Below are positions 1-37,651 of a stretch of 37,651 bases of DNA, piece by piece. The translations under genes were made by a program, and so were the position numbers. Under the pieces are notes generated by a model. That model made no database searches, had not been told where the DNA came from, and worked only from the letters and a program-made list of their open reading frames with translations. Each line of letters begins with the position of its first letter. The first letter of the stretch is position 1. The DNA is from an uncultured Butyricicoccus sp. (GTDB lineage Bacteria > Bacillota > Clostridia > Oscillospirales > Butyricicoccaceae): assembly GCA_944381965.1 (NCBI GenBank), contig CALWMO010000004.1, positions 1 through 37,651 on the forward strand, in the 5' to 3' direction.

Positions 1-912
1 AGCCATTGGTGAAAGGTTATGTGACACATGTTCTTTCATTGCAGGAACATGTTTTTCAATGTAAGAAACAAACGCCGGACAGCAAGAAGAAGTTAAAAAG
101 CCTTTTTCTGCAAGCTCTTGTGCTTCCTTATCTGCTACCATATCAGCACCCATAGCAGCTTCTACAACATAATCAAAGCCAAGCTTACGGATACCAGTAG
201 CAACCTGAGCCAGTGAACAATCATCAAACTGAGCAGCAATAGCAGGAGCAACAATAGCCGCTACCTTATAGTTTTGCTCGCCTGATGCGTCCTTTGCATT
301 TTTAATGATATTGATAGCATCAACCATAAATGATTTATCAACAATAGCACCAAATGGACAAGCAGATGCACAAGCACCACAAGAAATACACTTTTCTGGA
401 ATAATTTCAGCCTTTTTCTCCTCGTTCATATGAATAGCATCGATTTTACAGCTACGTTCACAAGGACGAACATGTTCAACAATAGCACCGTAAGGACAAA
501 CCTTAGCACATCGACCACATTCGATACATGTATCTAAATCAATTTCAGCCTTACCCTTGCTATTTTTCTTGATAGCATCTTTAGGGCAGTTTTTAATACA
601 ACGCTGAGAAATACAGCCACGGCAAGATTCAGATACAGTGTAACGCTCTACTGGACATTCATCACAAGCAATCTGAATAACTTCAATAATATTATGGTCA
701 CGGCGGTCACCACCCATTGCTAAACGAACACGCTCTTGTGCGATTGCACGTTCCTTATAAATACAGCAACGCATAGTAGCCTTTGGCCCTGGAGAGATAA
801 TTTGTGGAATCTCATAATAAGAATCCATTAAATTACCCTCATACGCACGAATTGCAACTTCTTTAAGCACTCTGTACTTTAAAAGTTGTACATCGGTTTC
901 AAAATTTCTCAT
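1..912 (-). CDS. [FeFe] hydrogenase, ferredoxin-domain N-terminal part (partial at window edge)
   Basis: The first 304 codons are visible and the C-terminal part lies beyond the left edge. The protein reads as a monomeric iron-only hydrogenase of the ferredoxin-rich (group B-like) type, which exchanges electrons between ferredoxin and protons in the cytoplasm. Cys clusters are seen at residues 84-109 (CDEC, CRGC, CIKNC), at 129-139 (CIECGRCAKVC) and at 175-185 (CISCGACASAC), the last two being classic 4Fe-4S motifs. The TSSCCPAF motif at 275-281 matches the first H-cluster motif; the other two H-cluster motifs would be outside the window. The start is ATG at 912 with a GGAG site just upstream. 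It follows a fumarase beta-subunit gene after a 125-nt gap that holds a long interrupted inverted repeat. Hydrogenase identity is strong; the subgroup is an inference from the motif variant. Confidence 0.88.
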   Translation of the reverse strand, partial: MRNFETDVQLLKYRVLKEVAIRAYEGNLMDSYYEIPQIISPGPKATMRCCIYKERAIAQERVRLAMGGDRRDHNIIEVIQIACDECPVERYTVSESCRGCISQRCIKNCPKDAIKKNSKGKAEIDLDTCIECGRCAKVCPYGAIVEHVRPCERSCKIDAIHMNEEKKAEIIPEKCISCGACASACPFGAIVDKSFMVDAINIIKNAKDASGEQNYKVAAIVAPAIAAQFDDCSLAQVATGIRKLGFDYVVEAAMGADMVADKEAQELAEKGFLTSSCCPAFVSYIEKHVPAMKEHVSHNLSPMA

Positions 913-935
913 ATTTTGTCTTCTCCAATCCCTCT

Positions 936-984
936 TAAATTTATTAAGCTTTACAAATTGGGGGTTTTGTAAGCTTTAAATTTA
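936..984. repeat. Interrupted inverted repeat between fumarase beta gene and hydrogenase
   Basis: The arms AAGCTTTACAAA (946-957) and TTTTGTAAGCTT (965-976) pair with one bulged base around a G-rich loop. The pairing extends outward through TAAATTT (936-942) and AAATTTA (978-984). Read on the minus strand no T-run follows the hairpin, so it is a poor terminator. It could be an operator, an mRNA-stabilising hairpin or a processing site in front of the hydrogenase. Confidence 0.55.
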
Positions 985-1037
985 TATCAAACCCTCACGG
1001 ATTTAATTTTAATTTAATTTCAGTCACCTAAAAATTT

Positions 1038-1595
1038 TTATGCTTTGTTTTTGTATAATTCCACGCCTTGTTTATAAAGATTTCCGCCATTGCAGTCCAT
1101 AGAAACAATAGCGGTAAAACCTTCAACTGTAAGGCGTTTTACAGACTCACAACCAAGCTCATCATAAGCTATAACTTCAAGTTTTTTTATTGAGTCGGCT
1201 TTGACTGCACCCGCACCACCGATTGCAACCATATATACACTTCCATTGCGTTTCATAGCATCTACAACTGGCTGACTTCTCACACCCTTGCCTATCATGC
1301 AAGAAAGTCCTGCATCAAGTAATTTAGGGGAATAAATATCCATTCTACCTGAAGTTGTTGGCCCAACTGAGCCTATAACCTCATTTGGTTTTGCAGGAGT
1401 TGGCCCAGCATAATAAATAGTCGCACCATCTAAGTCAAAAGGCAATTTTTCACCTTTATCCATGGATTCTACAATACGCTTATGTGCGGCATCTCGTGCG
1501 GTATATATAATGCCTGTGAGTGTAACTGTATCTCCTGCTCTAAGCTTCGGTGCAATATGTTTTAAATCAGCTGTATTTATATCATAATGTGCCAT
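1038..1595 (-). CDS. Fumarate hydratase / tartrate dehydratase type beta subunit (Fe-S hydro-lyase C-terminal domain)
   Basis: The 185-aa protein matches the C-terminal (beta) domain of class I Fe-S hydro-lyases, which with an alpha subunit interconvert fumarate and malate or act on tartrate. Visible family features are the PTPAKPNEVIGSVGPTTSGRMD segment (split here as PTPAKP... and VGPTTSGRMD), the GKG of MIGKGVRS, and AIGGAGA. Length is normal for a stand-alone beta subunit. The start is ATG at 1595 and its AGGAGG site lies inside the last codons of the upstream gene, whose stop ends 1 nt before this ATG, so the two are translationally close. The alpha subunit, which carries the Fe-S cysteines and normally sits immediately upstream, is not here; it must be elsewhere or absent. 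The precise substrate cannot be told from the sequence. Confidence 0.88.
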   Translation of the reverse strand: MAHYDINTADLKHIAPKLRAGDTVTLTGIIYTARDAAHKRIVESMDKGEKLPFDLDGATIYYAGPTPAKPNEVIGSVGPTTSGRMDIYSPKLLDAGLSCMIGKGVRSQPVVDAMKRNGSVYMVAIGGAGAVKADSIKKLEVIAYDELGCESVKRLTVEGFTAIVSMDCNGGNLYKQGVELYKNKA

Positions 1596-1596
1596 A

Positions 1597-2331
1597 TCAC
1601 ACCTCCTGTTGACCTTTTTTTATGCTGGTTAACATATCATTTAGTACATCATGTGAATCATTTTTATTATTTTGAGAATAATCTAGCTGATTTATAATAT
1701 CATTAATTGAATGTCTGGTTTGTTTTAGTATTTTTAAGTATTCGGTTCTTGTTTTTTCTGTCTGAGTTTTAATTTTTTCAGCCTTTTGCTCAGCTTCATA
1801 TAATATATGCTGTGCTTTTTGTTTGGCTTTTTGCTCGATTTCCTCCGCTCTTTTGTGTGCATTAAGCTCTATATCTGCAATATATGCCCTGTCCTTATCA
1901 AATTCCTGTGTTTTTTCCATAAGCTCATCTACTTTATCAAGCAACTCAGCATTTTCTTTTTCGATTTGATGATACTTATCTTTAAATTCTTTGAACTTAT
2001 CAAGCATTTCATTATAAAGCTTATTTTGTTCAGCAGTTTCATCATCAGCGAGCTTTACAAGACTTTCCCTGTCAGAAATTTCAGATTTAAGCTTGTCTAT
2101 CTGAGCAGTCATTATTTCTATTCTCTTGGATAGTTCGGCATTATTTTTTGAAAGCTTATCATTTTCGGAATTTAATGCTTCATTTTGCTCTAAAAGCTCA
2201 TAATTTTCCTGTTTTATATTCTCTATTTGCTTTTTATGCTCTTGACTTTGCTTTGTTATATATTCAATAACATCATCTCGATGAAATCCACCGACAAGCA
2301 TAGTTCTAAAACCTATATCTGTATCGCTCAT
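1597..2331 (-). CDS. DivIVA-like coiled-coil protein
   Basis: A 244-aa, highly charged protein. Residues 8-25 (FRTMLVGGFHRDDVIEYI) resemble the N-terminal DivIVA/GpsB lipid-binding block, with a GGF turn followed by a short helix. From about residue 28 to 235 it is almost uninterrupted heptad-type coiled coil rich in Glu, Lys and Gln, with no membrane segment or signal peptide. DivIVA relatives mark poles and division sites in Firmicutes, but this divergent form is not assignable to a named protein. It is first in the minus-strand run and is followed after 1 nt by the fumarase beta subunit, an unusual partner. The upstream region carries a TTGTGT-17-TATAAT promoter. Start: ATG at 2331, preceded by AAAGGTGG. 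The coiled coil is certain; the cellular role is an inference. Confidence 0.75.
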   Translation of the reverse strand: MSDTDIGFRTMLVGGFHRDDVIEYITKQSQEHKKQIENIKQENYELLEQNEALNSENDKLSKNNAELSKRIEIMTAQIDKLKSEISDRESLVKLADDETAEQNKLYNEMLDKFKEFKDKYHQIEKENAELLDKVDELMEKTQEFDKDRAYIADIELNAHKRAEEIEQKAKQKAQHILYEAEQKAEKIKTQTEKTRTEYLKILKQTRHSINDIINQLDYSQNNKNDSHDVLNDMLTSIKKGQQEV

Positions 2332-2376
2332 GAAAAAACCACCTTTAAAAATGTTTGTTTATTTTATGTCAAACAT

Positions 2377-2405
2377 ATTATAACAATGCTTATAAAAAAA
2401 CACAA
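2377..2405 (-). promoter_or_regulatory. Promoter for the DivIVA-like gene
   Basis: On the minus strand a -35 TTGTGT (2400-2405) and -10 TATAAT (2377-2382) are separated by 17 nt, about 45 nt ahead of the ATG at 2331. It lies back to back with the promoter of the threonine ammonia-lyase gene. Confidence 0.55.
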
Positions 2406-2437
2406 TAGATAACAATAGAGAAAAGTATCAAATTACA

Positions 2438-2466
2438 TTGATTTTCTTGTGCATACATGCTATATT
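2438..2466 (+). promoter_or_regulatory. Promoter for threonine ammonia-lyase
   Basis: A -35 TTGATT (2438-2443) and -10 TATATT (2461-2466) are spaced 17 nt, which puts transcription start near 2473 and leaves a ~37-nt leader. This is also why a possible upstream TTG start at 2438 is not used: it is inside the promoter. Confidence 0.6.
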
Positions 2467-2509
2467 TAAAATTAATTGTAATATATCAGTAAAAAAGGGG
2501 CGAAATAAA

Positions 2510-3712
2510 ATGTTAAGTGTCAATGATTTTCAAGCAGCGGAAAAGAGATTAAGTAGCGTAATTCATACAATTCCGCTGTCATCTTCTAAAACATTTTCTG
2601 AGATGTCTGGTGCAGAAGTTTACTTAAAATATGAAAATCAGCAGAAAACTGGTTCTTTTAAGGTTCGTGGTGCTTATAATAAAATTATGAAGCGATATGA
2701 AGAGGGCGGATTAAATGCGGTTGTTGCATCATCTGCTGGCAACCACGCCCAAGGCGTAGCATTTGCAGCATCTAAAATTGGTGTGCCTGCAACTATTGTT
2801 ATGCCACGTTCCACACCTATTGCAAAGGTATCTGCAACCGAGGGCTATGGTGCAAAGGTTGTTTTACACGGTGCTATTTATGACGAAGCTTATGCAAAAG
2901 CTTGTGAAATTGTAGAAAAAGAGGGTGCAGAGTTTATTCACCCATTCGATGATGAAGATGTAATGGCAGGTCAAGGCACTATTGCTCTGGAAATACTTTC
3001 TGATTTACCTACTGTTGATATGATTTTTGTGCCAGCCGGTGGTGGCGGGCTGATTTCTGGTATTGCTGCTTGTGTTAAGCAGATTAACCCTAGAATTCAG
3101 GTTATAGGTGTACAGGCTCAGGGTGCAAACTCTATTGTTACATCATTCCATAAAGATAAGATTACACCTGCAACCTCTGTACATACTATTGCTGACGGTA
3201 TCGCAGTTAAAACCCCTGGTACAAAAACCATGGAATACATAAACCAGTATGTTGATAAATTTGTAACTGTAACCGATTCTGAAATTTCTTCTACTATTTT
3301 ATTACTGCTTGAGCGTTGCAAACAAGTTGTTGAACCATCTGGTGCAGCCGCACTTGCAGCAGTATTAAACCATAAGGTTGATATCAAGGGCAAAAAAGTA
3401 TGTTGTGTACTTTCTGGCGGTAATATTGATGTATCCTTTATTCATAAGGTTGTAGAGCGTGGTCTTATCACCCGTGGCAGACATATGAAGTTCTCTACAA
3501 TTATGCCTGATGCCCCTGGTTCTCTTGAAAGATTTGCTCATATTGTTGCCGAGCAAAATGCAAATGTAATTTTATTTAATCATGATAGAGTTCAAGCGGA
3601 TTTAGATATTGGTGATGCAATTATTCATGTTGTATGTGAAGTTGGTGGCACTGAACACGGCAAACGTCTGCTTGATAAACTGAGAAAAGAAGGATATACC
3701 ATTCTTCCATAA
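2510..3712 (+). CDS. ilvA: Threonine ammonia-lyase (threonine dehydratase) with ACT domain
   Basis: This PLP enzyme deaminates threonine to 2-oxobutyrate and ammonia. The PLP lysine is K51 in TGSFKVRGAYNK, the substrate-binding loop is SSAGNH (74-79), and the phosphate-binding Gly-rich loop is GGGGLISG (177-184). A single C-terminal ACT domain covers about residues 325-400, giving the ~400-aa form common in Firmicutes; it can serve isoleucine synthesis or threonine catabolism, so tdcB is an alternative name. The start is ATG at 2510 behind AAGGGG; an in-frame TTG 72 nt upstream falls in the promoter. It is monocistronic, flanked by its own promoter and terminator. Its product could lead through propionyl-CoA to propionate, and a CoA-transferase gene follows, but a functional link is only an inference. 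Confidence 0.93.
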   Translation: MLSVNDFQAAEKRLSSVIHTIPLSSSKTFSEMSGAEVYLKYENQQKTGSFKVRGAYNKIMKRYEEGGLNAVVASSAGNHAQGVAFAASKIGVPATIVMPRSTPIAKVSATEGYGAKVVLHGAIYDEAYAKACEIVEKEGAEFIHPFDDEDVMAGQGTIALEILSDLPTVDMIFVPAGGGGLISGIAACVKQINPRIQVIGVQAQGANSIVTSFHKDKITPATSVHTIADGIAVKTPGTKTMEYINQYVDKFVTVTDSEISSTILLLLERCKQVVEPSGAAALAAVLNHKVDIKGKKVCCVLSGGNIDVSFIHKVVERGLITRGRHMKFSTIMPDAPGSLERFAHIVAEQNANVILFNHDRVQADLDIGDAIIHVVCEVGGTEHGKRLLDKLRKEGYTILP

Positions 3713-3721
3713 AACTATAAG

Positions 3722-3752
3722 AGCAAGTCTAATCTTTAGGCTTGCTTTTTTT
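3722..3752 (+). terminator. Intrinsic terminator after threonine ammonia-lyase
   Basis: A 9-bp stem, AGCAAGTCT (3722-3730) with AGGCTTGCT (3738-3746) including one G:U pair, has a 7-nt loop and runs into seven T. Confidence 0.88.
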
Positions 3753-3754
3753 AC

Positions 3755-3783
3755 TTGACGCTTATATAAAAGATTGATATAAT
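3755..3783 (+). promoter_or_regulatory. Promoter of the butyryl-CoA:acetate CoA-transferase gene
   Basis: Near-consensus TTGACG (3755-3760), a 17-nt spacer and TATAAT (3778-3783), with an extended -10 TG at 3775-3776. Transcription would start near 3790. It begins right after the previous terminator and overlaps the Rex-like element. Confidence 0.8.
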
Positions 3784-3791
3784 ATTAACAA
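3774..3791. promoter_or_regulatory. Candidate Rex (NADH/NAD+ sensor) operator on the but promoter
   Basis: TTGATATAATATTAACAA matches the clostridial Rex pattern TTGTTAA-N4-TTAACAA at 12 of the 14 defined positions and covers the -10 box and start region. Part of the match is shared with the -10 itself, so it could be coincidence. A second, similar element lies on the bcd promoter. Confidence 0.4.
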
Positions 3792-3827
3792 ATAGGCTTT
3801 TATTCAGATTTGAGGAGGTTGTTTCAA

Positions 3828-5168
3828 ATGGATTACAAGGCACTTTATAGCCAAAAACTGGTTACTGCTGACAAGGCAGTTGAATGTGTAAAAGATGGTG
3901 ATTGGGTAGATTTCGGTTGGTGTGTAAGTACACCTGACGTACTAGACGTTGCAATGGCAAAACGTCTGCCACAGATGAAAGATGTAAATTTCCGTGGCGG
4001 TATTCTTCTAAAAGTTCCAGAAATCTACAAAATCGAAAACCCAGCAGAACATATGACTTGGAACTCTTGGCATATGTCTGGTATCGAACGTAAGTTTATT
4101 GCTACTGGTGCTGGCTTTTACGGTGCTATTCGCTACTCTGAGCTTCCACGCTACTATCGTGACAATATCCGTCATGTAAATGTGGCTATGATGCAAGTAG
4201 CTCCTATGGACAACCATGGTTACTTTAGCTTTGGCCCTCAAGCTTCTCATATGCGTGCTGTATGTGATGTTGCTGATATTATCATAGTTGAAGTTAACCA
4301 AAATATGCCTCGCTGTCTTGGCGGTATGGAAGACTGCATACATGTTTCTGAAGTTGATATGATTGTTGAGGGTAATAACCCTGCTCCTTTAGAGCTTGGT
4401 TCTGCTGCTGCAACCGATGTTGATAAGAAAGTTGCTGAGCTTATCGTTGAAGAAATTCCAAACGGTGCTTGCCTTCAGCTTGGTATCGGCGGTATGCCTA
4501 ATGCAGTTGGCTCTCTAATTGCACAGTCTGACCTAAAGGATTTAGGCGTACATACTGAAATGTATGTTGATGCATTTGTTGACATAACAATGGCTGGCAA
4601 AATCAACGGCTCAAGAAAAACAATCGACCGTGGCAGACAAACTTATGCTTTTGCTGCTGGTACTAAAAAGCTTTATGATTTCCTAAATGATAACCCACAA
4701 TGTGCATCTATGCCAGTAGATTATACAAATGATGTGCGTGTTATCGCTCAAATTGATAACTTTATGTCTATTAACAATGCGGTTGATATTGACCTATTTG
4801 GTCAGGTTAACTCTGAATCTGCTGGCACTAAGCACATTTCTGGTGCAGGCGGTCAGCTTGACTTTGTAATGGGTGCATATCTGTCTAAGGGCGGTAAGAG
4901 CTTTATCTGTCTGTCCTCTACTTTCAAGCAGAAGGACGGCTCAATCGCTTCTCGTATTCGTCCAACACTTGCTGAAGGCTCTATTGTTACAGATACTCGT
5001 GCAAACACTCATTATGTTGTCACTGAATATGGTAAGGTTTGCGTAAAGGGTATGAGCTCTTGGCAGCGTGCAGAGGCTCTTATCTCTATCGCTCACCCAG
5101 ACTTTAGAGAACAACTTATTAAAGATGCTGAAAATCTCAAAATCTGGAAGCGTTCCAATAAACGATAA
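3828..5168 (+). CDS. but: Butyryl-CoA:acetate CoA-transferase
   Basis: This enzyme moves CoA from butyryl-CoA to acetate, releasing butyrate and acetyl-CoA; it is the last step of butyrate formation in many gut Clostridia. The 446-aa protein belongs to the acetyl-CoA hydrolase/transferase family. The expected catalytic glutamate is E244 in HTEMYVDAF, CoA-binding loops are GIGGMPNAV (219-227) and [14 protein letters not shown], and both family halves are complete. These motifs fit the But group; 4-hydroxybutyrate CoA-transferase is the main alternative, since the two are close relatives. The start is ATG at 3828 behind a strong AGGAGG; an in-frame codon at 3810 lies upstream of that site. The gene is monocistronic with a strong promoter and a terminator, and its codon use (GGT, CGT, GCT rich) suggests high expression. 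Confidence 0.9.
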
Positions 5169-5187
5169 CCAAAACTCCATATACAAG

Positions 5188-5223
5188 AAATCAGCTTGGA
5201 ATTTATTTTCAGGCTGATTTTTT
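5188..5223 (+). terminator. Intrinsic terminator after but
   Basis: AAATCAGC (5188-5195) pairs with GCTGATTT (5213-5220) over a 17-nt loop, followed by a short T-run. Confidence 0.75.
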
Positions 5224-5330
5224 ATCTTTAAACATTTGTTTTTCGCCTTTTATCTATGGAAATTACAATCTATTTGTGTTATGCTTATAACGAATGTTTA
5301 AAATATTGCCACTAAATGAGGTGATTTTTT

Positions 5331-7862
5331 TTGGCACAAAATGAGCAAAAATCTAAAACTGCTCCTAAAAGAAGAAAAAAAAGCGAGCCTTTACAAAAAG
5401 AGTATTCTTTACCTCGCCCTGCTTGGGGCATTATATATGGTGTTTTAGGTGTTTTTTCACTTTTAATTGTATTTGGACTCGATGGTGTATTATTAAAACT
5501 TATTCGTTCTTTTATAGGCAGCCTTATCGGTTATGGACTCTATATCGTTCCTATAATGCTTTTCACGCTCTGTGCAATGCTTATAAAAAACAGAAAAGGC
5601 CCTATAAGACTTAGAGCAAGTGCTGTTGCACTTTTTCCTGTTTTTCTATCCGCTATATTCCATTGTCTTTTAAATAGCTCTATTCTTTCATCTGATTCCG
5701 TATTCTCTACTCTTACAAAAACAGGAGCAGATATAAAATCTGGTGGACTTATTGCAGGTGGACTTTCATATCTGCTTAGCTGGGCATTTTCTTCTGTCGG
5801 TGGCTTTTTACTTTGTTTAATATTGTTAATAGCCGATTTAATGATTATTTTCCGTATAACCCCACAAAGTATATACGATGCACTTAGACCGATTGAATAT
5901 GAATATGACGACGAAGAAGAACGTATGAAATATGAATCTCATACCGTTTTACCAAATGTACACGAGCTTGCAGCAAATCAAAAAGCTAAACGTGAAGCAA
6001 AAAAAGCTGCTAAAAGAGCTGCTTTTGATATAGCTTTAGATGATGAAGAACCTGTTTTAACACTTCCAGAAGGCAAAAATGAGCCTGAGCCTGAACCTAT
6101 CACAGATTTTTCAGTCGATGAATTTATACATGAGTCATCAGAAGATATACAAGATAATAATACAAATGATAGCTCAGATGACCCATTTGATGATATTTTA
6201 TCACTTCTCCATAATAAGCCTGATGATAAACCAGAGGTCATTGCTGATGAGCCTATGGCTATCGATGAGAAAAATATGTCTAAAGCCGAAATTAAAAGAC
6301 ACGAGCAAATGGAACAAGCTAAAATGGCTGCTGAGATTGACGCAAATCAAAATGCACCTATACCAGTTTATAGTTATCCTCAGCTTGATTTATTAACCCC
6401 GCCCAAAAAATCAGCAAATAATAATTATCAAGCTGAACTTACTGAATATAGTCATCGTTTAGTTGACACTTTGCAATCGTTTAATATTGAAGCTCAAATT
6501 GTCGGAATTGTAAGAGGCCCTACGGTTACACGTTTTGAAGTTACCATTCCACCTGGAACTAAATTTAGCCGTATAACAGGTCTTTCTGATGATATTGCTC
6601 TTGCTCTTGGTGCAATGTCTGTGCGTATAGCACCAATTCCAGAAAAAGTTGCTATCGGTATCGAAGTTCCTAACAAAACAAATACCATGGTTCCAATTTA
6701 TGAGGTTTTGGACTCCGATGCATTTAAAAACAATAAAAGCAAAGTTTCTTTCTGTGTAGGTAAAGACATAACAGGTGCTCCTGTTGTGGGTAATATCGGA
6801 AAAATGCCTCACCTGCTTATCGCTGGTACTACTGGTTCTGGTAAGTCAGTATGTGTAAACTCCATGCTTATCTCACTTCTTTATAAGTCCACTCCTGAAG
6901 AAGTAAGACTTATTATGATTGACCCTAAAATGGTCGAACTTGGTAACTATAATGGAATACCACATCTGCTTATTCCTGTTGTAACCGACCCTAAAAAGGC
7001 TGCTGGTGCACTTAACTGGGCTGTTGGTGAAATGGAAAGAAGATATAAGGTATTTGCTGACAATCAGGTTAGAAAGCTTGAAGATTTTAATGAGCTTATG
7101 CACAAGAAAAAGAAACAAGCTGAAAAGGAAGGCTCACCTTCTGACGGTTTCCAGCCACTGCCTGAAATTGTTATTGTAATAGACGAGCTTGCTGACCTTA
7201 TGATGGTTGCTGCTAAAGAAGTTGAAACCTCTATATGCCGTATTGCACAGAAAGCTCGTGCTGCTGGTATGTATTTAATCGTTGCAACTCAAAGACCTTC
7301 TGCTGATGTAATCACTGGTATCATGAAAGCAAATATACCTTCTCGTATAGCCTTTGCTGTTGCAAGCCAGATTGAAAGTCGTATTATTCTTGATACCACT
7401 GGTGCTGAAAAGCTTATCGGTAAAGGTGATATGCTTTATGCTCCTCTTGGTGAGGGCAAACCTCAGCGTATACAAGGCTGTTTTATTTCAAATGACGAAA
7501 TAGAAAATGTTATAGAATTTATCAAGTCTACTGGCTGTGCTGAATATAATGAAGAGATACTTGAGCATATTGAAAAATCTGCTGAAGCATCTGAAAGTAA
7601 TAGCTCTGGCGGCGGTGGTGGCAGTCTTTCGGGTGATGAAGATGAAATGCTAATGGAAGCTATAGAAATTGTTGTTGACTGTGGTCAGGCATCTGTATCT
7701 ATGCTGCAAAGACGCTTAAAACTCGGCTATGCCCGTGCTGCACGAATAGTTGACCAGATGGAAGAACGTGGTATAGTAGGCCCATTTGAAGGCTCTAAAC
7801 CTCGTCAAATACTAATTTCTAAGGACGATTGGAAAGAAATGAAACTTCGTCGTCAACTTTAA
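5331..7862 (+). CDS. DNA translocase, FtsK/SpoIIIE family
   Basis: An 843-aa membrane-anchored ATPase that pumps chromosomal DNA through the division or sporulation septum. About four N-terminal membrane helices fall within residues 25-185, followed by an acidic/charged linker to about residue 350. The RecA-like motor has Walker A GTTGSGKS near 498-505 and Walker [12 protein letters not shown] near 613-623. A C-terminal winged-helix gamma domain (about 775-835, containing [13 protein letters not shown]) should read KOPS/SRS-like sequences. The start appears to be TTG at 5331: GAGGTGA sits 7 nt ahead and no ATG fits. A flavin reductase-like gene follows after 25 nt. Sequence alone does not separate a vegetative FtsK/SftA role from sporulation SpoIIIE; the spoVAC gene nearby shows spore genes exist. 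Confidence 0.95.
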
Positions 7863-7887
7863 ATATAATATTAGGAGGCTATTTATT

Positions 7888-8388
7888 ATGAAAAAAATCG
7901 AACTTTCCAGCCTATCTTTTAACCCATTTTTTAAAATTCGTGACCAGTGGGCTTTAGTTGCTGCTGGCAGTAAAGAAAACTTTAATATGATGACCGTAAG
8001 CTGGGGCGGTATGGGTGAGCTTTGGTTTAAAGAAGTTACCACTGTTTATGTGCGTAAAAGCCGTTTAACCCATGAATTTATGGAAAATAACGATTATTAC
8101 ACTCTTATTTTCCTAAAAGACGGTAATAAAAAAGCTCTGCAAACTTTAGGCACAAAATCTGGCCGTGATATGAATAAAATGACCGATTCTGGTTTAACTC
8201 CTGTATTTACCGAGGAAGGCTGTCCAACTTTTGCGGAAGCTGAACTTACTTTAGTCTGTCGTAAGCTATATCACGGTGATTTGCCTCGTGAAAGCTTTAC
8301 AGATGATGCATTATTTGAAAAATGTTATGCTGACGGCGATATGCATACTATGTATATTGGTGAAATCGTAGCTGCATACGCTGACTAA
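7888..8388 (+). CDS. Flavin reductase-like domain protein
   Basis: A 166-aa soluble protein of the FMN-binding split-barrel flavin reductase/flavoredoxin family. Seen are the NMMTVSWGGMG segment (residues 32-42), where the family contacts FMN, and VYVRKSRLTHEFME, typical of the barrel. Members reduce flavins or shuttle electrons; the physiological partner here is unknown. The start is ATG at 7888 with AGGAGG 9 nt upstream. It lies 25 nt after the ftsK-type gene with no terminator between, so the two are probably cotranscribed, and it ends at a terminator. Confidence 0.85.
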   Translation: MKKIELSSLSFNPFFKIRDQWALVAAGSKENFNMMTVSWGGMGELWFKEVTTVYVRKSRLTHEFMENNDYYTLIFLKDGNKKALQTLGTKSGRDMNKMTDSGLTPVFTEEGCPTFAEAELTLVCRKLYHGDLPRESFTDDALFEKCYADGDMHTMYIGEIVAAYAD

Positions 8389-8398
8389 AAATTTCTTA

Positions 8399-8434
8399 CT
8401 CCCCTTTTGTATTATTACAAATGGGGAGCTTTTT
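8399..8434 (+). terminator. Intrinsic terminator after the flavin reductase-like gene
   Basis: CTCCCCTTTTGTA (8399-8411) pairs with TACAAATGGGGAG (8416-8428) with one mismatch and a 4-nt loop, then a T-run. Confidence 0.85.
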
Positions 8435-8484
8435 ATGTCTTAAACTTGTAGCATAAATGTAATATTTCACTTTGTTTGCATCTC

Positions 8485-8513
8485 TTGCCTGTATATATAT
8501 AAACCATTATAAT
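8485..8513 (+). promoter_or_regulatory. Promoter of the SLH surface-protein gene
   Basis: TTGCCT (8485-8490), a 17-nt spacer and TATAAT (8508-8513). Transcription would start near 8520, 40 nt ahead of the chosen ATG. Confidence 0.65.
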
Positions 8514-8559
8514 AAATAATAGGTTTTATATGTATATTTTGACATGGAGGACTTTGCAT

Positions 8560-10827
8560 ATGAAAAAATACCTTCTGTCGTTGATGTTTGCAGCTGTGTT
8601 TTTTACCTTTTCTGCGAGGGCTGCTGATTTGTTCCCAGTTAAACAACCATCTGATAGTATTGCTTTATGGGCATATATGAATGAAGATGGTTCTTTAGCT
8701 ACTTCATATCAATATTCTGAAGCATCTAGCTTTAATGAGCAAGGACTTGCTACAGTTACAGACATAAACGGCTTTGTTTCAGTAATAAATGAAGATTTAG
8801 AAACTATTATTCCACCCCAAGCAAACCCTATTGCTGTTGAATTTTCAGATGATATGCTAGCTTTTAGATATAAAAGCCAATCTGTTTATTTTGCTCTTGA
8901 TGGCACTAGCATAGGTACTTTTCCTGTAACTTCTGGCTTTTTCTCTGAAGGCTTAATCCCAGCTGAGCAAGACGGTCTTTGGGGATATTTAAACCTTAAA
9001 GGCGAATTTGAAATAGAGCCTATTTATAAACAAGCTGGTAATTTTGAAAACGGTTTTGCTGTGGTTAAACTCAATGATACCAATGGCTATGGTGTTTTAA
9101 AAAAAGAAAGCAATATTGTTTGTGTTTTACCCGAAAACTTAGAGCTTAAATACCTCAGAATATGGGACGGGGATATAATTATCGCTTCTCAAAACGGTCG
9201 TTATGCACTATATTCTTTGTCAAAAGGTGAGCTTTTAAGTGAGTTTATTTATCAGGAAATAACCGAGTTTGAAGATGGCTTTGCTGTTGCAAGAATGAAT
9301 AATATGTGGGGCATAATAAACACAAAAGGAAAATATGTTGTTAATTTCCAGTATTATGATTTATCTTACATAGGTAATGGACTTTATTCTGCTCGTGGCA
9401 ACTCAAACCCTACTGGTACTTGCTCTTTAATTGACGCTTCTGGTCGTTTGGTTTATAGAACTGATGTTTATGCTGGTGGCTTTGATAATGTGCTTCATGG
9501 GGTTTTCTGGCATGGCACACTAAATAATCAAATATTATTTTTATCAGAAAATGGTGCTTTCTTAAATAGCTTTGAAAATGCGGAAAATCCTGTTATTTTA
9601 ACAAATAATGTCGCAAAAATAACCGTTGCTGGTAAAACTCAATATGTAAATATAAAAACTGGCGACATAATTTTCTCACCAGAACGTGAATATTCATTCG
9701 AGTATTTTAAAGTAAGCTCTGCAACATATGAAAAATATCTTGGCATAGACTCAAATGGCAATGATAATGAATGGGTTTTAACCTATCCTGTAATCTATGG
9801 AATGTCAAACAAAGTAGTTCAGGATAAAATAAACTCACAAATTCAGTCTTTCTTTATCGAAGGGCCACCAGTGCCACTAATTGACCAGTCCATCACAGGT
9901 TCTTTTGGCATTTCTCAGGTTGGCAGACTGCTTATTGTTTGGGCTGACTGTGTTTATGGTACAGGTGATGGCAGTGCAATTTGGAATGACAGCATAACTC
10001 TTGACCTCGCAGATGGCACTAAATATAATTTAATAACCGATTTATTTAATAATGATTATGTTGATGTAGTGCGTGAGCTTTTACCAGAAGAAATTCCATT
10101 TTATATGTTTGGCTCTCCTAGAGTAACTCAAAACGGTATAAGCTTTTTCTACAATCTGTCACAGGATAATAATAATGAACGCTATTCCCCAAGTAGCACA
10201 GAATATAATTTGCCTTATAGCTCTTTAAAATCAGCTATTAAAATGGATAGCAAATGTTATGCGGCTTTATTAGGCACTGAGATGAGTGAAATAAATCAGT
10301 TTATAAATTATACCGATGTTCCAGAAACACACTGGGCATACGATGCAATAAAACAAATAACAAAGGTTGAACTTATGCAAGGCTCAGGTGGCAAATTTAT
10401 GCCTGATAGCACAATAACAGGAGTTGAAGTTTCTTCTGTTATGGTTAGACTTCTTAAAATAGATACAAGCACTATTTTAGTGCCTGATAGCTCCCCTTGG
10501 TATTATAAAGAGGTTACAGCTGCTAAAAATGCTGGTATTATTGAAGGTCTTGATGAGAACAGTTTAACACATGTTATAACCCGTGAAGATATAATGCAAA
10601 TTATATATAACGTACTTCTAAAAGATGATTTTAAGCAAATGAGCGATGAAGAAATAACTCAAACACTCGCTAATTTTTCAGATAGTTCTAAAATTTCCGA
10701 ATCCCGCAAAGAGGCTGCGGCTGCTTGTGTAAAAGCAAAACTTATTGTTGGAAGCAACGGCAAGTTAAACCCTGAACAAACACTTACACGAGCTGAATTT
10801 GCACAAATCCTAAGCAAAATGCTTTGA
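8560..10827 (+). CDS. Secreted WG-repeat / DUF3298 / SLH-domain surface protein
   Basis: A 755-aa exported protein. A signal peptide is clear (KK, hydrophobic residues 4-18, cleavage near ARA-AD at 21-22). About residues 30-370 hold WG-type repeats such as LWGYLNLKGEFEIEPIYKQA and MWGIINTKGKYVV, which form beta-propeller-like surfaces. Residues about 390-580 look like DUF3298/DUF4163 (WVLTYPVIYGMSNKVVQDKIN, then a beta-rich domain), known from RsiV and PdaC-type extracytoplasmic proteins. Three C-terminal SLH repeats (about 588-755, e.g. FINYTDVPETHWAYDAI) should bind cell-wall polymer. The start is ATG at 8560 with GGAGG 9 nt upstream; an ATG at 8530 lies before that site. It is monocistronic and ends at a bidirectional terminator. 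No enzymatic motif is evident; the ligand is unknown. Confidence 0.85.
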   Translation: MKKYLLSLMFAAVFFTFSARAADLFPVKQPSDSIALWAYMNEDGSLATSYQYSEASSFNEQGLATVTDINGFVSVINEDLETIIPPQANPIAVEFSDDMLAFRYKSQSVYFALDGTSIGTFPVTSGFFSEGLIPAEQDGLWGYLNLKGEFEIEPIYKQAGNFENGFAVVKLNDTNGYGVLKKESNIVCVLPENLELKYLRIWDGDIIIASQNGRYALYSLSKGELLSEFIYQEITEFEDGFAVARMNNMWGIINTKGKYVVNFQYYDLSYIGNGLYSARGNSNPTGTCSLIDASGRLVYRTDVYAGGFDNVLHGVFWHGTLNNQILFLSENGAFLNSFENAENPVILTNNVAKITVAGKTQYVNIKTGDIIFSPEREYSFEYFKVSSATYEKYLGIDSNGNDNEWVLTYPVIYGMSNKVVQDKINSQIQSFFIEGPPVPLIDQSITGSFGISQVGRLLIVWADCVYGTGDGSAIWNDSITLDLADGTKYNLITDLFNNDYVDVVRELLPEEIPFYMFGSPRVTQNGISFFYNLSQDNNNERYSPSSTEYNLPYSSLKSAIKMDSKCYAALLGTEMSEINQFINYTDVPETHWAYDAIKQITKVELMQGSGGKFMPDSTITGVEVSSVMVRLLKIDTSTILVPDSSPWYYKEVTAAKNAGIIEGLDENSLTHVITREDIMQIIYNVLLKDDFKQMSDEEITQTLANFSDSSKISESRKEAAAACVKAKLIVGSNGKLNPEQTLTRAEFAQILSKML

Positions 10828-10843
10828 GATATGGTTTTTCCTT

Positions 10844-10884
10844 AAAAGCGAAAAGGAGTCCTAAACGGACTCCTTTTCGCTTTT
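10844..10884. terminator. Bidirectional terminator between the SLH gene and prfA
   Basis: A perfect 18-bp hairpin, AAAAGCGAAAAGGAGTCC (10844-10861) and its complement (10867-10884), with a 5-nt loop and T-runs on both strands. It serves two convergent genes and reaches into the prfA stop codon. Confidence 0.95.
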
Positions 10885-11944
10885 ATTCTTGCTGTGCCTG
10901 TAGTTTTTCAGCTGCATCTGCTGACATTAATGCATCAATTATATCATCTAAATCGCCGTCCATAAACTGACCTAGCTTATAAAGAGTCAGCTTAATTCTA
11001 TGGTCTGACACTCGATTTTCTGGGAAATTATATGTTCTAATGCGTTCTGCTCTATCGCCTGTGCCGACCTGACTTTTTCTATCTGCTGCAATAGCTGCAT
11101 TTTGCTTTTCAAGTTCTGCCTCATAAAGTCTAGTTCTAAGCACTCTCATAGCTTTATCTCGGTTTTTATGCTGGCTTCGCTCGTCCTGACATTCTACAAC
11201 CATACCCGTTGGTAAATGTGTAATACGGATTGCAGATTCGGTTTTGTTGATATGCTGACCGCCCGCACCAGATGCTCTAAAGGTATCAACTTTTAAATCT
11301 GATGGATTAATCTCAAAATCAACTTCTTCAGCTTCTGGTAATACAGCTACTGTTACAGTAGATGTATGCACTCTGCCTTGGCTTTCGGTTTCTGGCACAC
11401 GCTGAACTCTATGCACACCTGATTCAAACTTCATACGAGAATAAACATGGTCACCTGAAATTTGGAAAACAACTTCTTTACAGCCACCTAGCTCGGTTTC
11501 ATTTATGCTAAGCTGTTCTACCTTCCAGCCACGCTTTTCTGCATACATAGAATACATTCTATAAAGAGAATGAGCAAAAAGTGCTGATTCCTCACCGCCT
11601 GCACCGCCACGAATTTCAACCATGATATTTTTATCATCATTTGGGTCTTTAGGAAGCATTAAAATTTTAAGCTCACTTTCTAATCTTTCAATATCTTCCT
11701 TAGCCTGTTTTAACTCCTCTTGTGCAAGCTCTTTCATCTCTGGGTCATTTAGCATTTCCTCTGCTTCTGCAAGCATATTTTGTGCATTTAAATATTCTCT
11801 TGCCGCTAAAACTATTGGCTCCATATCCCCACGTTCTTTTAAAAGCTTTGCAGCCTGTTCTGGGTCATCATATAAATTAGGAGCGGAAAGTCTTGCTTCT
11901 ATTTCCTCAAATTTGTGTATAACACCATTTAATTTTTCATTCAT
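10883..11944 (-). CDS. prfA: Peptide chain release factor 1
   Basis: RF1 ends translation at UAA and UAG. The 353-aa protein is full length, with the GGQ peptidyl-hydrolysis motif at 228-230 ([16 protein letters not shown]) and the stop-codon tripeptide in PxT form at 184-186 (PET). PxT distinguishes RF1 from RF2, which has SPF. The long N-terminal helical domain is present. The ATG at 11944 lies 3 nt after the stop of the zinc-ribbon/YARHG gene; the site ahead is only a weak AAGG, so translation may be coupled. In many Firmicutes prfA is next to prmC, which is not seen here. It ends at the strong bidirectional terminator. Confidence 0.97.
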
Positions 11945-11947
11945 TTA

Positions 11948-12946
11948 TTATATCCAGCCTTTTTCCCTTTGATATAGTATTATTGTATCTAAATTTTGTC
12001 TTTCCAGTTTGCTAAACTTATCTTCTGTAAATGAAGAATCTTTCTCATACCAAGTAAACTGCTCAAAAAAATTTTGCCATTGCTCATTTACAAAAATATA
12101 TCCATGACGGGCAAAAGCCTCATTTTTTATTATATCTATCTCATATTTAGTGAGTCTATCAAGGTCTGTTGTAGATATTGCAAACTTGTCAAGTGGCCAA
12201 AACATTTGTGATTTATCGTTTATTTCAATATCATTATTTTGAGTTTTTGTTCCATTTGAAGCAGAATAAAACATATATGAATTACTGTCGTCTATATATG
12301 AATTATCAGATTCAGGAGGTAGGCTATTTGTTCTTATAGCATCATATTGTTTACCATCTATTATAATACGAAGTTTTCCCATATTGAGTGCTACAAATTC
12401 AACTTCTTTTTCGTTAAATTCTACTTTTATACTCTGTTCGCCACTATAAATTTTTGCCTTTGACTGCCAAGTATTATTATCTTTACGCATTATACATTCA
12501 ATTTGCTCGTCATCAAATTCACATGAAAATGTATATCCACCTGCTGACCAGTTACCATCATAACTATCCCAATCATTAGCACTCATAAACTTATTTTCTT
12601 CATTTTGACCAATTTCTGATGATGATGGTTCAAGTTTTACAAGTCCATTATGGTTTTTTGAGCCAAGCCATGGTTTTAAATGAAAAAGTGCAACAACCAT
12701 AATCAAAACTAAAATCAAAATTCCGCCTGCAATTATTGCAATTAAACTTTTTTCTGACTTTGTAGATGTAGGAACTGCTGGCACAACTTTATGTGTTAAA
12801 TTGGGTTTTGGTATTCTTTGTGTATTATTAAGTCTTATTCTTTCGGTATTTTCCCTTGTAAACTGAGTTTTATCAAACTGTTTTCCACAACCAGAACAAC
12901 TTTTCGCATTATCTGGATTTTGTTTTCCACAATGCCCACAAAACAT
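11948..12946 (-). CDS. Zinc-ribbon, single-TM, YARHG-domain protein
   Basis: A 332-aa protein of unknown function. It starts with a zinc ribbon (C3, C6, C17, C20: CGHC and CSGC), followed by a polar linker and one membrane helix at about 68-89. The extracytoplasmic part has a region of predicted beta strands (about 120-200) that I cannot assign, then a C-terminal YARHG domain (about 250-332) recognised by NEAFARHGYIF. The predicted topology is zinc ribbon inside, YARHG outside. The ATG at 12946 follows a GGAGGA site. It is directly upstream of prfA (3-nt gap) with its own extended -10 promoter. Such proteins are common in Clostridia and may bind wall components, but no function is established. 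Confidence 0.8.
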   Translation of the reverse strand: MFCGHCGKQNPDNAKSCSGCGKQFDKTQFTRENTERIRLNNTQRIPKPNLTHKVVPAVPTSTKSEKSLIAIIAGGILILVLIMVVALFHLKPWLGSKNHNGLVKLEPSSSEIGQNEENKFMSANDWDSYDGNWSAGGYTFSCEFDDEQIECIMRKDNNTWQSKAKIYSGEQSIKVEFNEKEVEFVALNMGKLRIIIDGKQYDAIRTNSLPPESDNSYIDDSNSYMFYSASNGTKTQNNDIEINDKSQMFWPLDKFAISTTDLDRLTKYEIDIIKNEAFARHGYIFVNEQWQNFFEQFTWYEKDSSFTEDKFSKLERQNLDTIILYQREKGWI

Positions 12947-13000
12947 CTAAACTTGTCCTCCTTTCTTATCTATTAATATATAATCGATTGCGTACTGTTT

Positions 13001-13009
13001 ATTATATCA
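13001..13009 (-). promoter_or_regulatory. Extended -10 promoter for the zinc-ribbon/YARHG-prfA pair
   Basis: Minus-strand TGATATAAT is an extended -10 with a poor -35 (TTTAAA, 17 nt upstream). The same TTGATATAAT string occurs in the but and first GGDEF promoters. Confidence 0.5.
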
Positions 13010-13074
13010 AAACAACCTTAATATTTAAAGGTAAATCGCTATTTTTTTGCCAAATCGAAACCTTTTAACACACT

Positions 13075-13106
13075 AAAAAACGACGTATTTTTTATACGTC
13101 GTTTTT
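13075..13106 (-). terminator. Intrinsic terminator after thioredoxin
   Basis: ACGACGTAT and ATACGTCGT form a 9-bp stem, extended by A/T pairs, around a 5-nt loop; on the minus strand a T-run follows. It closes the nadE-trxA unit. Confidence 0.85.
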
Positions 13107-13113
13107 CTTATCA

Positions 13114-13422
13114 TTATTTAAGCATTACTAAAATACTTTCTTTAGGTTGTACTCCTACGCTCTGATTTACAACTTCACCATCTTTAATAACAACAAGTGT
13201 TGGTATGCTCATTACACCAAACTGAGTGGCAAGCTCTGGCTCATTGTCAACATTCACCTTGCAAACCTTAACGTCTGTTTGCTCATTTGCAATCTCATCT
13301 ACAACCGGTGACAGCATACGACATGGCCCACACCATTCAGCCCAAAAATCAATTAGCACTGTCTTATTAGACTCTAAAACCTCAGACTGAAAATTTTCCT
13401 TTGTTACTGTGATTACTGACAT
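13114..13422 (-). CDS. trxA: Thioredoxin
   Basis: A cytoplasmic dithiol carrier of 102 aa. The redox motif WCGPC is at 30-34 and the conserved cis-proline segment is SIPTLVV. It has the normal single-domain length. The start is taken at ATG 13422, with GGAG 10 nt upstream; an in-frame TTG at 13431 would be too close to that site. It lies 18 nt downstream of the NAD synthetase gene with no terminator between, so the two form an operon. Thioredoxin reductase is not in the window. Confidence 0.96.
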   Translation of the reverse strand: MSVITVTKENFQSEVLESNKTVLIDFWAEWCGPCRMLSPVVDEIANEQTDVKVCKVNVDNEPELATQFGVMSIPTLVVIKDGEVVNQSVGVQPKESILVMLK

Positions 13423-13440
13423 AAAAAACAATCTCCTTTT

Positions 13441-15348
13441 TTATAAATTTTCTGCTTCACTAAGCCATAATTCACTCACTGCATCAGATGGCATACGCCA
13501 ATCACCACGAGGTGAAAGTGTAACAGAGCCAACCTTTGGCCCATCTGGCAGACATGAACGCTTAAATTGTTGCATAAAAAACCTACGAATAAATGTTACA
13601 AGCCATTTTTTTATTGTTTCATCATCATATGTGCCGTCAAATGCATGTCTTGCAATTCTAAAAATCTTGCGAGGAGAAAATCCTAAACGCACCATATAAT
13701 ATAAGAAAAAGTCATGCAGTTCATATGGCCCAACTAATTCCTCGGTTTTTTGGCTGATTTCACCGTCCTTAGGCGGCAAAAGCTCAGGTGATACTGGAGT
13801 ATCCAGCACATCTTGCAAAGTTTTCTTTAGCTCACCCTCAACCTTTGATGCCTCATAAGCGGTTAAATATCTAACAAGTGTTTTTGGAATAGATGCATTT
13901 ACTCCATACATTGACATATGGTCACCATTATATGTTGCCCAGCCAAGTGCAAGCTCTGATAAATCACCCGTACCGATAACCATACCGCCCATTTTATTGG
14001 CTAAATCCATTAAAACAAGTGTTCTTGTTCTCGCCTGTGCATTTTCAAATGTTACATCATGGTTATCCCATGAATGACCAATATCCTCGAAATGCTGATT
14101 TACAGACGCTTTTATATCTACTGTATGAAGTGTTGCTCCATAACATTCAGCAAGTCTTAATGCATTTGACTTTGTTCGAGTTGTAGTTCCAAAACATGGC
14201 ATTGTTACCGCATGTATGCCTTTTCTATCAATCCCAAGTATATCAAATGCATGAACTGTTGCTATAAGTGCTAATGTTGAATCCAAACCGCCTGAAAGAC
14301 CAATAACCGCTGTTTTACAACGTGTATGTTGCATACGAGTTGCAAGTCCTGTTGCTTGCATTGTTATGATTTCCTCACAACGACTATCAAGTTCATCTCT
14401 GTTTTTTGGCACAAAAGGTGTTTGTGAAAATGTTCTTGTAAGTCTTGTATCTCTGCTTGGAAGTTCAAACTCTATTTCTGTACAGTTATTTAATTCATTG
14501 TTAAACGTGTTCATTCTTCTGCGTTCATGCATTAAACGTGGTAAATCAATCTCAGAATAAATAATACCCGTTGTAAAACGCTTGCTTTCTGCTAAAATCG
14601 CACCATTTTCTGCAATAAAATCGTGTCCAGAAAAGATTAAATCCTGTGTGGACTCGCCCATACCTGCATCTGCATATATATATGAGCATAAAAGTCTAGC
14701 TGAATGACTTGAAATTAACTGTTTTCTGTATTCTGCCTTGCCTATTGTTTCATCTGATGCCGATGGATTTACAATAACAGTTGCACCCCCGCTCGCAAGT
14801 GTTAAACTTGGCGGACAAGTTACCCATAAATCTTCACAAATTTCACAGCCAATAACAAGCTCTGGGAAATTTATACATTTAAACAATATATCTTGACCAA
14901 AAACAGTATTTTCACCGCAGAACTTAACATTTATACATTTTATATCTTTACCAGAAGTAAAATGTCTTGCTTCATAAAATTCGCTGTAATTTGGTATATT
15001 TATCTTTGGAACAAGTCCCAAAAGCTTGCCTTTATGCACAAAAGCCGCTGTGTTATATAATGCTCCTTTAAATCTAAAAGGCACACCAACAACCATCATA
15101 ACTGAATGATATAATGATGCCTTTAAAATTCTGGAAAGAGCCTTTTCAGCACCGCTTAACAGTGTATCTTGTAAAAATAAATCGCCACATGTATAAGCTG
15201 TTATACAAAGCTCTGGAAAAACTATGAGAGCAGCTCCATTTTCTGCCGCTTCTTCTGCCATAGATATAATGCGTGATGCATTATAATCAGGGTCTGCAAC
15301 CCTAACTTTTGGTGTTGCGGCTGCGACCTTTAAAAATCCGTCTTTCAT
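13441..15348 (-). CDS. nadE: Glutamine-dependent NAD+ synthetase
   Basis: This enzyme converts nicotinic acid adenine dinucleotide to NAD+ using ammonia released from glutamine. The 635-aa protein has two domains. The N-terminal nitrilase-type glutaminase shows the E46 / K115 / C171 triad (FPELC, PKINIP, CEDLW). The C-terminal synthetase has the PP-loop SGGLDS at 352-357. The length fits the fused bacterial/eukaryotic-like form. The start is ATG at 15348, with GGAGG 11 nt upstream; an in-frame TTG at 15366 overlaps that site and is rejected. It is transcribed from a TTGCAG-17-TATAAT promoter together with trxA. Confidence 0.96.
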   Translation of the reverse strand: MKDGFLKVAAATPKVRVADPDYNASRIISMAEEAAENGAALIVFPELCITAYTCGDLFLQDTLLSGAEKALSRILKASLYHSVMMVVGVPFRFKGALYNTAAFVHKGKLLGLVPKINIPNYSEFYEARHFTSGKDIKCINVKFCGENTVFGQDILFKCINFPELVIGCEICEDLWVTCPPSLTLASGGATVIVNPSASDETIGKAEYRKQLISSHSARLLCSYIYADAGMGESTQDLIFSGHDFIAENGAILAESKRFTTGIIYSEIDLPRLMHERRRMNTFNNELNNCTEIEFELPSRDTRLTRTFSQTPFVPKNRDELDSRCEEIITMQATGLATRMQHTRCKTAVIGLSGGLDSTLALIATVHAFDILGIDRKGIHAVTMPCFGTTTRTKSNALRLAECYGATLHTVDIKASVNQHFEDIGHSWDNHDVTFENAQARTRTLVLMDLANKMGGMVIGTGDLSELALGWATYNGDHMSMYGVNASIPKTLVRYLTAYEASKVEGELKKTLQDVLDTPVSPELLPPKDGEISQKTEELVGPYELHDFFLYYMVRLGFSPRKIFRIARHAFDGTYDDETIKKWLVTFIRRFFMQQFKRSCLPDGPKVGSVTLSPRGDWRMPSDAVSELWLSEAENL

Positions 15349-15387
15349 AAAACAAAAGACCTCCAAAACAAATTTAAAACTACTTTT

Positions 15388-15416
15388 ATTATAATATTAT
15401 TTGCAAATGTCTGCAA
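15388..15416 (-). promoter_or_regulatory. Promoter of nadE-trxA
   Basis: On the minus strand TTGCAG (15411-15416) and TATAAT (15388-15393) are spaced 17 nt, with transcription starting about 30 nt before the nadE ATG. Confidence 0.7.
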
Positions 15417-15434
15417 TAATAAACCATATAAATT

Positions 15435-15462
15435 TAGGTCTGGCGAAAACTTGCCAGACCTA
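15435..15462 (-). terminator. Hairpin after the ABC operon
   Basis: TAGGTCTGGC (15435-15444) and GCCAGACCTA (15453-15462) form a perfect 10-bp stem just past the permease stop. The better T-run is on the plus strand; on the minus strand only a short AT-rich stretch follows, so termination may be leaky. Confidence 0.6.
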
Positions 15463-15465
15463 TTT

Positions 15466-16320
15466 TTATTCAAGATTTAATTTTTTGGAAAGTATTCTTT
15501 CGGTTATAATAAAAAATACTACAAACTCTATTATTGATATAACAACCGAGAAAATAAGCAATGCATGTAAAAATACTTCCCCTGCATTTATATAATATAT
15601 TGAGTTTTGGATTGAAAAAGCACTAAAAACTCCAAATATTCCGCCAATAAAGCTTAAAACCATTGAAGTAGCTATATATGCTACAACTGACATAAGTATT
15701 CTGTTTTTCTTTGCAAGATGACCGATTGCCATAGATGCATAAATCTGATAAAGTGATGCAAAAGAACCAACAATAACTAAAATTATAAACTCAAAAAGAT
15801 AAATTCCCCACATTGGAACAACTTCATTTAACCTAGTAAAGAACATGCTCCAATTTTCAAAATTGAAGAATTCTGCTAATGTTTTAAGTGGATATGGTAA
15901 TGCCCCCATAATCAATATAAATATTGAAATACAAGATACTATACAGCTTAAAATCGACATAACAAATGCGGTTATTCCCTTTGAGGTTATAAGCTGCCAA
16001 GGCTTTACTGGAAGTGTAAACATCAAATATCCTTCATCACATAAAAGCCCCTTATAAAATCTTTGAAGAATTATAACAGCTGTAAGCACAAAAAGTGCAA
16101 CCATAACGGCAAAATACGCAAATGACATCACACCTTTAAATAATCCGTGCAATGTATATCCTAAACTCATATCCACTGGATAATAACTACTAAGTTTATA
16201 TTCTTTATTTATTGAAAAAGATATAGCTGTTAAAATTGATAATGCTATAACTGCAATATAAATAGGAATAAGTGTGCGAGAAATAGACCTAAATTCATAT
16301 TTACATAACTTTCTTAACAT
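15466..16320 (-). CDS. ABC transporter permease
   Basis: A 284-aa integral membrane protein with about six hydrophobic helices (first at ~17-37, last at ~250-272) and no extracellular domain. It matches ABC-2/YtrC-like permeases in organisation. The GFLMFTLP-like segment GYLMFTLPVKPWQLITSK (residues ~97-114), before a helix, is the usual coupling region in bacitracin/lantibiotic-resistance-like permeases. The ATG at 16320 is 18 nt after the ATPase gene stop, and it is the last gene of a GntR-ATPase-permease operon. The substrate is unknown; such small systems in Firmicutes often respond to wall-active peptides. Confidence 0.85.
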   Translation of the reverse strand: MLRKLCKYEFRSISRTLIPIYIAVIALSILTAISFSINKEYKLSSYYPVDMSLGYTLHGLFKGVMSFAYFAVMVALFVLTAVIILQRFYKGLLCDEGYLMFTLPVKPWQLITSKGITAFVMSILSCIVSCISIFILIMGALPYPLKTLAEFFNFENWSMFFTRLNEVVPMWGIYLFEFIILVIVGSFASLYQIYASMAIGHLAKKNRILMSVVAYIATSMVLSFIGGIFGVFSAFSIQNSIYYINAGEVFLHALLIFSVVISIIEFVVFFIITERILSKKLNLE

Positions 16321-16338
16321 AATTTACACCCCTTTTTA

Positions 16339-17046
16339 TCACATGCCATATGCAAAAATTTCCCTAAATAGCTGGTCAACAGATTTTCCCTCTTGTTCTC
16401 TGATGTTATCAACCGTATCATATCTGACTATATTTCCATTTTGTAAGAAAATAGCCTCATCAAGCACTCTTTCTATATCTGAAATCAAATGGGTTGATAT
16501 AATAACTGTGCCTTCTTCATTGTAATTTGTAAGTATAGTGTTTAATATAAAATCTCTTGCCGCTGGGTCAACGCCTGCAATAGGTTCATCAAGTAAATAA
16601 AGCTTTGCCTTTCGGCTCATTATCATAGCAAGCTGAATTTTCTCTTTTGTTCCTTTGCTCATTGTCTTGATTTTATCATTTGGTGCAATGCCTAATGCTG
16701 CCAACATTTCCATAGCTTTGTTTTTATCAAAATCACTATAAAAATCTGCGAAAAACTCCATTAAATCACACGCTTTAAACCAATCAGCAATAAACATACG
16801 GTCTGGCAAGTAAGAAATTACACTTTTTGTCTGTGTTCCTATGTTTTTGCCATCTACTGTAAGTACACCGCTTGTAGGCTGTAAAAGACCACAAAGAAGC
16901 TTAATAAATGTTGTTTTTCCTGACCCGTTTGGCCCAAGTAAACCAACGATTTTCCCCGAACCTATCTCAAGATTTATGTTGTTAAGTGCGGTTATATGCT
17001 GATATGTTTTAGTCAGCGACCTTGCAGAAACAAGTATATTATTCAT
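16339..17046 (-). CDS. ABC transporter ATP-binding protein
   Basis: A 235-aa ATPase that would drive the adjacent permease. Walker A GPNGSGKT is at 38-45 and Walker B LYLLDEP near 152-158, followed by a D-loop (GVDP) and switch histidine (STHLIS). The signature motif is unusual: MSKGTKEK instead of LSGGQ, a variant also found in YtrB/YhcH-like transporters. The ATG at 17046 lies 8 nt inside the 3' end of the GntR gene, so the two are translationally coupled. Confidence 0.93.
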   Translation of the reverse strand: MNNILVSARSLTKTYQHITALNNINLEIGSGKIVGLLGPNGSGKTTFIKLLCGLLQPTSGVLTVDGKNIGTQTKSVISYLPDRMFIADWFKACDLMEFFADFYSDFDKNKAMEMLAALGIAPNDKIKTMSKGTKEKIQLAMIMSRKAKLYLLDEPIAGVDPAARDFILNTILTNYNEEGTVIISTHLISDIERVLDEAIFLQNGNIVRYDTVDNIREQEGKSVDQLFREIFAYGM

Positions 17047-17407
17047 GGTTTTCCCTCCAGTTAGCTATTAAATTTTTTATATCATTTTCGGTATATCCTA
17101 AAGCTTTCATAGAATTTATAAATTCATTTATTCGCTCTAAAGCGATTTTGTCACGCATTTGCCTTATAAGCTGCATATCCTCGGTTACAATTCTTCCTGT
17201 TGTGCGTTTTGTTTCAATTAGTCCCTCACTTTCAAGCTCTGACATAGCTCTTTGCACTGTGTTTGGATTTACTCCTGCCTCTGATGCTAACGCTCTTACC
17301 GATGGCAGTGCTGAACCTGACTCATATTTACCAGATATAATTTGAAGTGTTAACTGCTCTGATAGCTGGAGCCATATAGGTCTATCATTTGAAAACTCCC
17401 ATGCCAT
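17039..17407 (-). CDS. GntR-family transcriptional regulator, YtrA type
   Basis: A 122-aa regulator with an N-terminal winged helix (about 10-75; SVRALASEAGVNPNTVQRAM is the recognition region) and a short helical tail instead of a large ligand domain, as in the YtrA subfamily. It heads an operon with an ABC ATPase (8-nt overlap) and permease, the standard YtrA arrangement in which the regulator represses its own operon until a wall-active compound is present. An inverted repeat directly downstream of the -10 box is the probable operator. Start: ATG at 17407 with AGGAGG 7-8 nt upstream. Confidence 0.92.
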   Translation of the reverse strand: MAWEFSNDRPIWLQLSEQLTLQIISGKYESGSALPSVRALASEAGVNPNTVQRAMSELESEGLIETKRTTGRIVTEDMQLIRQMRDKIALERINEFINSMKALGYTENDIKNLIANWRENHE

Positions 17408-17438
17408 TTATTTTTCCTCCTTTCAGATTTGTATTGCT

Positions 17439-17456
17439 GTATTAATTATCTAATAC
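17439..17456. promoter_or_regulatory. Inverted-repeat operator for the GntR/YtrA-like regulator
   Basis: GTATTA (17439-17444), a 6-nt spacer and TAATAC (17451-17456) form a perfect inverted repeat placed between the -10 box and the start codon, where a bound dimer would block the operon's own transcription. Confidence 0.6.
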
Positions 17457-17457
17457 A

Positions 17458-17486
17458 ATAGTACAGCATTTAACACAAATTGTCAA
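17458..17486 (-). promoter_or_regulatory. Promoter of the GntR-ABC operon
   Basis: On the minus strand TTGACA (17481-17486) and TACTAT (17458-17463) are spaced 17 nt, immediately upstream of the inverted-repeat operator. Confidence 0.75.
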
Positions 17487-17635
17487 TACTTTTTTTACTT
17501 GTAAATTTATTAATTTTTGACCATCTATGGTTTTTATATGTAATATTATTTATTAAAATTATATATTTTAGTTAAAATTCATATTTTACTCATGCTTTTC
17601 TAGTGTTTAATTTGTGTGAACTATTAGAAAAAAAT
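17487..17635. other. AT-rich intergenic stretch without a gene
   Basis: Between the divergent GntR and bcd promoters lies about 150 bp of very AT-rich DNA. I see no convincing ORF with a ribosome site, no RNA gene and no long repeat; it may act as an UP-element-like or spacer region for the bcd promoter. Confidence 0.5.
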
Positions 17636-17653
17636 CCGTTAAATTATTGACAA
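17636..17653. promoter_or_regulatory. Candidate Rex operator on the bcd promoter
   Basis: CCGTTAA-ATTA-TTGACAA matches TTGTTAA-N4-TTAACAA at 11 of 14 defined positions and overlaps the -35 box. Rex control of bcd operons is established in Clostridium; here it is a prediction. A matching element lies on the but promoter. Confidence 0.4.
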
Positions 17654-17674
17654 AGTTTTTCGATGCGTTATAAT
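17647..17674 (+). promoter_or_regulatory. Promoter of bcd-etfB-etfA
   Basis: A perfect TTGACA (17647-17652), a 16-nt spacer and a perfect TATAAT (17669-17674). Transcription would start near 17682, about 187 nt ahead of the bcd ATG. Confidence 0.85.
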
Positions 17675-17681
17675 AATAGTA

Positions 17682-17868
17682 ATGGACACCAAAAAGAACG
17701 TCCTAAATACTAGGTCGCTTTATAGTGGGATTTGAGTTAATTTCTCCTGTTTTGAAGAAGAGGGGCGAAATTTGTAGCTAAGTTTTTACTCATCGGCTAG
17801 CTTGCTATAAAGAGAGCTCGACCGGTGTATTAATTTTTGATTGAATATTTTTTGGGAGGTTTCACAGC
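17682..17868 (+). ncRNA. Structured 5' leader of bcd-etfB-etfA, type not recognised
   Basis: The leader is unusually long and folds by eye into several hairpins. One pairs AATTTCTCCT (17739-17748) with AGGGG-CG-AAATT (17761-17772) with a 2-nt bulge. Another is a two-part stem: CATCGG (17791-17796) with CCGGTG (17822-17827), enclosing AGCTT (17799-17803) with GAGCT (17814-17818). A weaker GGAC/GTCC pair lies at the 5' end. No T-run follows, and the ribosome site GGGAGGT (17854-17860) is about 26 nt after the last stem, so control would more likely be on translation or mRNA stability than on termination. I do not recognise a known riboswitch class. Confidence 0.45.
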
Positions 17869-19014
17869 ATGGATTTTAGGCTTACAAAAGAGCAGGAAAT
17901 GATGCAAAAGCTTTGCCGTGAATTTGCGGTAAACGAGATTGAGCCAATCGCAGCAGAAATCGACGAGGAAGAACGCTATCCGTTTGAAACCGTTGAAAAA
18001 CTGCGTAAGTATGGTATGATGGGTATTCAGTATCCAAAGGAATTAGGCGGTTCTGGCGGTGACACTATTTGTTACTCTATCGCTATTGAAGAGGCTTCTA
18101 AATTCTGCGGTACTACTGGTTGTATTATCTCCGCACATGCTACTCTGGGTGCTTGGCCAATCTTTAAGTTTGGTACTCCAGAACAAAAGGAAAAGTGGCT
18201 TCGCCCTCTAATCGACGGCACTAAGACTGGTGCTTTCGGTCTGACCGAGCCAAATGCCGGTACTGACGCTTCTGCTCAGCAGACAACTGCTGAAAAGCTG
18301 GAAGATGGTAGCTGGCTTGTTAACGGTTCTAAGGTATTTATCACCGGTGGCGGTGTTGCTGATACTTACGTTATCTTTGCTATGACTGACAAGACCAAGG
18401 GCAACCATGGTATTTCTGCTTTCATCGTTGATAAAGATGACCCTGGTTTCTCTATCGGTAAAATTGAGCATAAGATGGGTATTCGTGGTTCTCAGACCTC
18501 TGAGCTTATCTTTGAAGATATGGTTCTTCCAGCTGACCGTCTGCTCGGCAAGGAAAATGGCGGCTTTAAAATCGCTATGATGACTCTTGACGGCGGTCGT
18601 ATCGGTATTGCTTCTCAGGCTCTTGGTATTGCTCAAGGTGCTCTTGATAAGGCTGTTCAGTACATGAAAGAACGTGTACAGTTCGGCAAGAGCCTTGACA
18701 AATTCCAAGGTCTTCAGTGGATGGTAGCTGATATGGCTACTAAGATTGAAGCTGCTCGTCTACTCGTTCGTCGTGCTGCTTTCAATAAGGACAATGGTCT
18801 GCCATACACTAAGGAAGCTGCAATGGCTAAGCTATTTGCTGCTGAAACCGCTATGGAAGTTACTACTAAGTGCGTACAAATCTACGGTGGTTACGGTTAT
18901 ATCCGTGAGTACCCAATGGAGCGTATGATGCGTGACGCTAAGATCACTGAAATCTACGAAGGTACTTCAGAAGTACAGCGTATGGTTATCGCTGGTCAGA
19001 TTTTCAAGAAGTAA
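17869..19014 (+). CDS. bcd: Butyryl-CoA dehydrogenase (short-chain acyl-CoA dehydrogenase)
   Basis: An FAD enzyme that in butyrate-forming anaerobes reduces crotonyl-CoA to butyryl-CoA, with EtfAB supplying electrons from NADH and, in bifurcating complexes, reducing ferredoxin. The 381-aa protein has the three usual domains. Seen are the FAD/substrate motif FGLTEPNAGTDAS (about 123-135), FITGG, and the catalytic base E364 in EIYEGTSEVQ. The length is typical. The ATG at 17869 has GGGAGGT 8 nt upstream. etfB starts 20 nt after its stop and etfA follows, the classic order; crt, thl and hbd are not here. Strong codon bias (GGT, CGT, GCT) suggests high expression. Function follows from family and operon, not from a unique residue. 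Confidence 0.93.
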   Translation: MDFRLTKEQEMMQKLCREFAVNEIEPIAAEIDEEERYPFETVEKLRKYGMMGIQYPKELGGSGGDTICYSIAIEEASKFCGTTGCIISAHATLGAWPIFKFGTPEQKEKWLRPLIDGTKTGAFGLTEPNAGTDASAQQTTAEKLEDGSWLVNGSKVFITGGGVADTYVIFAMTDKTKGNHGISAFIVDKDDPGFSIGKIEHKMGIRGSQTSELIFEDMVLPADRLLGKENGGFKIAMMTLDGGRIGIASQALGIAQGALDKAVQYMKERVQFGKSLDKFQGLQWMVADMATKIEAARLLVRRAAFNKDNGLPYTKEAAMAKLFAAETAMEVTTKCVQIYGGYGYIREYPMERMMRDAKITEIYEGTSEVQRMVIAGQIFKK

Positions 19015-19034
19015 TCGAGGAGGAAAGGTAAATC

Positions 19035-19835
19035 ATGAAAGTTATCGTTTGTGTAAAGCAGGTTCCTGATACCTCCGGTAAGGTTGCAGTTAATCCAGAC
19101 GGCACTCTTAACCGTGCATCTATGGCAACCATCATAAATCCGGATGACAAAAACGCTGTTGAAGCTGCTCTAACTTTAAAAGACAACACAGGCTGCGAAG
19201 TTGTTGTTGTAACAATGGGTCCACCACCAGCAGAAGGTATGCTCCGTGAGCTTTTAGCTATGGGTGCTGACCGTGGCGTTCTAGTTTCTGCTCGTGAATT
19301 CGGTGGCTCTGATACATTCGCTACATCTCAGATTCTAGCTGCTGCTATCAAGAAGATTGGTCTTGATGCTGATGATATCGTTCTTTGCGGTCGTCAGGCT
19401 ATCGACGGCGATACCGCTCAGGTAGGTTCTCAGATTGCTGAAAAGCTTGATATCCCTCAGATTTCTTATGCTGCTGATATCAAGGTTGAAGGCACTAAGG
19501 TCACTGTTAAGCGTATGCTTGAAGATGGTCACATGACTATCGAAACTCAGACTCCATGTCTGCTAACTTGTATCAAGGAGCTAAATGAGCCTCGTTATAT
19601 GTCCGTTGGCGGCATTTTCGATTGCTACAAGAAGCCTGTTGATGTATATGATTACAACACTCTAAAGGACGATCCACTGATTGAGGTTGATACAATCGGT
19701 CTGAAGGGTTCTCCAACAAATATCTTTAAGTCTTTCACTCCTCCACAGAAGGGCGTTGGCCGTATGCTGGAAGGTGCAGACAAGAATGCTTGTGCAGAGT
19801 TAGCTGCTGAGCTACTTAAAAAGCACATTATCTAA
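19035..19835 (+). CDS. etfB: Electron transfer flavoprotein beta subunit
   Basis: A 266-aa subunit that pairs with EtfA and passes electrons to Bcd. It begins MKVIVCVKQVPDT, the standard EtfB start, and contains GRQAIDGDTAQVGSQIAE (about 119-136), the nucleotide/FAD-contacting signature. The length is typical. AGGAGG lies 8 nt before the ATG at 19035. It is second in bcd-etfB-etfA, 20 nt after bcd and 19 nt before etfA. Confidence 0.95.
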   Translation: MKVIVCVKQVPDTSGKVAVNPDGTLNRASMATIINPDDKNAVEAALTLKDNTGCEVVVVTMGPPPAEGMLRELLAMGADRGVLVSAREFGGSDTFATSQILAAAIKKIGLDADDIVLCGRQAIDGDTAQVGSQIAEKLDIPQISYAADIKVEGTKVTVKRMLEDGHMTIETQTPCLLTCIKELNEPRYMSVGGIFDCYKKPVDVYDYNTLKDDPLIEVDTIGLKGSPTNIFKSFTPPQKGVGRMLEGADKNACAELAAELLKKHII

Positions 19836-19854
19836 TTGAAAGGAGAACATACAA

Positions 19855-20970
19855 ATGGCTGAATTTAATAATACAAACTTAGCTGATTTCTCTGGCGTAT
19901 GGGTATTCTGTGAACAGCGTCAGGGTGAACTACAGCCAACCGTACTTGAGCTGATTTCTGAAGCTCGTAAGCTGGCTGATGATATGGGCGTTGAAGTTTG
20001 CGGTCTACTGCTTGGCGGTAAGGGCGTAGGCGAAAAGATGGCAAAGGAACTCGGTGCTTATGGTGCTGATAAGGTTATCGTTTGCGAAGATGATAAGCTT
20101 GAAACCTTCACTACTGATGCATATGCAAAGGTTCTCTGTGACGTTGTTATGGAAAAGAAACCTGAGATTATGTTAATCGCTGCTACTAACATCGGTCGTG
20201 ACCTTGGCCCACGTTGTGCTGCTCGTCTGCACACCGGTCTAACTGCTGACTGTACTCATCTTGATGTAGATGTTGAAAAGTATGTTGCATTCTTAAAGGA
20301 ATGCTCTACTCTCCCACAGGCTCAGCTAGATGCTCTTAATCGTGAAGACCGTAACCTAAAGATGACCCGTCCTGCATTCGGCGGTCACTTAATGGCTACT
20401 ATTATCTGTCCTCGTTTCCGTCCTCAGATGGCTACTGTTCGTCCAGGCGTTCTGAAGAAGGGTGAATATAACGAAGCTAAGGCTAATGCAGTTGTTGTTG
20501 AAAACTTCGCTGCTAACCTAACTGATGCTGATATCAAGACTAAGGTAACTGAAATCGTTAAGGAAGCTAAGGAAATGATTGATTTAACCGGTGCTGAAGT
20601 TATCGTTTCTGTTGGTCGTGGTATCTCTAAGGACGTTGAAAAGGGTATCGAACTAGCTAAGCAGCTTGCTGATGAGCTAGGCGGTATTGTTGGCGGTTCT
20701 CGTGCTGCTGTTGACGCTGGCTGGCTGACAGCTGACCATCAGGTAGGTCAGACTGGTAAGACTGTACGTCCTCGTCTGTATATCGCTCTTGGTATTTCTG
20801 GTGCTATCCAGCATAAGGCTGGTATGCAGGATTCCGAGTGCATCGTGGCTGTAAACAAGGCTGATGCTGCTCCTATCTTTGAATGTGCTGATTACGGCAT
20901 CTGTGGCGACCTGTTCAAGGTTGTTCCTCTGATGATTGACGCTATCAAGGAAGCTAAGGCTACTAAGTAA
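19855..20970 (+). CDS. etfA: Electron transfer flavoprotein alpha subunit
   Basis: A 371-aa subunit that binds FAD through its C-terminal domain (GSRAAVDAGW, then HQVGQTGKTVRP and ALGISGAIQHKAGM) and docks with EtfB and Bcd. It is about 30-35 residues longer than typical EtfA; part of the surplus is an insertion after TADCTHLDVD (about 142-172, FLKECSTLPQAQLDALN) and part an N-terminal addition before GVWVFCE. No extra ferredoxin domain is present. AAGGAG precedes the ATG at 19855. It ends the operon at a strong terminator. Confidence 0.95.
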   Translation: MAEFNNTNLADFSGVWVFCEQRQGELQPTVLELISEARKLADDMGVEVCGLLLGGKGVGEKMAKELGAYGADKVIVCEDDKLETFTTDAYAKVLCDVVMEKKPEIMLIAATNIGRDLGPRCAARLHTGLTADCTHLDVDVEKYVAFLKECSTLPQAQLDALNREDRNLKMTRPAFGGHLMATIICPRFRPQMATVRPGVLKKGEYNEAKANAVVVENFAANLTDADIKTKVTEIVKEAKEMIDLTGAEVIVSVGRGISKDVEKGIELAKQLADELGGIVGGSRAAVDAGWLTADHQVGQTGKTVRPRLYIALGISGAIQHKAGMQDSECIVAVNKADAAPIFECADYGICGDLFKVVPLMIDAIKEAKATK

Positions 20971-20983
20971 GTCTAAATATACT

Positions 20984-21015
20984 AACGCTCGTTTCTTTTG
21001 AAACGAGCGTTTTTT
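20984..21015 (+). terminator. Intrinsic terminator of bcd-etfB-etfA
   Basis: AACGCTCGTTTC and GAAACGAGCGTT form a perfect 12-bp stem with a TTTT loop, followed by a T-run. Confidence 0.93.
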
Positions 21016-21017
21016 AT

Positions 21018-21455
21018 TTATTTTATAAGCACCAAAATAAGTCCATAAATCACGCTTGCAGATATACCATAAACCAAAACTGGCCCTGCAATAACAAATA
21101 ATTTAGCCGCCATACCTAGAATTAAGCCTTCACTTTTAAACTCCATTGCTGGTGATACAATAGAGTTTGCAAAACCTGTTATCGGAACTATTGTTCCTGC
21201 TCCCGCCCTTTTGGCTATTTTATCATATATGTGTAAACCAGTCAGTAATGCACCTAAAAATACCATTGTAATTGCGGTTGCAGTTGCTGTTTGCTCAGTA
21301 TCTAGTCCTCTGAGCTTATAAAAATTAGAAAAAACCTGTCCTATGGTGCATATTATACCGCCTACAAAAAATGCCCATAGACAGTCACGCAAAAGCGGTG
21401 ATTTTGGACTTTCTTTTTTTACAAGATATGCATATTCTGTTTTATTTAGTTTCAT
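21018..21455 (-). CDS. spoVAC: Stage V sporulation protein AC-like membrane protein
   Basis: A 145-aa protein with about four membrane helices, matching SpoVAC, part of the channel that moves dipicolinic acid into the forespore. Family landmarks are FFVGGIICTIGQ (about 29-40), the D-K-I-A-K-RAGAGTIVPITGF block and SEGLILGMAAKLF. The chosen start is ATG at 21455, with GGAG 11 nt upstream; an ATG at 21464 is only 2 nt from that site. spoVAD and spoVAE, its usual downstream partners, are absent here: the gene ends against the etfA terminator. I see no clear forespore sigma-factor promoter. Confidence 0.9.
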   Translation of the reverse strand: MKLNKTEYAYLVKKESPKSPLLRDCLWAFFVGGIICTIGQVFSNFYKLRGLDTEQTATATAITMVFLGALLTGLHIYDKIAKRAGAGTIVPITGFANSIVSPAMEFKSEGLILGMAAKLFVIAGPVLVYGISASVIYGLILVLIK

Positions 21456-21542
21456 ATATAACATTTCTCCTGTTATCTTGACTTTGCATAAATTTATTAT
21501 TGCCTAAAAATTATATTTTATCCATTTTAAAATTATTAGATA

Positions 21543-21583
21543 TAAAAAATAATACAGCTCTCCTTTTACTTTTTGGAAAGCTG
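21543..21583 (-). terminator. Intrinsic terminator overlapping the end of the XRE gene
   Basis: On the minus strand CAGCTTTCC pairs with GGAGAGCTG (9 bp, one G:U), followed by TATTATTTTTTAT. The stem includes the last codons of the XRE gene. Confidence 0.7.
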
Positions 21584-21874
21584 CATTTCTATTTTGGCAA
21601 GTGATAATATAGTTTGTTTTCCTCTGCTGTCTAATTTTCTATATGCTTCTAAAAGCTCCATCTCTTCTTTTTCGCTGTCTACCCTACCGACTAAATAATC
21701 AATAGATACATTATAATACTGTGCTAAATCATCTAACACTTTTAAACTTATCTGTCTTTTACCCGATTCATACATTCCATATGCTTCTCTTGTTGTGCCT
21801 AATACATTTGCTATATCATTTTGTGTGAGCTTTGCTGTTTTTCTAATTTCCTTGAGTTTTAAACTAATTGCCAT
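21566..21874 (-). CDS. XRE-family helix-turn-helix regulator
   Basis: A 102-aa DNA-binding protein. The HTH is at about 6-60 (KLTQNDIANVLGTTREAYGMYESGKRQIS), followed by a short helical tail (MELLEAYRKLDSRGKQTILSLA), the common layout of SinR/Xre-like regulators that sit near stress or metabolic genes. No ligand domain is present. GAGGAG precedes the ATG at 21874. It lies 52 nt downstream of the Mrp-type gene, beyond a terminator-like hairpin and with no room for a full promoter, so its transcription probably depends on read-through. The target is unknown. Confidence 0.88.
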   Translation of the reverse strand: MAISLKLKEIRKTAKLTQNDIANVLGTTREAYGMYESGKRQISLKVLDDLAQYYNVSIDYLVGRVDSEKEEMELLEAYRKLDSRGKQTILSLAKIEMQLSKK

Positions 21875-21889
21875 ATATTCTCCTCACTA

Positions 21890-21920
21890 AAAAAAGGGAT
21901 TTCACCAATGAAACCCCTTT
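21890..21920 (-). terminator. Hairpin between mrp and the XRE gene
   Basis: Minus strand AAAGGGGTTTCA and TGAAATCCCTTT pair over 12 bp with a 4-nt loop, then seven T. One pair is G:U on the minus strand but an A:C clash on the plus strand, showing it works on the minus transcript. The XRE start codon is only ~16 nt further on. Confidence 0.8.
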
Positions 21921-21926
21921 ATTTTT

Positions 21927-22748
21927 TTAATCTCTAAGACCTTCTAATACTTTCATTGCTCCATGCAGAGCCTCTGGAAGTTTAGCATCTTCAATACAGC
22001 CTGCATCAACTGCTGCTGCAAGTTTTGGGTCAAGTGGAAGTTTTGCAAGCACTGGAATCTCATAACTTGCTGCTACTTCATCAAGCTTGCTCTTGCCAAA
22101 AACTTCGATTTTCTTTCCACAGTCTGGACATTCTAAATAGCTATAATTTTCTATAATACCTAAAATAGGAATATTCATCATCTTAGCCATTTTTACAGCC
22201 TTACCTACAATCATAGATACTAAATCTTGGGGTGAGGTCATAATAACAATACCATCAACAGGAATAGACTGGAAAACAGTCAGTGGAACATCTCCAGTTC
22301 CTGGAGGCATATCAACAAACATATAATCTACATCGTCCCAAATAACATCTGACCAGAACTGTTTTACAGTTTCAGCGATAATTGGGCCACGATAAATAAC
22401 AGGGTCATCTACATGGTCTAAAACAAAGTTAATAGAAACCATATCAATGCCAGTATCTGAGGTTTTAGGAAGAATACCTTCTTCACAGCCTTCTAGTTTA
22501 CCAGAAACGCCGAAAGCCTTTGGAATAGATGGGCCAGTAATATCAGCATCTAAAATAGCAGAATGATAACCTTTTCTGTTCATTCCAACTGCTAACATAG
22601 ATGTTGCAAGGCTTTTGCCCACGCCACCTTTACCAGATACAACAGCAATTACTTTGCCGATTTTAGACAGCTTATTTGGCTCAACCAATAAACTTTTTGG
22701 CTGACCACAATTAGAGCTGCAAGATTCACAGTTATGGGAACAACCCAT
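21927..22748 (-). CDS. Mrp/NBP35-type Fe-S cluster carrier ATPase
   Basis: A 273-aa P-loop protein that in this family carries and delivers 4Fe-4S clusters. The deviant Walker A motif GKGGVGKS is at 39-46, the switch I/II-like segment VDMPPGTGD near 145-153, and the cluster-bridging cysteines are C207 and C210 (ECPDCGKK). The short N-terminus is Cys-rich (C3, C7, C10, C14), a NBP35-like feature frequent in clostridial members. The start is ATG at 22748 with GGAG upstream and a TTGCGA-17-TATACT promoter. Abundant Fe-S enzymes nearby (hydrogenase, fumarase) make a maturation role sensible. Confidence 0.92.
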   Translation of the reverse strand: MGCSHNCESCSSNCGQPKSLLVEPNKLSKIGKVIAVVSGKGGVGKSLATSMLAVGMNRKGYHSAILDADITGPSIPKAFGVSGKLEGCEEGILPKTSDTGIDMVSINFVLDHVDDPVIYRGPIIAETVKQFWSDVIWDDVDYMFVDMPPGTGDVPLTVFQSIPVDGIVIMTSPQDLVSMIVGKAVKMAKMMNIPILGIIENYSYLECPDCGKKIEVFGKSKLDEVAASYEIPVLAKLPLDPKLAAAVDAGCIEDAKLPEALHGAMKVLEGLRD

Positions 22749-22785
22749 TTTTAAACATCTCCTTCGCTTAATACGCAGTATTTAT

Positions 22786-22814
22786 AGTATAACCTAATAT
22801 ACACTTTTTCGCAA
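22786..22814 (-). promoter_or_regulatory. Promoter of the Mrp-type ATPase gene
   Basis: On the minus strand TTGCGA (22809-22814) and TATACT (22786-22791), 17 nt apart, start transcription about 30 nt before the ATG. Confidence 0.65.
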
Positions 22815-22927
22815 TGTTATCGGCTTTTGTTAGCTTTAACTAACTTAATTTCATCTGGAATTTATTATAAACATGATATATAATAACAGTTGGAAATCAA
22901 ACAATCTGATTATTTAAAGGAGAAAAA

Positions 22928-23479
22928 ATGAGAACATATCTAACATTATTCTTAACATTTATGAGAATAGGCGGTCTGACTTTTGGCGGCGGATATGCAA
23001 TGCTACCTATGATGCAGCGTGAGCTCGTTGAAAATCATGGTTGGACTACCGAAAGTGAACTTGCTGATTATTATGCAATCTCACAATGTACTCCAGGAGT
23101 TATTGCAGTAAATACTGCTACTTTCATAGGCTACAAAGTTGCAGGTATTTTCGGTGGTATATTTGCAACTCTTGGCGTTGCTTTTCCTTCACTTGTTATT
23201 ATCACTATTATTGCAGCTTTTCTGCAAAATTTCGCTGATTTAGCCGTTGTACAACACGCTTTTGCTGGTATTCGTGTATGTGTGTGTGTGCTTATCTTTC
23301 AAGCTGTTAAAAAACTTTGGAAAAACACTGTTGTTAGTATCAGCACAGCTATAATTTTCGGCACAGTTTTCATTTTATCTGCGGCATTTAGTATTTCCCC
23401 GATTATACTTGTCGCTTTAGCCGGTGTTTCAGGTGCTATTATAAAAACTCTTGAAAATAAAAATAAGGAGGTAAAATGA
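22928..23479 (+). CDS. Chromate transporter-family protein, first half-size subunit
   Basis: A 183-aa membrane protein of the CHR family short form. It opens with FMRIGGLTFGGGYAMLPMM (about 10-28) and has ISQCTPGVIAVNTATFIGYKVAG (about 56-78), both family signatures, and about five or six helices. Short CHR proteins work as pairs with opposite topologies. An AAGGAG site precedes the ATG at 22928. Its stop overlaps the start of the second subunit. In anaerobes the natural substrate may not be chromate; the name reflects the family only. Confidence 0.9.
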   Translation: MRTYLTLFLTFMRIGGLTFGGGYAMLPMMQRELVENHGWTTESELADYYAISQCTPGVIAVNTATFIGYKVAGIFGGIFATLGVAFPSLVIITIIAAFLQNFADLAVVQHAFAGIRVCVCVLIFQAVKKLWKNTVVSISTAIIFGTVFILSAAFSISPIILVALAGVSGAIIKTLENKNKEVK

Positions 23480-24024
23480 TGATTTTACTTCGTTTATTTT
23501 TTGAATTTTTTAAAGTAGGTTTATTCTCCGTCGGCGGTGGGCTTGCTACTCTGCCATTTTTATATAATATATCCGATAAAACAGGTTGGTTTACTCATGC
23601 TGATGTTACAAACCTTATCGCTATCAGCGAATCAACCCCAGGGCCTATTGGTGTAAATGCTGCGACTTATGTCGGATTTTTAACCAATGGTTTAATAGGT
23701 GCAATAGTTGCAACTCTTGGACTTATCGCTCCCGCTATTATTGTTATTCTAATTATAAGCCGTGTGCTTGATAAGTTCCAAAAAAGTGCTTTGGTACAAA
23801 ATGTGTTTTATGGTCTGCGTCCTGCATCTACCGCTCTTATTGCCTCAGCCGGTGTAATTGTTATCAAAAATGCTTTCTTTTTAATATCTGCAACAGGTAT
23901 AAGTATTCAAATTCCTCATTTAATTTTATGTGTTGTACTTCTTATCTTAGTTAATAAAATAAACTTACACCCAGCACTTTATATTCTAATAGCTGCTGTT
24001 GTAGGTATTGTGTTTAAACTATAA
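23476..24024 (+). CDS. Chromate transporter-family protein, second half-size subunit
   Basis: A 182-aa partner of the preceding gene, homologous to it: FFKVGLFSVGGGLATLPFL (about 11-29) and ISESTPGPIGVNAATYVGFLTNG (about 55-77). The coding region overlaps the first subunit by 4 nt (ATGA). AGGAGG is 4 nt from the ATG at 23476 and 7 nt from the in-frame ATG at 23479, so the second ATG may be the true start. The pair ends at a bidirectional terminator shared with trpB. Confidence 0.9.
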   Translation: MMILLRLFFEFFKVGLFSVGGGLATLPFLYNISDKTGWFTHADVTNLIAISESTPGPIGVNAATYVGFLTNGLIGAIVATLGLIAPAIIVILIISRVLDKFQKSALVQNVFYGLRPASTALIASAGVIVIKNAFFLISATGISIQIPHLILCVVLLILVNKINLHPALYILIAAVVGIVFKL

Positions 24025-24025
24025 T

Positions 24026-24060
24026 AAAATCCTCCCTTTAATGGGAGGATTTTATTTTTT
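24026..24060. terminator. Bidirectional terminator between chromate-family pair and trpB
   Basis: AAAATCCTCCC (24026-24036) and GGGAGGATTTT (24043-24053) form an 11-bp stem with a 6-nt loop and T-runs on both sides. Confidence 0.92.
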
Positions 24061-25435
24061 ACTGAATACCTTCTAGTTTTGGCAGAGATGCAAAACCCTT
24101 TTCCAGTTCTTCGTCAGTAGGAATATAGTTTTGCATTGTCTTTGCTCTATGTGATGAATATGCTGTCATATCAAAATAACCTGTACCAGTAAGACCAAAT
24201 AGAATTGTTTTAGTCTCACCAGACTCTCTGCACTTAATAGCCTCATCAATAGCTGCACGAATTGCATGAGCTGATTCTGGAGCCGGTAAAATAGTTTCCT
24301 TCTGTGCAAAGTATACCGCTGCATCAAATACATCTGTTTGCTGTACAGAAGTAGCCTCCATATAACCATCATGGTAAAGCTTGGATACAATAGGACTCAT
24401 ACCATGATATCTTAAGCCGCCCGCATGATTAGCCGCTGGAATAAAGCCTGCACCTAATGTATACATTCTTGCAAGTGGTGTTACCTTGCCTGTATCACAG
24501 AAGTCATATGCATATTTACCTCTTGTCAGTGATGGACAAGATGCTGGCTCAACCGCTAAAATTCTAGGGTTTGCTTTGCCTGTCAGTTTATCTTGCATAA
24601 ATGGTGCAATCAGACCGCCAAGATTAGAGCCACCACCGGCACAGCCGATAACGATATCTGGATATTCACCTAAAATCTCCATAGCGGTTTTTGACTCAAG
24701 ACCGATAATAGACTGATGAAGTAAAACCTGATTTAATACAGAGCCTAAAACATAACGGCAAGATTCGGTAGTTACAGCCTTTTCAACTGCCTCGGAAATT
24801 GCACAACCCAGAGAACCTGTTGTATTAGGGTTTTCGGCTAAAATCTTTCTGCCCGCTTCGGTTGTCATTGATGGTGATGGAGTTACATTTGCATCAAAAA
24901 CTTCCATAATTGCACGTCTAAAAGGCTTTTGCTCATATGAGCATTTAACCTGAAATACGTCAAGCTCTAAACCAAAATATGAACAAGCTTCTGCAAGAGC
25001 TGTACCCCATTGACCTGCTCCAGTTTCTGTTGTCAGTCTTTTAATGCCCTGCTTTTTAGCATAGTAAGCCTGAGCAATAGCAGAATTTAGCTTATGACTG
25101 CCTGATGTATTATTGCCCTCAAATTTATAATAAATCTTTGCCGGTGTATCGAGTGCTTTTTCAAGATTATATGCTCTAATCAGTGGTGATGGGCGATAAA
25201 TCATATATTCTTCCAAAATTTCTTCTGGAATATCGATATAACGATTTGTTGCATCAAGTTCCTGACGAGCTAATTCTTCACAGAAAATAGGATATAAATC
25301 CTGTTCGGTGATTGGTTTCAAGGTTTGCGGATTTAGCATAGGGTCTGGCTGCTCTTTCATATCCGCACGAAGGTTATACCACTGTTTTGGCATCTGGTCT
25401 TCGGTTAAATACAGTCTGTGTGGAATTTTAGGCAT
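24059..25435 (-). CDS. trpB: Tryptophan synthase beta chain, TrpB2 type
   Basis: A 458-aa PLP enzyme that joins indole and serine to make tryptophan. The PLP lysine is K115 in SGSHKLNSA, with TTETGAGQWG and the phosphate loop CAGGGSN as family marks. The long N-terminal region (LYLTEDQMPKQWYNL) and length above 430 aa place it in the TrpB2 group, which often works without TrpA and may scavenge free indole. trpA and other trp genes are absent. The start is ATG at 25435 with GGAG 8 nt upstream; an upstream ATG at 25498 is inside the T-box terminator. It is controlled by a Trp T-box. Confidence 0.94.
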   Translation of the reverse strand: MPKIPHRLYLTEDQMPKQWYNLRADMKEQPDPMLNPQTLKPITEQDLYPIFCEELARQELDATNRYIDIPEEILEEYMIYRPSPLIRAYNLEKALDTPAKIYYKFEGNNTSGSHKLNSAIAQAYYAKKQGIKRLTTETGAGQWGTALAEACSYFGLELDVFQVKCSYEQKPFRRAIMEVFDANVTPSPSMTTEAGRKILAENPNTTGSLGCAISEAVEKAVTTESCRYVLGSVLNQVLLHQSIIGLESKTAMEILGEYPDIVIGCAGGGSNLGGLIAPFMQDKLTGKANPRILAVEPASCPSLTRGKYAYDFCDTGKVTPLARMYTLGAGFIPAANHAGGLRYHGMSPIVSKLYHDGYMEATSVQQTDVFDAAVYFAQKETILPAPESAHAIRAAIDEAIKCRESGETKTILFGLTGTGYFDMTAYSSHRAKTMQNYIPTDEELEKGFASLPKLEGIQ

Positions 25436-25477
25436 AACAATCGCTCCTTTTATAATAAAAAATTTAAATTTAGCTAA

Positions 25478-25769
25478 CAAAAAAGACTCCTGCCCCATAC
25501 AATGGGACAGAAGTCTGAAAATTCATCTTCTGCGGTACCACCCAAATTGATGCAAATATGCACCCACTCAAGCAAACGTACAAATCATACGCCTCCCCTT
25601 GGTAACGGGCGGGAATCCCGTCTCAGCTACTTAGAAATAAATCTGTTCACCTTGCCCTTAGAAGTCCATTCATATCGGCTCTAAACACCTGCCGCAATCT
25701 CACCGCCTGCGACTCTCTGAAAGGCTGAATTCCGAACTACTACTCTTCGTCAACGGTTTATACCTTATG
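25478..25769 (-). promoter_or_regulatory. T-box leader, tryptophan-specific
   Basis: An RNA leader that binds uncharged tRNA and so switches trpB on when tryptophan is scarce. The conserved T-box GGGTGGTACCGCAG is the complement of 25530-25543. The terminator is a 15-bp hairpin (arms 25484-25498 and 25502-25516) followed by a T-run. Stem I elements are present, including AGAGA near its base. The specifier is read as TGG (complement of 25666-25668) in GAATGGAC, i.e. tryptophan, which fits the gene. The leader is ~290 nt and fills the gap between trpB and its promoter. Confidence 0.92.
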
Positions 25770-25775
25770 CTTAGC

Positions 25776-25805
25776 ATTATATGCTGATGCTATACACTTT
25801 GTCAA
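25776..25805 (-). promoter_or_regulatory. Promoter of the T-box/trpB transcript
   Basis: On the minus strand perfect TTGACA (25800-25805) and TATAAT (25776-25781) with an 18-nt spacer. Confidence 0.8.
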
Positions 25806-25862
25806 TAGCATTTTAAAATTTTTATGGGTTTATTTTAATAAAGAGCTTTTTAGGTATTTTTA

Positions 25863-27353
25863 TCACTTTACCTGTGATACAAAGCGTAAAAACGCTTGTT
25901 TTCCGTCCTCATTTCGCTTATAAACGCCCGCATGTTCAAGAACTTCGGCAAATACCTTGCCTACTTCTTGCTCAATAATGCCTGTTACATTTTCGGCTGT
26001 AATCTGATTATTTTTCATAATCTCATAAGCCCACTCGGCATGTGATGCGGTCAGCTCATCAGCTGTTAAGTCTTCACCCTTTACCATCTTGTCAGCTAAA
26101 ACTGCAAGCTCTTGTTTTAATCTTGCTGGTAAAACTGCAAGTCCCATTACTTCAATAAGACCGATATTTTCTTTCTTGATATGGTGCAGATGCTCGTGTG
26201 GGTGATAAAGTCCCAGTGGGTGCTCCTCAGTTGTAATGTTATTTCTAAGCACTAAATCAAGTTCAAAATCATCGCCTCTGCGACGTGCAATAGGAGTGAT
26301 TGTGTTATGTGGAGTATCACCAGTGAAAGCTAAAATCATAGCTTCTTCATCAGTGTAATTTCTCCAGCTATTTAGAATTTTATCGCCTAGCTCAATAAGA
26401 CGCTCTGGGTCTTTTGCGGTCAGTCTGATAACTGACATTGGCCACTTAACAATGCCCGCCTTTACATCATCAAAACCGTCAAAAGAAATTTCGGTTTCAA
26501 TAGGTGCAGTTTCCATTGCGAATGTATAATGTCCGCCTTGGAAATGGTCATGTGCCAGAATAGAACCGCCAACGATTGGTAAATCTGCGTTAGAACCTAC
26601 GAAATAATGAGGGAATTGACCTACAAAATCAAGCAGTTTTCTAAAACAAGCTCTATCTATTTTCATTGGTGTATGCTGAGAGTTAAACACTATACAATGT
26701 TCTGGATAATAAACATAAGGAGAATACTGCATAAACCAAGGTGTATTATCAATAGTTACTGGTATAATACGGTGGTTTTGTCTTGCTGGGTGGTTTACTC
26801 TGCCTGCATAACCTTCGTTTTCTTTACACAGTAAACATTTTGGATAAGATGATGCTGGCATATTTCTAGCTGCTGCAATCGCCTTAGGGTCTTTCTCTGG
26901 TTTGGACAGGTTAATTGTTATATCCAGTATACCGTAATCTGTTTCGGTTTTCCACTGCATATCCTTTGCAATTCTATCACGTCTGATATAATTTGTGTTC
27001 TGACTTAAATCATAATACCAGTCAGTTGCCTTTTTAGGGTCTTCAGCGTATAAGCTCTTAAACTTTGAGATAACCTCTCTTGGCATAGGTGTGAGTCTGC
27101 CCATTAGAGCAGTATCAAATAAATCACGATATACAACAGAGTTATTCTCTAAAAGACCATTTTCAGCGGCATAATCACAAAGCTCATCAAGAGTTTTTGC
27201 AAGGTCAATTTCACCTTCGGTTTCTACTGGCTCATAGCTATCCTTTTTTAGCACTTCAAGCAGTGAGTTCGTAGCACATACGGTATCTTCTGGCTGAATT
27301 AAACCCTTTTCCAGTGCATAGCGTATAAGATTTGAAATCGCTGTATCAATCAT
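25863..27353 (-). CDS. galT: UDP-glucose--hexose-1-phosphate uridylyltransferase, class II
   Basis: The Leloir enzyme that swaps UMP between UDP-glucose and galactose-1-phosphate. At 496 aa it is the long Firmicute class II form, not the ~350-aa class I enzyme. The active-site region reads SILAHDHFQGGHYTF (about 266-280), and the C-terminal half carries HPHEHLHHIKKE. The ATG at 27353 is 2 nt after the galE stop and its GGAGG lies in galE's last codons. It is the last gene of galK-galE-galT. No clear terminator is seen downstream. Confidence 0.95.
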   Translation of the reverse strand: MIDTAISNLIRYALEKGLIQPEDTVCATNSLLEVLKKDSYEPVETEGEIDLAKTLDELCDYAAENGLLENNSVVYRDLFDTALMGRLTPMPREVISKFKSLYAEDPKKATDWYYDLSQNTNYIRRDRIAKDMQWKTETDYGILDITINLSKPEKDPKAIAAARNMPASSYPKCLLCKENEGYAGRVNHPARQNHRIIPVTIDNTPWFMQYSPYVYYPEHCIVFNSQHTPMKIDRACFRKLLDFVGQFPHYFVGSNADLPIVGGSILAHDHFQGGHYTFAMETAPIETEISFDGFDDVKAGIVKWPMSVIRLTAKDPERLIELGDKILNSWRNYTDEEAMILAFTGDTPHNTITPIARRRGDDFELDLVLRNNITTEEHPLGLYHPHEHLHHIKKENIGLIEVMGLAVLPARLKQELAVLADKMVKGEDLTADELTASHAEWAYEIMKNNQITAENVTGIIEQEVGKVFAEVLEHAGVYKRNEDGKQAFLRFVSQVK

Positions 27354-27355
27354 TT

Positions 27356-28348
27356 TTACGCCTCCTCATATCCATTTGGGTGTGACTGATGCCACTTCCA
27401 AGCGGTATCAATAATTGTATGTAGGTCATCATATTCTGGCTTCCAACCTAGAACGGTCTTTGCCTTTTCGCTAGATGCAATTAGCTGTGCAGGGTCACCA
27501 GCACGACGAGCCTCTACCTTTGCAGGAATTTCATGGCCTGTTACGCTTCTAGCTTCTTCGATAACCTCCTTAACAGAGAAACCAACGCCGTTACCGAGGT
27601 TAAATACGTTGTTATCTCCACCGTTTACAAGGTAATCAAGAGCTAAGATATGAGCCTGTGCAAGGTCACATACATGGATATAGTCACGAATACAAGTTCC
27701 ATCTGGTGTAGCATAGTCATCACCAAAGATAGAAATTTGAGGACGCTTACCCATTGGCACTTGCAGAATAAGTGGAATTAAATGTGTTTCTGGGTTATGA
27801 GCTTCACCGATTTTTGCATTTGGATGAGCACCACAAGCATTGAAATAACGCAGTGCAACAAACTTTAAGTCATGTGCATTGGAAACCCACTTCATCATAT
27901 GCTCCATAGCAAGCTTGGTTTCACCATAGCAGTTAGTAGGGTCGGTTTTATCATCTTCTAAAATTGGCACTCTTTCTGGTTCGCCATAAGTTGCAGCAGT
28001 AGATGAGAAAACAATCTTGTTTACACCATGAGCTACCATGCTGTCCAGCAGAACCTTTGTACCACATAGGTTATTATCATAATATTTTAGAGGGTCTTTC
28101 ATACTTTCGCCAACCTGAGAATTAGCTGCAAAGTGAATTACACCCTCGATTTTTTCTGTTTCAAAGAGCTTATCTAAAAATTCTCTATCTCTAATATCAC
28201 CCTGATAAAATCTAGCTTTTTCTGGTACAGCTGCCTTAAAACCTGTTTCCAGATTATCTGCAACTACTACATCACGACCAGCTTCGCAAAGTGCTAAAGC
28301 TGTATGAGAACCAATATAACCTGCTCCACCTAAAACTAAAATAGCCAT
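27356..28348 (-). CDS. galE: UDP-glucose 4-epimerase
   Basis: A 330-aa NAD-dependent short-chain dehydrogenase-type epimerase that interconverts UDP-galactose and UDP-glucose. It has the NAD fold GGAGYIGSH (7-15), catalytic SST (116-118) and YxxxK (Y141, K145). It is full length. AGGAGG is present upstream of the ATG at 28348, and the gene lies 25 nt after galK and 2 nt before galT, completing the galactose operon. Confidence 0.97.
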   Translation of the reverse strand: MAILVLGGAGYIGSHTALALCEAGRDVVVADNLETGFKAAVPEKARFYQGDIRDREFLDKLFETEKIEGVIHFAANSQVGESMKDPLKYYDNNLCGTKVLLDSMVAHGVNKIVFSSTAATYGEPERVPILEDDKTDPTNCYGETKLAMEHMMKWVSNAHDLKFVALRYFNACGAHPNAKIGEAHNPETHLIPLILQVPMGKRPQISIFGDDYATPDGTCIRDYIHVCDLAQAHILALDYLVNGGDNNVFNLGNGVGFSVKEVIEEARSVTGHEIPAKVEARRAGDPAQLIASSEKAKTVLGWKPEYDDLHTIIDTAWKWHQSHPNGYEEA

Positions 28349-28373
28349 TTTAAAAAACCTCCTAAGATTATAA

Positions 28374-29657
28374 TTAAACCAGAGCTACGCCACCCTGTGG
28401 ACGAATATTTAGGAAATGACAGCAACCTTCACCGATTACTGATTCCATACCGTTTTTAAACTGCTCCTCTGTTCCATTTGGTACATAAGCCTGTACTGTG
28501 CCTGCAAAGCCGCCGCCATGCACACGAACTGCACCCTTACTCGCTAGTAACTTATGAGCGGTTTCAATGGTGAGTGTTACAGCTTGCTGCTCTGGGCGAG
28601 ATGCACAATAAATATTTTGCAGACGCTCGGCAGAAGAATGACCAGAACGAGTTACACAAGATAAAAATGCATTAAAGTCTTTATTTTCAAGAGCCTCTAC
28701 CTGTTCGCCCACATGCTTATGGTCAGCAAAGAAATGAATTGCACGAAGTACAGCTCTATCACCTGTCTGCTTACGAATATTTTTGATTTCACTCCAGAAC
28801 TTATCCTCATCAACCTGTCTTAGATAGTCCTTTCCGAAATATTCTGCAACAGCCTTCATTTCACTTGGAATAGCTGCATATTCATCGGTTAAATCGGCAT
28901 GGTCTGCACCTGAGTCGATAATGCACAGAGAATAACCAGATTTAGCGAAATCATAATCAATCTTTTTAACAATAGGATTCTCGGTATCTTCAAAATCAAT
29001 AGCCACCATACCGCCTACTGAACTTGCAAGCTGATCCATAAGACCACATGGCTTGCCAAAGTAAACATTTTCTGCATACTGACCGATTTGTGCTATTTGA
29101 ACTGCTGTGAGTTTTCCATCACAGAATAGGGAGTTAAATATAACACCGATTAAAACCTCATAAGCGGCAGAAGATGAAAGACCAGAGCCACCTAAAACGG
29201 TTGAACTGATAACTGCATTAAAACCCTTAACGTCATAGCCTAGCTGTGTAATTCTAGCCGCTACGCCACGCACTAAAGCGGCTGATGTTTCTTTTTCATT
29301 CTCTTTGATTTCAAAATCGCTTATATCAATAACTATTTCTGGATAACCTTCAGATTTAATGCGAACAGTGTTTGTACCGTTTGGTGCTGCACAAGCGATT
29401 GCATCAAGGTCGATTGCACCAGCAAGCACACAACCATGCTGATGGTCCGTATGGTTGCCACATATTTCTGTTCTGCCTGGGGCAGTAAACAGACCAACTT
29501 CTGTATCTGCACTAAAAGCTGCTTCATAGCTTTTTACCAGCTTGTCAAGACGAGTTTTTAACTCATCTAAATTTGTTTTTGCACCATATACCTCATAAAA
29601 ACGGTTATCAAGCTGACCATTTGAGATTTTCTCTTTCAAAACATTTAACTGCATCAT
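28374..29657 (-). CDS. galK: Galactokinase
   Basis: A 427-aa GHMP kinase that phosphorylates galactose at C1. The substrate motif GRTEICGNHTDH is at 61-72 and the ATP loop GGSGLSSSAA at 156-165. The third GHMP motif (VHGGGFAGTVQAYVP) is near the C-terminus. It is slightly longer than the E. coli enzyme, as usual for Clostridia. The first two codons are both ATG (29657 or 29654), with GGGAG about 10 nt upstream. It heads the operon behind a promoter with overlapping inverted repeats. Confidence 0.96.
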   Translation of the reverse strand: MMQLNVLKEKISNGQLDNRFYEVYGAKTNLDELKTRLDKLVKSYEAAFSADTEVGLFTAPGRTEICGNHTDHQHGCVLAGAIDLDAIACAAPNGTNTVRIKSEGYPEIVIDISDFEIKENEKETSAALVRGVAARITQLGYDVKGFNAVISSTVLGGSGLSSSAAYEVLIGVIFNSLFCDGKLTAVQIAQIGQYAENVYFGKPCGLMDQLASSVGGMVAIDFEDTENPIVKKIDYDFAKSGYSLCIIDSGADHADLTDEYAAIPSEMKAVAEYFGKDYLRQVDEDKFWSEIKNIRKQTGDRAVLRAIHFFADHKHVGEQVEALENKDFNAFLSCVTRSGHSSAERLQNIYCASRPEQQAVTLTIETAHKLLASKGAVRVHGGGFAGTVQAYVPNGTEEQFKNGMESVIGEGCCHFLNIRPQGGVALV

Positions 29658-29700
29658 AATTTTATCTCTCCCATAAAAAATTTTTATTGATGCTAACCAG

Positions 29701-29714
29701 TTTGCTCAAGCAAA
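29701..29714. promoter_or_regulatory. Palindromic candidate operator near the galK transcription start
   Basis: TTTGCT-CA-AGCAAA is a symmetric LacI-type site located at about the transcription start of galK. The string TTGAGCAAA within it recurs in the leader of the neighbouring LacI-type regulator gene. Confidence 0.5.
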
Positions 29715-29742
29715 GCATATCATCTTTTTAGTAAAACTTCAA
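29714..29742 (-). promoter_or_regulatory. Promoter of galK-galE-galT
   Basis: On the minus strand TTGAAG (29737-29742) and TATGCT (29714-29719), 17 nt apart. Both boxes are weak, as expected of a regulated promoter. Confidence 0.45.
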
Positions 29743-29756
29743 TAGTTTTCACTAAA
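29727..29756. promoter_or_regulatory. Imperfect inverted repeat over the galK -35 region
   Basis: TTTAGTAAAACT (29727-29738) and AGTTTTCACTAAA (29744-29756) are inverted copies, with one extra C in the second, covering the -35 box. It is a possible second repressor or an activator site. Confidence 0.4.
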
Positions 29757-29821
29757 ATCATTAACAAAAAATATATTCATTTTTTATGCATATCAACAAC
29801 TATTTGCCTTTTAAACAATAA

Positions 29822-29857
29822 AAAATGCATATGCCTAAAATTAGACAAATGCATTTT
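29822..29857 (-). terminator. Intrinsic terminator of the LacI-type regulator gene
   Basis: On the minus strand AAAATGCAT and ATGCATTTT form the base of a ~15-bp stem with one T:T mismatch and G:U pairs, running into TTTTTT. Confidence 0.85.
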
Positions 29858-29869
29858 ACTGTTATTTTA

Positions 29870-30886
29870 TCATATTTTACTAACACTTTCACGTTCTACC
29901 AAACTGGAAGGAACAACTATTTTAATCGGCACTATTCTTTCTTGCTCTTTTGCTCTGCGAATTAGCAAATCAACTGCTGTTTGACTCATCGCCTCTACAT
30001 GTGTACTTATACTTGTAAGCGGTGGCTCGGTAAGCTCTGAAAGCGGTGTGTCATTAAAACTTATAATTGATATATCTCTAGGCACTTTTATATTAGACTC
30101 ACGAAAAGCTCTCATTGCACCAAATGCCGCCTCTTCGTTAGCCGTAATAATAGCTGTTGGAAGTTCTTTACCTGATTTTAAATAATTTGTTATTATATCA
30201 TGTGCTGCTTTTGCTGTCATTTTAGCCTCTAATAGCAAATCATCATTAAATAAACCTTGAGCCTTCATATAGTCAATAAAATATTGTCTTCTTACCTCTG
30301 GTGCTGGACGTTTACGTTGGTCAAGCTTACGGTCTGGCCCTAAAAATCCGATTTTAGTATGACCTGATGATATTAGTGCATCTACTGCCTGTTCAACACC
30401 TAAACGATAATTTAATACAACCGAATCAAATTTTAATTCATCTGGTGCAGAGTCAAGAAACACAATGTTTTTACTTAAATTTTGTAATGCCTCTATTTGT
30501 ATTTCTGAAAAAATACCGATTGCAAGCACACCATTTATTTTTTCAGTGCCTACAATTTCATATTTGGAATCCGAAAATACTGTCTGCACCATAACACAGC
30601 CCATATCCTGCATACGTTGAGCTGCATGGTTTTTAAGATATAAATAATATGGGTCTTCAAGCTGTTCAGCTGGAGAAAGCATTTCAGCAACTGCAAAACA
30701 CATATTATTTTCTTTAATCACACGCTGTTTTATATTTGGTTTTTTATATTGCAGCTCACCTGCTGCCTCTAAAATCTTACTACGAGTTGCATCACTTACA
30801 TTCATTGTAGGGTCATTATTTAGCACTCGTGAGATAGTAGTTATTGAAAATCCTGTATATTCGGACAATTCCTTGAGCGTTGCCAT
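29870..30886 (-). CDS. galR: LacI-family transcriptional regulator, probable galactose repressor
   Basis: A 338-aa regulator with the LacI HTH (residues 2-45; TLKELSEYTGFSITTISRVLNN) and a periplasmic-binding-protein-like sensor domain (about 60-330). The hinge includes KILEAAGELQYKK. It lies directly upstream of galK in the same direction but in a separate transcript ended by a terminator. GalR is inferred from position; the ligand (galactose or a galactoside) cannot be read from the sequence. The ATG at 30886 has only a modest ribosome site (GAGG), consistent with low expression. Confidence 0.88.
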   Translation of the reverse strand: MATLKELSEYTGFSITTISRVLNNDPTMNVSDATRSKILEAAGELQYKKPNIKQRVIKENNMCFAVAEMLSPAEQLEDPYYLYLKNHAAQRMQDMGCVMVQTVFSDSKYEIVGTEKINGVLAIGIFSEIQIEALQNLSKNIVFLDSAPDELKFDSVVLNYRLGVEQAVDALISSGHTKIGFLGPDRKLDQRKRPAPEVRRQYFIDYMKAQGLFNDDLLLEAKMTAKAAHDIITNYLKSGKELPTAIITANEEAAFGAMRAFRESNIKVPRDISIISFNDTPLSELTEPPLTSISTHVEAMSQTAVDLLIRRAKEQERIVPIKIVVPSSLVERESVSKI

Positions 30887-30915
30887 TTTGTCAAACCTCT
30901 ATTTTTTCTTATATA

Positions 30916-30926
30916 TTTGAGCAAAA
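30916..30926. promoter_or_regulatory. Possible autoregulatory half-site in the LacI-type gene leader
   Basis: TTTGAGCAAAA lies between the promoter and start codon of the regulator gene and shares TTGAGCAAA with the palindrome ahead of galK, suggesting one regulator binds both. Confidence 0.35.
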
Positions 30927-30943
30927 CCGTTTATATTATTTTC

Positions 30944-30972
30944 AGTATACATAATTATTAGGCTGTATGCAA
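30944..30972 (-). promoter_or_regulatory. Promoter of the LacI-type regulator gene
   Basis: On the minus strand TTGCAT (30967-30972) and TATACT (30944-30949), 17 nt apart, about 58 nt ahead of the start codon. Confidence 0.6.
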
Positions 30973-30986
30973 GGATTTGTTATAAG

Positions 30987-31020
30987 AAAAAGACCGTATT
31001 CAAAAGAATACGGTCTTTTT
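30987..31020 (-). terminator. Intrinsic terminator after initiator tRNA
   Basis: A perfect 15-bp stem, AAAAAGACCGTATTC (30987-31001) with GAATACGGTCTTTTT (31006-31020), and a 4-nt loop immediately 3' of the tRNA. Confidence 0.92.
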
Positions 31021-31022
31021 AA

Positions 31023-31098
<76 letters not shown>

Positions 31099-31205
31099 AT
31101 ATAAAACACTACTTAACAGTGCTAAATTATAATAGCATATAATTTAGCACTTGTCAATACTTTTTCTAAATTTTATTTTATTCTATATACTTTATCCTAT
31201 TTATT

Positions 31206-31214
31206 TGATATAAT
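31206..31214 (+). promoter_or_regulatory. Extended -10 promoter of the GGDEF pair
   Basis: TGATATAAT forms an extended -10 with no good -35. Transcription would start near 31221, 44 nt before the first GGDEF start codon. Confidence 0.55.
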
Positions 31215-31264
31215 CATATAAAATGTATTAGACAATCTATCCATATGCTTTGTGGAGGTGTTAT

Positions 31265-32446
31265 ATGATTTTTAATTATTTATTATATATATTCACCAAT
31301 ATTTTATTTATAGTTGAAAGCGGTATGCGTACAAATATTTTTTACAATATACCACAAAATAAATTAATTTCTTCTTATATTATACCTTACTTTTTTATAA
31401 CACTTATACCATGTATCTCATTATTCTTACCGTTATTTCCTTTAACCTTCTTTTATTTATCATGGCTAGCAATTTGTTTATTGCAAGACAAATTATCTCC
31501 TATAGAATACCATAAAATTACCGATTATGCTAAAATTAGATTTATTATCTTTTCAAGTCTGCATATTTGTGTGATTGGTGCTATATCGCTTATAACAACT
31601 TATACATTCACTGAAATTCTTAGAAATCCATACACTCTTTTAAGCTGTACAACAATTGCTATGATTTTATTTATTGTAATGAAATTTGTACTTCTAACTG
31701 TTGATAAGAGCTTTCACTTTGTCTTATATAAAGAACAAAAGAAAGATTTTAGATACCTTTATTATTTTTTACATTTAAGTATAGCAAATATTTTAATTCA
31801 AAGTGTGCTTTTTAGCCTGTCTATTGATGCTTCTGTTAACTATCTTATGTTATCTAATCTAGTTTCTCTTCTTCTACTTGCAAATTACATTTTAAATTTA
31901 TCTATGATTTTTCAAGTAGAACACGCTGAAAGCTCATTTTCTACACTAAATTCATCTTTAAGCAAGGCCGACAACCGTATAAAAGAACTTAAAGCAAACG
32001 CTCATTTTGATGCCCTTACAAAAGCTAATTCACGCCTTTATTTAATACAAGAAGCCACAAGACTTCTTGATTATCAAATATTGTTTTCACTTGTATATAT
32101 CGATTTAAACAAACTTAAATATATAAATGATACTTTTGGTCATCAGGCAGGAGATGAGTATTTACGTGATTTTTCAAAAGCTATAACCCAAAATTTAAGA
32201 ACAGAAGATTTCCTGTCTCGTTTTGGTGGTGATGAATTTATAATTATAATGCCTAATTGCACTCGTTTTGATGCAGTTTCAAGAATTAATACTATAAGAA
32301 AAAATATAAAAAAATTTAATGATAATTTTTCATTCAGTGCGGGCATATCTGATTCTAATGAAGCTTCTACATTAGATAATATTATTTCTATTGCTGATAA
32401 ACGTATGTATGAAGAAAAAATGGAAAAGAGGCGAAGTAAAAAATGA
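31265..32446 (+). CDS. Membrane GGDEF protein (probable diguanylate cyclase), first of pair
   Basis: A 393-aa protein that should make cyclic di-GMP. About six membrane helices fill residues 1-215 and match no sensory domain I know. A short coiled coil (about 222-240, FSTLNSSLSKADNRIKEL) leads into the GGDEF domain (about 245-393). The active loop is intact (RFGGDEF), with DLNKLKYINDTFGH for metal and GTP binding and an RTED inhibitory I-site exactly five residues upstream of GGDEF. The start is ATG at 31265 with GGAGG 6 nt upstream; an in-frame TTG at 31250 overlaps that site. The stop overlaps the next gene's start by 4 nt. Confidence 0.9.
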   Translation: MIFNYLLYIFTNILFIVESGMRTNIFYNIPQNKLISSYIIPYFFITLIPCISLFLPLFPLTFFYLSWLAICLLQDKLSPIEYHKITDYAKIRFIIFSSLHICVIGAISLITTYTFTEILRNPYTLLSCTTIAMILFIVMKFVLLTVDKSFHFVLYKEQKKDFRYLYYFLHLSIANILIQSVLFSLSIDASVNYLMLSNLVSLLLLANYILNLSMIFQVEHAESSFSTLNSSLSKADNRIKELKANAHFDALTKANSRLYLIQEATRLLDYQILFSLVYIDLNKLKYINDTFGHQAGDEYLRDFSKAITQNLRTEDFLSRFGGDEFIIIMPNCTRFDAVSRINTIRKNIKKFNDNFSFSAGISDSNEASTLDNIISIADKRMYEEKMEKRRSKK

Positions 32447-33678
32447 TAGATATATTAAGCGTACTAGCTGTGCTTTTATATACCTTTGGTACATTCGCTT
32501 TTTGTTATGGCTTTACCACTATTTGTTTGACTTTTTTAAATAGACCACTAAATCATCAAAGAATAATATATACTTTTATATTCTTTTTTATAAACTTTAT
32601 AAGCTTTATTTTCTGTAAATTTATAGACCTCGGCATTGTAATAAATTGGATTATATTTCTATTCATTGCTTTTATTCAAACATTCTTTATTTTAAAAGCT
32701 GAATTTTATGCATCAGCTTTTCTATCTTTGCAAGCTAGTTTATGTGGTCTTAACTCAAATTTATTTAGTCGCTCTTTGCTCTCAATTATCTTAAATATTC
32801 CTTTGAGTTCTGTTGGAGATTTTGATTCCAACCTAGTTGTAATCCCTGTTATTATAAGCTTTTTAACATGTTTTTCTATATTCATGTATTATTCTAAAGA
32901 AAGACAGATTAAACCTATTAGACGTATTCTTCAAACACCAAGACATTTAAAATCACTTCTATTGACCATGGCCATTCTTTTAGCTTATCTTTTACTTCAA
33001 AATTTTCTTTATACGAGTGATAAAAATACTATTTCTTTAAAAATTTGGAGTTTGCTTTCGTGCATCTATATATCTTTCGGTTTCTTATGGTCTATAAAAT
33101 ATGCTGTTCGTTTTAGCTATCTTTATTACCTTGATGACCAAAATATAAATTTAAGACGTATACTACACGATTACGAAAAACAAGAACAGAATCTCAAGCA
33201 AGCAAGTGATTATGATTCTTTGACTGGTATTTTAAATCGCCGTGCAGGTGATAATTCATTAAGTATTCTTACCGAAAGTAATATAGATTTTAGTTTATGT
33301 CTTATTGACCTCGATGGTCTTAAGTATGTAAATGATAATTTAGGTCATCATTATGGTGATATATATTTAAAATCTGTTGCAAATTTATTAAAAGATAGTT
33401 GTCGAAGTAATAAAGACATTTTATTTCGATATGGCGGAGATGAGTTTGTAATAGCTTTTGTTGAAATGTCGACTTATGATGTATGCGTTCGTATGCAAAA
33501 TGTGTTTAATGAGGTTGTAAAATTAAATGAAACATCTGATTTTCCAATGAGTATAAGCTATGGTATCTCTAATGATTATAATTTATCCTTAGCTGAGCGG
33601 TTGGAACAAGCAGATACTTTAATGTATGAAATGAAATCTAAACATAAAAAAGAAAATCCAAACTTTATAAGAAATTAA
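32443..33678 (+). CDS. Membrane GGDEF protein (probable diguanylate cyclase), second of pair
   Basis: A 411-aa companion of the preceding gene, with the same plan: roughly six membrane helices (1-230), a short coiled coil (about 235-255) and a GGDEF domain (about 255-405). The active loop RYGGDEF and DLDGLKYVNDNLGH are intact, so it should be catalytically competent. The I-site position reads SNKD rather than RxxD, so product inhibition may be lost; a nearby R is shifted by one. It starts inside the previous gene (ATGA overlap), implying coupled translation and a shared pathway, and ends at a bidirectional terminator. Confidence 0.9.
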   Translation: MIDILSVLAVLLYTFGTFAFCYGFTTICLTFLNRPLNHQRIIYTFIFFFINFISFIFCKFIDLGIVINWIIFLFIAFIQTFFILKAEFYASAFLSLQASLCGLNSNLFSRSLLSIILNIPLSSVGDFDSNLVVIPVIISFLTCFSIFMYYSKERQIKPIRRILQTPRHLKSLLLTMAILLAYLLLQNFLYTSDKNTISLKIWSLLSCIYISFGFLWSIKYAVRFSYLYYLDDQNINLRRILHDYEKQEQNLKQASDYDSLTGILNRRAGDNSLSILTESNIDFSLCLIDLDGLKYVNDNLGHHYGDIYLKSVANLLKDSCRSNKDILFRYGGDEFVIAFVEMSTYDVCVRMQNVFNEVVKLNETSDFPMSISYGISNDYNLSLAERLEQADTLMYEMKSKHKKENPNFIRN

Positions 33679-33711
33679 AAAATCAGGCTGTATAGATTAC
33701 AGCCTGATTTT
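33679..33711. terminator. Bidirectional terminator between GGDEF pair and guanine deaminase
   Basis: AAAATCAGGCTGT and ACAGCCTGATTTT form a perfect 13-bp stem with a 7-nt loop, at the ends of convergent genes. Confidence 0.93.
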
Positions 33712-33712
33712 C

Positions 33713-34969
33713 TTATATTTTTATTCCATTTACATATTTTGCATATATAGCTCTATCTTCTAAATAGTATGCTATTCTTTCAAGCCTATCTGTAAGCTTA
33801 AGCTCATTTATATTATCTAAATTGCTATCATCAAGCACAAGTGCATCAAATACATATCCCTTTTCAAGCTTTCCGACTTTACCAAAAAAACTACCAGAGC
33901 CTGCTGTTGCAAGATAAAAACTTTCAGCAAAAGACAAAGGTTTTGCATTTTCATCTATAAGACGCATATATAACTTACTCATACCAATAGCATCTGTTAT
34001 AGCTCTAAACATAGATATATTAGCACCACCCGCTATATCAGTGCCTAAGCCTATATTTAAATCATTATCAAGATAATATCTTACAGGTGCAATTCCACTT
34101 GCAAGGTTCATATTAGACTGAGGACAATGTGCAATATAACTTTGTGTTTGTTTTAAAAGTTTAATTTCTTTTGGTGTGCAATAGACACAATGAGCAAATA
34201 TACTTTTATTTCCCAGTAAATTAGCTTTATAATAAGTATCAGCGTAATTTTCAGCCTCAGGACATAGACTTTTTACCCACTCGATTTCACTTAAATTTTC
34301 ACTTAAATGAGTTTGCACAGGCAAATCATCTCTAATTTCGCCGAGCATTTGCATTAAGTCATCTGTGCAAGAAGGCGTAAATCTTGGGGTTAATATCGGC
34401 TTGCAATTTTGAAATTTACTTACACTTTCAAGCCATAATTTAGTGTTATCAATAGAAGATTGTGCATCTTTTTCGCAAAGGCTGTCAGGGCAATTACGGT
34501 TCATATTAACCTTACCTACAAGCGTTATAAGCCCCGATTTATTAAGCATATCCATAAGCATATATGTCGCCTTGTTATGCACCGTAGCAAAAATACAAGC
34601 TCTTGTGCTACTGCTATTTTTAAGTGCCTCTACAAACGAAGTATACGCCTTTTCAGCATATTCTAAATCATTATACTTGCTTTCCTCAGGGAATGTGTAT
34701 GTATTAAGCCAGTCTATAAGTTCTAAGTCCATACCTAAGCCTCTAAAAGCATATTGTGGAGCATGTATATGTAAATCTGTCATACCAGAGATTATAATTT
34801 TATCTTTATAATCTACAATATCAAGATTTTTATACTGGTCTGGCAAAGATTTAAAAATACCGTTTATAACACCATTTTCACATACAAGATAATGATTTTC
34901 GTATGTTTTTAATTTATTTTTGCTTTCACTGGTTATGAAGTTACCTTTTACTACAAAGTTAGCTTTCAT
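33713..34969 (-). CDS. guaD: Guanine deaminase (amidohydrolase family)
   Basis: A 418-aa zinc hydrolase that converts guanine to xanthine. Metal ligands H67 and H69 are in TDLHIHAP, with further ligands in QTHLSEN, FAHCVY and GTDIAGG. LIDWLNTYTFPEE (about 84-96) and TPRFTPSC are typical of guanine deaminases rather than of other amidohydrolases. Length is normal. It follows the diaminopimelate dehydrogenase gene by 4 nt and is probably cotranscribed, although the two pathways are not obviously linked. The ATG is at 34969. Confidence 0.88.
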   Translation of the reverse strand: MKANFVVKGNFITSESKNKLKTYENHYLVCENGVINGIFKSLPDQYKNLDIVDYKDKIIISGMTDLHIHAPQYAFRGLGMDLELIDWLNTYTFPEESKYNDLEYAEKAYTSFVEALKNSSSTRACIFATVHNKATYMLMDMLNKSGLITLVGKVNMNRNCPDSLCEKDAQSSIDNTKLWLESVSKFQNCKPILTPRFTPSCTDDLMQMLGEIRDDLPVQTHLSENLSEIEWVKSLCPEAENYADTYYKANLLGNKSIFAHCVYCTPKEIKLLKQTQSYIAHCPQSNMNLASGIAPVRYYLDNDLNIGLGTDIAGGANISMFRAITDAIGMSKLYMRLIDENAKPLSFAESFYLATAGSGSFFGKVGKLEKGYVFDALVLDDSNLDNINELKLTDRLERIAYYLEDRAIYAKYVNGIKI

Positions 34970-34973
34970 ATTA

Positions 34974-35954
34974 TTATAGCATATGAGCTCTTAACTCTTC
35001 GCCAGATAATGGTGATAGGTAAGCTGGTGCAATATCAAATACAGTCTTAGCACCGCTCATTCCCTCCTGAGCCATCTTATAAGCGGCACGAGCATAAGCA
35101 ACAAGTACAGAACCTGTAAACTCTGGGTTTGAATCAAGCTGTAAACGGTACTCGATTAAATGCTTGTTACCATCTTTAGTTTCACCTGTGCGAATTACAA
35201 AACCGCCATGAGGTAAACCTGCATGGTCTTTTTTCATTGTTTCTGCATCAATAAAATGTACAGTAGTATCATAATCGGAGAAATAGTTCGGCATTTCCTT
35301 GATTTCTTTTTCAATTTTTGCAATATCTGCACCTTCTGCTGCTACAACAAAAACTTCACGAGTATGCTTCTCACGAGTTGTAAGCTCTGGATTCTTACCA
35401 TCACGAACAGCCTCTAAAGCTGCTTCAACAGGAATAGTATACTGACGAGCATCTAAAACGCCCTCAATACGTCTTACAGCATCTGAATGACCTTGGCTAA
35501 CACCACGACCCCAGAAAGTATAGTCTGTGCCTTGTGGCAGAATACAGCCTGCATATAAACGATTTAATGAGAACATACCTGGGTCCCAACCACATGAGAT
35601 GATACCAACAGTGCCAGCCTTCTTAGCCACCTTATCTACATTTTCAAAATGTGTAGGGATATTTGCATGAGTATCAAAGCTATCAATTACATTGAAAAAC
35701 TGTGCAAAATGTGGTGTTTGATGTGGTAAATCGGTTGCACTACCACCACATATAATCATAACATCGATTTCATCTTTCATCTTCATTGCATCGTCCACAT
35801 GATAAACAGATGCAGATTCTGTTGCAATCTTTAAATCTTCTGGATTACGACGAGTAAATACCGCTTTTAACTCCATATCTGGGTTTTGTGCAATAGATGC
35901 TTCAACACCTCTGCCAAGGTTACCATAACCTAAAATACCAACACGAATTGACAT
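34974..35954 (-). CDS. ddh: meso-Diaminopimelate dehydrogenase
   Basis: A 326-aa NADPH enzyme that makes meso-diaminopimelate directly from tetrahydrodipicolinate, a one-step shortcut for wall and lysine synthesis. The Rossmann motif GYGNLG is at 9-14; ISCGWDPGMFSLNRLYA and FWGRGVSQGHSDAVRRI are strongly diagnostic. Length matches characterised enzymes. GGAG is upstream of the ATG at 35954. It heads a two-gene unit with guanine deaminase. Confidence 0.96.
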   Translation of the reverse strand: MSIRVGILGYGNLGRGVEASIAQNPDMELKAVFTRRNPEDLKIATESASVYHVDDAMKMKDEIDVMIICGGSATDLPHQTPHFAQFFNVIDSFDTHANIPTHFENVDKVAKKAGTVGIISCGWDPGMFSLNRLYAGCILPQGTDYTFWGRGVSQGHSDAVRRIEGVLDARQYTIPVEAALEAVRDGKNPELTTREKHTREVFVVAAEGADIAKIEKEIKEMPNYFSDYDTTVHFIDAETMKKDHAGLPHGGFVIRTGETKDGNKHLIEYRLQLDSNPEFTGSVLVAYARAAYKMAQEGMSGAKTVFDIAPAYLSPLSGEELRAHML

Positions 35955-35990
35955 TGTTATATAACTCCTTTAAAATAAAACTTTTAGTTT

Positions 35991-36020
35991 ACTATAACAT
36001 TTTTTTGCTTATTTTGTCTA
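35991..36020 (-). promoter_or_regulatory. Promoter of ddh-guaD
   Basis: On the minus strand TAGACA (36015-36020) and TATAGT (35991-35996) with an 18-nt spacer, about 37 nt ahead of the ATG. Confidence 0.5.
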
Positions 36021-36078
36021 GTGTTTATTAACAAGACTTATCCACAGACTGTGCAAAAAAATGTGTGTTTCTTTATTA

Positions 36079-36107
36079 TTGACTACACAACTATAATCTA
36101 GTAAAAT
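36079..36107 (+). promoter_or_regulatory. Promoter of the MATE gene
   Basis: TTGACT (36079-36084), a 17-nt spacer and TAAAAT (36102-36107), about 43 nt ahead of the start codon. A TATAAT inside the spacer (36092-36097) could serve an alternative start. Confidence 0.5.
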
Positions 36108-36149
36108 CATTTTATATACTAATATATCAAATATGAAAGGATAGGAAAA

Positions 36150-37529
36150 ATGGAAACCTCTAAAGCTGAAATTCAGGAAAATAAAATGGGGATAATGCCT
36201 GAAAATAAGCTACTTTTAAACATGTCAATCCCTATAATGATAGCGATGCTTGTACAAGCACTGTACAATATTGTAGATAGTATCTTTGTTTCTCAGTTGA
36301 GTGAAGACGCACTAAATGCAGTATCACTTGCATTTCCAATGCAAAATTTAATGATTGCTGTATCTACTGGTACTTGTGTTGGTATGAATGCATTATTATC
36401 TAAAAGCCTTGGCGAAAAAAATTTTAAACAGGTTAAGCTTGCTGCAAATAACGGACTATTTCTATCATTTATGAGTTTTATTGTTTTTGCACTTATTGGT
36501 ATTTTTGGTTCAAGAACATTTTATCTTTCACAAACAGATATATCTGGTATTGTTGATGATGGTACAGCATATTTAACTATTTGTTTAGTATTTTCGTTTG
36601 GTTTGTTTGGTCAGATTTGTTTTGAACGACTTTTACAGTCAACTGGCAGAACATTCTATACAATGATAACACAAGGTACTGGTGCTATTATCAATATTAT
36701 TTTTGACCCACTTCTTATCTTTGGTATTGGACCATTCCCTAAAATGGGTGTAGCTGGTGCTGCTGTTGCGACTGTAACTGGTCAGATTGTAGCACTTATT
36801 ATTTCTGTATTTATAAATCATGCAAAAAATCCTGAAATTGAGTTAAGTATAAAAGGATTCAAGCCAAATTTAGATACGATTAAAAGAATTTATATGGTCG
36901 GTATACCTAGCATAATAATGGTATCTATTGGCTCTGTTATGGTTTTTGGAATGAATAAAATTTTAATTTCATTTACATCTACTGCTACAGCTATATTTGG
37001 TGTTTATTATAAACTACAAAGCTTTGTATTTATGCCTGTATTCGGTATAAATAATGGTATGGTACCAATTATTGCATATAACTATGGTGCAAGAAAACCT
37101 CACAGAATAAAAAAAGTCTTAAAACTTGCTATTATGTATGCATGCTTAATTATGTTTATAGGATTTATAATAATTCAGATAGCACCAACTATGCTTTTAG
37201 GTATGTTTAATCCATCTGAAAATATGATTTTACTTGGTGTACCTGCACTCAGAATAATAAGTATAAGCTTTTTACTAGCTGGATTTGCTATTATATCATC
37301 TTCATATTTCCAAGCACTTGGACATGGTATATTTAGTTTATTGGTATCTATACTCAGACAGCTGTTTGTATTATTACCTGCCGCTTATATATTAAGTAAA
37401 CTTGGTGGGCTTGATACAGTATGGTGGGCATTCCCTATTGCAGAAATTATGAGTGCTAGTTTGTCAGCATTATTCATAAACCGTATATACCACAAAGAAA
37501 TTCGTCCATTGGAATTAGAAAACAAGTGA
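36150..37529 (+). CDS. MATE-family multidrug exporter
   Basis: A 459-aa inner-membrane antiporter with about 12 helices in two homologous halves, which exports cationic drugs or metabolites using Na+ or H+. Family features are the N-terminal IPIMIAMLVQALYNIVDSIFVSQL (as IPIMIAML and YNIVDSIFV), the GATVT-like repeat GVAGAAVATVTGQ at mid-protein, and FGINNGMVPIIAYNYGA starting the second half. Length is normal. AAGGA lies ahead of the ATG at 36150. It is monocistronic, with a promoter and terminator; the substrate is unknown. Confidence 0.93.
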   Translation: METSKAEIQENKMGIMPENKLLLNMSIPIMIAMLVQALYNIVDSIFVSQLSEDALNAVSLAFPMQNLMIAVSTGTCVGMNALLSKSLGEKNFKQVKLAANNGLFLSFMSFIVFALIGIFGSRTFYLSQTDISGIVDDGTAYLTICLVFSFGLFGQICFERLLQSTGRTFYTMITQGTGAIINIIFDPLLIFGIGPFPKMGVAGAAVATVTGQIVALIISVFINHAKNPEIELSIKGFKPNLDTIKRIYMVGIPSIIMVSIGSVMVFGMNKILISFTSTATAIFGVYYKLQSFVFMPVFGINNGMVPIIAYNYGARKPHRIKKVLKLAIMYACLIMFIGFIIIQIAPTMLLGMFNPSENMILLGVPALRIISISFLLAGFAIISSSYFQALGHGIFSLLVSILRQLFVLLPAAYILSKLGGLDTVWWAFPIAEIMSASLSALFINRIYHKEIRPLELENK

Positions 37530-37536
37530 TAAAAAG

Positions 37537-37563
37537 ACGCACTGAAAATAATATTCAGTGCGT
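37537..37563 (+). terminator. Intrinsic terminator after the MATE gene
   Basis: ACGCACTGAA (37537-37546) and TTCAGTGCGT (37554-37563) form a perfect 10-bp stem; only a short T-run follows. Confidence 0.75.
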
Positions 37564-37583
37564 TAATTTATATATTTATAATC

Positions 37584-37616
37584 ATCAAAAAAACCAGTCC
37601 TTTATGGACTGGTTTT
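37584..37616 (-). terminator. Intrinsic terminator after a minus-strand tRNA
   Basis: AAAACCAGTCC and GGACTGGTTTT form a perfect 11-bp stem with a 5-nt loop; the minus strand continues into seven T. It lies 8 nt past the partial tRNA. Confidence 0.9.
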
Positions 37617-37624
37617 AAAGTATA

Positions 37625-37651
37625 TGGAGCTGTTAAACAGATTCGAACTGT
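37625..37651 (-). tRNA. Partial tRNA, 3' end only
   Basis: The minus strand shows most of a T arm (ACAG-TTCGAAT-CTGT), the 3' acceptor strand TAACAGC, U73 and an encoded CCA. The 5' part, including the anticodon, is beyond the window. The implied 5' acceptor GCTGTTA with U73 fits tRNA-Thr or tRNA-Gly, but the isotype is not decided. Confidence 0.75.

Follow-up and report, generated by a model that had tools for sequence, protein, structure and literature searches.

The untranslated leader of bcd-etfB-etfA, the butyrate operon, is a real, family-restricted and uncatalogued structured RNA and, judging from aligned sequences, its fold is kept in shape but not in sequence across Butyricicoccaceae. 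With modest confidence, we favor the reading that it is a bcd-specific leader of this family which would stabilize the mRNA and promote its translation, behind a promoter that is probably redox-controlled. Bcd-EtfAB carries the energy-conserving step of gut butyrate formation, and an uncatalogued conserved leader on its operon implies that the RNA itself also helps to set this step, be it as a long-lived and strongly translated message or as a switch. The leader would also constitute a natural 5′ element for expression engineering in anaerobes. “The window” designates the whole stretch of DNA that was analyzed, 37,651 nucleotides from an uncultured Butyricicoccus sp. whose assembly is fragmented and comprises 1.88 Mb.

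On the forward (+) strand, a sigma-A promoter with a 12/12 match (TTGACA at 17647-17652, a 16-nt spacer and TATAAT at 17669-17674) precedes a predicted +1 at ∼17681-17682. As the bcd ATG lies at 17869, the untranslated leader is ∼187 nt long; its G+C content is 38%, versus 20% for the intergenic DNA upstream. The near-perfect promoter, the ∼187 untranslated nucleotides and the leader richer in GC than its intergenic flank, all of which had been claimed in a preliminary description made from the sequence, are thus borne out. Features are listed with their coordinates below.

Features of the bcd leader and operon (positions in the window)
Feature	Positions	Strand	Basis or remark
Rex-operator-like element ccGTTAAATTATTGACAA over the −35 box	17636..17653	+	3 of 14 consensus positions differ from TTGTTAANNNNTTAACAA; binding putative
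Promoter TTGACA-16-TATAAT	17647..17674	+	12/12; kept in family leaders
P0, 5′-terminal hairpin, GGAC (17684-17687)/GUCC (17700-17703)	17684..17703	+	2-3 nt from predicted +1; arm-swap; family-wide covariation
Candidate anti-Shine-Dalgarno strand (GAAC, UCCUAAA)	17696..17707	+	minimum-energy and consensus folds; not above chance overall; excludes P0 in this genus
P1, long-range closing helix, AAUAC (17706-17710)/GUAUU (17827-17831)	17706..17831	+	both strands invariant in g1 and g5
P1b, GGUCG (17713-17717)/CGACC (17819-17823)	17713..17823	+	4 of 5 genus members
P2, CUUUAUAG (17718-17725)/CUAUAAAG (17805-17812)	17718..17812	+	invariant 8-bp complement in 5 of 5 genus members, including diverged L006
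P3, internal hairpin with purine-rich loop (GAAGAAGAG)	17738..17773	+	consensus fold
Hairpin B, the CATCGG/CCGGTG stem of the preliminary description	17791..17827	+	in minimum-energy fold; competes with P1b/P2
AU-rich linker from folded domain to Shine-Dalgarno	17832..17853	+	17% G+C over 17832-17855; AU-rich linker also in other leaders
Shine-Dalgarno GGGAGG	17854..17859	+	sequence; invariant in aligned leaders
bcd (acyl/butyryl-CoA dehydrogenase)	17869..19014	+	Pfam acyl-CoA dehydrogenase domains
etfB	19035..19835	+	
etfA	19855..20970	+	

The nearest bcd relatives are found in Butyricicoccus, Agathobaculum and Intestinibacillus. Forty distinct leaders, the window's own included, were taken from five Butyricicoccaceae genera, designated g1 (the genus of the window), g2 (Agathobaculum), g3, g4 and g5 (which includes Intestinibacillus); bcd has its own promoter in each. 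Separate alignments were used for g2 (19 leaders), g4 (11 leaders) and g1 (5 leaders). At the bcd loci looked at outside these five genera, the gene follows a crt/hbd-like coding sequence or unrelated upstream DNA, and a DNA similarity search in plasmids gave no match. Rfam returned no family at the leader, even at E ≤ 5, and nothing at the leader in the loci of 11 relatives at E ≤ 0.5, which agrees with the failure of the first description to match it to a known riboswitch or T-box.

Folded alone, the window leader has a minimum free energy of −46.0 kcal/mol and a z score of −1.17 versus dinucleotide shuffles, of which 24 of 200 were as good; single-sequence stability is therefore no evidence for a fold. 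The g2, g4 and g1 alignments agree in their layout: P1 closes the domain, and inner helices surround an interior that varies. Common to the leaders are this long-range closing helix, a genus-specific interior within it, an AU-rich linker after it and, last, a strong GGGAGG. Consensus energies compared with column shuffles were better than 300 of 300 both for g2 (z = −5.2, or −6.4 without the last 20 columns) and for g4 (z = −4.3, or −7.0 without these columns). For g1, z was −1.9 (18 of 300 shuffles), and −2.8 (3 of 300) without the last 20 columns, a weaker signal that is due to there being only five sequences. Pair counts in g2 and g4 gave compensatory changes exceeding both shuffles and slid versions of the alignments. 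The structured leader of the preliminary description thus stands as a conserved fold, with the compensatory changes in relatives' bcd leaders to which that description had looked for support (in g2 and g4, and in the arm-swaps of P0 and P1), but not on the folding of the window sequence by itself.

In each of the 21 leaders from g1, g3, g4 and g5, P0 opens 0 to 3 nt downstream of the predicted +1; the window's version has a stem of 4 bp and a loop of 12 nt. Its arms vary between species and complementarity is retained. In an arm-swap permutation among 17 leaders, the observed value was −168.9 versus a mean of −94.0 and was matched by 0 of 20,000 permutations, or by 1 of 20,000 with ten divergent representatives (figures that should not be considered exact probabilities, as the permutation ignores the kinship of the leaders). 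Because the arms change yet stay complementary, it is RNA pairing that is selected and not a DNA operator sequence, and the reading of this 5′ inverted repeat as a DNA operator was rejected. In g2, P0 is weak if present at all, and the invariant element there is instead the start of the transcript, its first 14 nucleotides (AGACATGCTCCAAA); this motif has a single mismatch-free copy, upstream of bcd, in nearly every g2 genome.

P1 is made of different but complementary pairs in g2 and g4, and AAATAC and GTATT are retained in g5 too. Its arm-swap was matched by 37 of 20,000 permutations outside g2 and 285 of 20,000 within g2, to be read with the same reservation about kinship. In g1, P1 and P2 do not vary and all their positions pair; this accords with the fold and gives no covariation. 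The two-stage stem to which the preliminary description drew attention (hairpin B, with arms CATCGG at 17791-17796 and CCGGTG at 17822-17827) does appear in the minimum-energy fold of the window, but no compensatory change was found in it within the window genus, where P1 and P2 are the conserved helices instead. Hairpin B is mutually exclusive with P1b and P2. The best fold of the window leader that contains P2 has −44.4 kcal/mol versus −46.0 kcal/mol overall, and for leaders L002 and L004 the P2 fold is better than that with hairpin B; by these fold models, both may exist.

Known mRNA stabilizers leave few unpaired nucleotides at the 5′ end, protecting the transcript against RppH and RNase J. 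The bcd leader serves one gene and combines a 5′ hairpin, a self-contained fold, an AU-rich ramp and a strong Shine-Dalgarno sequence, which fits a leader that stabilizes the mRNA and promotes translation. Transcription would start just upstream of P0, leaving 0 to 3 unpaired nucleotides at the 5′ end, and the domain after P0 would close on itself by a long-range helix (P1, P2) around the variable interior. An unstructured AU-rich ramp leading to the strong GGGAGG would then permit efficient translation. Butyrate fermentation would thereby have a long-lived, well-translated mRNA for the flavoprotein complex that it uses most, and on/off control would be exerted mostly at the promoter, where a Rex-type operator (NADH/NAD+) would cover the −35 box.

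Precedents for a 5′-terminal stabilizing hairpin are ompA and papA, as cited in PMC3997798; the stability of B. subtilis aprE is described there as needing both a 5′ stem-loop and ribosome binding (Hambraeus et al. 2002, cited in PMC3997798). In C. acetobutylicum, a 5′ stem-loop gave 4.6-fold higher expression (Lee et al. 2016, as reported in PMC7181999). Like ompA, papA, aprE and the synthetic C. acetobutylicum stem-loop, the bcd leader has a hairpin at the predicted extreme 5′ end, few unpaired nucleotides and a strong ribosome binding site downstream. Unlike them, it adds a long-range closed domain with compensatory change, and its hairpin is weak in g2. A plain stabilizer also leaves unexplained the invariant AGACATGCTCCAAA that stands in place of P0 in g2; a short hairpin would do, so that the conserved domain of ∼100-200 nt would be superfluous; and the fold model for the window prefers the P0 strand paired with the Shine-Dalgarno sequence.

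Such pairing is the core of a translational switch, a reading that we regard as unlikely. A strand after P0 (overlapping P0 in g1) would pair with the Shine-Dalgarno sequence, and P0 formation or some other factor would free it, so that two exclusive states (P0 on and anti-Shine-Dalgarno off; P2 versus hairpin B) would yield regulated translation of bcd-etfBA. RNAalifold independently predicts the helix between the two strands in three genera, the invariant AGACATGCTCCAAA of g2 is complementary to UUUUGG..GGUAU and so able to pair with the Shine-Dalgarno region, and GUCC in the window is common to P0 and the anti-Shine-Dalgarno strand. Moreover, the fold energies with P2 and with hairpin B differ by ∼2 kcal/mol or less, and 5′-end pairing to the Shine-Dalgarno sequence in leader L001 has p = 0.03; in most leaders, however, such pairing is non-significant. 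The helix is also invariant and gives no covariation; since both of its strands are invariant, covariation cannot test the switch pairings. Mean Shine-Dalgarno pairing was compared with shuffles keeping the same 3′ end, and native and shuffled values were 0.64 and 0.68 for g1, 0.50 and 0.68 for g2, 0.70 and 0.74 for g3, 0.68 and 0.70 for g4, and 0.41 and 0.68 for g5. Occlusion above chance was therefore not found on average, and the sequence is less paired than in shuffles in g2 and g5. Because it is no more paired than in shuffles, occlusion is not a general design, and we rejected it as the main role of the leader. More doubtful still is a bistable switch in which P0 and the anti-Shine-Dalgarno strand compete and a fermentation-state signal sets Bcd-Etf translation; this signal may be redox, a CoA ester or a flavin, acting directly or via a protein. 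Leaders that sequester the Shine-Dalgarno sequence (riboswitches, RNA thermometers and ribosomal-protein leaders) are like the bcd leader in being structured, with a strong Shine-Dalgarno sequence and possible alternative folds. The bcd leader differs from them in having no occlusion above chance, no aptamer-like common core and no Rfam match, and in serving one gene only.

Recognition of the domain by Bcd/Etf or another RNA-binding protein, in the manner of autogenous control, appears improbable. Like autogenous leaders, the bcd leader is present once in each genome and invariably at the gene to which it belongs, and g4 has a conserved, genus-specific loop (GAAAGCCAGATC), but no loop motif is common to the genera: the g1, g2 and g4 alignments and the g5 comparison gave no common unpaired motif and only per-genus loops. 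In g4 leaders (L016:1365-1500, L020:1363-1500 and others), GAAAGCCAGATC is kept in different reading frames with changing stem neighbors, and it is possibly a genus-specific protein or RNA contact.

Control might instead be purely transcriptional, via the Rex-like operator, with the RNA structure passive. The consensus TTGTTAANNNNTTAACAA was taken from PMC5367854, which reports action of Rex on the clostridial crt-bcd-etfBA-hbd genes. An element over the −35 box (GTTAAATTATTGACA) is conserved in bcd promoters of the family and has one mismatch-free copy per bcd-bearing genome of the window genus, and a rex gene (PF06971) is present in seven of seven genomes of that genus. As in the clostridial Rex regulon (crt-bcd-etfBA-hbd, thl and adhE), the same enzymes, a Rex-like palindrome over −35 and rex in the genome are found together; unlike there, bcd heads an operon of its own and the candidate site is three positions off consensus. 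Since a genome scan with the consensus at two mismatches was not above control (the bcd element itself has three), Rex control of the promoter, with binding presumed from the site, should be considered likely and not more. As the sole mode of control it is highly improbable and already disfavored by covariation, since P0, P1 and the inner helices all carry compensatory changes, which show that RNA pairing is under selection.

We give slightly less weight again to a metabolite riboswitch for a CoA ester, flavin or nucleotide. Such ligands had been put forward in the preliminary description and a long, conserved structured leader on a central metabolic operon would suit them, but no unpaired core is common to the genera, the interior varies in sequence and length (leaders range from ∼100 to 208 nt), and the window leader and those of 11 relatives are empty in Rfam. 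With covariance models R1 and R2, each genome gave essentially a single convincing copy, and it was always the one at bcd, other matches being weak; the RNA is thus not a regulon riboswitch, and a regulon RNA was rejected. The idea of ligand binding accordingly finds no support, and a stabilizing and translation-promoting leader, with transcription controlled through a Rex-like operator, is the simpler account of the observations. No intrinsic terminator was found on the + strand in 17682-17868, which also speaks against attenuation or a T-box, the only T-box of the window being at 25500-25762 (−). An ATG at the predicted +1 opens a 17-codon frame at 17682-17735 (+), MDTKKNVLNTRSLYSGI, and most relatives' leaders have an ATG at or near +1 (a leaderless-type start); a leader peptide was rejected because frames and stops are not conserved and L006, L022 and L025 have no start.

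Some observations concern the genes themselves. In NCBIfam, EtfB and EtfA (19035-20970, +) score over the cut-offs set for AcrB and AcrA, the Etf subunits of acryloyl-CoA reductase, and the dehydrogenase scores under that of AcrC; note that the assignment of butyryl- versus acryloyl-CoA as substrate of Bcd-Etf is from context. Divergent from bcd, and sharing its intergenic region, are a short GntR-family regulator gene at 17039-17407 (−) and then an ABC ATPase gene at 16339-17046 (−). The Rfam scan of the window gave only a tRNA at 31026-31098 (−) and the T-box leader, which at 93.6 bits is barely at the gathering score of 93 and sits upstream of a gene for a PLP-dependent enzyme at 24059-25498 (−).
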